53,149 bases of DNA, from NCBI GenBank assembly GCA_903929765.1, contig CAIYVX010000007.1, positions 1-53,149 of the forward strand, written 5' to 3'. A model generated the notes under the pieces. It was not told the DNA's origin. It did not search any database and was given only the letters and a program-made list of their open reading frames with translations. The DNA is from an uncultured Planctomycetia bacterium. GTDB taxonomy: Bacteria; Planctomycetota; Phycisphaerae; FEN-1346; JAACEH01. Below are positions 1 to 53,149 of the stretch, one piece after another; the stretch's first letter is position 1, and each line of letters begins with the position of its first letter. The position numbers and the translations under genes were made by a program.

Positions 1-83
1 TGACCGCCGTGCTGATGGAACAAAGCGAAGAATGGGAAACGGGAAAAGTTTATCTGACCATAACAGAATCGGAGAACGCCTAA
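1..83 (+). CDS. IS256-type transposase, C-terminal end (partial)
   Basis: Reading from base 3, the frame runs TAVLMEQSEEWETGKVYLT and on to a TAA at 81-83. This matches the typical C-terminus of Mutator/IS256-family DDE transposases (an alanine-valine-leucine run, then D/E-x-W-x-TG-x-x-YL). Only the last 26 residues lie in the window. The transposase catalyses cut-and-paste or copy-out movement of its own element. The right inverted repeat should lie within the next ~60 bases; a segment near 114-128 (AATTTACAGAAAAA) resembles the outer end of such elements, but the left end is outside the window so it cannot be paired. Family assignment is from motif recognition only. Confidence 0.75.
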   Translation, partial: TAVLMEQSEEWETGKVYLTITESENA

Positions 84-116
84 GCCACTGTTACGAGAGA
101 CGGACCGGAAATGAAT

Positions 117-446
117 TTACAGAAAAAAAGTTGCTTTGCCGAATGGCTCGTAGAATTCGCTTTCCTTGAAAACACGATTGTCCTTTTGGACAACTTCTTC
201 TTTAGATTCACCTATATCATCTTTGTTGGTCGTAACCGGAACGAACAATCCTCTGCTTGGCTTTCCAATCTCCTGCGGGAACTCCCGGTGGAGATCCCAA
301 ACCGACCCGTGGATAGTGTTGGTCGGCGTGTCGGGGTTCGAGTTCTTTATTTGATTCACCAAGTCACTGTAATGAATGCCACCTGCATTTTGGGCAACGA
401 TCTCGCGAGCCAAGCTTATGATTTGTTTCGTGGTGAGTTTAGCCAT
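117..446 (-). CDS. Winged-helix (HARE-HTH-like) protein, probably truncated by the IS
   Basis: A 109-residue protein starting with ATG at 446 behind AGGAG spaced 6 nt. Residues ~5-70 look like a small winged-helix domain of the HARE-HTH type (LAREIVAQN...GIHYSDLVNQI...GSVWDLHREFP...SRGLFVP), a fold often found at the N-terminus of restriction-linked or chromatin-linked proteins. The remaining 40 residues are charged and unstructured and end in FFL-stop inside the A-rich segment I take to be the end of the adjacent IS256 element. I infer that the insertion cut off a longer protein. It is less GC-rich than the housekeeping genes beside it, which fits an accessory origin. The full-length function is unknown. 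Confidence 0.6.
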   Translation of the reverse strand: MAKLTTKQIISLAREIVAQNAGGIHYSDLVNQIKNSNPDTPTNTIHGSVWDLHREFPQEIGKPSRGLFVPVTTNKDDIGESKEEVVQKDNRVFKESEFYEPFGKATFFL

Positions 447-509
447 TTTGAACTCCTAAATGGATTCCTGAAGGTGCTTCACCGGCAAAAGAAAAGATAA
501 CAAATAAGC

Positions 510-1337
510 TTACTTCCCGCAATAATCAATCAGGGCCGCCAGTTCGCTGCGCAGATTCGGGCGTTCGACGATCATGTCGAGAAAGCCGTGTTCCAGGAGG
601 AACTCGGAGGTCTGGAAGCCTTCGGGAAGTTCGCGTTTCATGGTCTGGAAAATGACGCGCGGGCCGGCGAACCCGATCAGGGCCTTCGGCTCGGCAATAA
701 TGATGTCGCCCAAAAAGGCAAAGCTCGCCGCCACGCCCGCCGTGCAGGGATTGACGAGCACCGAAATAAACAGGCCCCCCGCGTCGTCCAGCCGGGCCAG
801 GGCGGCACTGGTCTTGGCCATCTGCATCAGGCTGATAATGCCTTCCATCATCCTGGCCCCGCCGGAGGTGCTGACGATCACCAGCGGCAGATGAGTCTCG
901 GCCGCCTTCTCAATCGCCCCGGTCACCTTCTCCCCCACCACCGACCCCATCGACCCCATGATGAAATCCGGATCGAGCGCCCCGAGAATGAGCGGCCGCC
1001 CTTTGATAAACGCCTTGCCGACGACGGCGGCATCGAGCATCCCGGTTTTTTTCTGTTCCTCGACCAGCCGCTCGGCGTAAGGTTTGCGGTCGGTGAAGTT
1101 GAGCGGGTCGGCCGACCGCAGGTCCGCCAGCATTTCCTCAAACGAACCTTCGTCGGCCAGCAGTGCGATGCGCCGCCGGGCCGTCAGGCGGAAGTGATGC
1201 TGGCAATCCGGGCAGAGGCCGAAGCTCTCCTCCACCTGTTTGCGATAGATCATGTTTTCGCAACCCGGGCAGCGCAGCCAAAGGCCTTCGGGGACGCGCT
1301 TTTCCTGAGTTGCGGCATGAACAGTAGTTTTAGCCAA
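510..1337 (-). CDS. accD: Acetyl-CoA carboxylase carboxyltransferase subunit beta
   Basis: AccD pairs with AccA to transfer the carboxyl group from carboxybiotin to acetyl-CoA, giving malonyl-CoA for fatty-acid synthesis in the cytoplasm. The N-terminus carries the four-cysteine zinc ribbon (C23, C26, C42, C45 with this start), followed by the crotonase-like carboxyltransferase core with the [10 protein letters not shown] and [12 protein letters not shown] signatures. Length (275 residues) is normal. No ATG is available in frame; I chose the TTG at 1337 because GGAG lies 9 nt upstream, while an upstream TTG at 1370 would add 11 hydrophobic residues. accA is not in the window. The next gene upstream is rpe on the same strand, about 65-100 nt away depending on the start. 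Confidence 0.93.
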
Positions 1338-1436
1338 GCGAACGGACTCCAAAAGAAACAGCAACGGCAATCGGAAAACGGCATTTGATTATGGCGGCTG
1401 CAAACAACGCATCCGCCCTACATGACAGCAACGGCC

Positions 1437-2099
1437 TCACGCTCCGGCGGCCCTCAAATCCGCTATCGCCTTCGCCGGATCAGCCGCCCGGAAAACAGCC
1501 GTCCCGGCCACCAGCACATTCGCCCCGGCCTGGACGACTTGCGGCACTGTTTCCACGCAGATTCCGCCGTCGACTTCGAGCCGCTGCTCACCCTTGAGCC
1601 AGTGGCGGGCGACACGAACCTTGTCGAGCATGTCGGGAATAAACTTCTGTCCGCCGAACCCCGCGTAGACGGTCATAATCAGCACCATCTCGACTTCCTC
1701 GGCCACCGGCTCGATCAGGTCAATCGGCCCGTCCGGGTTGACCGTAATCCCCGCGTCGCACCCCAGGTCGTGAATCCGCCGGATCAACTCGCCGGGCCGC
1801 TTGGCCACCTCGGCATGAAACGTAATTCCGTCGGCCCCGGCTTTGGCGAACGGTTCGATAAACTTTTCCGGCTCCTCGATCATCAGGTGCACGTCGAGAT
1901 AAAGATCGGTGCAACCGCGTACCGCCTTCACAATCGCCGGCCCGAAAGTCAGGTTCGGCACGAAGTGGCCGTCCATGATGTCCAGGTGAATCAGGTCGGC
2001 CCCGCCCTGCTTGGCCCGCAGAACTTCCTCGGCCAAATGCCCGAGGTCCGAGGCGAGGATGCTCGGGGCGATGGCCAGCGGCGGAAAATTTCGCTTCAT
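1437..2099 (-). CDS. rpe: Ribulose-phosphate 3-epimerase
   Basis: Interconverts ribulose-5-phosphate and xylulose-5-phosphate in the pentose phosphate or Calvin pathway. The 220-residue TIM barrel shows the family hallmarks: IAPSILASD at the N-terminus, HLDIMDGHFVPNLTFGP (metal-binding His and Asp), the DVHLMIEEP segment, VYAGFGGQKF (usually V.PGFGGQ) and the C-terminal LEVDGGI phosphate loop. The open frame extends further upstream, but that part runs into a dispersed palindromic repeat, so the ATG at 2099 giving MKRNFPPLAIAPSI is preferred; its ribosome-binding site is weak. It lies downstream of pgk on the same strand, separated by the repeat. Confidence 0.93.
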   Translation of the reverse strand: MKRNFPPLAIAPSILASDLGHLAEEVLRAKQGGADLIHLDIMDGHFVPNLTFGPAIVKAVRGCTDLYLDVHLMIEEPEKFIEPFAKAGADGITFHAEVAKRPGELIRRIHDLGCDAGITVNPDGPIDLIEPVAEEVEMVLIMTVYAGFGGQKFIPDMLDKVRVARHWLKGEQRLEVDGGICVETVPQVVQAGANVLVAGTAVFRAADPAKAIADLRAAGA

Positions 2100-2134
2100 T
2101 CGTTTCGACACAAACTTCACCAAAATCAGCCGAT

Positions 2135-2241
2135 CCGGGTGCCACACCTTGTCCCGGCGGGCTGTTTCGCCGGGCAGGGTGTGTTCTTCTTTGGCACACC
2201 CTGCCCCCGAACAGCCGGGGGACAAGGTGTGGCACCCAGTT
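2135..2241. repeat. Long imperfect palindrome, repeat family A (inverted pair)
   Basis: GGGTGCCACACCTTGTCCC at the left is matched by its reverse complement GGGACAAGGTGTGGCACCC at the right, with a second nested arm (GTGTGTTCTTCTTTGGCACACC) in between. It fills the space between pgk and rpe and could fold into a long hairpin in the message. Single or double copies of the same GGGTGCCACACTTTG...CCAAAGTGTGT core occur near 7640, 21891 and 43072, so this is a dispersed repeat family rather than a local regulatory site. Confidence 0.85.
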
Positions 2242-2253
2242 TTCAAAACTCAC

Positions 2254-3477
2254 TCACGCGTCGTCAATGACCTCAAAGCACGCGAACGGTTTGCCTTCCA
2301 TGAATTCCAGGCTGGCCCCGCCGCCGGTCGAAATGTGCGACATCTTGTCTTCCATGCCGAACTTCGCCACAGCGGCGGCACTGTCCCCGCCGCCGATCAC
2401 CGTGGTCGCGCCCTTCAGCGCCGCCAAGGCGTCGCAGATCGACCGCGTGCCCGTGGCCCACGGCTCTTTCTCGAACACGCCCATCGGCCCGTTCCAGACC
2501 ACCGTCTTGGCGTTGGCCAGTTTCGACTTGTACAGTTCGATGGTTTTCGGCCCGATATCGACGCCGATCCAGCCGTCCTGAATCTCCGGCCCCTGCACGG
2601 CCGCGGGCGACGCCTCGTCGAACTTCTGCACCACCAGGTGGTCGATCGGCAGGACGAACTCGGCCTTCGATTCGCCGATGGCCTTGAGGAGTTCCTTGGC
2701 CACCTCGATCACCGAAGTTTCTTCGCCGGTCTTCTTGTTCTTGACCGTCTTTTCGACCTTGCTCGCCCCGGTTTTCTGCCCCTTGGCCGCCATGAAGGTG
2801 TAGCTCATCGCCCCGCCGATCAGCAGGACGTCGACCTTCTTCGACAGGTTTTTGATGACCTTGATCTTGTCCGAAACCTTCGCCCCGCCGAGGATGGCCA
2901 CGAACGGCCGCACCGGCTTTTCCAGCGTGTCGCCCAGAAACTTGATTTCCTTCTGGACCAGGAACCCGATGGCCCGCGAACCTTTGGGCAGGAGCGACGG
3001 CACGCCGTACATACTGGCGTGCTTGCGGTGACTGGTGCCGAAGGCATCGTTGACATAGACATCGGCCAGCGCCGCCAATTTCTTCGAGAACTCGGCATCG
3101 TTGGCCTCTTCGCCGGCGTAGTAGCGGAGGTTTTCCAGGACCAGCACGTCGCCCCCCTTCAAGCCCGCGACGATTTTTTCCACTTCCGGCCCGACGCAAT
3201 CCGGGGCCAGGGCCACAGGCTTGCCGAGCAGTTCGCCCAGCCGCTTGGCCGCCGGGGCCAGCGAAAATTCCGGCTTCTTCTGCCCGTCCGGCCGGCCGCA
3301 ATGGCTCATCAGAATCACCTTGCCGCCGGCGGCGATGGCCGCCTTGATCGTCGGCAGCGCCCCGACGATCCGGGCATCGTCGGTCACCCGGTCGCCCTCC
3401 AGCGGCACGTTGAAATCGACGCGAATCAGCACCCGCTTGCCCTTGAGGTTTAGCTTATCGACGGTTAATTTGGCCAT
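2254..3477 (-). CDS. pgk: Phosphoglycerate kinase
   Basis: Transfers phosphate from 1,3-bisphosphoglycerate to ADP in glycolysis (reversible). The 407-residue two-lobed enzyme shows the N-terminal substrate-binding segment KRVLIRVDFNVPL, the SHCGRPDG loop, the ENLRYYAGEE segment, the FVAILGGAKVSDKI motif and the C-terminal nucleotide loop VIGGGDSAAAV with GGGASLEFMEGK. A lysine-rich stretch (KGQKTGASKVEKTVKNKKTGEE) in the C-lobe is longer than usual. ATG at 3477 follows GGAG by 7 nt; the open frame upstream is shadow. It sits between gap and rpe on one strand, a common grouping of lower-glycolysis genes. Confidence 0.96.
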   Translation of the reverse strand: MAKLTVDKLNLKGKRVLIRVDFNVPLEGDRVTDDARIVGALPTIKAAIAAGGKVILMSHCGRPDGQKKPEFSLAPAAKRLGELLGKPVALAPDCVGPEVEKIVAGLKGGDVLVLENLRYYAGEEANDAEFSKKLAALADVYVNDAFGTSHRKHASMYGVPSLLPKGSRAIGFLVQKEIKFLGDTLEKPVRPFVAILGGAKVSDKIKVIKNLSKKVDVLLIGGAMSYTFMAAKGQKTGASKVEKTVKNKKTGEETSVIEVAKELLKAIGESKAEFVLPIDHLVVQKFDEASPAAVQGPEIQDGWIGVDIGPKTIELYKSKLANAKTVVWNGPMGVFEKEPWATGTRSICDALAALKGATTVIGGGDSAAAVAKFGMEDKMSHISTGGGASLEFMEGKPFACFEVIDDA

Positions 3478-3544
3478 GTTCTCGCTCCGAAAAAAAGGTT
3501 CTTGGTTTTCGACGGCAACGACAAACTGGCGACAGGTTAGTAGC

Positions 3545-3600
3545 CTCAACCCCTCACCCGGCCGCTGCGCGGCCACCCTCTCCCAAGGGAGAGGGGTTAA
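3545..3600. repeat. Repeat family C (CCCTCTCCC palindrome)
   Basis: CCCCTCACCCGGCCGCTGCGCGGCCACCCTCTCCCAAGGGAGAGGGG type element upstream of pgk, with two nested hairpins (GGCCGC/GCGGCC and CTCTCCC/GGGAGAG). Near-identical copies are at 19757, 20427, 20487, 22026, 25374 and 33938. The remaining 3601-3729 stretch holds no gene; it contains a tandem CTTAAG-rich run near 3700-3722 resembling the low-complexity pieces at 22093 and 36197. Confidence 0.85.
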
Positions 3601-3729
3601 AAACGACATCGTGGCCATAATACCAACCCGCCGCGAAAGCGTCCATAGGGATCACTTCCGCGGCGGATCGAGTTTCTTTTTCTTCTTTGCCGTTTCTTAA
3701 GCCTTAAGCCTTAGGTCTTAAGCCTGCCG

Positions 3730-4737
3730 TTACGCCAACTTCTTCATCAAATCCACCATCCGGTTCGAGAAGCCCCACTCGTTGTCGTACCACGACACGA
3801 TCTGGGCCATGTTGGTGCCCATGACCTGCGTGCAGAGGCTGTCGAAGATGCTGGACCGGTCGTCGGCAATAATGTCGCTCGAAACAATCGGGTCTTCCGT
3901 GTAACCCAGAATCCCCTTCAGGCTCCCTTCGCTCGCCTTCTTGATCGCTGCATTGATCGACTCGACCGTCACGTCCTTGTTGAACTCGGCCACCAGGTTC
4001 ACGCACGACCCGACCGGCGTCGGCACGCGGAGCGAATAGCCGTGCAGCTTGCCCTTCAGTTCCGGCAGGACCAGGCCCACGGCCTTGGCCGCACCGGTGG
4101 TCGTCGGAATGATGTTCAGCGCCGCCGCCCGAGCCCGCCGCGGATCCTTGTGCACCAGGTCGAGAATCCGCTGATCGTTGGTGTAGCTGTGCACCGTCAC
4201 CATCAGCCCGCGCTTGATGCCGAAGGCTTCGTGCAGCACCTTGGCCACCGGGGCCAGGCAGTTGGTCGTGCAGGAGGCGTTGCTGACCAGTGTGGTGTCC
4301 TTGGTGATGGTGTCGCAGTTGACGCCGATGACGATGGTGGCGATGGACCCGTCGTCGCTCTTGGCCGGTGCTGACAGAATCACTTTCTTCGCCCCGGCGT
4401 CGAGGTGCTTCTGGAGTTTTTCCTTGTCGGTGAAAACGCCGGTGCATTCCAGGACGATGCTGACGCCCTTGGCGCCCCAAGCCAGTGCCGCCGGATCCTT
4501 CTCAGCCGTGATGATGATCTTCTGGCCATCGACCACGATGTCGTTGCCGGCCACTTCGACCGTGCCCGGATAGCGGCCGTAAACGCTGTCGTACTTGAGC
4601 AGATAGGCCATGGTCTTGGCGTCGGAAAGGTCGTTAATCGCGACCACTTCGATCTGGCCCTTGGCGTTCTTCATAATCGCCCGCAGCGTGTTGCGGCCGA
4701 TGCGACCGAATCCGTTGATACCGACTTTGATAGCCAT
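3730..4737 (-). CDS. gap: Glyceraldehyde-3-phosphate dehydrogenase, type I
   Basis: Oxidises glyceraldehyde-3-phosphate with phosphate and NAD(P)+ to 1,3-bisphosphoglycerate, feeding directly into Pgk encoded downstream. The 335-residue protein opens with the Rossmann motif KVGINGFGRIGR and carries the catalytic SNASCTTNCLAP loop (Cys156), the TVHSYTNDQ segment and the C-terminal WYDNEWGFSNR motif. ATG at 4737 lies 8 nt behind AAAGGAG. It has its own promoter (4810-4839), located just past the upstream STAS gene, so its expression can be independent. Confidence 0.97.
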   Translation of the reverse strand: MAIKVGINGFGRIGRNTLRAIMKNAKGQIEVVAINDLSDAKTMAYLLKYDSVYGRYPGTVEVAGNDIVVDGQKIIITAEKDPAALAWGAKGVSIVLECTGVFTDKEKLQKHLDAGAKKVILSAPAKSDDGSIATIVIGVNCDTITKDTTLVSNASCTTNCLAPVAKVLHEAFGIKRGLMVTVHSYTNDQRILDLVHKDPRRARAAALNIIPTTTGAAKAVGLVLPELKGKLHGYSLRVPTPVGSCVNLVAEFNKDVTVESINAAIKKASEGSLKGILGYTEDPIVSSDIIADDRSSIFDSLCTQVMGTNMAQIVSWYDNEWGFSNRMVDLMKKLA

Positions 4738-4809
4738 TGCGACGACTCCTTTGTTTGAGTGACGGTTGATTGTCCTGGGCCGTCATGGCCCGACTCTTTA
4801 AGAGCGGGG

Positions 4810-4839
4810 AGTATAAGGGCAAATCGTCGGAAGTGTCAA
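4810..4839 (-). promoter_or_regulatory. Sigma-70-type promoter for gap
   Basis: On the minus strand, TTGACA (4839-4834) and TATACT (4815-4810) are separated by 18 nt. The -35 hexamer is a perfect consensus match. The expected transcript start lies about 60-70 nt upstream of the gap ATG. Read by eye. Confidence 0.7.
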
Positions 4840-4843
4840 GGGG

Positions 4844-5197
4844 CTACGGCGTTTTTTGCCCGACAAAGGCCCGCACCGCCTCGTCGAGGGAAGGATAAAG
4901 ATCGAAGATGTCGTCGAGCCGGGCGAAGTGGATGATGTCCGCCACGTTGCCGTGCAGTTTGGCGAACTTCAGTCCGGCCCCGGCCTTCTTAAAGCGGTTG
5001 TGCACGCGGACGAACGTGCCCAGGCTCAGGCTCGAAATGTACGTCAGCCGCGAACAGTCCAGAACCACCTTCTTTTCCCCGGCTTCGAGAATCTTCTGCA
5101 TCTCGACCAGGAATTCGTCGTGCGTCGTCGCGTCCAGGCCTCCGTCGATGGCCCAGACCGTCACGTCGCCGACACGTTTGCGATCCACGATCTGCAT
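4844..5197 (-). CDS. STAS-domain protein (anti-sigma factor antagonist family)
   Basis: A 117-residue single-domain protein. In this family a serine in the D-x-S...I-S-S-x-G-L loop is phosphorylated or dephosphorylated to control release of a partner anti-sigma or signalling kinase. Here the loop reads LDCSRLTYISSLSLGTF, so Ser56 is the likely phospho-acceptor, and the usual glycine two residues later is replaced by Ser58. No kinase or phosphatase partner gene adjoins it. Start ATG at 5197 is 8 nt behind GAGGAG. It is transcribed away from the radical SAM gene and has a recognisable promoter. Partner and process are unknown. Confidence 0.88.
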   Translation of the reverse strand: MQIVDRKRVGDVTVWAIDGGLDATTHDEFLVEMQKILEAGEKKVVLDCSRLTYISSLSLGTFVRVHNRFKKAGAGLKFAKLHGNVADIIHFARLDDIFDLYPSLDEAVRAFVGQKTP

Positions 5198-5236
5198 AAC
5201 CGCCTCTCCTCAAAGGTCCGTACCCTGACACCGCTA

Positions 5237-5265
5237 ATCGTAGCCGCGCCGCCGGCGCAGTGCAA
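5237..5265 (-). promoter_or_regulatory. Promoter for the STAS gene
   Basis: Minus-strand TTGCAC (5265-5260), 17-nt spacer, TACGAT (5242-5237), about 40 nt upstream of the ATG at 5197. Reasonable match to the sigma-70 consensus, read by eye. Confidence 0.5.
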
Positions 5266-5342
5266 TGGCCAAAAGCTGGACACGGCGAGATTCGGGCGTT
5301 AGACTGCCTTGAAATAATTGGGCCTTTTGGGAAGAACCGGCC

Positions 5343-6308
5343 GTGTCTGTTCTGAAAATCCATCTCACCTATCATTGCAGCGCCCAGTGCGAACATTGCC
5401 ACCTGCGCGGCCGGCTGGCCCCGGCCCCGGTGATCGATCTGGATCTGGCCCTGAGCGTGATTCGCGAATTGCAGCGACTCAACGGTCTTGACTACGTCGT
5501 TCTCCTCGGCGGCGAGCCGGGTCTTTACCAAAAGCTCACCCACGCACTTGTCCGTGAGATCAAGACGATGGGCCTGGGCAGCCGGGTCGAGACCAACGCC
5601 TCCTGGGCCACCAGTGCCGAGGCGGCGCAGCAGTTTCTCGCGCCGCTCCATCAGGCGGGAACGCAGGTGATGTACAGCTTGGATTGTTTCCACGAGCGGT
5701 TTATCCCCCCGGATCGCGTCCTGGCGGCCATTCGTGTTTCCGAGCAACTGAAGGGTGATTACGTCGTCGAGGTTCCCTATTTGAATTTCGAGCTCCGCAA
5801 CAGCGACCAGGACCGGCGAACCAGCCAAATCCTGGCCGATATTCAGAAACAACTGGGCGACGGGAATCGCCTGCGGACCTACGAGGGGCCGATATTCTTC
5901 AAAGGGCGTGCCGCCGACCGCCTGGCGGCCCAGGTCTGCCGGGGACGCGGAGTGCCGAAGGACGTTTGCGATACCGTGCCCTGGTGGAGCAATGGTTCGC
6001 AAAGTACGCTTGATTTATTGGCGTTGGACCCCGAAGGGAACCTGAGCAAAGAATGCGGCATCGCCCTCGGCAATGTGCGAAGCAGTTCCGTCTTTCAAAT
6101 CATCAATTCCTTCCGGCCGGAAACGCATCCGATCATCTCGAAACTGATCGCCCAGGGGCCGGTGGCTCTCGCCCGCGAGGCCGCAGAATTGGGCTATGTG
6201 CTCAAGACCGATTACGCCGACAAGTGCCATCTCTGCCAGGAGGCCCGGGACGTGCTGCGCCGGAAGTACCCGGAACTCCTGGCGCCCGCTGAGCAATACC
6301 AAACCTAG
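5343..6308 (+). CDS. Radical SAM protein with C-terminal cysteine cluster
   Basis: 321 residues. The N-terminal motif C12-x3-C16-x2-C19 (TYHCSAQCEHCHL) binds the [4Fe-4S] cluster that cleaves S-adenosylmethionine; LLGGEPGLY is the GGE motif. The C-terminal part holds further cysteines (CRGRGVPKDVC, KEC, CHLC) arranged like the auxiliary-cluster regions of SPASM/twitch enzymes, which often modify peptides or carry out maturation steps. No peptide substrate gene is visible nearby, so the substrate is unknown. The start is a GTG at 5343 with a weak upstream GGGAAG; no better start exists before the motif. Its stop codon overlaps that of the convergent downstream gene. Confidence 0.85.
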   Translation: MSVLKIHLTYHCSAQCEHCHLRGRLAPAPVIDLDLALSVIRELQRLNGLDYVVLLGGEPGLYQKLTHALVREIKTMGLGSRVETNASWATSAEAAQQFLAPLHQAGTQVMYSLDCFHERFIPPDRVLAAIRVSEQLKGDYVVEVPYLNFELRNSDQDRRTSQILADIQKQLGDGNRLRTYEGPIFFKGRAADRLAAQVCRGRGVPKDVCDTVPWWSNGSQSTLDLLALDPEGNLSKECGIALGNVRSSSVFQIINSFRPETHPIISKLIAQGPVALAREAAELGYVLKTDYADKCHLCQEARDVLRRKYPELLAPAEQYQT

Positions 6309-7612
6309 ACCAAAAAGATGGTGGCAAACTCGTCGGCCCGGAGGCTCTTTCTGGAGGCGAGTTCGTTGCGCGAAGCCGAGCAAATCAAAACCCCCTTCGC
6401 CTCCCCGGCCCCGGCCCGCCCGTGACTCCCCCGCACCAGCTCCGCATTCAGCGGAATCGACCGCGTCGCCGGATCGAAGAACAGTTCCACCGGATCGTAG
6501 CCGGGCTTGCGATGAATATCCACCGTCCGGGCGAAGTCCGGCGCGCGGGCCTCGTCGAGCCAATAATAATAGGAGAACCACGCGTCCGCCTCCGCCACCG
6601 CGATCAGGTCGCCGGACCGGGCATGGCGTATCCCCCGCGACGTTTGTTCCTTAGCGTCCAGAACCTCCGCCACGCCAGGCGTGCCCTGGAGTAATTTCTT
6701 CACGCGGCCAAGATTCGCCTCGCGGTTTCGCGGCAAATAAACATGGGCAATCTGATGATCCGCCACTGCAAACGCGCCGCAAGCCCCGCAATCCAGATAT
6801 TCCCGCCCCGCCAGTTCGCGCACCGCCAGCAATCCCGCCTCACGCAGAACCCGATTAATCGCCACCGCCCGCGTCACCGCCGTCAGGCTGTATTCGCTCA
6901 GCACCACCACCTCCGCCCCGTCCGCCGCCGCCATCGCCGCCAGCCGCCCCACCAGCGCGTCCACCTCTTTCAAATCCTCCGCCAACCCCGCCGGATCAGG
7001 CCCGCGCCGCTGCGTGTTGTAATCCAGGTGCGGCAAATAAGTCAGGCAGAGATCCGGCCGCTGCGTCCGCCAGACCTCCTCCGTCGCCGCCGCAATCCAT
7101 TTCGACGAATCGATTCCCGCCATCGGCCCCCAATACCGCATCAGCGGAAACTCGCCCAACTTCGCCACGAGCGCCGCATAAAGCCCCTCCGGCCGCGAGT
7201 AGCAATCGTTCACGAGACCCGTCTCCGTGTGCAACGGCTTCGGCGTCAACATGCACTCCACGTCCGCGTACAGCGAGTTCTGCCAGAACAGCATGGCCAC
7301 TTTTTTTCCACCCGGCCGCGCCGCCAATTTCGTCCATGCCGGCGGCGCCCCGACCAGCGTAGCCGGCTGTTCCCAGAACCGCGTCTCGGCCAACTCCGCC
7401 TGGTAAAATCCATTCCCGACGATGCCGTGCACCGCCGGCAACTGCCCGGTCGTCAGCGTCGCCTGAACCGAACAGGTCAGCGCCGGAAACGACGGTTCCA
7501 GATCAACCATCTGCCCCCGCGCCGCCAGCGCCGCCGTCGCCAGCATCGCCCCCGGCCGCTCGACCATCGCCCGCGACAGCGCCGCACAATTAATTATCAG
7601 CCGTCGATTCAT
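6305..7612 (-). CDS. Alkaline-phosphatase-superfamily protein (type I phosphodiesterase/EboF-like)
   Basis: 435 residues. The PSFPALTCSVQATLTTGQLP segment contains the expected nucleophile threonine loop, followed by HGIVGNGFY, LPHLDYNTQ and a late GSHG. The usual metal-binding D-H pair (SDHGM) is instead LSEYSLT, and the N-terminal aspartate position reads NCAAL. From memory, these variants and the SYYYWLDEARAPDFARTVDIHRKPGYDP tail match the subfamily seen in ebo-type clusters, annotated as nucleotide pyrophosphatase/phosphodiesterase. No other ebo genes are present. The ATG at 7612 follows GGAG by 6 nt. Substrate unknown. Confidence 0.8.
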   Translation of the reverse strand: MNRRLIINCAALSRAMVERPGAMLATAALAARGQMVDLEPSFPALTCSVQATLTTGQLPAVHGIVGNGFYQAELAETRFWEQPATLVGAPPAWTKLAARPGGKKVAMLFWQNSLYADVECMLTPKPLHTETGLVNDCYSRPEGLYAALVAKLGEFPLMRYWGPMAGIDSSKWIAAATEEVWRTQRPDLCLTYLPHLDYNTQRRGPDPAGLAEDLKEVDALVGRLAAMAAADGAEVVVLSEYSLTAVTRAVAINRVLREAGLLAVRELAGREYLDCGACGAFAVADHQIAHVYLPRNREANLGRVKKLLQGTPGVAEVLDAKEQTSRGIRHARSGDLIAVAEADAWFSYYYWLDEARAPDFARTVDIHRKPGYDPVELFFDPATRSIPLNAELVRGSHGRAGAGEAKGVLICSASRNELASRKSLRADEFATIFLV

Positions 7613-7637
7613 GGTTGGCTCCGAAAAACCAGTGGTT

Positions 7638-7740
7638 CCGGGTGCCACACTTTGAATCCCCGGCGTTTCGCCGGGGCCAAAGTGTGTGCTTTGTCGCACA
7701 CCTTGCCCACAAACTGACCGGTCGAGTCAAGGTGTGGCAA
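7638..7740. repeat. Repeat family A, double copy
   Basis: GGGTGCCACACTTTGAATCCC...CCAAAGTGTG forms one hairpin with a GGCGTTTCGCC tip, followed by a second half-element (CACACCTTG...CAAGGTGTG). It occupies most of the space between the phosphodiesterase gene and the tRNA. Same family as 2135, 21891 and 43072. Confidence 0.85.
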
Positions 7741-7813
7741 AAACATTTGAAAAAACTTTCTTCTAAAAAACAAGCGGCCGCCCAAAGGCGGCCCGCGGTG
7801 CGTGGTAAAAAAT

Positions 7814-7889
7814 TGGTGGAGACGACCGGGATCGGACCGGCAACCTCTGCATTGCGAACGCAGCGCTCTCCCAATTGAGCTACGTCCCC
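7814..7889 (-). tRNA. tRNA-Ala (anticodon CGC)
   Basis: A 76-nt cloverleaf can be folded by eye: acceptor GGGGACG/CGTCTCC, D arm GCTC/GAGC, anticodon stem CTGCG/TGCAG with loop TTCGCAA (anticodon CGC, reading GCG), T stem GCCGG/CCGGT, and encoded CCA. The G3:U70 wobble pair, the alanine identity element, is present, which supports the anticodon-based call. Confidence 0.96.
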
Positions 7890-7902
7890 ACCTGCGCCGG
7901 GG

Positions 7903-7931
7903 ATTATAGCGTCCCCCGCCCGGCGATTCAA
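7903..7931 (-). promoter_or_regulatory. Promoter for tRNA-Ala
   Basis: Minus-strand TTGAAT (7931-7926), 17-nt spacer, perfect TATAAT (7908-7903), ending 13 nt before the mature tRNA 5' end. Confidence 0.75.
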
Positions 7932-7950
7932 CTTCATTTCGCCCGCCGGG

Positions 7951-8961
7951 TCAAATCGCCGCCGGGGGCGGCGGCGGAACTTCCGAAACAGGCGGCGGCG
8001 GCCCGGCCGGGAAAGGTTCATCGGTCGGCGGAAAGTTCGGGGCGACCACCGGTTCCTCGGCGAAAATCCGCCACTGGGGCCCCGCCTGTTCCAGGAAATA
8101 AAGCGAATAGCACCGCATGAACACCAAGAGCGGCAACAGAATCACCGTGCTGATGTACGGCAGCAGGGCCAGGCAGCAGGTCAGGCAGCAGGCCACGCAG
8201 GTGGCGACGATGGCAATTATCGCCACCACTATCCCCAGTCCGAACTTCACCAGATAGAAAATCACAAAATCACCGACGTGCTCGGGCAGAATCTCCCACC
8301 GGAAAATCCGCCAGCCCTCCAGCGTCCGCACGTTCCGCAAATACATGATCGGCGCCACGAAATCCCGCACCACGGCACAGATCAGCACGAGGACTATTAA
8401 CCACACCACGAACAACCCCGCCCCCGCCACAATGCCCAGGACCGCCCCGACTCCGAAATGACCGGTCTTGATATCGAACCAGGCCAGCGCCAGACCCAGA
8501 CCCACAATCAGCAACAATATGATCAGAGCGACCAGGCCCAACACCAGATTGAACCAGAACAGGCTGTTGCCGACCTGGCGAAATTGGTGCCACGGTTCGA
8601 CCACGGCGCCGCGATTGCGGGCCACGCCGTCCAGGAACATGAATTGTCCCCGGGCCTTCAACCAGGAAATCACCAGTCCGAGGACCAGGCAAAAGATAAA
8701 TAGGGCCGCGCCCAGCACGATCACCAGCGCCAGATGCTCGGCCAGCCAGATCTTGGCCCCGCCGAAGTCCGGCCCGCCGCCCCCCTGCCCCTGGCTCGAA
8801 AAACCGTTATTGAAATTGAAGCTGAACCCGCCCTCGCCCAGGTAGGCCAGCCAGGCGCAGAAACCCAGCACGAACCACTTACCCGCGTCGAACGGCCTGA
8901 ACAGCATCTGCATCGTCCGCTCGAACGACTTGCTGATAGCCTCGCCCACTGAGAAGGCCAT
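7951..8961 (-). CDS. Multi-pass membrane protein, DUF7544-like
   Basis: 336 residues with about six hydrophobic segments (for example VIVLGAALFIFCLVLGLVI and LIILLLIVGLGLALAW), a cysteine-rich transmembrane stretch (ATCVACCLTCCLALL) and a proline-rich cytoplasmic or periplasmic tail ending PPPPPAAI. The N-terminus AISKSFERTMQMLFRPFDAGKWFVLGFCAWLAYLGEGG is reminiscent of uncharacterised planctomycete and archaeal membrane proteins that start with 'A..AW.ra...LF.PFd..kWl.lgf.awLa'. Start ATG at 8961 follows GGAGG by 4 nt. No neighbour suggests a function; I cannot assign one. Confidence 0.75.
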   Translation of the reverse strand: MAFSVGEAISKSFERTMQMLFRPFDAGKWFVLGFCAWLAYLGEGGFSFNFNNGFSSQGQGGGGPDFGGAKIWLAEHLALVIVLGAALFIFCLVLGLVISWLKARGQFMFLDGVARNRGAVVEPWHQFRQVGNSLFWFNLVLGLVALIILLLIVGLGLALAWFDIKTGHFGVGAVLGIVAGAGLFVVWLIVLVLICAVVRDFVAPIMYLRNVRTLEGWRIFRWEILPEHVGDFVIFYLVKFGLGIVVAIIAIVATCVACCLTCCLALLPYISTVILLPLLVFMRCYSLYFLEQAGPQWRIFAEEPVVAPNFPPTDEPFPAGPPPPVSEVPPPPPAAI

Positions 8962-9021
8962 AGTTCCTCCGCAAGTTAGAGCCAATGCGAAAAACTTTCG
9001 CTCCGTCCTCCGACATCCGCT

Positions 9022-9051
9022 ATTCTGCGCTCCACCGGCCCGGACTGTCAA
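9022..9051 (-). promoter_or_regulatory. Promoter for the membrane-protein gene
   Basis: Minus-strand TTGACA (9051-9046), 18-nt spacer, CAGAAT (9027-9022), about 60 nt upstream of the ATG at 8961. Confidence 0.55.
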
Positions 9052-9124
9052 CATTCATCTTTGCGTTTTCCGCCTATCAGAAGCCCCGCCAAGTTTTGAG
9101 AAATATCCTGGACACAAAAGAGTT

Positions 9125-9133
9125 TGGTATAAT
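9125..9133 (+). promoter_or_regulatory. Extended -10 promoter for the collagen-like gene
   Basis: TGGTATAAT is a perfect TATAAT with an upstream TG, the extended -10 arrangement. No convincing -35 lies at 17 nt, which is typical for extended -10 promoters. It is about 80 nt upstream of the ATG at 9212. Confidence 0.6.
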
Positions 9134-9211
9134 GGAGTCGCTGCTTGTTGCAGCGGAAATCAGTCGCCCCGAAGTGGGCCATCAGTCTTTCTTTGAAAGG
9201 AGCAGGAAAGT

Positions 9212-9694
9212 ATGAATCGCACATTTGCCGTGGTAGCTGTGTTGGCCTTGCTGGCCGTCTCTGGAAGCGTCTTCGCCCAGCAAGTCCCCCCGCCGGCACC
9301 CCCGGCGGCGACTCTGGGAGCCCCCGCCGCGAACGTGGCCTCCGGCGCCGTAGCCCCTCGGCCCCCGCGGACCAATCGCTTGGCCGCGCCGATAGCCGAA
9401 GCGATCACGGCCATCGATGCCGCCAAGGCCGCCCTGGCCGCCGGCAAGACCGACGAAGCCAAGGCCCAGCTTGACAAGGCCTCCGACACCCTCGAAACCC
9501 TCCAGAAGAACATGCAGTCGATGGGCCCGCGCGGTCCTCGCGGACCTGGCGGTCCCGGTGGAGTACAGGGCGGACCCGCCGGACCAGGTGGTCAGGCCCC
9601 TCAGGGTGGTGCAAACGTTCCGCCACAAGGCGGACCTGGCGGCCTCCCCAACCCCAATATCGCACCAAACGCAGCGCCGAAAGTTAATCAATAA
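9212..9694 (+). CDS. Secreted Gly/Pro-rich protein with short collagen-like tract
   Basis: 160 residues. Residues 1-22 form a signal peptide (MNRTFAVVAVLALLAVSGSVFA, cut before QQV). A proline/alanine linker is followed by a short helical segment (about residues 59-101, alanine- and lysine-rich, coiled-coil-like) and then a GPRGPRGPGGPGG tract with further glycine/proline/glutamine repeats to the C-terminus. This suggests an exported or surface-exposed protein; no enzymatic domain is visible. The Shine-Dalgarno AAGGAG is well placed. It is a monocistronic unit, flanked by its own promoter and terminator. Function unknown. Confidence 0.8.
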   Translation: MNRTFAVVAVLALLAVSGSVFAQQVPPPAPPAATLGAPAANVASGAVAPRPPRTNRLAAPIAEAITAIDAAKAALAAGKTDEAKAQLDKASDTLETLQKNMQSMGPRGPRGPGGPGGVQGGPAGPGGQAPQGGANVPPQGGPGGLPNPNIAPNAAPKVNQ

Positions 9695-9728
9695 GTTGAT
9701 TTCTTACTGCTGAGATGAGGTCAATACG

Positions 9729-9761
9729 ACGGCTCGCCCCTTCCGGGCGGGCCGTTTTTTT
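9729..9761 (+). terminator. Rho-independent terminator
   Basis: CGGCTCGCCCC TTCC GGGCGGGCCG hairpin followed by TTTTTTT, 35 nt after the stop of the collagen-like gene. Confidence 0.9.
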
Positions 9762-9771
9762 GTGGCGAAAG

Positions 9772-10080
9772 TTATTGCACCAGTCGCGACTCGATGACGT
9801 TCAGCCCGAACAGCCCCAGCAGCGGCGCGATCCGCTCCGGCTTGTCGGCAAACTCACAGTTGGCCAGCCGCAGGAGAATGATCTTTTCCTCCACCACCCA
9901 CCCGATCTTCGGGCCGGGGTGGTGTTCGTAAGCCGCCAGATCCTCCATCAGACGGAAGCCCTGGCATCCGCCCCCGCATTCCCGACAGACCATCTCCGCA
10001 AGATCCTGAAAAGCCGCGGAAAGATGCGCTGGCGCCAGCGGCATGCGCCCGTCACAGCCCAGACGAAACGTGGTTTCCAT
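9772..10080 (-). CDS. Small cysteine-bearing protein of unknown function
   Basis: 102 residues, starting at the ATG at 10080 behind GGAGG (6 nt). The only clear feature is a cysteine cluster, CRECGGGCQGF, that could bind a metal or a cluster, preceded by another cysteine (RLGCDG). The C-terminal half (GWVVEEKIILLRLANCEFADKPERIAPLLGLFGLNVIESRLV) looks like a compact alpha/beta domain. It lies downstream of the ArsR gene on the same strand, but a strong terminator separates them. I do not recognise the family. Confidence 0.7.
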   Translation of the reverse strand: METTFRLGCDGRMPLAPAHLSAAFQDLAEMVCRECGGGCQGFRLMEDLAAYEHHPGPKIGWVVEEKIILLRLANCEFADKPERIAPLLGLFGLNVIESRLVQ

Positions 10081-10177
10081 GGCCAACCTCCTGCCCCCGT
10101 TCTCTTTTCGTCCAATCTGGCCGCGCGATCGGAAGATAAAATCACCGGCCGCTCCGCCCGACGCCGCGAAAGTCGGC

Positions 10178-10211
10178 AAAAAAAGCGGCCCCCCATCTTT
10201 AGAGGAGCCGC
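10178..10211 (-). terminator. Rho-independent terminator of the ArsR unit
   Basis: On the minus strand GCGGCTCCTC, loop TAAAGAT, GGGGGGCCGC forms a ten-pair stem (three G-U pairs) directly followed by seven T residues. It lies 57 nt past the arsR stop. Confidence 0.9.
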
Positions 10212-10267
10212 CTGTTCGCCTGCATTGTGCTTCCTTCCCGGCGGCGCCACGCGCCGCTCAGGCGCTG

Positions 10268-10576
10268 CTACTTGCGCGACATCTCCGGCAGGTAGTTCGC
10301 CAGTTCGGCGCTTATGCACTTCAGCATGTCCCGGTTCAGCGTATAAATCACCTGCTTGCCGTTGCGGCGGTTCAGGATCAGCCGACCCATCCGCAAGAGG
10401 CCCAGGTGGTGGCTCACCGTCGGCTGGGCCAGATGCAGCGTCTTGCACAGTGTCCCTACGTTCTGCTCGTCCTTGGCCAGGTAGAACACGATCTTCAGCC
10501 GCGTCTCGTCCGAGAGCAGCCGGAACGCCTGCGCCAACTCGCCCACTGCTTCCTCTGAAAAAGCCTTCTTTGCCAT
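10268..10576 (-). CDS. ArsR-family transcriptional regulator
   Basis: 102 residues with the winged-helix fold of ArsR/SmtB repressors: AFRLLSDETRLKIVFYLAKDE (helices 1-2), LCKTLHLAQPTVSHHLGLLRMGRLI (helix-turn-helix) and RRNGKQVIYTLN (wing). The classic arsenic site ELCVCDL is reduced to TLCKTL with a single cysteine, so thiol metal sensing by that site is unlikely. Start ATG at 10576 behind GGAGAG. A sigma-70-type promoter lies about 220 nt upstream, giving a long leader. The regulated target is not obvious; autoregulation is possible. Confidence 0.92.
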   Translation of the reverse strand: MAKKAFSEEAVGELAQAFRLLSDETRLKIVFYLAKDEQNVGTLCKTLHLAQPTVSHHLGLLRMGRLILNRRNGKQVIYTLNRDMLKCISAELANYLPEMSRK

Positions 10577-10794
10577 GATTCTCTCTCTCCCTTAAAAAAG
10601 TGTGTAGGAACCCACCCAGCACGTTATCGATTATAGGTCGCCTCGGGAACGGATGTACCTGAAAAATCCCGTCCCCACGGGTATTCTCCCGGACGCGCCT
10701 TGATCGCCTGGTTCACGAGGGTCAAACCAAAGGGGCTCAAAACGTGGCTATCGAAGTCATTATCCAAGACCCGAGCGCTTGTCCATCTCACTGC

Positions 10795-10822
10795 ATTGTA
10801 ATAAGTCAACACTTCACGTCAA
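10795..10822 (-). promoter_or_regulatory. Candidate promoter upstream of arsR
   Basis: Minus-strand TTGACG (10822-10817), 16-nt spacer, TACAAT (10800-10795). A second TTGACT sits between them. It implies a leader of about 210 nt before the arsR ATG. The 10577-10877 interval contains no convincing gene; the only ORF there would start inside this promoter. Confidence 0.5.
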
Positions 10823-10877
10823 CAAAAAAATCTGAAAAACATTGTCTCCACGCCACGCCGCGCCGCCGGCGACCTCC

Positions 10878-11450
10878 TCACCGCATCCGCGGACTGCGGA
10901 TCAGCGACATGGCCTCGGCCCGCGTCGCCTGGTTCTCCCGGAAAATCCCGCGCACCACGCTCGTCACCGTCAGCGTCCCCGGCTTCTGCACGCCACGGAT
11001 AGTCATGCACAAATGCTCCGCTTCCAGCACCACCATCACGCCGCGCGGCCGCAAGGTCTCCATGATGTCGTCCGCAATCTGCATGGTCATCCGTTCCTGC
11101 ACCTGGAGCTTACGCGCCTCCAACTCCACAATCCGCGCCAGCTTCGACAGACCCGTGATCCGGTTCTGCGCCGGCAGATAGGCCACATGCGCCCGACCCA
11201 GAAACGGCACCAGGTGATGCTCGCACAGACTGGCAAACGGAATGTCACGCACCAGAACCATCTCGTCGTAGTTCTCCAGCGTCAGCACCTTGAGCACGTC
11301 CCGGGCCCGCCGGCCGATCCCCGAACAGGCCTCCTCGTAAAACCGGGCCACCCGCGCCGGCGTCTCCGCCAGACCCGGACGACCGGGATCCTCCCCGATT
11401 CCCTCCAGGATCATCCGCACGGCCTGCTCAATCTTTTCCTTGTCCACCAC
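10878..11450 (-). CDS. folE: GTP cyclohydrolase I
   Basis: Converts GTP to dihydroneopterin triphosphate, the first step of tetrahydrofolate (and queuosine precursor) synthesis. The 190-residue protein has the zinc ligands Cys76 and His79 in [10 protein letters not shown] and Cys148 in [11 protein letters not shown], plus the [10 protein letters not shown] and [10 protein letters not shown] segments of the family. The start is a GTG (11450, or the adjacent GTG at 11447), with GAGG 9 nt upstream. It ends 300 nt before arsR and begins about 100 nt after the small membrane protein gene, with a terminator between. Confidence 0.96.
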
Positions 11451-11479
11451 CGGAAGTCGCCTCGCAGATCTGGTGAATT

Positions 11480-11522
11480 AAAACAAAGGGAAGACGATCA
11501 CCCGACGGGCGAAACGCTTCCC
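11480..11522 (-). terminator. Rho-independent terminator of the small membrane-protein gene
   Basis: Minus-strand GGGAAG...CTTCCC hairpin with an inner CGCCC/GGGTG arm, followed by TTTGTTTT. It begins about 30 nt past the stop of the 39-residue ORF and ends just upstream of folE. Confidence 0.65.
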
Positions 11523-11553
11523 TGCGCGTGTCCTGCCTGTTTCGGATCAATTT

Positions 11554-11673
11554 TTACTGATCCTGATTCTGCTTCTTCCGGACGACGACAAAGGCCGCAA
11601 TCGCGCCGGCCAGCAGGGCGATCATAATCACATAAAACAAGGGACTTCCGATGAATACCCCAAGAGTCAACAT
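11554..11673 (-). CDS. 39-residue single-pass membrane protein
   Basis: A short ORF, below common length cut-offs. The peptide begins MLTLGVFIGSPLFYVIMIAL and ends VVVRKKQNQDQ: one hydrophobic helix followed by a positively charged, glutamine-rich tail, so the C-terminus should face the cytoplasm. The ATG at 11673 is preceded by GGAGGAGGTG with 6 nt spacing, one of the strongest Shine-Dalgarno sequences in the window, and a terminator follows the stop. These three signs together support a real gene. Function unknown. Confidence 0.75.
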   Translation of the reverse strand: MLTLGVFIGSPLFYVIMIALLAGAIAAFVVVRKKQNQDQ

Positions 11674-11804
11674 GGCACACCTCCTCCGCTTCAATGGGTT
11701 AAACGGGACTCAAACCTTACGGGCCACGACGTCAACGCTCCACAATATGCCGGAAGCCTGCGGACCTGTCAACGGTTTTTTTGCCATTGTTTTGCTGCCG
11801 TCGC

Positions 11805-13901
11805 TCAGGGCAAGGGCAGGTTGTTCAGGATCGTGTTGAAAACGGTCAGGTCGTTGTCCGTGACGGCGCCGTCCCCGTCGAGATCGAAGTTGGCGAAAGT
11901 CTGGTTCGGCGTGGGCACGCCGTTGAGCCATTTTCTAAGTTGCACGCGGTCGGCGGTGGTAACCGTTCCATCGCCTGACGTGTCGCCGAGACAGCGAACC
12001 GTGAGGCTGGCCTGGACGGTGACCACGTTGGCTGCGCCCGACTGGTCGCCGCTGACCTGGAGCATGACCGTGCCGGATCCGGTGCCGCTCACGCCGTCCG
12101 CCTGGCGCGGGCCGCCCACCAGGTAGAGCGCCGCCGACGAGCCGGTAAAGACAAAACTCGAAGTCGCCGTAACTGAGCCGGTGCCGTCGGCGGCGACGAA
12201 GGTCAGGCTCGGAATCACCACGCCCGACCCGCTGGTCGAAACCTGGACCGTGAAGTTCTGATCGGCCCAGGAATCTTGAGGCACCGTGATAGTCAGGGTG
12301 CGGCACTGCCGATTCAAAGTCGTCTCCGGCGTATTCTGATAAACCCAGGTGTCATCGAGCGTGGCCGAGACGGTCAGGGTGGCGGCGCTGAAACTGGCGG
12401 TCAAAGTGAAATTGCCGTAGACGGTCAACGAGGTGGTCACGGCCGACGAACTCGTGAGCGCGACCGAGCCGCTCACGCTCCAGCCGGCGAAGATGTAGCC
12501 GCCGGCGGCCGACTCGGTGGCCGTGATCACCTGGCCGTAGGTATACGGCCCGGAGTTGGACAGGACGATTGTCCCCCCCACATCGGTTTCGGTGCCGCTG
12601 TAACTGTTCTGCGTGAACTGGGCCAGCAGCGTGCAATTTCCGGTGATGGTTAGCGTCGCCGTCTGCGCCGTCGAACTCGAGAGCGTGCCGCCCGTCGCCG
12701 TCCAGCAGGCGAAGGTGTAGCCGGGATTGGCCGATTCGCTAATCGAGAGCACCGTGCCGGAGAGGTAGGTCGCCTGGCTGGGCGAGACCGCCACCGTGCC
12801 CCCGGCCAACGGACTGGCCGACGCCGCCAGGGTGTAGGTCGGCAGCAGCCGGTAGCTGGCCGTCAGGGTGCAATTGGCGGTGATGGTCAGCGAGGTTACG
12901 GCCGCGGCCGAGTTCGAGATCGTTCCGCCCGTCGCCTTCCAGCCGACGAACCCGTAACCCGGATTTGCCGTCTCGCTGATCGACAGTACGCTGCCATAGT
13001 AGTAGGACGCCTGGTTGGGCGAGACCGCCACTGTGCCACCCGCCGTCGGGCCGGCAGAGGGCGTGAGAGTGTAGGAATACATGACGTCGGTCATCGTGAA
13101 ACTCGTGCCATCCGGCGAGAGGGCCGAGGGCACGGCCTGGTTCATGCCGCCGGCGGATTGCATCGTGATCGGGTCGTACTGCCAGGAAGGGTTGCTGATC
13201 GACCCGGTCACGCCGTTAATGGTGGCAGAACAGGCGTAAAAACTGGCGCTGCCGAAAAAGGACAAAGCCGCAATGTTGCCGCCAACCGTGGGCGCTTCGA
13301 GCACCCATTCGGCCGACGACCGCAGGGCGGTGCTTCCGGACGGCAGCGATCTGGTAATCGAGAAGGTTTGCGACCTGGTCACATTTTTAAGGGATAGCAC
13401 AAACGAGGTGCCCCCCGTGTAGCTTACCTCCGCAGTGATCACGTCGCCCGGCCTTACCGTAATCGTACTGATCCGGTGTGATCCGGCCGGATACATTTCG
13501 TACCAGGCGTAGTAGTTCGGCGTGCCGCCGGACAAATCTGAGTCGGTCCCCAGTTGCTCTACCGTCCCGCTGGAATACCCGTCAATGCCCACCCAGAGCG
13601 AACAATAACTGGTTCCCGTCCCGGTGACCGACGGCACCACCCAGGTGCCCTTGACGTCGGTCACAACATTCGATTGCGGGGAGGAAATGGTCGTTTCCGC
13701 CGCGTAGCCGCTCCAGTTGGTCGAGGTGCCGTTTTTGTTGCGCAGGCGGTGCCGGGTCTGCTTTTCATGATGCACGGCAGATGACGGCGACGACTCGGTC
13801 GTCACCTGTTCCGGCGGCGTAGCGCCGCTGGCGCCCGCCGGCCGGAAAGCGCAGATCAGCGCTAGAGATATAAAGAGGAAGGAACCCAGCGTGGATTTCA
13901 T
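11805..13901 (-). CDS. Secreted G1-type (glutamic) peptidase with InlB-like repeats and dockerin
   Basis: 698 residues. Residues 1-25 are a signal peptide. Residues ~60-260 match peptidase family G1 (eqolisin): NWSGYAA, GTWVVPSV, SLWVGIDGYSSGTVEQLG and SSAEWVLEAP. The catalytic pair is inferred as Gln116 and Glu198, spaced 82 residues as in fungal enzymes. Residues ~280-510 contain three divergent InlB/Listeria-Bacteroides-type repeats (GGTVAVSPNQ...YYGSVLSI...GYGFVGW). The last ~60 residues are a type I dockerin with two calcium loops (DTSGDGTVTTAD and DLDGDGAVTDND). G1 peptidases act on proteins at acid pH; the dockerin suggests attachment to a cohesin-bearing partner, none of which is in the window. 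The gene stands alone. Confidence 0.88.
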   Translation of the reverse strand: MKSTLGSFLFISLALICAFRPAGASGATPPEQVTTESSPSSAVHHEKQTRHRLRNKNGTSTNWSGYAAETTISSPQSNVVTDVKGTWVVPSVTGTGTSYCSLWVGIDGYSSGTVEQLGTDSDLSGGTPNYYAWYEMYPAGSHRISTITVRPGDVITAEVSYTGGTSFVLSLKNVTRSQTFSITRSLPSGSTALRSSAEWVLEAPTVGGNIAALSFFGSASFYACSATINGVTGSISNPSWQYDPITMQSAGGMNQAVPSALSPDGTSFTMTDVMYSYTLTPSAGPTAGGTVAVSPNQASYYYGSVLSISETANPGYGFVGWKATGGTISNSAAAVTSLTITANCTLTASYRLLPTYTLAASASPLAGGTVAVSPSQATYLSGTVLSISESANPGYTFACWTATGGTLSSSTAQTATLTITGNCTLLAQFTQNSYSGTETDVGGTIVLSNSGPYTYGQVITATESAAGGYIFAGWSVSGSVALTSSSAVTTSLTVYGNFTLTASFSAATLTVSATLDDTWVYQNTPETTLNRQCRTLTITVPQDSWADQNFTVQVSTSGSGVVIPSLTFVAADGTGSVTATSSFVFTGSSAALYLVGGPRQADGVSGTGSGTVMLQVSGDQSGAANVVTVQASLTVRCLGDTSGDGTVTTADRVQLRKWLNGVPTPNQTFANFDLDGDGAVTDNDLTVFNTILNNLPLP

Positions 13902-14107
13902 AATCCGCGGTCCTGAAACCGTTTACAGGAGTTAGACAAAACACGGGCTGATCCGGCAAAAAAAACCGGACACACGCAGCACGCGCCCGGCGCCCGGCAA
14001 AGGTTATAATGCCGCTTGGGTGAAATATAGCGCATAAACGGTCGAAGGGCAAGCTCTGATGCCCAAAAACGCTCGAAAAAACCTTTTCCAGGCGGCAATA
14101 TATTTCC

Positions 14108-14139
14108 TTGCCGTGCGTTAACTACTTAAGTAAGCTAAC
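14108..14139 (+). promoter_or_regulatory. Promoter with overlapping MarR-type operator
   Basis: TTGCCG (14108-14113), 17-nt spacer, TAAGCT (14131-14136). An imperfect palindrome, GTTAACTACTTAAGTAAGCTAAC (14117-14139; centred on ACTTAAGT), covers the spacer and -10. This placement would let the product of the next gene, a MarR regulator, shut off its own operon. The AT-rich palindrome stands out from its GC-rich surroundings. Confidence 0.6.
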
Positions 14140-14166
14140 TAATGAACGCTCAGAGAACCGTGCAGG

Positions 14167-14658
14167 ATGGCCCAAAACACGCCGGAAACTTCATCTTCAC
14201 AACGGGAAACCGCCTTTCGGGCCATGATCCGGGCCTACGGTCTGGCCCGCCGCGTTATGGACCCCTATTTTTCCCGCTACGGCATCAGTGGCTCGCAATG
14301 GGGCGTCCTGAGGGTGTTGCACCGGGCCGAAGCGGCGCAGGAACCGGAGTTGCTGCTGTCGGAACTGAGCAAGCGGCTGCTGGTCCGTCCCCCGAGCGTC
14401 ACGGGCACGGTGGATCGCCTGGAGCGGATGGGCCTGGCGGTCCGCACCGCCTCGACGACCGACCTGCGCTCCAAGACGGTCTGCCTGACCCCGGCCGGGC
14501 GGCAGTTGATCGAGCGGTTGCGGGATGGCCACCAGGCGCGGCTGCGGATGATCCTGGCGGGCCTCAGCGACGAGGAGCAGAGCGAGTTGCAACGGCTGCT
14601 GGAAAAGTTTTCGGCCCACTTGAAAGATCTGGCCGAACAGGAACCCGGCGACGAGTAA
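14167..14658 (+). CDS. MarR-family transcriptional regulator
   Basis: 163 residues with the winged-helix core of MarR proteins: YGISGSQWGVLRVL, LSELSKRLLVRPPSVTGTVDRLERMGLAVR (helix-turn-helix) and the wing TTDLRSKTVCLTPAGRQLI with the conserved D-x-R-(S)-K. Dimeric MarR repressors usually release DNA when a small molecule binds, and commonly control adjacent efflux pumps; here an adaptor, ATPase, permease and outer-membrane factor follow on the same strand. The start ATG at 14167 has only a short AGG upstream. An overlapping operator-promoter precedes it. Confidence 0.93.
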   Translation: MAQNTPETSSSQRETAFRAMIRAYGLARRVMDPYFSRYGISGSQWGVLRVLHRAEAAQEPELLLSELSKRLLVRPPSVTGTVDRLERMGLAVRTASTTDLRSKTVCLTPAGRQLIERLRDGHQARLRMILAGLSDEEQSELQRLLEKFSAHLKDLAEQEPGDE

Positions 14659-14701
14659 GCGCCGGGCGCCGGAATCACCGTTTATCAGGAAGACAAACAT
14701 T

Positions 14702-16141
14702 ATGAAAAAATTGATCAAGATAGTCCTGTTGCTGGTCGTTCTGGCCGCCGTCGCGGCGGGCGGGTATTGGGTCTATGGGAAATACTTCGCCGCGGCGCCG
14801 CCGAGCTTCCGAACGACGCCGGTGCAGCGCGGCGAAGTGCTGCAAACCATCAACGCCACCGGGACGGTCGAGCCGGAGGAAGCGGTGGACGTGGGAGCCC
14901 AGGTGGCCGGGGTAATTCTGTCGTTCGGCAAGGACGCCAACGGCAAGACGGTGGATTTCGACTCGGTGGTCAGCGAGAGTACCACGCTGGCGATGATCGA
15001 CCCATCGCTCTACCAGGCCGACGTGGACACGGCCAACGCCATGCTGGCCCAGGCCGTGGCCAACGTGGGCAAGGCCAGGGCCGACCTGGACGTGCTCAAG
15101 GCCAAGTTGTTCCAGGCTGATCGTGATTGGACCCGGGCCAAGAAGCTTGGTCCCTCCGACGCCCTGGCCCAGTCCAGTTACGACAGCTATGAGGCGGCCT
15201 ACCTCAGCGCCTCGGCCAGTGTCACCGAGGGCCAGGCGGTGATCAAGCAATCCGATGCGGCGGTTGCGGCGGCCCAGACGTCGCTCGACCGGGCCAAGCG
15301 AAACCTCGGTTACTGCACCATCGTTTCCCCGGTCAAGGGCATCGTCATCGCCCGACGCGTGAACGCGGGCCAGACGGTGGTGTCGAGCCTCAACGCTCCC
15401 AGCCTGTTTCTGATCGCCAAGGATCTCACCCATATCCAGATCTGGGTCTCCGTGAACGAGGCCGACATCGGCAGTATCTTTCCCGGCCAGACCGTCACCT
15501 TCAAGTGCGACGGGGTACTCGGTCGCGAGTTCACCGGCAAAGTCGATAAGATCAGGCTCGACGCGACCATGAGCCAGAACGTGGTAACATACACCGTGGT
15601 CGTGGCCGCGGACAACTCCGACGGCAAGCTGATGCCTTACCTGACGGCGAGCGTTTTCTTCGAGGTCGCCCGGCACAAGGACGTCTTGAAAGTCCCCAAT
15701 GCGGCCCTGCGCTGGGCCCCGCGACCGGAGATGGTCGCTCTGGAATACCGCAGCCAGTTGGCAACGGGCGGACGGCGCGGGATCGTCACGGCGGCGGAGT
15801 CGGGCGAAGCAGCCAGCAGCGCCGCGGCCGGGGATAGCGCCAGCGCGGCGCGGAGCAACAAAGCCGCCGGACAGGGCAAACGCCCCAAAGGCGACGGTTC
15901 GCAGGCCTCCCATCACGGCACGTTGTGGGTCCAGGACGGCCTGTTGGTCAAGCCCATCAAGGTCCGCGTCGGTCTGACCGACGGGCTGGTGACCGAGGTC
16001 GAAAGCCCGGATCTCAAGGAGGACATGGAGATCGTCCTCGACACGCAACGGCCGACCAGCGCTGGGGCGGCGACGACCAATCCGTTCGCACCGACGGCCC
16101 CTGGCGGCGGGCGTGGACCCGGTCCCGGTCCCGGCCGCTAG
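14702..16141 (+). CDS. HlyD/MacA-type periplasmic adaptor
   Basis: 479 residues. An N-terminal membrane anchor (LIKIVLLLVVLAAVAAGGYWVYG) is followed by the RGEVLQTINATGTVEPEEAVDVGAQV half of the lipoyl domain, a long alpha-hairpin (~residues 100-195), the second lipoyl half (NLGYCTIVSPVKGIVIARRVNAGQTV) and a beta-barrel domain. The adaptor bridges an inner-membrane ABC transporter and an outer-membrane channel. An alanine/serine-rich low-complexity insert (~residues 360-400) and a glycine/proline tail are unusual additions. It starts 43 nt after the MarR gene and is followed by the ATPase gene, so it belongs to one efflux operon. Confidence 0.93.
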   Translation: MKKLIKIVLLLVVLAAVAAGGYWVYGKYFAAAPPSFRTTPVQRGEVLQTINATGTVEPEEAVDVGAQVAGVILSFGKDANGKTVDFDSVVSESTTLAMIDPSLYQADVDTANAMLAQAVANVGKARADLDVLKAKLFQADRDWTRAKKLGPSDALAQSSYDSYEAAYLSASASVTEGQAVIKQSDAAVAAAQTSLDRAKRNLGYCTIVSPVKGIVIARRVNAGQTVVSSLNAPSLFLIAKDLTHIQIWVSVNEADIGSIFPGQTVTFKCDGVLGREFTGKVDKIRLDATMSQNVVTYTVVVAADNSDGKLMPYLTASVFFEVARHKDVLKVPNAALRWAPRPEMVALEYRSQLATGGRRGIVTAAESGEAASSAAAGDSASAARSNKAAGQGKRPKGDGSQASHHGTLWVQDGLLVKPIKVRVGLTDGLVTEVESPDLKEDMEIVLDTQRPTSAGAATTNPFAPTAPGGGRGPGPGPGR

Positions 16142-16184
16142 TATGTTAGCGGCTGCTTGCAGCCACGCGATAAAAGAAGAAACT

Positions 16185-16918
<734 letters not shown>

Positions 16919-16925
<7 letters not shown>

Positions 16926-18286
16926 GAATCTACCGCACCTTGCAGACCGCCCTGCGAGCACTCATCCGCAACCCCATGCGCGCCTTTCTCACCACCCTCG
17001 GCATCATGTTCGGCGTCGCCGCCGTCATCGCCATGGTCGGCATCGGCAAAGGCTCCTCCGCGGCCATCGAGAAGGCCATCGCCAGTCTCGGCTCCAACGT
17101 CCTGTTGGTCTTTCCCGGCAACGTCGCCGCCACCGGCATCAGCCAGGGCGTCGGCAGCAGCATGACCCTCAGCCCCCAGGACTGCGAGGCGATTCTCCGG
17201 GAATGCAGCGCCGTGCGCAGCGCCGCCCCGGTGGTCTGGTTCGGAGGACAGATCATTTACGGCAATAAAAACTGGCTGCCCGACCAGATCCTCGGCTCGA
17301 CCACGGCGTTTCTCGACGTCCGGGAATGGACTCTGGCCGAGGGCGATCCGTTCACGGACCAGGACGTGCGCGGGGCCAGAAAAGTCTGCATCCTGGGGCA
17401 TACCGTGGTCGACAATCTCTTCCCCCCGGGCGTGGAGGCCGTGGGCAAGGATATCCGGCTGGCCAACTCGACGATCCGCGTGGTCGGCGTCCTGAGTCCC
17501 AAGGGGGCCAACATGGACGGTCGAGATCAGGACAACTTCGTCCTCCTGCCCTGGACCACGATCAAGTACCGCATCGCCGGGGCGGCGGCGAAAGGAGGCG
17601 CGGCGGCTTCGTCGATTTCGACGGCCATGAACTCCATCAGCCAGCTTTATCCGGCGGCCTCGACTACGCTCTATCCGCTACCCTCGGCCACCCAGGCCGC
17701 CGATACCCCCCTGCCGGTACGATTTACTAATGTCAACATGATTGTTGCCGCGGCCCAGTCCCCCGACGACATCCCGTTGGCCATCAGTCAAATCACCGGC
17801 CTGCTGCGCGAACGCCATCGCGTTCATCCGGAAAACCCCGAGGATTTTACGATTCGCGACCTGACCGAACTCGCCCGCACCCGCTCGGAAACCGTCGAAA
17901 CCATGAGCGTCCTCCTCTTCATCGTGGCCTGCATCTCCCTGGTGGTCGGCGGTGTCGGTATCATGAACATCATGCTGGTTTCCGTCACCGAGCGAACCCG
18001 CGAGATCGGCCTGCGCATGGCCGTCGGCGCCCGCGGCCGCGACATCATGCAACAGTTCCTCACCGAGGCCGTCCTGCTCTGCCTCGTCGGGGGTATCATC
18101 GGCATCGGCCTGGGACTGTTCGTTTCCTACCTCGTCACGGTCATTAAACACTGGCCGACCGAAACCTCGCTCTACGCCATCTGCGGCTCGGTCTTCGTCT
18201 CGGCCGCCGTCGGCATCGCCTTCGGCTTCTATCCCGCCTGGAAGGCTTCGCGGCTCGACCCGATCGAGGCGCTGCGCTATGAATAA
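16919..18286 (+). CDS. MacB-type ABC transporter permease
   Basis: 455 residues. Topology is that of MacB permeases: one N-terminal membrane helix (TTLGIMFGVAAVIAMVGIG), a large periplasmic MacB core domain (~residues 45-320), and three C-terminal helices forming an FtsX domain (SVLLFIVACISLVVGGVGIMNIMLVSV, ERTREIGLRMAVGAR, then two more segments). In MacB of proteobacteria the ATPase is fused to the permease; here it is a separate gene. With the adaptor and outer-membrane factor it should form a pump that exports a drug, peptide or lipid-like substrate; the substrate is not predictable. It overlaps the ATPase gene by 7 nt. Confidence 0.95.
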
Positions 18287-18317
18287 AGCCGGGCGACACT
18301 CAACAAGGAGGTTTTCC

Positions 18318-19754
18318 ATGTCGCACCTACTGAAAACTCTCGCGGTTGTCTCACTCCTTTCGACCTTGGCCGGCTGCATGGTCGGGCCGGATTACCGGGC
18401 GCCGACACCGACCGTCCCGGCCGCCTGGAGCGCCCCGGCCGCCCCAACCGCCCAGGCCGTCGATCTGGCTCGCTGGTGGAAAACCTTCAATGACCCCGTC
18501 CTCAACTCCCTGATCGACCGGGCCATTGCCAACAACCTCACCCTCAAACAGGCCCAGGCCCAACTCCGCCAGTCCCGGGCCCAGCGCGGCGTCGCCTTCG
18601 CCACCCTCTTTCCCACCGTCGACCTGACCTCCGCCTTCACCCGCAGCCAGGCCAGCGGAGCCAACAGCGGCAATGACCGACGCGGCCCGCCGCAACGGAA
18701 CCTGCCCGGCAACCAATACCAGATGGGCCTCGACGCCGCCTGGGAGATCGACATTTTCGGCGGCAACCGCCGCGGGGTGGAAGCCGCAGACGCCGGCGTC
18801 CTGGCCAGCGCCGAAGGTCTCAACGCCACTCTGGTCAGCGTCGTCGCCGAAGTCGCCCTCGACTACGTCCAACTGCGCGGCTACCAGCAGCAGATCGCCG
18901 TGGCCGAGGAAAACCTCAAGGACCAGCAGAAGACGGCGGACATTACGCGCCGGCGCAAAGCGGCGGGCTTCGTCAGCGCCCTGGACATCGCCAACGCCGA
19001 TGCCGTCGTGGCCTCGACCCAGGCCGAGATTCCCGTCCTCCAGACCTCCGCCCGCCAGACCATCTACGCCCTGAGCATCCTCTTGGGCCGCGACCCGGCC
19101 GCCCTGACCAACGAACTGTCCAAGACCGCCGCCATTCCCGTCGGCCCGCCCGATGTGCCCACGGGCCTCCCCTCGGAACTCCTGCGCCGCCGCCCAGACA
19201 TCCTCCGGGCCGAAGCCCTGCTCCACGCCGCCAACGCCCAGATCGGCGCAGCCACCGCCGGACTCTTCCCCAAGGTCAACCTGGTCGGCTCCGCCGGCTA
19301 CCAGAACAGCCTCAGCCAATACCTCACCTCCTGGCACAGCCGCTACTGGTCCCTCGGCCCGTCGGTCGACTGGCAGGTTTTCAACGCCGGCAGCGTCCTG
19401 TCGAATATCGAAGTCCAGAAGGCCCTGACCGAACAGGCCATGCTGACCTATGAGCAGACCGTCCTGACCGCCCTCCAGGATGTCGAGAACGCCCTGATCG
19501 CCTCGACCAACGAAGAGGCCCACCGCAAGGCCCTCCGCGACGCCGTGGCCGACAACAAAAAAGCCGTCGATCTTTCCTTGCAACTCTACACCGCGGGAGA
19601 GATCGAATTCCTGAACCTGCTCGACGCCCAGCGCTCGCTCCTGGCCGCCCAAAATGCCCTGGTCCAGAGCGACACCAACGTCTCGACCGACCTGGTCGCC
19701 CTCTACAAGGCCCTCGGCGGCGGCTGGGACGCCCAGACGCCCGCGAAGAACTGA
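18318..19754 (+). CDS. Outer-membrane efflux lipoprotein (TolC/NodT family)
   Basis: 478 residues. The start ATG at 18318 has a perfect AGGAGG 6 nt upstream. The signal peptide ends in a lipobox, LSTLAGC, so the mature protein is a lipoprotein beginning at Cys. VGPDYRAPTPTVPAAW is the conserved beginning of NodT-type channel proteins, followed by two outer-membrane efflux repeats (residues ~60-250 and ~270-470) with long coiled-coil helices. It would form the trimeric outer-membrane duct of the pump encoded upstream. Presence of such a channel supports a diderm envelope. Confidence 0.95.
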   Translation: MSHLLKTLAVVSLLSTLAGCMVGPDYRAPTPTVPAAWSAPAAPTAQAVDLARWWKTFNDPVLNSLIDRAIANNLTLKQAQAQLRQSRAQRGVAFATLFPTVDLTSAFTRSQASGANSGNDRRGPPQRNLPGNQYQMGLDAAWEIDIFGGNRRGVEAADAGVLASAEGLNATLVSVVAEVALDYVQLRGYQQQIAVAEENLKDQQKTADITRRRKAAGFVSALDIANADAVVASTQAEIPVLQTSARQTIYALSILLGRDPAALTNELSKTAAIPVGPPDVPTGLPSELLRRRPDILRAEALLHAANAQIGAATAGLFPKVNLVGSAGYQNSLSQYLTSWHSRYWSLGPSVDWQVFNAGSVLSNIEVQKALTEQAMLTYEQTVLTALQDVENALIASTNEEAHRKALRDAVADNKKAVDLSLQLYTAGEIEFLNLLDAQRSLLAAQNALVQSDTNVSTDLVALYKALGGGWDAQTPAKN

Positions 19755-19756
19755 GA

Positions 19757-19810
19757 TTTTACCCCTCTCCCTTGGGAGAGGGTGGCCGCGCAGCGGCCGG
19801 GAGAGGGGTT
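19757..19810. repeat. Repeat family C copy
   Basis: CCCCTCTCCCTTGGGAGAGGGTGGCCGCGCAGCGGCC-type element with the end GGGAGAGGGGTTAA; inverse orientation of the copy at 3545. It begins right after the efflux lipoprotein stop. Confidence 0.85.
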
Positions 19811-19843
19811 AAGGCCAGATAAGTTTCGATAGGATTTCAAGCC

Positions 19844-20419
19844 ATGAAAATGACGCGACGCTCAACCGCTATCCTGCTTGCCGCCGTGGTCCTGATCGCC
19901 GGCGGCACCGGAACGCTCTGGTATGTCCATGCCCATCCCGTCCATCATTTCGGCGTGGTCGATCCCGGCGTCCTCTACCGCAGCGGGCAGCCCGACCAAT
20001 CCCAACTCACCCTCCTGACCGACCGCTATCATCTGCGCACCATCGTCAACCTGCGCGGCACCGAGGGCAACGCCCCGTGGTACGTCGTCGAGCAAAAATT
20101 TTGCTCCGACCATCATCTGAACCTGGTCACGCTCGACCTGATCGACCGCGAGCACATTCGCTCGAATCTCCGCCGCTTCCTCGAAGTGACGGCCGACCCC
20201 GCAAATCGCCCCGTGCTGGTGCATTGCGAGTTCGGCAGCGCCCGGACCGGCTTCGCCGTGGCCGCCTACCGCATTGTCTTCCAGAAATGGACCGTCGACC
20301 AGGCCCTGGCCGAGGCCGCGAAGTATCGATTTGATCCGGCAAAAAACCTCAATCCCGAGTACGTCAAAATCCTGCGCGACCTCGCCGCCGGGACCGACTG
20401 GCACACGTTGGCCGAGTAG
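19844..20419 (+). CDS. Membrane-anchored protein tyrosine phosphatase-like protein
   Basis: 191 residues. An N-terminal hydrophobic segment (ILLAAVVLIAGGTGTLWYV) anchors or exports it. The domain contains LYRSGQPD, TIVNLRG and the phosphatase P-loop HCEFGSART, where Cys128 and Arg134 fit the C-x5-R signature of dual-specificity/tyrosine phosphatases; an upstream LDREH-type segment (DLIDREH) could supply the acid. Bacterial relatives with this layout (SGQP motif) are secreted or periplasmic phosphatases. It follows the efflux operon, but a repeat element lies in between, so co-transcription is uncertain. Confidence 0.88.
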   Translation: MKMTRRSTAILLAAVVLIAGGTGTLWYVHAHPVHHFGVVDPGVLYRSGQPDQSQLTLLTDRYHLRTIVNLRGTEGNAPWYVVEQKFCSDHHLNLVTLDLIDREHIRSNLRRFLEVTADPANRPVLVHCEFGSARTGFAVAAYRIVFQKWTVDQALAEAAKYRFDPAKNLNPEYVKILRDLAAGTDWHTLAE

Positions 20420-20426
20420 TGTTGTT

Positions 20427-20534
20427 TACCCCTCTCCCTTGGGAGAGGGTGGCACGAAGTGCCGGGTGAGGGTGTTGCTTCTTCTTCACCCCTCTCCCTT
20501 GGGAGAGGGTGGCACGAAGTGCCGGGTGAGGGGT
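20427..20534. repeat. Tandem pair of repeat family C
   Basis: Two near-identical elements (20427-20473 and 20487-20534), each CCCCTCTCCCTTGGGAGAGG followed by GTGGCACGAAGTGCCGGGTGAGGG, spaced exactly 60 nt and joined by a short GTTGCTTCTTCTT linker. They lie between convergent genes. Confidence 0.9.
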
Positions 20535-20569
20535 TGAGGCCGGAAACTGTTCGCTCCCAGGGAAATCTT

Positions 20570-21169
20570 TTATTTCATCACCCGAATCGCCAGAATCATC
20601 GTTTCCTCGCCGACCTGCGGACCGCCGATCAGAATGAACCGGTCGCGCATCAGGGCGTAGGTCAGCTTGGGCGCGAACGCCCGGTCCACCTTCTTCTTCA
20701 CCCCTTTGGCGTCGGTCGTTTCCTCGGTCCGGACCAGCTTGAGGCTCAGGTTGACCGCTCCCGCCGGATTACTCTTATTCGCCCCAAGATAAGTCCCCCA
20801 GAGCATGTAATCGCTGACCAGTTGAAAGGGCGAAGCCTTGTCCTTTTTGATCTCGGCCTGGCTCGACTTGTGCAGCCGGAAGCGATTGAAGTTGAACTCC
20901 GATTTCATCAACTCCGACAGTTCCTTCAGCGCCGCATCCGTGTGCTCCACCTCGCCCTTCGAGGCCATGATCACAAAAACCTGAACCTCGACCGACTTGG
21001 GTTCCTTCGGCAATTCCGCCGCCCGGGCCGACACGTTGCTCCGGGCCGGTTCGGCCGACGACGCAGAATTCCCGACAGCGCTCAAGGGCTGAGTCAAAAC
21101 CAGCGTCAAACCGACCGCCAGGGCGGCGGCCAGGACCGGCCCGAAAAAGTTCCCGCGCTTCGCGTTCAT
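20570..21169 (-). CDS. Exported protein of unknown function in the sigma/anti-sigma operon
   Basis: 199 residues. Residues ~10-30 (FGPVLAAALAVGLTLVLTQPLSAVG) are a signal peptide or anchor; the rest is a soluble domain (EVQVFVIMASKGEVEHTDAALKELSELMKS...FNRFRLHKSSQ...LIGGPQVGEETMILAIRVM). The SLKLVR and DRFILIGGP strands suggest a beta-rich domain that may be linked to secretin-like or measurement proteins, but I do not recognise the family. Its ATG overlaps the stop of the anti-sigma gene by 4 nt, so the two are translationally coupled and probably act in the same envelope response. Confidence 0.8.
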   Translation of the reverse strand: MNAKRGNFFGPVLAAALAVGLTLVLTQPLSAVGNSASSAEPARSNVSARAAELPKEPKSVEVQVFVIMASKGEVEHTDAALKELSELMKSEFNFNRFRLHKSSQAEIKKDKASPFQLVSDYMLWGTYLGANKSNPAGAVNLSLKLVRTEETTDAKGVKKKVDRAFAPKLTYALMRDRFILIGGPQVGEETMILAIRVMK

Positions 21170-21861
21170 GGCACCGCCTCCTGGCTATCCTCATCCGTCA
21201 CGCCCGAACTGGTCTCCGTCACCCAGACCAGCGGAATGTTCTCGCCGTCGCTGCTGCGGAGCATCATCACCACCGGCGGATTTCTCCCCGACCCGACTTC
21301 CAGTTCCATCTGCCACGCGCTGGCCAGTTGGCTGGTGTGGATCACCGGCTTCACGCTCAGCCAGACCAGCAGCAAAATCAGCGCCGCCACCGCCGGGCCG
21401 GCCAAGTGGGCCAGGGCCAGCCGCCGCGACCGACGCATCCGCGTCGGTTTGAATATCGGCTCCTCACGGTCCATGTCCAGCCGCACCGCCTGCCCCGTCT
21501 TCGTTTTTTCCCCAGGCCACGCCGCCCCGGCCTGAGCCGCTGGCCGCGCCGCCGGCGCTTCCTCGACGTCGTGCAGAAAATCGCCCGAGAAATCGACCTC
21601 GCTCAACGATTCCAGCGAAATCCGCTTCGCCCCCGTCGGCAGCCGCGACCCGACCTTCCGCCACGCCGCCTGCCACTCCGGTTCCGTCGGCTCCTCGACA
21701 GGATATTTCGCATAGGCCGCCGCAGCCTGCCGCTGGCCCTCGACCAGCTTCTGGCACGCGCCGCACGAGGCCAAATGAGTTTCCACGGCCCCGCGTTCGT
21801 CGGCCGACAACTCGCCATCGACCAAACCGGCCAACAGAACATGTATTTCACTGCACTTCAT
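21166..21861 (-). CDS. Anti-sigma factor with zinc-finger (zf-HC2) domain
   Basis: 231 residues. The N-terminal anti-sigma domain is MKCSEIHVLLAGLVDGELS...ETHLASCGACQKLVE, with the H-x3-C-x2-C zinc-binding pattern (H-LAS-C-GA-C). A linker of about 90 residues leads to one membrane helix (LAHLAGPAVAALILLLVWLSV) and a periplasmic tail. Such proteins hold a cognate ECF sigma factor inactive until an envelope signal releases it; the sigma gene lies upstream. The ATG at 21861 is chosen because the family begins with MxC; the open frame upstream is repeat DNA and gives a lysine/glutamate-rich nonsense extension. No clear Shine-Dalgarno remains. Confidence 0.88.
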   Translation of the reverse strand: MKCSEIHVLLAGLVDGELSADERGAVETHLASCGACQKLVEGQRQAAAAYAKYPVEEPTEPEWQAAWRKVGSRLPTGAKRISLESLSEVDFSGDFLHDVEEAPAARPAAQAGAAWPGEKTKTGQAVRLDMDREEPIFKPTRMRRSRRLALAHLAGPAVAALILLLVWLSVKPVIHTSQLASAWQMELEVGSGRNPPVVMMLRSSDGENIPLVWVTETSSGVTDEDSQEAVP

Positions 21862-21890
21862 ATTTCTTTTTTCGCCGTGGCTTCTTCTTC

Positions 21891-22149
21891 CGGGTGCCAC
21901 ACTTTGAAGCCCCGGCTTTGCCGGGGCCAAAGTGTGTTCTTCTTCTTCTTCTTTTTCTTTTTCTTCTTTTGAAGCCCCCAGCACTGCTGGGGGACGCTGT
22001 TTCTTCTTCTTTTTCTTTTTCTGCTTCACCCCTCTCCCTTGAGGGGAGAGGGTAGGGTGAGGGTGCTGCTGTTTCTTTTGTTGTTGCTGTTCCTGAAGCC
22101 TGAGGTCTAAAGCCCGAAGCCTTTCTTTTAACTTTTTACCTTTTACTTT
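21891..22149. repeat. Composite repeat cluster between sigma and anti-sigma genes
   Basis: Four modules in series, joined by TTCTTCTTTTTCTTT-type linkers: family A palindrome (21891-21939), family B AGCCCCCAGCACTGCTGGGG (21971-21999), family C CCCCTCTCCC...GAGGGG (22026-22064), and a CTGAAGCCTGAGGTCTAAAGC piece (22093-22121), ending in four TTTTACC-like units (to 22160) that run into the 3' end of the sigma gene. No gene is present here. Confidence 0.9.
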
Positions 22150-22770
22150 TTACCTTTTACCTTCCTCTTCGTCCTTCTCTCCCGTCAGCACCGCCTGCAT
22201 CTTCCTCCGAGCATAAAAAATCCGACTCATCACCGTTCCGTTGCTGATGTTCAGCACCTCGGCGATCTCGCGGTAACTCAACTCTCCGGCGGCGAACAGC
22301 ACAAACGCCGTCCGATTCTCCTCCGCAATCGCCTCCAGCGCCGTCTCCAGCCGGGCCTTCACATCCTCTGCCGCACCGTCCGACGAACCCGCTAGCCTCA
22401 CCCCCCGCGAGCGCCGCACATCCAGCGCCCGATTCGTCACCACTCGGAAAAACCAGGTCTTGAATCCCGCCCCGCCGCGAAACGTCCGCAAAGCCCGAAA
22501 CGCCTTGCCGAACGCATCCTGAACCACGTCCAGCGCCTCCTCGCGCCGCCCCAGAAACCGATACGCGATCTGGTAAGCCGGCCCGCGATATTTCTCAAAC
22601 AGCCGGGCAAACGCTTCTCTGTCCCCCTCCTGCGCCGCCGCCACGAGCCGCGCATCCTCCGAGGCGACTTCGCCCACGACGCGCGACAACTCGTCCTCCT
22701 CGCGCCGGGCCGCCGCCCGTTTCGCCGCCGACTCCGCCCCTGACTCGTTTTCCGCTTTTTCCGTTACCAT
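22150..22770 (-). CDS. ECF-family RNA polymerase sigma factor
   Basis: 206 residues from the ATG at 22770. Region 2 is GDREAFARLFEKYRGPAYQIAYRFLGRREEALDVVQDAFGKAFRALRTF with the -10 binding helix FKTWFFRVVTNRALDVRR; region 4 is LETALEAIAEENRTAFVLFAAGELSYREIAEVLNISNGTVMSRIFYARRKM. There is no region 1 or 3, so it is an extracytoplasmic-function sigma factor. A GGAGG lies 15 nt from the chosen start; a TTG at 22809 is an alternative. The C-terminal codons GKR and the stop come from a GGTAAAA repeat tract. The downstream anti-sigma gene is its likely partner. Confidence 0.93.
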   Translation of the reverse strand: MVTEKAENESGAESAAKRAAARREEDELSRVVGEVASEDARLVAAAQEGDREAFARLFEKYRGPAYQIAYRFLGRREEALDVVQDAFGKAFRALRTFRGGAGFKTWFFRVVTNRALDVRRSRGVRLAGSSDGAAEDVKARLETALEAIAEENRTAFVLFAAGELSYREIAEVLNISNGTVMSRIFYARRKMQAVLTGEKDEEEGKR

Positions 22771-22915
22771 TCTTTTCGACGGCTCCCTCCGCTGCCCGTA
22801 TTCACTCAATTATTTTCGCGCCCGACCACAAACCGCCCACGGTCCGCGCCGGAAGCCGCTCCGGGGAACGATTGTACCACCTGCCCTGCCCTACTTCAAC
22901 CGTCGCTGCCCCAGA

Positions 22916-22976
22916 GCGTAGGTCGGGTCAACAGACCCGACATCTTAAAGGTGTAGGGTGCGTGCTTGCACGCACC
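22916..22976. repeat. Two small palindromes (repeat family F)
   Basis: GTAGGTCGGGTCAACAGACC-CGAC (hairpin GGTCGGGTC/GACCCGAC) and GTAGGGTGCGTGCTTGCACG-CACC (hairpin GGTGCGTG/CACGCACC), both beginning GTAGG. They lie between the sigma gene and the nuclease gene. Confidence 0.75.
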
Positions 22977-23019
22977 AATCCGCTTTGTCCCGCGCCGGCT
23001 CAAACACCCACCCTAAAGC

Positions 23020-24012
23020 TCAGACTTGCATCTCCCGCAGGCCCTCTTCGTTTGCTTCATAAACTTTCAGCCCCCCGAGCACACCGTCCCAGTCCTTGTC
23101 AACGAGGCGGCGGACGATGTCAAAGCTCTCCCAAACGCTGCCCTTAAAGCGTGGATTGCGAACGATGATAACCGGGATAAACCGAAGGTCCGCTTTCGAT
23201 TCTGGCGGCTGGATATGCTCGGGTAGAAGACCGAGCCGCTGTTTTTGTAGGACAAGTTCTCGCAAGCCCGACAGGGCCTCGTCGGGTTGATCGGCCGCAA
23301 ACCTACGCCAGATGGTGGTGTAGGCAGCTACCTGTCGCGGGCTTAGATACACGCCGCTCGTAGAATGACCATCCTTGACTTCCGCAACGCCAAATTCCCG
23401 GTCTTTGCCGTTCCAGAGCAGAAAGTCCAGCCCGTCGCCGAAAGCCTTCTTTGCGAGACTGGTCCCAAACTTTTTCGGATCCAAAGCCATCAATTTTCTG
23501 CCCAGTTCGATAGCTCGACTGCGAATTGGATCCCAGACTTTCTCTTTTTGCCCATCGTCATAAGCGATTCCTATCTCACGGTCCACCACCGTCCACCTGT
23601 CGCCGGATTGACCATGCACACCGAAGCGCGACGCGAGTCGGGCCTGGCAATGGCCTTCCTTCTCGTAATGGTGCTTATTGACCACGACGTTATCCAGATA
23701 ACGTTGAACATCACCGGCCAACTTGGCGTACTCATCTGGAGAGTACCGTTCAGCTACCCCATGTTCTTGGAGTCGATAGAACTTGTCCGCAGAAACCTTC
23801 AGTTGTAATGACCGCTTCATGAGCTTCACCGTTAGCAGTCGCGTCAGTCCCAGGTAAAGCATTACCTCGTTTCTTGAACGCAACTGGAGGTCCAGTGGCA
23901 GTCCGGTGTCCTTGAAGGTTGACCGGCAAGCCTTGTCCACCAAGAAGCGGAGTGGCTTACCGTGTGAGAGAAGTCCCTCATAGGAACTGTCGATACATCG
24001 GTTGAACTGCAT
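23020..24012 (-). CDS. PD-(D/E)XK-like nuclease protein paired with a beta-CASP hydrolase
   Basis: 330 residues, not recognised as a named family. The stretch GDGLDFLLWNGKDREFGVAEVKDGHSTSG has the spacing of a PD-(D/E)XK nuclease core: Asp196 at the end of one strand and Glu211-x-Lys213 on the next, followed by a helix with Gln (SPRQVAAY). A glutamate (Glu49, SRNEVMLYLG) could be the first acidic residue. The N-terminal ~130 residues are basic. The C-terminal part (FIPVIIVRNPRFKGSVWESFDIV) looks like a strand-helix cap. The ATG at 24012 sits 6 nt behind AAGGAGG and only 15 nt after the beta-CASP gene, so the two form one operon. A DNA or RNA processing or defence role is inference. Confidence 0.75.
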   Translation of the reverse strand: MQFNRCIDSSYEGLLSHGKPLRFLVDKACRSTFKDTGLPLDLQLRSRNEVMLYLGLTRLLTVKLMKRSLQLKVSADKFYRLQEHGVAERYSPDEYAKLAGDVQRYLDNVVVNKHHYEKEGHCQARLASRFGVHGQSGDRWTVVDREIGIAYDDGQKEKVWDPIRSRAIELGRKLMALDPKKFGTSLAKKAFGDGLDFLLWNGKDREFGVAEVKDGHSTSGVYLSPRQVAAYTTIWRRFAADQPDEALSGLRELVLQKQRLGLLPEHIQPPESKADLRFIPVIIVRNPRFKGSVWESFDIVRRLVDKDWDGVLGGLKVYEANEEGLREMQV

Positions 24013-24027
24013 TCGCAGCCTCCTTGT

Positions 24028-25275
24028 TTATGACGTGACGTTCCACCACTGCCCATCATGTTTCAGACAAACATGCTCGAAGTGCTGTGGGTATGCCTCT
24101 GTGTGGAATGAATGAATCGGCACCAGCATCTTCGGTGCAAGTGCTTTGGCCAGTCGCTGCAAATCGGCGACAGTTGCATGGCCGGAAGTATGGCAGTGGG
24201 TCAGCGGAATGCTGCGGCTTTTGAGCCAGACTAGGAAGGGTTTCTGCTCGTCCCGCCGGAGATAGCCGCCCCAAAGTGAATAAGTGAGGTGCGCGCCTGC
24301 GAGACAGTCGGCCTTTTCCAAGTCCTTGACCATCGACGGGCGAAACAGCATCACGGATTTCGGTGCTTCCGCAGCAAGTTGATTCGGGTAGATTCGTGCG
24401 GCCTTGAATGAGGCGGACCGGTCGAACAATTCCTTGCGGACGATAGTATTTTTCTGGCCCCACGGCAGAAAAACACGGAATTCGGGAAAACCCGGCTGCG
24501 GCAACTTGGGATTGCCGATGGCTCGAAGAACACTCGCGGTGTACATATCGACGATTAACTGTTTGCCAACATGGCGTGCGGCCTTGTAGATGGTGACGAG
24601 CCGGTCGATGTTCTGGCCAGAACACCATACGAGCGAAAGGCCGGGCGTATCCCGGAAAAGATTCTCGAATTGCTTCTCAAGTTCCTCTTCCGTCGGGTAT
24701 TCGTTGTCCCCACCGGTTCGACCGATGGTCGAACCCTCCAGCAACAGCACGTCGATATTTCCTAGCGGCCGCGCCACCATCCGCTCGAACAACTTGCCCT
24801 TGCGCCCGTGGGCGCGAAGGTCGCCGGAATAAAATAGCCGCTGCCCGTCCGCCTCCACCAACACGGCGTAGGCGTCGTAGGCGGAATGATCCATGAGAAA
24901 TGGCGTGACCTTGAACGGCCCCAACTCTATTGGCGTGCGGTCCTTCAGGTGAACCACTTTGTCGAACCGCACCTCTCCGGGGACAAACACGCTGGCGGCC
25001 ATAAGAATCTTGTGGGCTTCCGGCCCGATGAGAATCGGCGTACCGGAGGGCAACTTGTGAGCCAGGCCGTAATGATCCAAATGGGGATGGGAAATTACCA
25101 CGCCGAGAAGGGAGGAGTCTGGTACGGCAAATCCGGCGACCGGCGGCAATGGAACCTCGGCCGGATCACCATCCAGCGGCAGGCCCACATCCAGCACAAT
25201 CCGCCGCCCCTGCGATTCGATTTCCACGCAAGTGCCACCGATTTCGTGAGTGCCACGGTGGATGCAGACTTTCAT
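24028..25275 (-). CDS. Beta-CASP metallo-beta-lactamase nuclease (RNase J/CPSF-like)
   Basis: 415 residues. The MBL motif HPHLDH (His63, His65, Asp67, His68), His130 (LMDHSAYDAY) and Asp152 (YSGDLRAHG) supply the two-metal site. The beta-CASP insert follows, with motif B HTSGHA (362-367) and motif C His388 (VPIHSFHTEAYP). These residues are those of RNA- or DNA-cleaving members such as RNase J, CPSF-73 and Artemis. At 415 residues it lacks the C-terminal domain of RNase J (~550), so it is probably not the housekeeping RNase J. Start ATG at 25275 has GGAG 10 nt upstream. The next gene encodes a PD-(D/E)XK-like protein. Confidence 0.9.
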   Translation of the reverse strand: MKVCIHRGTHEIGGTCVEIESQGRRIVLDVGLPLDGDPAEVPLPPVAGFAVPDSSLLGVVISHPHLDHYGLAHKLPSGTPILIGPEAHKILMAASVFVPGEVRFDKVVHLKDRTPIELGPFKVTPFLMDHSAYDAYAVLVEADGQRLFYSGDLRAHGRKGKLFERMVARPLGNIDVLLLEGSTIGRTGGDNEYPTEEELEKQFENLFRDTPGLSLVWCSGQNIDRLVTIYKAARHVGKQLIVDMYTASVLRAIGNPKLPQPGFPEFRVFLPWGQKNTIVRKELFDRSASFKAARIYPNQLAAEAPKSVMLFRPSMVKDLEKADCLAGAHLTYSLWGGYLRRDEQKPFLVWLKSRSIPLTHCHTSGHATVADLQRLAKALAPKMLVPIHSFHTEAYPQHFEHVCLKHDGQWWNVTS

Positions 25276-25315
25276 CGTGTCTTATCTCCCGTTGCATAAG
25301 CCACGACAACAAAAG

Positions 25316-25417
25316 CACCCCCCAGCAGTGCTGGGGGCTTCAAAAGCAACAGCAACAACAAAAGAAGAAACGGCAACACCCTCACCCTACCCTCTCCCGC
25401 CAATGGAGAGGGGTGAA
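25316..25417. repeat. Composite repeat: family B + linker + family C
   Basis: CACCCCCCAGCAGTGCTGGGG-GGCTTC (25316-25342), then the linker AAAAGCAACAGCAACAACAA-AAGAAGAAA (25342-25370), then ACCCTCACCCTACCCTCTCC-CGCCAATGGAGAGGGGTG (25377-25416). It separates the nuclease cassette from truD. Confidence 0.88.
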
Positions 25418-25428
25418 AAAACAGCCCC

Positions 25429-26703
25429 CTACTCTTCTATCTCTTCATCGACTCCCGCGTCGGGCTCCGCCTCGGCGGCGCCGGATTTCATCAGCTCGTC
25501 GAGGACGACGGTGGCGTAGCAGCCGGACGGGAGGGAGAAGCTGATCCAAAGGTCCTCGGAGACGGCCTCGAGGGCGGGGGATTCCAGGGGAACGCGGAGC
25601 GGCCGGCGGCAACCTTTGAGGTTGTCTTTGCCGCCGCCGCGAAATGCGCCGGAGCCGACGCCGGAGGCGGCTAAAACCGCCTTTTCGATCTCGCCGGGAC
25701 GGCCGGTCGGTTCGGTCATGCGAAAGCCGAAGAGCGGGCCGGTCGGGCTGATTTCCAGCCGGTCGGCGCGCGGCTGGTCCACCGCCAGATCCTCCACGCG
25801 AAAGACGGCCCCGCGATCGTGCAGCCAGGCCAGGTCGCCGGGGAGCAGCAGGCCCAGGTTCGGCAACCGCTGGGCGACCACTTCGTTGAACAGGGCCGAT
25901 TGCCAGGCCGAGACGAAAAACCGTTTCATCTGTCGCGGCAAGGTCTGGCCGGCCCGCGAAAAGTCGCCCTTAGAGCGCAGCAGCGCGTCGAGAACGGCGG
26001 CATGTTCGCGGTGGCCGTGCGGGAGGTTGCGGCGGGCGTCGTGGTACTCTCCGGCGTCGTAGAGCGAGCGGAACTTCCAGGCGGCCGGCGGATCGCTCTG
26101 GCGCGGGTGGCCGAGCAGAAGGTCGCAGAGGCGTTTCCACTCGCCGTTCAAAATGGCGGCGCCCATGAGGTGGGTGTCGCCGCGCAGGCCGAACCGCTGG
26201 TGGCCGAAGATGTTGGGCACGCCGCCCGTGGTGAGGCGATCCATGATCGCCCTGGCCCGGCCTTCGCCGTCGGCCCCGGTGCCGCGAATCAGGATGCGAA
26301 ACGAGTTGCCGCGCAGGTGGCCGATTTTCAGTTTGTTTTTGTGGTGGGAAACCTTGAGTACGCGCCAGCCGTCGCCCTTGAGGTTCTCCAGCTTCGCGGG
26401 GTCGACGTGCTCGATGCTGATCCATTGCCGCGTCTTGGCCCGGGCGTCCTTGAGGCCGGCCACGCCGAATTCCTGGGCCTTGCGACCCAGCGCCGCCGCC
26501 AGGCGGTGAACCAGTTCCATCGTCGGAATGCCGACCTTTTCGACCCAGAGATAGGCGTGCGTGCCCTCGCCGGACGGCTCGTAGGCGGGGAGTTCGGTGA
26601 CTTCAAAGTCAGCCGGATGTTCGCGAATCCGCCCGCCGACGCCGGGCAGATCGGCCGTCACGCGCGGCATGGGGGGCAGCACACAGTCAACATGGTCCGG
26701 CAT
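25429..26703 (-). CDS. truD: tRNA pseudouridine synthase D
   Basis: TruD isomerises U13 of tRNAs to pseudouridine. The 424-residue protein shows RIREHPADFEVTELPAYEPSGEGTHAYLWVEK at the N-terminus, the catalytic GLKDARAKTRQ motif (Asp86), the RGNSFRILIRG segment, GVPNIFGHQRFG and a C-terminal FSLPSGCYATVVLDELMKS. The insertion domain between them is of normal length. ATG at 26703 with AAAGGA 6 nt upstream; a glutamate-rich tail (AEPDAGVDEEIEE) extends past the family end. It stands alone between repeats and a membrane-protein gene. Confidence 0.94.
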   Translation of the reverse strand: MPDHVDCVLPPMPRVTADLPGVGGRIREHPADFEVTELPAYEPSGEGTHAYLWVEKVGIPTMELVHRLAAALGRKAQEFGVAGLKDARAKTRQWISIEHVDPAKLENLKGDGWRVLKVSHHKNKLKIGHLRGNSFRILIRGTGADGEGRARAIMDRLTTGGVPNIFGHQRFGLRGDTHLMGAAILNGEWKRLCDLLLGHPRQSDPPAAWKFRSLYDAGEYHDARRNLPHGHREHAAVLDALLRSKGDFSRAGQTLPRQMKRFFVSAWQSALFNEVVAQRLPNLGLLLPGDLAWLHDRGAVFRVEDLAVDQPRADRLEISPTGPLFGFRMTEPTGRPGEIEKAVLAASGVGSGAFRGGGKDNLKGCRRPLRVPLESPALEAVSEDLWISFSLPSGCYATVVLDELMKSGAAEAEPDAGVDEEIEE

Positions 26704-26770
26704 AATAATTCCTTTACAAAACTTTCAAAATTTCAGTCATGTCTGCGTGTACAGACAATGCCACTCACTA

Positions 26771-28537
26771 TTATTTTCCGTCCTTCATCGCCGGGCCGAC
26801 GCGGAATTTGGCCACCAGCACGCAAACGTAGAGCAACATGGCGACGTAGAAAACCTGCATCCAGAAGCCGGTGCGGTCGGTGTCGATGATGGCCAGCGGA
26901 AAAAGAACCATCAGGGCGGCGAACCAGGCCACGTCCTGAACCACGAGCAGTTTCCGGCCTGCGGCCCGGCAGCGGAACACCAGGACGATGCCCAGAAGCA
27001 CCACGACGGCGACGGCGAAGGCCGCCGCGAAGCCGGGCACGAGGTCGGCCAGGTTGCCCATGAAAGTATAAAAGAGGTAATAGGCCGCCGCCAGGAGTGT
27101 CACGAGGCCCACGGAGACCGTTTCGCCCATGACCAGGCGCGGCAGAATCAGCAGCAACAGGAGCAGGACCAGGCCGATCGGCGCTTCGTTGAGCAGGCTG
27201 GCGAAATAATATTCCGGCTGGGCCGCCACCGGCAGCTTCACGCCGATGTCGTAGTTGGTCATGGCGTTGTCGAGCGTCCAGGTGGCCTGGTAGGACGTGC
27301 CCTTGAGATCATCCCGTTTTTCGGCCGGCGGCATGGAACCCATCGGCCAATCGAGCTTCGACGACGCAATGCCGTTGACAGTCATGGCCACGCGATAATG
27401 GCCGGTCTGAACCATCGGGCGGGGGGTGTAACGCAGATACTCAAGGCCGCGCGATTGGTAGGCGATTTCGACGGTGCATTCCTGGCCGGGTTTCATTTTG
27501 ACCCGCCAGGCCAGAGCGCCGCCGCCTTCGGACTCGTCACCGGAGTCGGTGGTTTGGGGTTGAGCGGCCTCAGGAATGGTCGCCTCCGCCGGACCGGAAT
27601 CGGCTGGCTCCTCTCTCTCCGCCATACCGGATTTTTCGTCAGAGTTGTCATTGCTGCTTGTGTCGTCCTGCGTGCCGACATAATAATGCGCCGCCCCGGC
27701 TGGCCGCGAGCGCAGGCTGCGTTGACTCACGGCTGATTTACCGGCGACCGGAGCCTTATCATTTTCTCCGACCTCCGCCCCGCTCTGAATCTCCTGGCCG
27801 TTGACCTTGATCGAGACCTTGTTAAACAGGCCGGTCGTGGCCGGCAGGGGGAAACTCATGTGCGCCGTCACCGGCTTGTCGTGGGCATTGGTCACGACGT
27901 ACTTCAGCCGCCAGGCGTCGTCGTAGCCGGCATAGTTGGCGCCGCCGAGTTGGCGCGGCGAATCGGTCACAATGATATCAACGTCGGCCGACTGAATGGC
28001 CTTCTGCTTCACCGGAACGTGGCGGACCTGGCGCTCGGTCGAAATCACGGCCGGCATCAGGCCGTCGACGGCTTCCACCGGCTTCTCTTCGTCGGCCCAG
28101 AACGATTCCTTGACCACGCGGCCCTTCTCGCCCGGGAGTTTGAGTTGCCGCGTGACCCAGGTGCGCTTTTCGGTGAAGCGGACGGCCAGTTCGCGCTGCT
28201 CGTGCGGGCTGCCCCATTTCATCAGCACGGCCGAGCGGTTGGTCTCGGTGATGCGGCCGTGATGCCGCTCGAACTGTTCGGCCTGAAAGACCATGGCCAC
28301 GATGATGAGCCGGGCCAGGAGCAGCACGGCGGCCAGCTTGAACAGGCCCGCGCCGAGGCCGACCAGGGCGCCGCGCCATCCGCCGCGCTCGCGCAGCCTG
28401 CGGTGCCACTCGCGAAACGCCGGCGTCGCCCAACAGAGCAGCGTCAGCACCAGCAGCGTCCCCGCCGCGATCAGAACGTCGCGGAGCATCTCGGAACCAG
28501 AAAACTTGCGCAACGTCATCATGAATGTTTCGTACAT
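26771..28537 (-). CDS. Large multi-pass membrane protein with a periplasmic domain (CreD-like architecture)
   Basis: 588 residues. Two N-terminal helices (VLIAAGTLLVLTLLCWATP and GLFKLAAVLLLARLIIVAMVF), a large hydrophilic domain (~90-440) with an acidic low-complexity insert rich in Asp/Ser/Glu/Pro, then about five C-terminal helices (ending FYVAMLLYVCVLVAKFRVG). This topology resembles CreD-type inner-membrane proteins, but the CreD signatures are not obvious and I do not claim that family. Start ATG at 28537; a promoter is present (28627-28655). No partner genes. Function unknown. Confidence 0.8.
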   Translation of the reverse strand: MYETFMMTLRKFSGSEMLRDVLIAAGTLLVLTLLCWATPAFREWHRRLRERGGWRGALVGLGAGLFKLAAVLLLARLIIVAMVFQAEQFERHHGRITETNRSAVLMKWGSPHEQRELAVRFTEKRTWVTRQLKLPGEKGRVVKESFWADEEKPVEAVDGLMPAVISTERQVRHVPVKQKAIQSADVDIIVTDSPRQLGGANYAGYDDAWRLKYVVTNAHDKPVTAHMSFPLPATTGLFNKVSIKVNGQEIQSGAEVGENDKAPVAGKSAVSQRSLRSRPAGAAHYYVGTQDDTSSNDNSDEKSGMAEREEPADSGPAEATIPEAAQPQTTDSGDESEGGGALAWRVKMKPGQECTVEIAYQSRGLEYLRYTPRPMVQTGHYRVAMTVNGIASSKLDWPMGSMPPAEKRDDLKGTSYQATWTLDNAMTNYDIGVKLPVAAQPEYYFASLLNEAPIGLVLLLLLLILPRLVMGETVSVGLVTLLAAAYYLFYTFMGNLADLVPGFAAAFAVAVVVLLGIVLVFRCRAAGRKLLVVQDVAWFAALMVLFPLAIIDTDRTGFWMQVFYVAMLLYVCVLVAKFRVGPAMKDGK

Positions 28538-28626
28538 GGTGCAGCCCCCTTGCGGTCCTGGGTCAGGTGTGATTTTCGTGAGATGTTTGGCGGCGCCTTT
28601 CGGATGCCGCTTACGGTGGCTGCAGC

Positions 28627-28655
28627 ATAGTATTCGCCGCCGTCAGGCAATGCAA
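28627..28655 (-). promoter_or_regulatory. Promoter for the large membrane-protein gene
   Basis: Minus-strand TTGCAT (28655-28650), 17-nt spacer, TACTAT (28632-28627), about 90 nt upstream of the ATG and just past the flgM terminator. Confidence 0.6.
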
Positions 28656-28683
28656 ACAAAATAAGGCGATACTTCTCCACAAT

Positions 28684-28721
28684 CGAAAAAAAACGACCGA
28701 GCCTGGAGGAAGGCTCGGCCG
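28684..28721 (-). terminator. Rho-independent terminator of flgM
   Basis: Minus-strand GGCCGAGCCT, loop TCCTCC, AGGCTCGGTC, then G and eight T residues; a near-perfect ten-pair stem 60 nt past the flgM stop. Confidence 0.93.
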
Positions 28722-28782
28722 TACTCAAAATAGTGCCACCCCGGGTGCGTTCAAATTCCCGGCTTAGCGCCGCAGTCCGTCC

Positions 28783-29073
28783 CTACGGCGCGCCTTGAAG
28801 ATCGTTGATCAGAGCGTTCATCGCCGCGTCCATGTTGCCGGGCGTGTCGAGGGTGCCGTTGGCGATCATCGCCTTGGCATTGGCCACCTTTTCGGCCCTG
28901 ATGTCCGGGAGACGAGAAATCGCATCCTGGAGGCGGGCCACGTCGCTGATTTCGACGCGGTCCCCCGGGGCCGAGCTGGCCGCAACCGGCTGGCTCCCCT
29001 GTGACTTGCCCTGCCAGCCGCTCGGAGGTATCCGCTGCGGCCCGCCCACTCCACTGGTTCCACCAATATCCAT
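28783..29073 (-). CDS. flgM: FlgM-type anti-sigma-28 factor
   Basis: 96 residues. The C-terminal two thirds (DRVEISDVARLQDAISRLPD, IRAEKVANAKAMIANGTL, MDAAMNALINDL) is the typical FlgM domain that binds sigma-28 (FliA) and is exported through the flagellar basal body when the hook is complete. The N-terminus is glycine/proline/serine-rich and disordered, as usual. ATG at 29073 has GAGG 6 nt upstream. No other flagellar gene lies in the window, so this is an isolated flgM; its presence implies flagella elsewhere in the genome. Confidence 0.88.
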   Translation of the reverse strand: MDIGGTSGVGGPQRIPPSGWQGKSQGSQPVAASSAPGDRVEISDVARLQDAISRLPDIRAEKVANAKAMIANGTLDTPGNMDAAMNALINDLQGAP

Positions 29074-29308
29074 CCATCACCTCACTTCGGCGAAAACTTT
29101 GAACCTTGCAGACGGACTCTCCAGCCCGTCCCAGCCGCTCCACAATGGAGCGAGCCACGCGCCCGCCTTCACCAATGAGCACGTCAGGTTCCGATCCTGC
29201 AACTCTACTGCCCGCTGTACGCAACTTTCTTCTTACGCTACTAATATCGGCGATGGCGCGGACAACAATTGGAAAAAGTTATGATGCCGTCGCCAGCCGT
29301 AACGCCTT

Positions 29309-29314
29309 ATTATA
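29309..29314 (-). promoter_or_regulatory. Possible -10 element upstream of flgM
   Basis: Minus-strand TATAAT (29314-29309) in an AT-rich pocket (ATGTTATATAATAAGG) about 240 nt upstream of flgM. No good -35 is seen at 16-18 nt. The rest of 29074-29350 shows no gene or repeat I can name. Confidence 0.3.
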
Positions 29315-29350
29315 TAACATGTTACGGAAATTACTTACCCAGATTATCAC

Positions 29351-29392
29351 AAAAAAATGCCGCTGAACGTGGTTCATTCAGCGGCAAAAAAC
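29351..29392 (-). terminator. Rho-independent terminator of the GH78 gene
   Basis: Minus-strand GCCGCTGAATGAACCACGTT-CAGCGGC hairpin (nine pairs) followed by ATTTTTTT, 20-60 nt past the stop of the rhamnosidase-like gene. Confidence 0.85.
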
Positions 29393-29413
29393 GAGCTATG
29401 TTGCGTATCTTCT

Positions 29414-31888
29414 CTATCTTCGCGCCGGAGCGGTTTTCAGTGTCAACGAGCGGGACAGGGCTTCATCGCCGAAAGTGACCTTCCCGCCATTGGCCACCTT
29501 CTTCACGCGGCCGTCGGGCAGTTCGAGGCGTGCCGCCACACCGCGCGGCAACGAGACCTTCAGGGCGAACTTCCCGTCGGCCATTTTCCAGGCCACGGCG
29601 ATTTCGCCGCGGCAGGTCGGCACGGCGCCGGCGGCCTCGGTCACCTGGCCGAACGGCTTGGGGGCGATGACGGCTGAGGCGAAGCCCGGCGCGGCCGGGC
29701 GGACGCCGAGGAGGACGCGCTGGAACTCGAACATCGGCCAGGCCGACCAGGCGTGACAATCGCTGCGGGACTGGCCGGGCGTTTCGGGGAAGGTGGAGAA
29801 GCCGAGACGGAGGAGTTCGCGCCAGCGGTCGACGCTGCGGTCGAGCGACTCCCAGGCCCCGACTTTGATCAGCGCCTGGAAAAGATAGAATTCATTGATG
29901 TATGTGGTTTTGACAAGCTTTGGATCGTCGAGGAGGCGTTTCATGATGCGCCGGGTCTGGGCCGGGGTGGCCGTGTCGGTCAGGATGGCCCAGAGGTTGG
30001 AATGCTGGCTGAGGTTCTTGCTGCCGGGGCCGTCGACATAGAGACCTTCCTTCTCGCTCCAGGTGAGGCGGCGCACGGCGCGGCGAATGAAGTCGGCTCG
30101 CTTGGCGTAGATGGCGGCGTGGCCTTTTTCGCCCAGGGCGGCAAGCAACCGGGCGACCGCGTCCAGGGCGGCGACGTACAGCAGCGTGATCTGCGTGGAG
30201 GAACCGTCGCGGGCCTCTTCAGGCATACCGGCGGCGGAGTTGACGTCGCCGTGGGTCCACTCGGGCGACCAGTCGACAAATTCCCACCAGGGCATGCGAG
30301 CCAGGAGGCCGTCGGGGGTGAGGTAGCGTTGGAACCAGCGGAGGACGGAGTGGAGGCCGGGAGCGAGTTCGGCGAGAAATTCCCGGTCGCCGTAGAGTTG
30401 GAAATGGTCCTCGACGGTGAGGAGGTAAAAGAGGCTGAACGGCGGAATAATCTGCTCCAAATTCGACGGATAGCGGCTCTGGGTCAGACCGCCATAGAGG
30501 CGTGAGCGGTCGAAGGCCCGGAGGGCGGCGCGGGCCAGCGAGTCGTCTCCGGCGACGTAATAGGAAATGAGCATCTGGAGCCGCGTGTCGGAGACGTATT
30601 GCATCTGCTCGTAATAGGGACAATCTTCATAATGCTCGTGGGCGCAGCACAGGGCGGTGTGCCAGGCGGTGTCCCAGATTTTTTTCAGTTCGGGATCGTT
30701 GGACTCGAAGCGGCCGCGCTGGTCGAAGGGGTAGCTGGTGAAGAAGAAGCGCAAGTCCTTGAGGATAAGCGGCTGGTCGCCGGTGCGGACGCGGAGGCGA
30801 AGGAAACGGGCCGAGCGCCAGTTGGAAAAGGGCTGAAAGATTTCCTCTCCGCCGCCGGGCAGATAGAGGTCGGAGGCGGGGTCGCCTTCCATCTTGCCGT
30901 ATGATAGATCGTCGCGCCGGGCCTTGAGGCCGTTCTCGGTCAGGGCTTCGGCGTAGGCCAGTTCGACTTCAGCGCCACGACCGCCCGAGACGGTCACCGC
31001 GGGGTAGCCGGTGAGGAGTTTCTCGAAGAAAATAGTCCACTCGGCGGTGCTGTTGGCGGGAATGGCGATGGCCGGTCCGCCTCCGGATTGAAGCAGGCGG
31101 CGCATTTCTTCGCAGCGCGGTCCGCGGCGCACGTCGGCGGCATAGACCTGCTGCTCGCGGAGGTGCTTGATCTGGCGGGGAAAAAGCTTCCAACGTTCGT
31201 GAGGAAACTGGATGTAGCGGCCTAAGCCGTGGGCCAGTGGCACGGCGGCGGGCCAGGCGGAATCGTCGAAGCCGACTTCCTGCCAGCCCCAGGGAAATTT
31301 GGAGCCGTCGAATTTTTCCATGGGGTTGACGGCGAAATAGGCCTGGCCCAGGGGATTTTCAGGGCCGTAGTAGGCGGAGGGGTGGCTGTGGCGCGGGGCA
31401 TAAGCGGTGTCGGCCAGAGAACGCCACTCGAGGCCGGAGTCGAGGTTGACCGAGCCGCGCCGCGTCTTGAGCGTGCCCTGAACGATCAGGGCGGCGTCGG
31501 GCGAGTGCATTTCGGCCACGGGACCGTAAAGCCCGTAGAAGATGACTTGGACGGCGATGACGTTGCGTCCGGGGCGGAGGCGCGAGGAGACATCGTAGGT
31601 CTCGAAGTTGTAGTGGTCAAGATCGCTGCGGGCCGGACCGCGGCCGAAAAACTCGCCGTTGACGGCCAAACTATAGCGGCTGTCGGCGGAGACATGAAGC
31701 ACGAGTTTGGCGCCGGCCGGGTCGTCAACGTCAAACTCGCGGCGGAAATAGGCGACGGCAAAGCGGGCGTTGTATTCACCCGGCGTCCAGATCCAGCGGG
31801 CCGACCAGGAATGAAGGACCAGTTCCGGGTTGGCGAGGCCGGCGGTGTCGGGGTTGGGCAGAGCGAAAACGTTTTTTTTCTTAGCCAT
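29414..31888 (-). CDS. GH78 alpha-L-rhamnosidase-like glycoside hydrolase
   Basis: 824 residues from the ATG at 31888. The N-terminal beta-sandwich part (SARWIWTPGEYNARFAVAYF and a carbohydrate-binding-like region to ~350) is followed by the six-hairpin barrel and a C-terminal beta domain (VIAPKPFGQVTEAAG, LELPDGRVKKVANGGKVTFG), the layout of GH78. The family catalytic region appears as HEDCPYYEQMQYVSDTRLQ, where classic GH78 has DCPQRDERLGWTGD; the general acid would be the Glu in YYEQ. No signal peptide is seen. GH78 removes rhamnose from plant or bacterial glycans; the actual substrate is uncertain. It is divergent from a transglutaminase-like gene and has a terminator. Confidence 0.82.
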   Translation of the reverse strand: MAKKKNVFALPNPDTAGLANPELVLHSWSARWIWTPGEYNARFAVAYFRREFDVDDPAGAKLVLHVSADSRYSLAVNGEFFGRGPARSDLDHYNFETYDVSSRLRPGRNVIAVQVIFYGLYGPVAEMHSPDAALIVQGTLKTRRGSVNLDSGLEWRSLADTAYAPRHSHPSAYYGPENPLGQAYFAVNPMEKFDGSKFPWGWQEVGFDDSAWPAAVPLAHGLGRYIQFPHERWKLFPRQIKHLREQQVYAADVRRGPRCEEMRRLLQSGGGPAIAIPANSTAEWTIFFEKLLTGYPAVTVSGGRGAEVELAYAEALTENGLKARRDDLSYGKMEGDPASDLYLPGGGEEIFQPFSNWRSARFLRLRVRTGDQPLILKDLRFFFTSYPFDQRGRFESNDPELKKIWDTAWHTALCCAHEHYEDCPYYEQMQYVSDTRLQMLISYYVAGDDSLARAALRAFDRSRLYGGLTQSRYPSNLEQIIPPFSLFYLLTVEDHFQLYGDREFLAELAPGLHSVLRWFQRYLTPDGLLARMPWWEFVDWSPEWTHGDVNSAAGMPEEARDGSSTQITLLYVAALDAVARLLAALGEKGHAAIYAKRADFIRRAVRRLTWSEKEGLYVDGPGSKNLSQHSNLWAILTDTATPAQTRRIMKRLLDDPKLVKTTYINEFYLFQALIKVGAWESLDRSVDRWRELLRLGFSTFPETPGQSRSDCHAWSAWPMFEFQRVLLGVRPAAPGFASAVIAPKPFGQVTEAAGAVPTCRGEIAVAWKMADGKFALKVSLPRGVAARLELPDGRVKKVANGGKVTFGDEALSRSLTLKTAPARR

Positions 31889-31936
31889 GTGCAATGGTTC
31901 CTTAATAATGCGTCCGAGAGATCAGATTGGGCCGAG

Positions 31937-31965
31937 AGTTTAGCAGTCGGGGCGGGCTAATGCAA
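31937..31965 (-). promoter_or_regulatory. Promoter for the GH78 gene
   Basis: Minus-strand TTGCAT (31965-31960), 17-nt spacer, TAAACT (31942-31937), about 50 nt upstream of the ATG. Confidence 0.6.
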
Positions 31966-32004
31966 TTGGGAAGCGTGGGAACGTGTGGGCGACGACCTGC
32001 CGTA

Positions 32005-32033
32005 TTGACTAATCAGGTTTGGTTGGGGATACT
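32005..32033 (+). promoter_or_regulatory. Promoter for the transglutaminase-like gene
   Basis: TTGACT (32005-32010), 17-nt spacer, GATACT (32028-32033), about 50 nt upstream of the ATG at 32084. Confidence 0.6.
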
Positions 32034-32083
32034 TCTTTCGGCGGCAGGTTCTGGATAACGCCCGGTTTTTCTGGAGATGGCTC

Positions 32084-33883
32084 ATGTTTAGAAAATCAGT
32101 GGCGCTGAGCGTCATGTCGCTAATGATGATTTTCGGCCTGGCGTCGGCAACTCTCCAGGCCGGCACTTCGGCCACACCAGCCACGGCGGCGCCGTCCACG
32201 GCCACCTCGGCGGTCAAGGCCGCACCGGCCACGGCGGCGGAGTTGAAAGGCCGGTTGCTGGAGCTGGCGAGTCGCGGCCAGTTGACCGACGGGGTGATCA
32301 CCCTGTTCAAGCAGTACGCCGAGGCGCATGCCCACGAGAAGTTCGCCCAGGAGGTTCCGGCGAAGTTCTGGACGTGGCTCGACACAGACAAGGCCAGCCG
32401 CGACGCGCTGCTGGTGGCCCTGCACCCCTATTACGACATCGGAGTGGTGCGGAAGCTGATGGCCCTTCAGGAGAAGTTCCCGGACCAGATCAACGACTAC
32501 CGGTCGCTGGCCCTGGCCTTTGCGGTGGTCTACGGCCGCCTGGGCGATAAGCCGCTGACGATGAATTATTTAACGCGTTCTCGGCCCAAAACGGCCCTGC
32601 CGGCGCCGAGCATGGAAGAATCGTTCGAGTATTACGTGAAGAACGAGCGGGCGATGTATTTTCCGATGAAGCGGACGCCGTGGCCGCTGCTGGCCTTCGT
32701 GGCCGACAACGATTTGCCTCTGGCGGACCGGCAGTGGGCTTTGAACCGTTGCGGGAAGCTCGACTATGCTAAGTTCGACAAGGTTTATTACGAGCCGCCC
32801 TACGATGGAACGGCCATCAGCGACCGGGTCGGCAAGCTGGCCGGACAAGATTACACGCTGGAGAACATCCGCAACGACGGGGGAATTTGCGGCGACCGGG
32901 CCTACTACGCCAGCCGCATCTTCAAGTCGCTGGGCGTGCCGAGCCTGTTCGAAATCGGCAAGGGCGACCGGGGCGGCCATGCCTGGGTAAGCTGGATGAA
33001 CCCCAAGGGTGGCGAAGTGGATCTGGCCTTCTCCGGCCGTTTCGACTTCGACAAATATTACACCGGCATCGTTTGGGATCCGACGATTCGCCAGCCGTGC
33101 CTCGACCGCGACGTGCAACTGATGCTGATCGCCGTGCAGCAATCGTACAACGGCTACCAGGAGGCCCTGATCGGTTCCTACGTCTATCGGCTGTGCGCGG
33201 GCGCGGCCCGCAAGCCGGCGGTGGGTTTGCTGAAGGACGCGGTGCGGAATCACAACGCCTACTGCGCGGAACCCTGGCGCGACCTGGCGGCGGCCACGGC
33301 CGAACAGCTCATGCCCCGGGCGGAAGGCGAGCAGATGTTCGACGACATGTTCGGGAAGCTGGCGAAGTACCCGGACCTGACGTTCGAGGCCCTGTCGGAC
33401 GTGCTCAAGCCGCGTCTGGAAGGCTCGGCCGACACCGACCCGGAGACGATCAGCAAGAACCTGCATCTGCTCGACGCGGCGTTCGGACTTTATGAGAAGG
33501 CGAAGCGGCCGGACCTGGCCACGGTGCTGCGCGTCATGCAGGGCCAGTATCTGGAGAAAGTCGGCCGTGGCGAGGACGCCCTGAAGCTCTATGTGACCAA
33601 CAGCGAGAAATACGCCGACCAGCACTACGGCGTGGTCGAACTGTTCGACAGCGCCATGAAGCTGCTGGCGGTTCCGGCCAAGGACGAGTTAAGGATGAAA
33701 TATCTCGACCTGATGGCGCACAAGGTGCCGCAGTACACGTCGGATTTCAACCGGAAGTACAATCTGCCAAATTCTATCTATACCCACGTGGTAGAAGCGT
33801 ACGTGGCGGCGCTGAAGACGGCAGGCAAGACGGCGGAAGCCGAGCAGTGGGCGGGGAAGCTCGACGTGAAGTCGAAGAATTAA
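32084..33883 (+). CDS. Secreted protein with transglutaminase-like core
   Basis: 599 residues. Residues 1-26 form a signal peptide (VALSVMSLMMIFGLASATLQA). After an alanine/threonine linker comes a helical region, then NDGGICGDRAYYASRIFKSLGVPS...GGHAWVSWMNPKGGEVDLAF: Cys269, His299 and Asp313 fit the catalytic triad of the transglutaminase/papain-like fold. The C-terminal 270 residues are helical and may be TPR-like (LYEKAKRPDLATVLRVM, YVAALKTAGKTAEAEQW). Bacterial members are often proteases or peptide cross-linkers acting on cell-wall or secreted proteins; the reaction here is unknown. GGAG lies 7 nt upstream of the start. Confidence 0.82.
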   Translation: MFRKSVALSVMSLMMIFGLASATLQAGTSATPATAAPSTATSAVKAAPATAAELKGRLLELASRGQLTDGVITLFKQYAEAHAHEKFAQEVPAKFWTWLDTDKASRDALLVALHPYYDIGVVRKLMALQEKFPDQINDYRSLALAFAVVYGRLGDKPLTMNYLTRSRPKTALPAPSMEESFEYYVKNERAMYFPMKRTPWPLLAFVADNDLPLADRQWALNRCGKLDYAKFDKVYYEPPYDGTAISDRVGKLAGQDYTLENIRNDGGICGDRAYYASRIFKSLGVPSLFEIGKGDRGGHAWVSWMNPKGGEVDLAFSGRFDFDKYYTGIVWDPTIRQPCLDRDVQLMLIAVQQSYNGYQEALIGSYVYRLCAGAARKPAVGLLKDAVRNHNAYCAEPWRDLAAATAEQLMPRAEGEQMFDDMFGKLAKYPDLTFEALSDVLKPRLEGSADTDPETISKNLHLLDAAFGLYEKAKRPDLATVLRVMQGQYLEKVGRGEDALKLYVTNSEKYADQHYGVVELFDSAMKLLAVPAKDELRMKYLDLMAHKVPQYTSDFNRKYNLPNSIYTHVVEAYVAALKTAGKTAEAEQWAGKLDVKSKN

Positions 33884-33923
33884 GCAAACCGTGGCCCGCA
33901 CGTCGATACATTACTTAGTCTGT

Positions 33924-33979
33924 GTGAAGAAACAGCAACACCCTCACCCTACCCACTCCCGTCAAGGGAGAGGGGTGAT
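33924..33979. repeat. Repeat family C with linker
   Basis: GTGAAGAAACAGCAACA linker followed by CCCTCACCCTACCCACTCCC-GTCAAGGGAGAGGGGTGAT, directly upstream of glmS. Confidence 0.82.
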
Positions 33980-33999
33980 ACTATTGAAGGGAGCATAGG

Positions 34000-35829
34000 A
34001 TGTGCGGAATCGTGGCGTACATTGGCGCTCGTGAGGCGGAACCGATCCTGGTGGAAGGGCTGAAGCGGTTGGAGTACCGAGGGTACGACTCGGCGGGGGT
34101 GGCCATCCTGTGCGGGGACGGCTTGCGCGTGGTGAAAGAGGTGGGGCGAATCTCGCGGCTGGAGACCCTGCTGGTCGAGCGGCGCTGCGCGGAAGGCAAA
34201 CTGGGCATCGCCCATACGCGCTGGGCGACGCACGGGGCGCCGACGGTGGAGAACGCCCATCCGCACACGGACATGTCGGGCAAACTGGCCGTGGTCCACA
34301 ACGGCATCATCGACAATCATGTGGCGTTGCGGAAACTGCTGGAGTCCGAGGGCGTGGTCTTCAAGACGCAGACCGACACGGAGGTTTTGCCGCACCTGTT
34401 TGCGAAATATTACAAGGGCGACCTGGCCGAGGCGGTGCGGCTGGGGCTGAAGGACGTGCGAGGAACTTACGGGATTGCCGTGGTGCACGCGGACCAGCCG
34501 GACGTGCTGGTGGCGGCGCGGAACGGCAGCCCGCTGATCGTGGGCGTGGGCGACGGGGAGTATCTGGTGGCGAGCGACGCGTCGGCGATCATCGCCCATA
34601 CGACGCGGGTCATCTATCTGGAAGACCGGGAAATGGCCTCGATGTCGCGGGAGGGGTTCCAGACGACGAACATCGAGGCGGTGCCGACGACGAAAGAGAT
34701 TCAGCAGGTGGAGTGGGACCTGGAGGAGATCGAGAAGAAGGGTTACGCCCACTTCATGCTGAAGGAGATTTGCGAACAGCCGGAGAGCCTGTCGAACACG
34801 CTGCGCGGGCGGCTGAATTTCGAGGACGGCCAGGCGGTGCTGGGCGGGTTGACGGCCTGCGCGAAGGAGTTGACGCGGGCGCGACGGATCATCCTGACGG
34901 GCTGCGGGACGGCTTGGCACGCCTGCCTGGTGGGCGAGTGCATGCTGGAGGACCTGGCGCGGATTCCCTGCGAGGTGGAATATGCCAGCGAACTGCGGTA
35001 TCGCAATCCGATCATCGAGGACGGGACGGTGGTGATCGCCATCAGCCAGAGCGGCGAGACGGCCGACACGCTGGCGGCGGTGCGCGAGGTGCGCCGCAAG
35101 GGGGCGCTGGTGCTGGGCATCGTAAACGTGGTGGGTTCGAGCATCGCCCGGGAGACGGACATCGGGGTCTATCTGCACGCGGGGCCGGAAATCGGCGTGG
35201 CCAGCACCAAGGCTTTCACCAGCCAGTTGATGGTGCTGGTGCTGACGACACTGTTCCTGGGCCGCCGGCGGCACATGGCCCAGCACCAGGCCCTGGAACT
35301 GATCAAGGGCGTGTCGGAGGTGCCCAACCAAATCCGGCGGATTCTGGAGCGGGCCGGCGAGGTGGAGGAGATCGCCCGGCGGTACAAGGACCGGGAGAAC
35401 TGGCTCTATCTGGGGCGCGGGTATAACTTCCCGGTGGCCCTGGAAGGGGCGCTGAAGCTGAAGGAAATCAGCTATGTCCATGCCGAGGGCTTGCCGGCGG
35501 CGGAGATGAAGCACGGGCCGATCGCCCTGATCACCAAGGGCATGCCGGTGGTCTTCCTGGCCAACCGGGGCCTGCAATACGAAAAGATCATGAGCAACAT
35601 CGAAGAGGTGAAGTCGCGCGGCGGGGTGGTCATCGCCATCGCCACCGAGGGCGACGAGGAGATTTCGCAGCGCGCGGACCACGTCATCCGCGTGCCGGAC
35701 GTGGCGGAACCGCTTCAGCCGCTCCTGAACGTGGTGCCGCTGCAACTGCTGGCCTATCACGTCGCGGTGCTGCGGGGCTGCGCGGTGGACAAGCCACGGA
35801 ATTTGGCGAAGAGCGTGACGGTGGAGTGA
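34000..35829 (+). CDS. glmS: Glutamine-fructose-6-phosphate aminotransferase (isomerising)
   Basis: Makes glucosamine-6-phosphate from fructose-6-phosphate and glutamine, the entry to UDP-GlcNAc for peptidoglycan and lipopolysaccharide. The 609-residue protein begins MCGIVAYIG (Cys2 is the N-terminal nucleophile of the glutaminase domain), followed by EYRGYDSAG, HTRWATHG and two SIS domains (ILTGCGTAWHACLVGE, ISQSGETADTLAA, and ASTKAFTSQL), ending DKPRNLAKSVTVE as expected. Length is standard. GGGAG precedes the ATG at 34000. No glmS ribozyme is seen in the short leader. Confidence 0.97.
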   Translation: MCGIVAYIGAREAEPILVEGLKRLEYRGYDSAGVAILCGDGLRVVKEVGRISRLETLLVERRCAEGKLGIAHTRWATHGAPTVENAHPHTDMSGKLAVVHNGIIDNHVALRKLLESEGVVFKTQTDTEVLPHLFAKYYKGDLAEAVRLGLKDVRGTYGIAVVHADQPDVLVAARNGSPLIVGVGDGEYLVASDASAIIAHTTRVIYLEDREMASMSREGFQTTNIEAVPTTKEIQQVEWDLEEIEKKGYAHFMLKEICEQPESLSNTLRGRLNFEDGQAVLGGLTACAKELTRARRIILTGCGTAWHACLVGECMLEDLARIPCEVEYASELRYRNPIIEDGTVVIAISQSGETADTLAAVREVRRKGALVLGIVNVVGSSIARETDIGVYLHAGPEIGVASTKAFTSQLMVLVLTTLFLGRRRHMAQHQALELIKGVSEVPNQIRRILERAGEVEEIARRYKDRENWLYLGRGYNFPVALEGALKLKEISYVHAEGLPAAEMKHGPIALITKGMPVVFLANRGLQYEKIMSNIEEVKSRGGVVIAIATEGDEEISQRADHVIRVPDVAEPLQPLLNVVPLQLLAYHVAVLRGCAVDKPRNLAKSVTVE

Positions 35830-35893
35830 AAAATTAAAAATGCAAAATTAAAAATGCAAAATTGAAAAGCAACAGCAACAGCAAAAAAAGAAA
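35829..35893. repeat. A-rich tandem tract plus linker
   Basis: Three copies of AAAATTAAAAATGCA / AAAATTG followed by the AAAAGCAACAGCAACAGCAA linker that also joins the palindromic repeats elsewhere. It begins right after the glmS stop. Confidence 0.8.
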
Positions 35894-35920
35894 GCCCGGC
35901 TCGGTGAGCCGGGCTTTCGC
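35883..35920 (-). terminator. Terminator for the 6S RNA (usable in both directions)
   Basis: GAAAGCCCGGCTC GGT GAGCCGGGCTTTC, a 13-pair stem. On the minus strand it is followed by TTTTTTT and sits ~10 nt past the 6S RNA; on the plus strand it follows glmS and could also stop its transcription. Confidence 0.92.
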
Positions 35921-35928
35921 CATATAAG

Positions 35929-36106
35929 AACCTCCACCTCAAGGCCGTAAGGGACAGTTGAAATCAACCCACTCATAAGGTGGGCTTGGCGCCTCGTGGT
36001 CCGGGTTCCCTCCCGAAGGAGGCGTACCCTGCACGAAGCAGCACTCGCCCCGGGTGAGTTTATCGGTTGTTTCAATAAAGCCCGAAGTACGCACCAGGCA
36101 GAGGTT
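35929..36106 (-). ncRNA. ssrS: 6S RNA
   Basis: A ~178-nt transcript on the minus strand. Its ends pair (AACCTC at the 5' end, GAGGTT at the 3' end), and in order it contains ACAACCGATAAACTC (the conserved CCGATAA of the 5' side), a central GC-rich hairpin (CGCCTCCTTCGGGAGG), and CCCACCTT...CCCTTACGGCC on the 3' side, matching the conserved CACCUU...GGGUUACGGCC part of the 6S consensus as I recall it. A strong terminator follows within about 10 nt. 6S RNA mimics an open promoter and sequesters housekeeping RNA polymerase. Exact ends are approximate; no covariance search was possible. Confidence 0.85.
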
Positions 36107-36196
36107 ATATTCACTTGTCAGGAGCACTTCCTCTTCTCACCACATTATATCCTATCGGCGCAGACGAGGCAAAACTTTAGGAAAGGCAGCAACAGC

Positions 36197-36308
36197 AGGC
36201 TTCAGACCTCAGACTTCAGGAACGGCGAAAGAAGATGAAAAGGCCTCCCCCAGCAGCGATGGGGGGCTTCAAAAGCAAAGGCAACAAAAGAAGAACAAGA
36301 AGAAGAAA
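36197..36308. repeat. Composite repeat cluster upstream of the GT39 gene
   Basis: GGCTTCAGACCTCAGACTTC (D-type), an A/G linker, the family B palindrome CCTCCCCCAGCAGCGATGGG-GGGCTTC (36244-36270), then the AAAAGCAAAGGCAACAAAAG-AAGAACAAGAAGAAG linker to 36308. The promoter of the next gene starts immediately after. Confidence 0.85.
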
Positions 36309-36337
36309 TTGTCAGGACGCGGAGCGGTTTCTATAAT
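36309..36337 (+). promoter_or_regulatory. Promoter of the glycosyltransferase operon
   Basis: TTGTCA (36309-36314), 17-nt spacer, perfect TATAAT (36332-36337), about 45 nt upstream of the ATG at 36384. It abuts the repeat cluster. Confidence 0.75.
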
Positions 36338-36383
36338 GCTCTGCGGCAAACGGCTGGACACTGTTGGTAAAGAGGAGGTACAC

Positions 36384-38150
36384 ATGGCCACTGAAGCGCG
36401 ACCAGCGGAAATATCCAAGACCACGGAGCGCGGCGGGTCACGCCTCAGGCCGTGGCTGGTGCTGGTCCTGCTGGCGGCCATTCTGCTGGTTTTCATAAAC
36501 AAGGCCATGACCATCGACGACCCGCTGTTCATCTGGACGGCGCAGCACCTCCAGAAACATCCGGGCGATCCGTTCGGCTTCGAGAAGCAATGGTTCGCGA
36601 TTTCGCAGTCAGGGCTGGAGATTGTGCAGAACCCGCCGCTGACGAGCTACTGGCTGGCCCTGGCCGGCCTGGTGACGTGGAACGAATGGTGGCTGCACCT
36701 GGCGATGCTGCCCTTTGCCCTGCTGACGGTCTGGGGAACGATCCGGCTGGCGCGTCTGGTGGGGGCGGATCCGTTCTGGGCGGCGCTGCTGACGGTGGGC
36801 ACGGCCGGGTTTCTGGTCTCCTCGACCACGGTGATGTGCGACGTGACGATGACCTGCGGCTTTGTCTGGACGATCGTGCTCTGGCTGGAAGGAATGAACC
36901 GGCGGAGCATGGGGATCCTCGTGGCGGCGGCGGTGGTGGCCGGGCTGACGATGTTCGCGAAGTATTTCGGTCTGGCCCTGGTGCCGCTCCTGGCGACGTA
37001 CACGATCATCCGGGAGAGGCAGCCGACGCGGTCGCTCTGGCCGCTGGCGGTGACGATGGCGATGATCCTGGCCTGGCACTCCTGGACGGAGAACCTGTAC
37101 GGCCTGTCGCACGTGCTGGGGGCCAGCCAGTACGCCACCAAGTTCAAGGAACATTTCGACAGCATGGGGCGGTATTACGCGGGCGTGGCGTTCCTGGGCG
37201 GGTGCATCCTCTGGCCGCTGGTGGTGGCCCTGGGTCGCGGCGGGTGGATCGGGCGGTTCGTGCTGCTGTTGGCGATGCCGCTGGGGGCGATTCTGTTCGA
37301 CGGACTGTATATCGGCAAGGAACAGCATGCGCCGTCGCCGCCGACGACCTCATACCTCCTGGGGGCGATATTTTTCGCGGCCGGCGCAGCGGTGTTCTGG
37401 CTGCTGGGCACTTATTGGTGGCGGAATCGGCACAAGCCGGAGGCCTGGCTGTTGGGACTGTGGTCTCTGGGCACAATTATTTTTCTGATCTTCGTCAACT
37501 GGACAGTTGCGGCGCGAAGCCTGCTGCCGATGATTCCGGCACTGGCGGTGATGGCGGCGATGCGCGATGGGAACGAGGATGAGAAGTGGCGGCAACCGGC
37601 CCGTGACAAGATCAGAGCAGTAAAACCACAACTCGCCTTGCTGTTGCCGGCGGCGGGCGCAATCGGTCTGGTCGTGGCCCTGGCGACGACGTGGGCGGAT
37701 GCCGACTGGGCGGGAAAAATCCGCGATCAGGCAGCGCGGCTGACGGCCGAGTACAAGGCTCAGGGCAAGGAGATTCGGTTTCAGGGCCATTGGGGCTGGC
37801 AGTACTACATGCAACTCTACGGCGGGCGGATTATTGATAGTCGGGCCGTTCAATATGTGCAGTATGCCCAGGAGTATGACCCGGTGCCGGCCAATGGCGT
37901 GATGCTCATGCCCGGCAACAACTGCAACGAATGGCCGCCGAACCCGGCCCTCTGGCGGCACGCGGGAACGGTTGAGGATCAGTCGGGGGCGGGGATTTAC
38001 GTGATGGACTCGGGTTGCAATGCCGGGTATTACAGCCATATTCTGGGCCTGTTGCCGCTGGCCTTCACGACGGAGAAACCGGACAAGTATTACATTTTCG
38101 AGGCGGTGGGCGGCGCGCCGCGCGGGGCGACGCCGATTCCTTACCGATAA
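36384..38150 (+). CDS. GT39/GT83-like integral-membrane glycosyltransferase
   Basis: 588 residues from ATG 36384 behind GAGGAGG. About eleven hydrophobic segments (for example LVLVLLAAILLVFINKAM, VAFLGGCILWPLVVALG, LGTIIFLIFVNWTV) and the first-loop acidic motif MTIDDPLFIWTAQHLQKHPGDPFGFE are typical of GT-C enzymes such as ArnT and protein mannosyltransferases, which use polyprenyl-phosphate sugars at the outer face of the inner membrane. The C-terminal ~150 residues are extracytoplasmic. The next gene, 14 nt on, encodes a GT2 enzyme of the kind that makes the polyprenyl sugar, which supports a two-step pathway. Acceptor unknown. Confidence 0.87.
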   Translation: MATEARPAEISKTTERGGSRLRPWLVLVLLAAILLVFINKAMTIDDPLFIWTAQHLQKHPGDPFGFEKQWFAISQSGLEIVQNPPLTSYWLALAGLVTWNEWWLHLAMLPFALLTVWGTIRLARLVGADPFWAALLTVGTAGFLVSSTTVMCDVTMTCGFVWTIVLWLEGMNRRSMGILVAAAVVAGLTMFAKYFGLALVPLLATYTIIRERQPTRSLWPLAVTMAMILAWHSWTENLYGLSHVLGASQYATKFKEHFDSMGRYYAGVAFLGGCILWPLVVALGRGGWIGRFVLLLAMPLGAILFDGLYIGKEQHAPSPPTTSYLLGAIFFAAGAAVFWLLGTYWWRNRHKPEAWLLGLWSLGTIIFLIFVNWTVAARSLLPMIPALAVMAAMRDGNEDEKWRQPARDKIRAVKPQLALLLPAAGAIGLVVALATTWADADWAGKIRDQAARLTAEYKAQGKEIRFQGHWGWQYYMQLYGGRIIDSRAVQYVQYAQEYDPVPANGVMLMPGNNCNEWPPNPALWRHAGTVEDQSGAGIYVMDSGCNAGYYSHILGLLPLAFTTEKPDKYYIFEAVGGAPRGATPIPYR

Positions 38151-38164
38151 ACACGGAGACACAA

Positions 38165-38917
38165 GTGAGCGATAAAAAAGTGATCGTGGTCATGCCGGCC
38201 TACAACGCCGAGGCGACCGTGGAGAAGACCGTCCGGGACATGCCGGCGGGCAGCTTCGATGAAATCATTCTGGTCGACGATTGCAGCAAGGACCGCACGG
38301 CCGAGGTGGCTCGCGGGCTGGGCCTCACCGTAGTGCAGCACCAGAAGAACCGCGGTTACGGCGGCAATCAAAAAACCTGCTACGACACGGCCCTGGCTCA
38401 CGGCGCCGATTTCATCGTGATGATCCACCCGGATTATCAGTACGATTCGCGGCTGCTGCCTTATGTGGTGGGCTTCCTGAAGACGGGCATCTGCGACGTG
38501 CTGCTGGGCAGCCGCATCCGCACGCGGGCCCAGGCCATCGGCTCGGGCATGCCGCCGATCAAATATTACTCGAACCGCTTTCTGAGCCTGGTCGAGAACG
38601 TCGTCATGGGACAGAACCTGGCGGAATGGCACTCGGGCTACCGGGCCTACACGCGGAAGGTGCTGGAGACGGTGCCATACAATAACAACAGCGACGATTT
38701 CGTCTTCGACGCCCAGTTCCTGGCCCAGGCGGTCCATTTCGGGTTCGAGATCGGCGACGTGCCGGTGCCGTGCCGGTACATGGAAGAGGCTTCGAGCATC
38801 AACCTGAGCCGGTCGATCACCTACGGCGTAGGTTGCCTGCGTGTGGCGGGCCGGTACTGGCTGCACGAACATCATCTGCTGAAATACGGGATTATGGCAG
38901 CGCCGGCAGGAAAATAG
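38165..38917 (+). CDS. GT2 glycosyltransferase (dolichyl-phosphate-sugar synthase-like)
   Basis: 250 residues. The GT-A fold shows VIVVMPAYNAEATVEKTV, the DXD-type VDDCSKDRT, the NRGYGGNQKTCYDTAL segment and SGYRAYTRKVLETVPY. No membrane helices are present, so it is a soluble or peripheral enzyme such as those transferring a sugar from a nucleotide sugar to polyprenyl phosphate. The start is a GTG at 38165 with GGAG 6 nt upstream. It follows the GT39-like gene by 14 nt in one operon and probably supplies its donor. Confidence 0.92.
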   Translation: MSDKKVIVVMPAYNAEATVEKTVRDMPAGSFDEIILVDDCSKDRTAEVARGLGLTVVQHQKNRGYGGNQKTCYDTALAHGADFIVMIHPDYQYDSRLLPYVVGFLKTGICDVLLGSRIRTRAQAIGSGMPPIKYYSNRFLSLVENVVMGQNLAEWHSGYRAYTRKVLETVPYNNNSDDFVFDAQFLAQAVHFGFEIGDVPVPCRYMEEASSINLSRSITYGVGCLRVAGRYWLHEHHLLKYGIMAAPAGK

Positions 38918-38948
38918 ATTGTCGGCAAACCGGCCGGGTTCCACAAAC

Positions 38949-41570
38949 TCACCGGCCCCAGCGTGACCCCCCGTTGGCCTGGCTCTCGACCTTGCGCATT
39001 TCCTGCCAGAGCGGCTGCGGCGTGGCCCCTTCGTTGCGGAGCAACTGTTTGGCTTCGGCGAAATTCCCCTTGCTGACCTGCAACTCCGCCAGCCCCAGAT
39101 TGATCACCGCCTGAATCACGTCCGGTTTGGGATCGGTGACGTTGAAATCCACTACCAGCCGGTTGTAAGTCTGTGAGGCCAGGGCGAGGTCCGCCGGATC
39201 GTGATAGCGGCGGACCCAGGCGGTGTAGTCCAGGCCGGCCTGGGCGCGGAATTTCAGGCCGGAATAGGTTTCGTTGATCGCCGGGGTGTTGGGGTCGCCG
39301 GTGCTGCTGGGCAGGACGGCTTGCGGAATGGCCGTGGCCAGCGTCTCCGGCGGCAGGGGCGACAGGAAATTGAGGTTGGCCTGAAAGAGTTGCGCCGCCT
39401 CGTCGGTGCGGCCCTGCTGGAAGAGCAGCGCGGCAGCGCGGTTACGCAGGACAAGCGTCAGGCCGATGTCCGACGGCGCGAGCGGCAGGGCGCCGGCCTC
39501 GGTCAGGTTGCGACCGTGCAGCAAGGCCCGGACTTCTTCCAGGGCCAGGGCCTGGCGATAATCGGCGCTGGCGTCGCCCGGCTTGTCATTTTCGGCGTCG
39601 ATGACGGCCAGGTAGGCCTCGATGCGGGCGTCGGAGGAATCAAGCTGGCGGGCCTGGGCCAGGGACTCGCGGGCGGTCTTGTATTTGGTGTGCAGAATTT
39701 CGTCGCGGGCGACGGTCAGCCACGGCGCCGCCGTGGTTTGAATGGTGTTCATCTCCCCCGCGCGGGCGGCCGCCCATTCCTCCGGCAACTTCAATTCCAG
39801 ATCCATCCGGGCCAACTGTTCCCAGGCGTCGCGGAACTTCGGATCAAGTTTGACCGCCTGCTCGAAATCGGTCCGGGCCTGCTGGACGTTGTGGTAGGCG
39901 TAGTCGATGAAGCCCTGGTAATAAGCGCCCTTGGCCGTGCCCTTGGTCAGCTTGATACACTTGGCCATATCTTCAACAGCCTTCTGGTGGGCCTCGTTGG
40001 CTTCGCGTTCCAGTTCGTCGGCGCGGGCCAGGTCGGCGGCGCTGGGATAATGGGTCGTGACCGTTTCCGTCCCGTTGCCGTTGTCGGTTCTGGTGACATG
40101 AGTATTTCGCAAGGCTCCGGCGGCCAGTTGGTCCTGCCGGGCGATGGCCTGGAGGGCTTCCGAGCGGTCGTGCAGCAAGGTGGCGTCGTTGGGCTTGATG
40201 GACAAGGCTTTGTCGAGAACATCGCGGGCCTGGTCATATTTACCCTGCGAAATGAGAATGGCGCCCTTGACGCCCAGCGCGCGGGCGTGATTGGGATTGG
40301 CCTGGAGGGCCTGATCCAGGAGCGCGGAGGCCCGGGCCACTTCGCGGGCGGTTCGCTGCGCCGGCGGGGCGGGCAGAATGTCGCCAGCCCGGCCGAGTTG
40401 CGGCACACCTTGCGGCACATAGCGGTAATAGACCGGCCAACTGCGCGGCTCGACCTGCTCGAAGGGCGGAGCGGATTCCTGAAAGAGGAAGTCCGCGAAA
40501 TCGGCCAGGCGGTCGGGGTTCTTCGAGTCGGCTCGCAAAGCTTCATCGAGTAAGCGGATGTGGTCCTGGTAGAACTCGTCGTAGCGCAGGCGGTGGGCGT
40601 TGACGGACTGAACCAGGGCCAGGGTGGTGGAGGAATCCTGTTTCTTTATACCAGCCAGAACGCGATCCACTTCCTGTCGCGTCGCGTCAACGTCCTTGGC
40701 CCCGAGCTTTTTGGCAATGCCCAGATCGGCCTCAGCCCGCGCGCCGTCGGCCAGATGCGCAGCGGCCAGCGCCCGGCCGAGATAGGCGCCCGCCCAGGTC
40801 GGCTGGTCGGTCAGCACGCGCGTGTAATCGGTGCGGCTGCCGGTGTAGTCGCCCAGGGCCAGGGCGGCATAGGCGTGGAGTTGCAGCAGGTTATCATCCT
40901 CCGGCGTGGCGGCCAGCAGCGAATCTAAATCTTTCAGGGCGGCGGCGTATTGACGGTTCTGAATGTTCGCATTGACCCGGTCGAGCATCACACCGGCCAG
41001 TTGCGGCGTGGCGGAACCCTGGCGGCGCTGGGCGAACATGGCGGCAGCCCGCGGAAACTCCACGGCGGCAATGTCCCTGGTGGTCATGGACTTGTTGGTT
41101 TTGTTGTCCGTGTATTGCCCGTTGGTGAGGGCCTGCCAGTAGTGCTGGGACATGGTTGAGACGAAAATGCTGTAGTCCAGGACGGCCCGGTCCTGCCCGC
41201 CGCGACCGTGAGGACCGTAGGTCAGGTATTGCGCCGCCGTGGCCGCATCGCCGCTCATTTTGTAGGCCACCGAGAGCCAAAGTTTGGCCTCCCAGTTGTC
41301 GGCCTGCAGCCGCAGCGCACGCTGAAGTTCCTTGATGGCCTCCGGGAACTGCTGCGACATGGTCAGAGCGACGCCGCGCGCGGTGCGATAGTCGGCGTTT
41401 TCCTCGTCGGCGGCGACGGCCTTGGTGCAGGCGGCCACGGCCTCGGGCCAGTGGGCGGCCGACAGTGCCTCGAGGCCGGCCAGGTACGACGCCGACGTTC
41501 CGCCCCCCTCCCCTGCCAGGCAAGGTGCAACGGTCAACAGCAGGGCGGCCAGCAGAAAAAGTTTCGACAT
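38949..41570 (-). CDS. Large secreted TPR-repeat protein
   Basis: 873 residues from the ATG at 41570 (AAAGGAG, 6 nt). A signal peptide (LFLLAALLLTVAPCLAGEG) is followed by at least eight TPR-like helical repeats spread over the length, for example HWPEAVAACTKAVAADEENADYRTARGVAL, FPEAIKELQRALRLQADNWEAKLWLSVAY and YDQARDVLDKALSIKPNDATLLHD. TPR proteins are scaffolds for complexes; no catalytic domain is visible. It lies 39 nt downstream of the aldolase gene, on the same strand, so it may share a transcript. Partner unknown. Confidence 0.85.
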   Translation of the reverse strand: MSKLFLLAALLLTVAPCLAGEGGGTSASYLAGLEALSAAHWPEAVAACTKAVAADEENADYRTARGVALTMSQQFPEAIKELQRALRLQADNWEAKLWLSVAYKMSGDAATAAQYLTYGPHGRGGQDRAVLDYSIFVSTMSQHYWQALTNGQYTDNKTNKSMTTRDIAAVEFPRAAAMFAQRRQGSATPQLAGVMLDRVNANIQNRQYAAALKDLDSLLAATPEDDNLLQLHAYAALALGDYTGSRTDYTRVLTDQPTWAGAYLGRALAAAHLADGARAEADLGIAKKLGAKDVDATRQEVDRVLAGIKKQDSSTTLALVQSVNAHRLRYDEFYQDHIRLLDEALRADSKNPDRLADFADFLFQESAPPFEQVEPRSWPVYYRYVPQGVPQLGRAGDILPAPPAQRTAREVARASALLDQALQANPNHARALGVKGAILISQGKYDQARDVLDKALSIKPNDATLLHDRSEALQAIARQDQLAAGALRNTHVTRTDNGNGTETVTTHYPSAADLARADELEREANEAHQKAVEDMAKCIKLTKGTAKGAYYQGFIDYAYHNVQQARTDFEQAVKLDPKFRDAWEQLARMDLELKLPEEWAAARAGEMNTIQTTAAPWLTVARDEILHTKYKTARESLAQARQLDSSDARIEAYLAVIDAENDKPGDASADYRQALALEEVRALLHGRNLTEAGALPLAPSDIGLTLVLRNRAAALLFQQGRTDEAAQLFQANLNFLSPLPPETLATAIPQAVLPSSTGDPNTPAINETYSGLKFRAQAGLDYTAWVRRYHDPADLALASQTYNRLVVDFNVTDPKPDVIQAVINLGLAELQVSKGNFAEAKQLLRNEGATPQPLWQEMRKVESQANGGSRWGR

Positions 41571-41609
41571 CAGATTCTCCTTTAACAAAATGGATCGGGA
41601 CAATCCGGT

Positions 41610-42632
41610 TCAGGCTTTTTCCATGGCGGCGCTGTACTCGCCACGGCGGGCGGCGCGGTTGCACCTGGCGCGATGACCCAGAGCTTTCTGCGCCGCCGAA
41701 ACGTTGGCGGCATCGCCGCGCCAGATTTCCAGCGCCGGTTGCTGGATGGCGCGGGAATAGGAAAACGCCAGGGGCCAGGGCCGGCGCGATTTGAACCGGA
41801 CATTCATGGCGTTCAGGCGGGCCGAGGCCAGTTCGCTGGGTTGACCGCCTGACAGGAACGCAATTCCCGCAACGGCCGCAGGAACGGCACGGAGGAGACA
41901 AGTCACCGTGGCGTCGGCGACCTCGTCCACCGTTTCCTGTTTGGGGCAGGCCAGGCCCGGCAGCACCATGTTGGGCTTCAGGAGCGTTCCTTCCAGAATG
42001 ACCCGTTGCGCGTAAAGCCGGTCGTAAACCGTTCGCAGAACTTCCTCGGTCACTTCACCGCAGCGCGTCATGGTATGATCGCCGTCCATGAGCACTTCCG
42101 GCTCGACGATGGGGACCAGGCCGGCTTCCTGGCACAGGGCGGCATAGCGGGCCAGGGCCTGCGCATTGGCCTCGATGCAACCCCGGGTCGGCAAGCCGGG
42201 GCCCAGGGTAATGACCGCGCGCCACTTGGCGAAGCGGGCGCCCATTTTGGCATATTCGGCCAGGCGGTCGCGTAAGCCGTCGAGGCCTTCGGTAATTTTC
42301 TCGCCGGGATGGCCGGCTAATTCTTTCGCCCCGGCGTCGACTTTGATGCCGGGAATGATGCCCGCGGCGACGAGGGCCTGGGCGAAGGGCGTGCCGTCAT
42401 TTTTCCGCTGGCGGATCGTTTCGTCGTACAAAATCGCGCCGCTGATGGACTCGCCCAGGCCGGGCGTGGCCACGATCCATTCCCGGTAGGCCCGCCGGGC
42501 CTCCTCGGTCTGGGGAATCCCCAGCTTGGCGAACCGCTTATGGCAAGTCGGATTGCTCTCGTCCATGGCCAGCAGGCCTTTGTCATCGGCGACCAGGGCC
42601 CGGGCGGTGTTGATCAGCTCCTGCGTATTCAT
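41610..42632 (-). CDS. Fructose-bisphosphate aldolase, class I
   Basis: 340 residues from ATG 42632 (GGAGG, 8 nt). Eukaryotic-type class I enzyme: LVADDKGLLAMDESNPTCHKRF, the GIKVDAG segment, WRAVITLGPGLPTRG, VPIVEPEVLMDGDH and the Schiff-base lysine in LEGTLLKPNMVLPG (Lys219), ending with GQPSELASARLNAMN. Cleaves fructose-1,6-bisphosphate to glyceraldehyde-3-phosphate and dihydroxyacetone phosphate without a metal. An upstream ATG at 42647 is inside the Shine-Dalgarno and less likely. The cupin gene ends 6 nt before that ATG, so the two are in one operon. Confidence 0.94.
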   Translation of the reverse strand: MNTQELINTARALVADDKGLLAMDESNPTCHKRFAKLGIPQTEEARRAYREWIVATPGLGESISGAILYDETIRQRKNDGTPFAQALVAAGIIPGIKVDAGAKELAGHPGEKITEGLDGLRDRLAEYAKMGARFAKWRAVITLGPGLPTRGCIEANAQALARYAALCQEAGLVPIVEPEVLMDGDHTMTRCGEVTEEVLRTVYDRLYAQRVILEGTLLKPNMVLPGLACPKQETVDEVADATVTCLLRAVPAAVAGIAFLSGGQPSELASARLNAMNVRFKSRRPWPLAFSYSRAIQQPALEIWRGDAANVSAAQKALGHRARCNRAARRGEYSAAMEKA

Positions 42633-42653
42633 TTTGTTCTCCTCCATTACCAG

Positions 42654-42998
42654 TTATCGAATCATCGTAAGCATCATTTTGAACCGCTTGACGGCCTGGA
42701 GAGCATGAGTCCGGTTGGCGGGCAGGAGAATCATCTCGCCGCCCTTCACGCGGTGCGGCTGGCCGGCGATGGTGATTTTCACCTCGCCCTCGAGCACCTG
42801 CACCAGGGCATCGAACGGGGCCTGGTGCTCGCTCAGACCCTGGCCCTGGTCGAAGGCGAAGACGGTCACGGTGCCCGTGGGCTTCTTGACAATTTCGCGG
42901 CTGACGATGGCGCCGTCCTGGTAAGAGACCAACTCGGCGACCTTCGCCACTTCGGCCCCGGGGAATTTTTTGGGCGGGGCTGGTTTTTTTGTTTTCAT
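42654..42998 (-). CDS. Small cupin-domain protein
   Basis: 114 residues. A single cupin barrel: SEHQAPFDALVQVLEGEVKITIAGQPHRVKGGEMILLPANRTHALQA carries the G-(x)5-H-x-H-(x)3,4-E-type motif in reduced form (SEH and HAL) and the PANRTHAL second motif. Such proteins bind a metal and can be enzymes, sugar isomerases or transcription regulators. The N-terminus is basic (KTKKPAPPKKF). It overlaps the 5' region of the aldolase unit, suggesting a link to sugar metabolism. Specific role unknown. Confidence 0.85.
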   Translation of the reverse strand: MKTKKPAPPKKFPGAEVAKVAELVSYQDGAIVSREIVKKPTGTVTVFAFDQGQGLSEHQAPFDALVQVLEGEVKITIAGQPHRVKGGEMILLPANRTHALQAVKRFKMMLTMIR

Positions 42999-43071
42999 TA
43001 TTTTTCCTTTTCCAGAGGTTAGGACGGATTATCGCTCCACCGGGATTATCATACCAGAATCGCCGGAGGCC

Positions 43072-43124
43072 GGGGTGCCACACTTTGAAGCCCCGACGAA
43101 GTCAGGACCAAAGTGTGTTCTTTG
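43072..43124. repeat. Repeat family A copy
   Basis: GGGGTGCCACACTTTGAAGC-CCC...ACCAAAGTGTGTTC, a hairpin with a CGACGAAGTC tip; same core as 2135, 7638 and 21891. The rest of 42999-43312 holds no gene apart from the terminator at 43187. Confidence 0.85.
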
Positions 43125-43186
43125 CCTCGCTCGTTGTCCCCGACAAGAATGACAACGTGTCCTGGTCGGATCACGACAGTGCCAAC

Positions 43187-43239
43187 CAAAAAAAAGCAAA
43201 GAAGATTCCCGAGCGGAACAATCCGCCGATGAATCTTCC
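43187..43239 (-). terminator. Rho-independent terminator of the Tad operon
   Basis: Minus-strand GAAGATTC ... GAATCTTC (eight pairs) enclosing GCGGA/TCCGC, followed by TTTGCTTTTTTTT. It lies 74 nt past the last gene of the Tad locus. Confidence 0.85.
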
Positions 43240-43312
43240 TCGCAAACTTAGGCGGCGAACTTACGTTTACTTCCAGACGCCGCTACGCGGCTAATGAAAA
43301 AGCATCGCCCGA

Positions 43313-44086
43313 TTACTTGGCCGCGGGCAATTGTCCGGCGGAGGCGGCGGCGAGACGCTCCTGGTCGGCCCGCTTCTGGTCATGGCGGGCGTCGCAGAGA
43401 ACCGCCAGGTTGGCATGGGCATCCGCCGGCGAAAGAACCTGTTCGTAGAGCGAATACGACTCGTCATAGCGCCCCAGCATACCCAGGGCCAGGGCCATGT
43501 TGCCGCGATAGCGGGAGTTGTTGGGCTGCAACGCACTGGCTTTCGAGAAGGCCTCGAAGGCCTTGTCGTACTCGCCCTTGATCAGCCGGCACATGCCCTG
43601 GTCATTGAGCACCACCGGGTCGTTCGCCGAGAGGCGCGAGGCCGCCTCGAGGGTCTGGAGGGCATCGTCCAGACGCCGCTGGCGCACTTGCAGTTCCGCC
43701 AGATCGACATAGGCCGGCATGAAAGTGGGATACTTGGTCAGGATTTGCCTGAGCACTTGCTCGCACCGGACATCCTGGCCATCGGCGGCGCACAGCCGGG
43801 CCAGGGCATGAAGCGTCTGGGCCGTGGGCGGACGGTCTTTACCTTTGGCAAACTCTTCGTCCGACTGGGGCGAGGTCAGCGACGGTTGTTGCATCATCGC
43901 CGACGGCTTCGTCGGCTCACAGCCGGCCAGACCGAGCGCGGCCGCCAGCAGACCGGCGACCAAAGCCGCCGCCACAATCACCTTCAGGAAGAACAGAAAC
44001 GAAATCGGGGCGTCCGTCGTGGCCACGGCCACCCTGGCGCCGTACCCGCGACGAGTCGATCTGTGCCAGGAGCGGCGGTAGTTCAC
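43313..44086 (-). CDS. TadD-like TPR lipoprotein
   Basis: 257 residues. A GTG start at 44086 overlaps the upstream gene's stop (GTGA), so translation is coupled. A basic N-terminus precedes a hydrophobic segment ending in GLAGC (lipobox, Cys56). Three or four TPR motifs follow (PAYVDLAELQVRQRRLDDALQTLEAASRL, KAFEAFSKASALQPNNSRYRGNMALALGML). In Tad pilus systems such lipoproteins (TadD) help assemble or place the secretin in the outer membrane. The long, charged region before the lipobox is unusual; a later start would give a normal signal peptide. Confidence 0.82.
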   Translation of the reverse strand: MNYRRSWHRSTRRGYGARVAVATTDAPISFLFFLKVIVAAALVAGLLAAALGLAGCEPTKPSAMMQQPSLTSPQSDEEFAKGKDRPPTAQTLHALARLCAADGQDVRCEQVLRQILTKYPTFMPAYVDLAELQVRQRRLDDALQTLEAASRLSANDPVVLNDQGMCRLIKGEYDKAFEAFSKASALQPNNSRYRGNMALALGMLGRYDESYSLYEQVLSPADAHANLAVLCDARHDQKRADQERLAAASAGQLPAAK

Positions 44087-44610
44087 GGCATCCCCCCTCC
44101 GCCCGTCGACCCGCCTCCAGTTGCGCCTCCGGTGGAACTCGCGCTGCCGCCGCTCTTGGACGAGTCCGCATTCTTTTTCTCGCGTTCGAGGACGGTCAGG
44201 ACGCGATCGGCGGTGGCTCCGTCGCCGCCCACGGCGCCGTCGCCGACGGTGATGCGTTCGGACACCACGCCCGCATCGACCAGCGCCTGCCGCACAAAGG
44301 TCAGACGGGCCTCATAGAGCGCTTTGGGCACGTCGCCCTGCCGGACCGTCAGCGGGCCGGGATAATCGCGGTAGTGGCCCGCCAGAATCTTCAGGTCATG
44401 GGCGCCCAGTTCGTTCAGCACCGCCCCGTCGGAAACGAAGTGATAGGGGTAGAGCGTGTGCTGCACGATGATCGCGTTGTTGATCGCCATGTCATTGTAC
44501 GAACTGACCAGGGCGCTGTTAACGTCGCGATCTTTCGGCATACCCAGATCGGTACACCCGGCCGCCGAGACCGCCGTCGCGCCCAGAATCGCCATGAGCC
44601 ATCGGTTCAT
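44083..44610 (-). CDS. Tad-locus lipoprotein (OmpA/CpaD-like region)
   Basis: 175 residues. The signal peptide MNRWLMAILGATAVSAAGC ends in a lipobox (Cys19). The mature part is a compact alpha/beta domain (YPYHFVSDGAVLNELGAHDLKILAGHYRDY, VPKALYEARLTFVRQALVDAGV, ERITVGDGAVGG) that resembles the CpaD/OmpA-like partners of Tad secretins, and ends in a glycine/serine-rich tail. It has a good Shine-Dalgarno (AAGGAG). Family assignment is tentative. Confidence 0.72.
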   Translation of the reverse strand: MNRWLMAILGATAVSAAGCTDLGMPKDRDVNSALVSSYNDMAINNAIIVQHTLYPYHFVSDGAVLNELGAHDLKILAGHYRDYPGPLTVRQGDVPKALYEARLTFVRQALVDAGVVSERITVGDGAVGGDGATADRVLTVLEREKKNADSSKSGGSASSTGGATGGGSTGGGGMP

Positions 44611-44684
44611 ACCTGCTCTCCTTGCATAGGGGCCTGCCTTAACAACTTTTGGTTTCCACGTTGTCCGCAGCCTCAGGCCACGGT

Positions 44685-45599
44685 CTAAAAGTTGTGAAAC
44701 ATATTCATCAGCTTCAGGGCCGCCGGACCCGCCAGCACCACAAACATGGCCGGGAAAATAAAGAGGGCCATGGGAAAGATCATTTTGACGGCGGTCTTCT
44801 CGGCCTGTTCCTGGGCATTGGCGATCCTGGCTTCCCGCATCGAAACGGTAAAGGTCCGCAAGGAATCGGCGATGCTGGTGCCGAAACGTTCCGATTGGAG
44901 CAACATGCCGGCCAGCGAGCGGACCTCGGCCACGCCGGTTCGTTCCGCCATGTGCTGCATGGCCAGGACGCGTTTTTCGCCGAGGTGGACTTCCAGGTCG
45001 GTCAGGGCCATCTCTTCGGCCAGGATGGGATTGAGGTGGATGATCTCCCGACCCACCAGATTCCAGGCCATGTCCAGCCCCATGCCCGACGAAACGCAGA
45101 CCTCGAGCAAATCCACGGCATCGGGAAAAGCGCGGCGAATGTTCTGTCGCCGTTTTTCACGGCGGAGGCTCAGGACGATATTGGGCACAAAGAACAAGGC
45201 CCCGGCGCCCAGAGCCACCAGAATGGCCTTGGTCTGAAACGACCAGTGGGCGGAAAAGACGGCGAAGGTGATGACGGCGGCGCCGGCCAACAACAGGAAC
45301 ATCTTGGCCCCCAGAAAGACGGCCGGGGCCGAGCGGCCAAAGTAACCGGCCTTGGCCAGCCGTTCCGCCAGCTTCCCCGACGGCGTCCGGCCGGAAATGG
45401 CCGCGCCCAGCCGACCGAGGGTTCGCAGGCCGACCGGCTCTGCGACCTTCGGCGCCGCCATCGCTCGGCCCCCCGGCCCCGGCTGCCCGAGCCGCGACTG
45501 AATGGCCTCGCGGCGCGACGACTTGACGGCCATTACCGCCCCGCCCACGGCGAGTACGGCCACAAAGATCAGGACGGGAATCAGCAGCATCTCGAACAT
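44685..45599 (-). CDS. tadC: Tad pilus inner-membrane protein (type II secretion F domain)
   Basis: 304 residues. Four hydrophobic segments with a central cytoplasmic T2SS-F domain (FPDAVDLLEVCVSSGMGLDMAWNLVGREI, EMALTDLEVHLGEKRVLAMQHMAERTGVAEVRSLAGMLLQSERFGTSIADSLR). With TadB it forms the inner-membrane platform that couples the CpaF motor to pilus growth. It follows tadB by 20 nt on the same strand. Starts at ATG 45599. Confidence 0.93.
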   Translation of the reverse strand: MFEMLLIPVLIFVAVLAVGGAVMAVKSSRREAIQSRLGQPGPGGRAMAAPKVAEPVGLRTLGRLGAAISGRTPSGKLAERLAKAGYFGRSAPAVFLGAKMFLLLAGAAVITFAVFSAHWSFQTKAILVALGAGALFFVPNIVLSLRREKRRQNIRRAFPDAVDLLEVCVSSGMGLDMAWNLVGREIIHLNPILAEEMALTDLEVHLGEKRVLAMQHMAERTGVAEVRSLAGMLLQSERFGTSIADSLRTFTVSMREARIANAQEQAEKTAVKMIFPMALFIFPAMFVVLAGPAALKLMNMFHNF

Positions 45600-45619
45600 G
45601 GCTCGACCTCGTTTCCGTG

Positions 45620-46603
45620 CTAGTAGTGAACCACGGCCATACGATTCATGACGTAGGCGCCCAGCAGCAGACAGACGCCGCCGGCGGCCAGCAACATGTT
45701 GCCCACCGGCTCGTTGTAGAGCGGCTGCATGTAGGTCGGGTTGACGACATTGATCAGGGCAAAAAAGATAAACGGCAACGACAGCAGCACCCGTTTGCTG
45801 AGCTGGGTCTGGGCGATCAGCACCCGGACGCGATGCGAGAGCCGCACGCGGTCCCGGATGACCTCGGCCAGCCGGTCCATCATGTCCGCCAGCGGTCCGC
45901 CGCTGTGCAAGTGGACGAGCACCGAAGAGGTGAACAGTTGCATGTCGTTACTGCTGGATTCCTCGGCCACCTTGCGGAGGGCCTCTTCCAGGCTCATGCC
46001 CAGGGACTGTTGCTGACAGATGTTGCCGAAGAGTTCGCCCACCGGGGCATCGACCTCGTCGGCGATAAAGCGAAAGGCCCCGACCAGGGGATGGCCCGCC
46101 CGCAACGAGCGGACGGCAATCTGGAGGGCGTCGAGAAACTGCCGCTCAAAAAGTTCGCCGCGGCGATTGATGCGATAGTTCAAGTAGACGTTGAAGATCA
46201 GGGGGACGGTTATGGCCGCGACCACGGCCGGCACCAGGCTGTGAATCAGGAGCAGAGCCAGGAGAAAAGCCGCCAGAGTGACGCCGCCGACGATCGAAAC
46301 AATCACCAAAAGCGGGACTTCCAGGCCGGCCTGCCGGCAAGCGCGGGTGAATCGATCCCGCCAGGAAAACGCCCGCGTCATCCGGTCAAAGGTCGTGGTC
46401 ACTTCCTGCCCGTCGTGCCACAAACGAAGCACCCGGCCTTCCGTCGGCGCCGACTTCACGCCCAAGCGGACCCGGAGTTGATCTTCGTGGGCTTTGCGGC
46501 TGAGCCGCCAGGCCACAACCACGCCGACCCAGACCGTCGCCACCAGCAGGAAGACCAGCCCGCCGATGATCAGCGTCATCGTGAAGTTACCGGATTCACC
46601 CAT
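45620..46603 (-). CDS. tadB: Tad pilus inner-membrane protein (type II secretion F domain)
   Basis: 327 residues from ATG 46603, preceded by GAGGGCGG and 11 nt after the cpaF stop; an upstream ATG (46636) would overlap cpaF by 22 nt. N-terminal helix TLIIGGLVFLLVATVWVGVVVAW, two more central helices, then the T2SS-F domain (FLDALQIAVRSLRAGHPLVGAFRFIADEV, MSLEEALRKVAEESSSNDMQLFTSSVLVHLHSGG) and two C-terminal helices. Partner of TadC. Confidence 0.93.
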   Translation of the reverse strand: MGESGNFTMTLIIGGLVFLLVATVWVGVVVAWRLSRKAHEDQLRVRLGVKSAPTEGRVLRLWHDGQEVTTTFDRMTRAFSWRDRFTRACRQAGLEVPLLVIVSIVGGVTLAAFLLALLLIHSLVPAVVAAITVPLIFNVYLNYRINRRGELFERQFLDALQIAVRSLRAGHPLVGAFRFIADEVDAPVGELFGNICQQQSLGMSLEEALRKVAEESSSNDMQLFTSSVLVHLHSGGPLADMMDRLAEVIRDRVRLSHRVRVLIAQTQLSKRVLLSLPFIFFALINVVNPTYMQPLYNEPVGNMLLAAGGVCLLLGAYVMNRMAVVHY

Positions 46604-46614
46604 TGCCGCCGCCC

Positions 46615-47955
46615 TCACTCGTTCGCCGTTTGGCATTCCAGGACACGACGCCGGAACATCTGCTCGGGGAGCGGCCAGCCTTCGGCTTCCAGGCGCGCCG
46701 CCAACATCGGAAATACGCCGCAGGCCTCGAAGTACCCCACGGCATGGCTGTCCGGCCCCACGCCGGTCTGCACGAACTGGAACAGGTCATGGAGGCAGAT
46801 GACCTCGCCTTCCATGCCGGTAATCTCGCTGATCTTGACCACCTTGCGGCGGCCGCCCGGCATACGGTCCACATGCACCAGAACATTCACGGCCGAAGCG
46901 ATCTGCTGGCGAATGACGTGTACCGGATAGTTCAGGCCGGCCATGCTGACCATGGTCTCGATGCGCCGCAACGCATCGCGGGGATTGTTCGCGTGCACGG
47001 TGGTCATCGATCCGGCGTGGCCGGTGTTCATGGCCTGAAGCATGTCCAGGGCCTCGCCGCCACGGACTTCACCGAGGATGATGCGATCGGGCCTCATGCG
47101 GAGACTGTTGCGCACGAGATCGCGCTGCGTCACTTCGCCCTTGCCTTCGATGTTCGGCGGCCGCGTTTCCAGGCGGACGATGTGCTCGTCCTGCAACCGC
47201 AACTCTGCGGCATCTTCGATGGTCACCACGCGCTGCCCGTTGGGAATCCACCGCGACAGGACGTTCAGCAGCGTCGTCTTGCCGGCGCCGGTCCCGCCCG
47301 AAACCAGGATGTCCATGCGCGACGCCACGCACCGTTCCAGGAACGTCGCCATTTCGCTGGTCAAGGCGCCCAGCCGCAACAGGCGTTCGATGCTGATCGG
47401 TTCCGCGCCGAACCGGCGGATGCTCAAGGTGGCTCCGTCCAGGGCCAGCGGGCGAATGATGGCGTTGACGCGCGACCCGTCCAGCAACCGGGCGTCCAAC
47501 ATGGGCGAACTTTCATCCACGCGCCGGCCGACGCGCATGGCGATCCGCTGAATCACCTGCATCAGATGGTCTTCGTCGCGAAAGGTCGCGCCGGTGCGTT
47601 CCAACCGCCCCTGACGCTCGACATAGATGATGTGCGGTCCGTTCACCAGGATATCGTCGACCAGCGGGTCGCGCAGAAAGGCCTCCAGCGGCCCCAGGCC
47701 GAAAATCTCGTCCATGACCTCGGTCAGCAGCCGCTGCTTTTCCGGCAACGACAGCGGGCACTGCTCTTCGCCCAGCAGCGAGTCCACCTGTTGAGAGCAC
47801 TCGGCATAAAGCCGATCAAAGGGCATGCTGCGGGCGGCCCGGAAATCCAACCGTTCGAGCAGCCGGGCGTGGACGCTGATCTTGACCTTGCGAAAGACCT
47901 CGTCGTCGCCGGAAGCCTGGCCCGGTTTAGGCATTGCTGTTGCGTGTGTGTTCAT
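46615..47955 (-). CDS. cpaF: Tad pilus assembly ATPase
   Basis: 446 residues. Type II/IV secretion ATPase of the CpaF/TadA group: Walker [12 protein letters not shown] (Lys226), Asp box [12 protein letters not shown], Walker [34 protein letters not shown] and the His box in the latter. The N-terminal domain ([14 protein letters not shown]...[20 protein letters not shown]) is typical of this group. It powers both extension and retraction of Tad pili. The ATG at 47955 overlaps the cpaE stop (ATGA), indicating coupled translation. Confidence 0.96.
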
Positions 47956-49115
47956 GCGCCCTCCACATTAACCAATTGAGCCTGGGCCACCTTCAGGCTG
48001 GCGGCCAACTGCTTGATGTCTCGCCGCAATAGAGACGTCGGCGCCGTTTCCGACAACGGCCGACCGAAGTTGATGCTGTAGACCGCCGTGCGATAGTCAT
48101 TGGAAATCAGTTGCAGCGACTGGCCGCCCAGAGCCGTCTGGGCCTCTTCCAGTGTTACCGAACTCCGCTTGTCGTAGCGGTTGGCCAGCAGGACGATCCG
48201 TCCTGGGGGAATGCCACGCTCGAGCAGCGCCGCCCGCGCCGACCGGACGACGTGAATATCCTTGACGGTCAGTTGAAACACAATCAGGACGACCGCACTG
48301 GCACCCGCCAGAGTGGCCGCCACCTCCCGTGAAACGCGCGGAGCGTCGATGACCGTGTGGGCGTAGGTTTGCTTGCAGGCCAAGAGCACATGATCCATAT
48401 TCCGGATGGTGACCGAGGCGGTGTTCAGGTCATTGATGCTCACCGGACTGAGCAATACCTGCAGGTTTTTCGAAAATTGCACCGCCGTGCTCCGCACCAG
48501 GGTGCCGTCAACGTTACTGTCCCGGGCCAGCAGATCGCCAATGCCGTAGCGTCCCTGGAGCCCCAGGTACGGGGCGATCGCTCCATAATACCAATCCAGG
48601 TCAATGAGCAGCGACTCACGCGCCGAGTCCAAGGCCAGTTCATTGGCCAGATTGAAGGCCAGGGTGGTCGCGCCGCAGCCCCCGCTGCCCGACAGCACCG
48701 TGATAACCGTCCCTTCGCCGGACAAGTCGCGTGCGCCAGGCGGCAACAGGCGGTCGAGAACCGCCGGCAAGTCTTCTTTGATCGCCGATTTCAGCAACAG
48801 GTGCCGCGCTCCTACCTGCATGGCTTCGAGCATCAGGTCGCGGCCGAATTCGCTCGAAAGCAGCAACACGAACCGCGCTTCGCCGAAGCGGGAGACCATC
48901 GTGTCTATCTGCTTCAACATCGGTCCAGGACTCGGATCAATGTCCACCAACACGGCCGAGGCATGGCCATCGCGCGTCAGGTGAGCGTGCAAATCGTCCA
49001 GGTTCGGACAAAGCTTGGACAGAATAAAACGCCCCTTGCCGTGGAGCGCTTCGGCCACCGCTTCCGCGGTTTCCTTGTGGGTGGTCACCAGAATAACTGT
49101 GGTGGGCAAACTCAT
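47952..49115 (-). CDS. cpaE: Tad pilus localisation ATPase-like protein (CpaE/TadZ)
   Basis: 387 residues. An N-terminal receiver-like domain (TVILVTTHKETAEAVAEAL...SAVLVDIDPSPG...LLLSSEFGRDLMLEAMQVGARHLLLKSA) is followed by a ParA/MinD-like P-loop domain with motif LSGSGGCGATTLAFNLA. The signature lysine of the deviant Walker A (K-G-G-x-G) is replaced by serine and the second lysine by alanine-threonine, so nucleotide hydrolysis may be lost. TadZ marks the cell pole where the pilus is built. GAGG is 9 nt upstream. Confidence 0.92.
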   Translation of the reverse strand: MSLPTTVILVTTHKETAEAVAEALHGKGRFILSKLCPNLDDLHAHLTRDGHASAVLVDIDPSPGPMLKQIDTMVSRFGEARFVLLLSSEFGRDLMLEAMQVGARHLLLKSAIKEDLPAVLDRLLPPGARDLSGEGTVITVLSGSGGCGATTLAFNLANELALDSARESLLIDLDWYYGAIAPYLGLQGRYGIGDLLARDSNVDGTLVRSTAVQFSKNLQVLLSPVSINDLNTASVTIRNMDHVLLACKQTYAHTVIDAPRVSREVAATLAGASAVVLIVFQLTVKDIHVVRSARAALLERGIPPGRIVLLANRYDKRSSVTLEEAQTALGGQSLQLISNDYRTAVYSINFGRPLSETAPTSLLRRDIKQLAASLKVAQAQLVNVEGA

Positions 49116-49157
49116 AACGCCAAACCTCGCCTTAAACTGCCGTTAAAGTGCCGTCTC

Positions 49158-50831
49158 TCAGTTGGCTGACGCCGGGGCCGCTGGAGCCGCTTCGATCACA
49201 GCAATGGGCTTCGCCTGCACGGGCGCCGCAACGGGCGTCGCCTGCACCGGACGTTGGGTGGCCTCGCTCCTGGCCATCCCCTGGTCATACGTCTCCCACG
49301 AGCCTGGTCCCTTCAACAGATCGAACCCCAGGTTTTTCAGATAGGCGGCGTCGGTCGGCGAAAGCTTGGGGGGTTGCTTGCCCTCGAGGCGTCCCTCCAC
49401 GTAGAAATCCCAGTCGCTCGGCGGCGCATGCGCCACACCAGGCACCGGCGGCGGTTTCACCAGGGACATCGGTTCAACCAGCGTAGCCGTGGCAATGACC
49501 ACCAGTTCGGTCTCCTGCGACTGGTAGCGGATTGAGCGGAACAAGGGTCCCAGCACCGGCAGGTTGCCCAACAGCGGCACCATGGAATTCCGGGAGCTTA
49601 TGCTCTGATTGAGCAGGCCGGCGATGGCGAAGGTCTGGCCGCTCTTGAGTTCTACCGTGCTTTCCGCCTTGCGGGTCAGCAAGGCGGGAATTGGGCTGCT
49701 CCCCGGTAGCGTAACGGCGTTGGAATAGTCCAACTCGCTGACTTCCGGTCCCACATAAAGACGGATCGTGCCGTCGCCCAGCACGGTCGGCCGGAACTTC
49801 AACTGGATGCCATAGGGCTGGTACTGAATCGTAATCGTGGTGCCACCGCCGCCCCCCGAATTCTGCGGCACCGGAATCGGAACCTCGCCGCCGGCCAGGA
49901 AAGACGCTTCCTCGCCGCTGAGGGCGACCAGGTTCGGCTCCGCCAACAGCCGCAGATATTGGTTTTCCGTCAAGGCCTGGATGAACATCTCCAGGTCCGC
50001 GTTCTCGAGTCCGCCGAAGAGCGTCATCGCCGGACTGACCGTGGCCGCTCCCGTGAAACTGAAGGGCAGAGACGGCGTGCCAGGTGCGGCGTTTAGGCCC
50101 GTGTTGTTAGCCACACCAATGGAGATCGGATTAAGCGCCCCGCCTTTGTCCGGCCCGATTGCTGAGCCGCCAAAGAAACGGTCATTGGCCTGGAACATGT
50201 TGATCCCCAGTTCCCGAATCACCGTCCGGTCAACTTCTGCCAAGCGGACGCGCAACAGCACTTGCTGCACCCCGCCGACGCGAGTCATGTTAACGTACTT
50301 CACGTTCATCCCATCCAGGTAGCGCGTCAACTCGGCCACCGCTTCGACGCGGTTGAGCGTTCCCCGGACCACCAGAACGTTTCCCGACTGGCTGGCCTCC
50401 AGAGCCGCGCCAGGAAAGATGTGCCGCAACTCCGCTTGCAGATAGGCCAGGTCCACGGACACGACAATGCGCATTTGCACGGCTTCTTCCTTGGCGTTCC
50501 AGAGTAGCAGATCCGTGGTGCCCACGGCCTTGCCCAGCACCAGGACCTTCTGGGGCGACAAAAGTTGAACGTCCGCAATCGCAGGATCCGTCACCGACAC
50601 CCGTTTAATATTCCAGGCGGCATCAACGCCGACCGACTGGCGGGCGTGGACCTGGATGGTTTTCCCGGATTCGGCCTTGATCGCCGCCCCGGCCCCACCA
50701 GACCCGGAGTTGCCGTCGTTCGGCGCGCCCCAGACCCCGGCGCCCAGAACTGCCACTTGCCACACCACCCAGACACAAGCCGCCCGTCGCATCAGCTTCA
50801 TGACGTTGCTCCCTTCGGGTTTTGTGTTCAT
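49158..50831 (-). CDS. cpaC: Tad pilus outer-membrane secretin
   Basis: 557 residues. A basic, hydrophobic N-terminus (MKLMRRAACVWVVWQVAVLGAGVWG) is the signal peptide. It is followed by the pilus N-terminal domain (QVHARQSVGVDAAWNIKRVSVTDPAIADVQLLSPQKVLVLGKAVGTTDLLLW), a BON-like segment (AVAELTRYLDGM) and the secretin pore domain (VGGVQQVLLRVRLAEVDR, LLAEPNLVALSGEEASFLAGGEVPIPVPQ, VELKSGQTFAIAGLL, PVLGPLFRS), with an alanine/proline-rich tail. Two starts are plausible: 50831 (GGGAGG) and 50801 (GGAG, MKLMRR). It exports the pilus through the outer membrane. Confidence 0.94.
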   Translation of the reverse strand: MNTKPEGSNVMKLMRRAACVWVVWQVAVLGAGVWGAPNDGNSGSGGAGAAIKAESGKTIQVHARQSVGVDAAWNIKRVSVTDPAIADVQLLSPQKVLVLGKAVGTTDLLLWNAKEEAVQMRIVVSVDLAYLQAELRHIFPGAALEASQSGNVLVVRGTLNRVEAVAELTRYLDGMNVKYVNMTRVGGVQQVLLRVRLAEVDRTVIRELGINMFQANDRFFGGSAIGPDKGGALNPISIGVANNTGLNAAPGTPSLPFSFTGAATVSPAMTLFGGLENADLEMFIQALTENQYLRLLAEPNLVALSGEEASFLAGGEVPIPVPQNSGGGGGTTITIQYQPYGIQLKFRPTVLGDGTIRLYVGPEVSELDYSNAVTLPGSSPIPALLTRKAESTVELKSGQTFAIAGLLNQSISSRNSMVPLLGNLPVLGPLFRSIRYQSQETELVVIATATLVEPMSLVKPPPVPGVAHAPPSDWDFYVEGRLEGKQPPKLSPTDAAYLKNLGFDLLKGPGSWETYDQGMARSEATQRPVQATPVAAPVQAKPIAVIEAAPAAPASAN

Positions 50832-50872
50832 GTGCCGCCTCCCTAGACGCTCATATCCGGAAAATAATCAAT

Positions 50873-51901
50873 TTATTTGCCTGTCGAACGAGATTTGATC
50901 GGCGGCAGGTCAAAACTTCGTGTTTCGCTCACTCCGCCGCGCAGAATAGTCACGTCCCAGTGCGGCTTCTCCGGCGGCGGTTCCACCTTCGCCCCCGGCA
51001 TTTCTCCAGTCTTCATCGCCGACGGTTCCGCCTTCGCCCCCGGCTCGCTCATGAACACCGGCGAGACCGCCGGCATCGAAGTCGTTTGCGTTGTCGGCTC
51101 GGACCCGATCGGTCCCAGCAAGTCGCCGATCAGCGTCACCTTGGCCTCCGGCACCGTCTGGTCCGTCGGGTTGCGCATGGCCAGCGAGACCGTGCCATGC
51201 TGCATCGCCAGGCGCAGGGCCTGGGCCTGCGTCGGGTCTACCAGCAAGGTCACCAGTTCAAGTTGGTGTTCCTGACGCTGCATGGGTGCGGGGGCGTTTC
51301 CTAAGATTCCCCCGATTCCCCCAGAGTTCGCCGGAGCCTCCGGCGGAGTGAAGACCGTCTTTTCCTCCACGGCCAGCACCTCGACGTTCTGCACCATCAC
51401 CTTGGACACCTGCGCCCGTCCACCCGGCATCTTATCCGCCGGCACGTCGAACGAGGCCACCACGTCCACCAGGCTGCCGGGATAGAGCAAGCCTTTCATG
51501 CTGCTGTCCCCAGGCAAAGACAGCGTCACGGCCCGCTTGCCGGAGGGAATGTTCGCGGCCATCTGCTGACTCGAGCCGTTGGGCACGAAGCAACTCTGTG
51601 TCAGTGGTTGTCCTTCGACCAGGGGAATCGCCAGGACCTTGCCGAGCACCTGCGCGGAGTTGGAAATATAGGCTTCCGGCGCCTGCTTGGCCGTAACGGT
51701 GCGCGTGGCCAGCGACTCGCTTTCCAGGCGGGTCATCGCCGGCAGAGCCTTGGCCGCGCACACGTAGGTAATGTCCGGGATGACCACCGGCTTTTTGTTG
51801 CGGCTTTCCGACCGCACCAGGAACACCAGGGCCGCCGCACACAGCGCGGCGACGAAGCCTGCGACCACCAAGCCGACAATTGACCATCTCCATTGCGCCA
51901 T
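50873..51901 (-). CDS. cpaB: Tad pilus protein with SAF domain
   Basis: 342 residues. One N-terminal helix (IVGLVVAGFVAALCAAALVFLV), then the SAF/CpaB domain (YVCAAKALPAMTRLESESLATRTV...GKVLAIPLVEGQPLTQSCF...KRAVTLSLPGDSS) and the RcpC-like beta region (SLVDVVASFDVP, VMVQNVEVLAVE, LVTLLVDPTQAQALRLAMQHGTVSLAMRNPTD). The C-terminal ~90 residues are proline-rich. It is thought to stabilise the secretin. AGGAGG precedes the ATG at 51901 by 9 nt; cpaC follows after 41 nt. Confidence 0.94.
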   Translation of the reverse strand: MAQWRWSIVGLVVAGFVAALCAAALVFLVRSESRNKKPVVIPDITYVCAAKALPAMTRLESESLATRTVTAKQAPEAYISNSAQVLGKVLAIPLVEGQPLTQSCFVPNGSSQQMAANIPSGKRAVTLSLPGDSSMKGLLYPGSLVDVVASFDVPADKMPGGRAQVSKVMVQNVEVLAVEEKTVFTPPEAPANSGGIGGILGNAPAPMQRQEHQLELVTLLVDPTQAQALRLAMQHGTVSLAMRNPTDQTVPEAKVTLIGDLLGPIGSEPTTQTTSMPAVSPVFMSEPGAKAEPSAMKTGEMPGAKVEPPPEKPHWDVTILRGGVSETRSFDLPPIKSRSTGK

Positions 51902-51971
51902 AATGGCCGACCTCCTGTAGAAAATGTTGACCTGGCACCACTCTCGAACGATGAATCACGCGGACCGGCAG

Positions 51972-52391
51972 CTATGGTCCTTCTTTCGCCATGGTCACCG
52001 ATGCGCTCAGATTTGTCGGCACCGGGATGAACGGCGTGTTGAGCAAGCCGATGTTGGCGTAAGGCACTGAAATCGTCACGCTGACCGGCTGACCCGTAGC
52101 CACTCCCGCCACGTTGCCCGGATTCGTCGTCACCGTATAGCCGCTGCCGTTGAGGTTGTCGGAAGTCATCGCCGTGGCGACATTCGCCGTCACGATCCCG
52201 TTGGTCGCGCTGGGCAGCGCCGCTTGTCGGGCGGCATAGCGGGTGACGTCGCTGATCTGACTTTGCTTGATGACCATCCACCCGTATTCAATCAGGCCCA
52301 GGGTCAAGAGCAGCAGCAACGGCAGGACGATCGCCATTTCGATGATCGCCGCGCCACGACTTTTGGTACTAATGGCTCTTATTGACGCCAT
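51972..52391 (-). CDS. TadE-like minor pilin/pseudopilin
   Basis: 139 residues from ATG 52391 (GGAG, 7 nt), overlapping the cpaA stop by 13 nt. The N-terminus has the TadE pattern: SKSRGAAIIEMAIVLPLLLLLTLGLIEYGWMVI, with Gly-Ala-(x)3-Glu and one hydrophobic helix, followed by a beta-rich domain rich in Thr, Asn and Val. TadE-like proteins are minor pilins processed by the prepilin peptidase encoded just upstream. It is the only pilin-like gene visible in the locus. Confidence 0.85.
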   Translation of the reverse strand: MASIRAISTKSRGAAIIEMAIVLPLLLLLTLGLIEYGWMVIKQSQISDVTRYAARQAALPSATNGIVTANVATAMTSDNLNGSGYTVTTNPGNVAGVATGQPVSVTISVPYANIGLLNTPFIPVPTNLSASVTMAKEGP

Positions 52392-52954
52392 AGGTGAACT
52401 CCTAAAGCCGCGATACTGACACCGAGAAAAATAGCCGGGCCGTAGGGCATGGTCGAAGTCTTGCTCGGACGCGGCAGCGCGGCGGCGATCTCGCCCCGGC
52501 CACGCCGCAGCAGGACGCCCGTACACAAGCAGTTGGTCGTGGTCCAAATGGTTCCCAGCACTGAGCCGAGCCGCTTCTGATATGCCGCCACGCCAACCGC
52601 CAAAACGACGCCCGCCAAAGCCACACCGACCAGCGCCGCCGTTCCGTTATATACGCCCAGCCAGAAACCTAATGCACCCATCAATTTCGCATCGCCGGCG
52701 CCACCGCCGCCGAAGACGAACAGAACCACAAACGGCGCGGCCAGCAGCACCGCCGCCGCCAATCCGTCGACCGCGCCAGGCCACCCCTTGCGCGACACCG
52801 CCCAAACCAGGCCGCCGACCAGCGTCAGGACGACCAGCAGATTAGGGACGCGCCGCGTGCGAAGGTCGATTACGGCTCCCACGAGCGCGGCCACAAGCAC
52901 GGCCGCCCATTGCTCCAACGCCAGTCGGGGATCCCATAACGTTTCGCTCAACAC
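52379..52954 (-). CDS. cpaA: Prepilin peptidase (CpaA/TadV)
   Basis: 191 residues, about six membrane helices. The two catalytic aspartates of family A24 are Asp30 (AVIDLRTRRVPN) and Asp88 in the G-x-G-D motif (GGGAGDAKLMGALGFW). It cleaves the leader of Flp and TadE-type pilins. The start is a GTG at 52954 behind GGGGG; it is the first gene of the Tad run and ends in a 13-nt overlap with the tadE-like gene. An IS630-type element begins about 70 nt upstream, where flp often lies. Confidence 0.93.
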   Translation of the reverse strand: MLSETLWDPRLALEQWAAVLVAALVGAVIDLRTRRVPNLLVVLTLVGGLVWAVSRKGWPGAVDGLAAAVLLAAPFVVLFVFGGGGAGDAKLMGALGFWLGVYNGTAALVGVALAGVVLAVGVAAYQKRLGSVLGTIWTTTNCLCTGVLLRRGRGEIAAALPRPSKTSTMPYGPAIFLGVSIAALGVHLWRQ

Positions 52955-53024
52955 GGCGCGCCCCCTGAAAAGCCCGGCAACGATGCTACAGCTTTTTTCG
53001 TCAAAACGGACCTAGTGTAGTGCT

Positions 53025-53149
53025 TCAATCAGATTGCGCTTTATTCAGGACGGCCCTGGCGCGACGGACTTTTTCCAGGATGTCCTCGGCTTTGGCCGTC
53101 CAGACTAACGTTTCCGGGTTTTGGTTATGATGCTCGATGTATTCCATAA
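53025..53149 (-). CDS. IS630-type transposase, C-terminal end (partial)
   Basis: The minus-strand frame MEYIEHHNQNPETLVWTAKA, followed by EDILEKVRRARAVLNKAQSD and a stop at 53025, is the typical C-terminus of IS630/Tc1-mariner-family transposases (NPxPFVWTKTAxxILxKVxRARxxL). It runs off the right edge, so the catalytic DDE part is outside. The TAGTGTAGTGCTTCAATC segment near 53014-53031 may contain the element end; IS630 elements insert at TA. Confidence 0.8.
   Translation of the reverse strand, partial: MEYIEHHNQNPETLVWTAKAEDILEKVRRARAVLNKAQSD

Follow-up and report, generated by a model that had tools for sequence, protein, structure and literature searches.

The window analyzed here, by which we mean the whole 53,149-nucleotide stretch of DNA, is a contig (CAIYVX010000007.1, assembly GCA_903929765.1) from an uncultured Planctomycetia bacterium. 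It carries on its minus strand a compact pair of genes, ∼2.3 kb in size, between an ECF-type sigma factor gene and a gene for a TruD-like tRNA pseudouridine synthase. The features of the locus are as follows.

22150-22809, minus strand: ECF-type sigma factor gene; conserved chromosomal flank, syntenic in the same-family genome G392
23020-24012, minus strand: P0002, PD-(D/E)XK-like nuclease gene, 330 amino acids, second of the pair and 15 nt downstream of the first; N-terminal beta-rich domain at about residues 39-75, catalytic core at about residues 113-284 (E117, D144, E146, D196, E211, K213)
24013-24027, minus strand: intergenic spacer of 15 nt with an AAGGAGG ribosome-binding site ahead of the P0002 ATG
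24028-25275, minus strand: P0001, beta-CASP nuclease gene of the metallo-beta-lactamase fold (MBL), 415 amino acids, first of the pair
25276-25428, minus strand: gap between the pair and the TruD-like gene, with one dispersed-repeat copy inside (25353-25417)
25429-26703, minus strand: TruD-like tRNA pseudouridine synthase gene; conserved chromosomal flank, syntenic in G392

The two open reading frames, their lengths and their 15-nt spacing had been described in a first-pass annotation made from sequence alone and held on inspection; the minus strand was a detail missing from it. The two proteins belong to unrelated kinds of predicted nuclease, and all catalytic residues of both are intact. Judged only by the sequence, P0001 and P0002 probably share one mRNA and are probably co-translated. 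No known defence gene lies beside the cassette in the window, where the neighbours are ordinary chromosomal genes.

The cassette had also been described as less GC-rich than its flanks and bounded by dispersed repeats. A GC profile confirmed the former: the cassette has a GC content of 56.1% versus 62.4% (z = -3.6) and no other stretch of the window is as low in GC, and third-position GC (GC3) is 0.61 and 0.68 in the pair versus 0.74-0.89 in the neighbouring genes. The latter is literally true but uninformative on where a boundary lies, and we give it no weight. Two 65-nt copies in inverted orientation (22025-22089 and 25353-25417) enclose the cassette together with the sigma factor gene, and another copy lies at 33926-33978. 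The repeat (50-80 nt, CCTCACCCTACCCTCTCCC core) has 47 matches across the 3.8-Mb genome, and because it is genome-wide we rejected the 65-nt copies as transposon ends or as a cassette boundary.

In G392 the sigma factor gene, truD and their flanks are syntenic with the window, and ∼7 kb of unrelated genes replace the cassette. The sigma-factor-truD interval is variable in content: it holds the cassette in the window (22809-25429) and three large unrelated genes in the same-family genome (locus L161, 3476-10823).

Conserved residues and predicted folds of the two proteins

P0001 matches the Pfam model Lactamase_B_2 (3.8e-13) and, weakly, RMMBL. An alignment of 19 MBL homologues shows no variation in MBL motifs 1-4 (D29; H63/H65/D67/H68; H130; D152) or in beta-CASP motifs A (E180), B (H362) and C (H388), so the protein meets both sets of motif criteria for a beta-CASP MBL nuclease, and the metal ligands and beta-CASP motifs proposed earlier for the 415-residue protein held. 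Among solved structures EF2904 (2az4) and RNase J come closest, each matched in two stretches. P0001 also matches the NCBIfam RNase J family TIGR00649 (8e-16); the score of 57.5 bits falls below the curated full-length cut-off of 400, and the protein was rejected as RNase J proper. RNA-acting members of the beta-CASP group (RNase J and CPSF-73, for example) have a histidine as motif C, and the DNA-repair members (SNM1/Artemis) have a valine.

P0002 is more elusive, since no Pfam, NCBIfam or PADLOC model matches it. The residues first proposed as its PD-(D/E)XK core (D196 and E211-x-K213) are nevertheless conserved. In an 18-member alignment of the closer P0002 family R45, Y53, E117, D144, E146, E211 and K213 are invariant, and when 35 divergent partners encoded next to MBL genes are compared, only the D196 and E211 columns show no variation. 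The triad criterion, D...(D/E)-x-K, is thus met. Profile comparison (5 + 48 sequences) revealed remote homology between P0002 and the dominant family of MBL partners (hhalign 98.1%, E 1.3e-13, 227 columns), with one sequence, L140, bridging the P0002 family and the other partners; an earlier, smaller comparison (4 + 7 sequences) had given no link between them. Scans of genome contigs and of phages with the single P0002 protein, and a viral scan with the small P0002 family, found nothing, because the family is too divergent for scans of this kind.

The AlphaFold (AF2) model of P0002 is modest (pLDDT 65, pTM 0.69) and consistent with a PD-(D/E)XK core. For L108, a representative of the dominant partner family, the model is much firmer (pLDDT 90, pTM 0.88) and runs from a helix at 113-127 (E114) through strands at 136-145, 150-158 (D153) and 171-179 (E176, K178) to a helix at 190-202 and a strand at 247-253. 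This is the alpha-beta-beta-beta-alpha-beta core with E114, D153, E176 and K178 at the expected elements, and it meets the core-topology criterion at the level of the family. Foldseek searches against the PDB with the partner models, including the one of pLDDT 90, returned nothing significant (best E 0.14-0.16), and a search against BFVD gave no significant match. The upper ranks of the non-significant lists prominently feature restriction enzymes, Shedu and other PD-(D/E)XK nucleases, and the partner set has six weak PDB profile matches, Shedu among them (E 0.57), all of which we take, from our reading of the entries, to be PD-(D/E)XK nucleases. The fold of the partner is a prediction that we consider supported and not proven.

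Recurrence of the pairing and exchange of the partner

MBL relatives were collected from plasmids, viral contigs and planctomycetes, together with 80 GTDB loci. The 109 MBL homologue loci analyzed span at least 11 phyla, one archaeal MAG included, as well as plasmids and viral contigs. When neighbouring genes were clustered, one dominant family (∼323 aa) was found at 48 of these loci, immediately adjacent on the same strand and downstream of the MBL gene in 36 and upstream in 7. At the remaining loci smaller families occupy the same place, nearly all with a hydrophobic-D ... E-x-K pattern. Among the 101 adjacent same-strand ORFs of 180-460 aa, 64 carry this D...E-x-K signature, compared with 17 of the 426 that lie farther away (Fisher 7e-40, without correction for relatedness); the rate in shuffled sequences is 2.3%. 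The gaps between MBL and partner genes are mostly -100 to +60 nt. The genes overlap or abut, and co-translation is therefore likely. In 77 of the 103 tree rows a recurrent partner family lies within two genes of the MBL gene.

The window's own combination appears again in Defluviicoccus (L069), 34 nt apart, and in opposite order, 1 nt apart, in a planctomycete (L137). In a same-class genome (L138) a 58%-identical MBL gene overlaps a partner gene, which we take from its motifs to belong to the dominant family. The nearest MBL relative (L050, 67%) has no motif-bearing neighbour, and a few members of the P0002 family, at L028 and on a Pimelobacter plasmid (beside a RecB-like nuclease), have no adjacent MBL gene.

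Three further observations concern the neighbours themselves. At L028 (1352-3353) the P0002-family gene is preceded by a GIY-YIG-like gene and closely followed by one for a DHH-type phosphoesterase; no strong MBL homologue was found in that genome, and a different hydrolase may conceivably stand in for the MBL there. A small MBL-adjacent protein of unknown family (∼125-160 aa, with a “GIFW...” start and a “PRGR” motif) forms a 12-locus cluster and is seen at L005, L006, L009, L012, L036 and L039. Finally, a peptidyl-arginine/agmatine-deiminase-like or PcfJ-like gene adjoins the MBL gene at L048, L102, L106, L115, L118 and L139, and it is possible that the MBL works with still other partners of these kinds.

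The MBL tree has at least 24 changes of partner family and 9 of gene order, and the phyla are interleaved in it, with 20 phylum changes. Conservation of the residues, pairing and partner exchange are direct observations from sequence. The MBL of the window shares 67% identity with that of a Myxococcota MAG and 64% with that of an actinobacterium, versus 54-58% within its own class. Rhizobium rosettiformans and Pseudochelatococcus carry identical MBLs. The distribution is sporadic (13 of 392 genomes in the phylum, 4 of 101 relatives). Several copies lie on or near mobile elements: a Rhizobium plasmid copy adjoins a restriction-modification locus and a mobF relaxase, a Cereibacter copy sits in a Tn3/TniB-TniQ region, and on the viral contig L042 the pair occupies a cargo position among what we take, from our reading of the translations, to be tail genes. 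We additionally noted that Bradyrhizobium erythrophlei G660 (the genome of L097 and L098) has four MBL matches, two of them with an internal stop codon, which suggests repeated gain and decay of the MBL in this organism.

Taken together, the MBL stays constant while its partners are exchanged, and it has spread by horizontal transfer. The earlier proposal that the module is transferable is supported by its foreign composition, the content of the interval in G392, the interleaving of phyla in the tree, and the plasmid and viral-contig copies. The first-pass annotation had named two outcomes that would refute it, namely a structure prediction without a PD-(D/E)XK core and co-occurrence limited to close relatives. 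Neither occurred, and its interpretation is supported: the core is present in the family model, without a significant match to a solved structure, and the pairing is kept far beyond close relatives.

A putative defence module and its rivals

The first-pass annotation had left open whether the module served defence or RNA/DNA processing. The neighbourhoods favor defence without showing it. A set of 129 neighbours of MBL genes matched 210 PADLOC families, versus 61 for 129 control genes taken from 20 MBL-bearing genomes; many of the control families came from one type I specificity protein. The control is imperfect, since the threshold on amino-acid composition by which genes were filtered was stricter for the neighbours than for the control; we therefore regard the enrichment as support for a defence context, and not as decisive. 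The families matched among neighbours include WYL, type I/II methylases, ZacA/ZacB, PD-Lambda-1, BrxH, DrmD and candidate PDC families, and a Prevotella plasmid locus has two DUF262 genes and a WYL regulator nearby. Proximity to known defence genes, a check proposed at the outset, is a feature of MBL loci elsewhere and not of the window cassette.

We hypothesize that the pair is a horizontally mobile two-gene nuclease module whose most likely role is anti-phage or anti-mobile-element activity. The balance of evidence tips modestly towards this reading, in which the function is inferred and rests on no experiment. According to our hypothesis the PD-(D/E)XK partner, with its variable N-terminal domain, would be the variable recognition or DNA-cutting component, and the beta-CASP protein would be the shared degrading enzyme, its motif C histidine being that of RNA-acting enzymes. 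Once the partner is engaged, the beta-CASP enzyme would destroy transcripts or the processed nucleic acid, and the invader or the infected cell would be stopped. Substrate, division of labour and defensive role are all inferences here. A bolder version holds that these loci represent a widespread, undescribed class of immune module, in which a constant beta-CASP nuclease is combined with interchangeable PD-(D/E)XK recognition or cutting proteins and which plasmids and phages carry from phylum to phylum; we would not wager on this version in either direction.

Of the rival explanations, the most serious is a mobile accessory operon for DNA repair or RNA processing, whose enzymes would trim RNA or the ends of DNA in the service of the host or of the element, without conferring immunity. 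RNase J, CPSF-73 and Artemis are known to mature RNA or open DNA ends, and repair-like neighbours do occur (Ku in 2 of 129, RadC beside L050, UvrD beside L006, and the RecB-like nuclease at the locus of the Pimelobacter P0002 homologue). Housekeeping repair, however, fits poorly with a sporadic distribution, with partner exchanges on this scale and with defence-rich neighbourhoods, and we consider this rival unlikely. Less likely still is a module for counter-defence or competition between elements, pairing an Apyc1-like MBL phosphodiesterase directed against immune signals with a nuclease directed against rivals. In its favor are the copies on plasmids and viral contigs, once between tail genes, and the known cleavage of cyclic nucleotides by phage enzymes of the MBL fold (PMC9117128). 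Against it, the match to a cyclic-nucleotide phosphodiesterase model is very weak (0.017), the intact beta-CASP motifs A, B and C suggest nucleic-acid cleavage, and most copies lie on bacterial contigs, many of them from isolates.

If the genes formed a toxin-antitoxin or addiction-like pair, with one toxic nuclease restrained by the other protein, this would account for two small overlapping or abutting genes that travel on mobile elements in either order, and small regulators are indeed recurrent neighbours (WYL at 21 loci, a divergent HTH gene at 6). Yet both proteins have complete catalytic sites, neither resembles a small antitoxin, and partners of quite different families replace each other; this explanation, too, we hold to be very improbable. 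Should the favored reading, a mobile defence module, prove correct, the loci would constitute a mobile nuclease system, so far uncatalogued, that occurs in many phyla, and a natural experiment in which one conserved nuclease has had its partner exchanged at least two dozen times. At its small size the pair is directly testable in laboratory strains.

Relation to known systems

The pair fits none of the named systems against which it was compared (RNase J, type VII Cas14 and the PADLOC systems), and the earlier remark that no named system was recognized in it held against the Pfam, NCBIfam and PADLOC models and the literature searched. PADLOC 2.0.0 system models matched neither P0001, P0002 nor the 19 MBLs; a few partners gave weak PDC-S11/HEC-02B matches. 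We found no description of the pair in the open-access literature, and in CRISPR papers that mention both “XK nuclease” and beta-CASP the relevant passages do not contain it. Subscription papers and bioRxiv preprints were mostly outside this search, and a prior description remains possible.

With enzymes of the RNase J/CPSF-73 type (RNase J, EF2904 2az4, TTHA0252) P0001 shares the MBL and beta-CASP architecture, the catalytic motifs and the motif C histidine. At 415 aa it lacks the C-terminal region of RNase J, and it differs further in its mobility, its sporadic distribution and its pairing with a PD-(D/E)XK-like gene. Shedu SduA is the top, non-significant, structural match of the P0002 model, but the partner carries an N-terminal domain of its own and in most cases sits beside an MBL, and no PADLOC Shedu match was obtained for P0002 or listed for the partner set.

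Closest by analogy are the MBL nuclease-protease pairs and Cas14. MBL nucleases coupled to a second enzyme have been acquired repeatedly by different defence systems, as described for Avs1, HamM and canu (PMC12799240); those MBLs resemble DNA-uptake nucleases and are paired with trypsin-like or caspase-family proteases (PMC12799240). The window pair, unlike these, joins a beta-CASP enzyme to a PD-(D/E)XK-like protein, and its 19 MBLs are without a PADLOC match. A beta-CASP RNase effector in prokaryotic immunity is known from Cas14 of type VII CRISPR (PMC10910872, PMC12669027). Membership of that system was rejected for P0001 (21.5 bits versus a cut-off of 800, with TruD and a sigma factor as neighbours). 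Unlike Cas14, P0001 lacks the Cas10-like C-terminal domain, and neither Cas5 nor Cas7 forms part of the pair. If our interpretation is correct, beta-CASP enzymes would have a second role in prokaryotic immunity, in addition to the one in type VII CRISPR.
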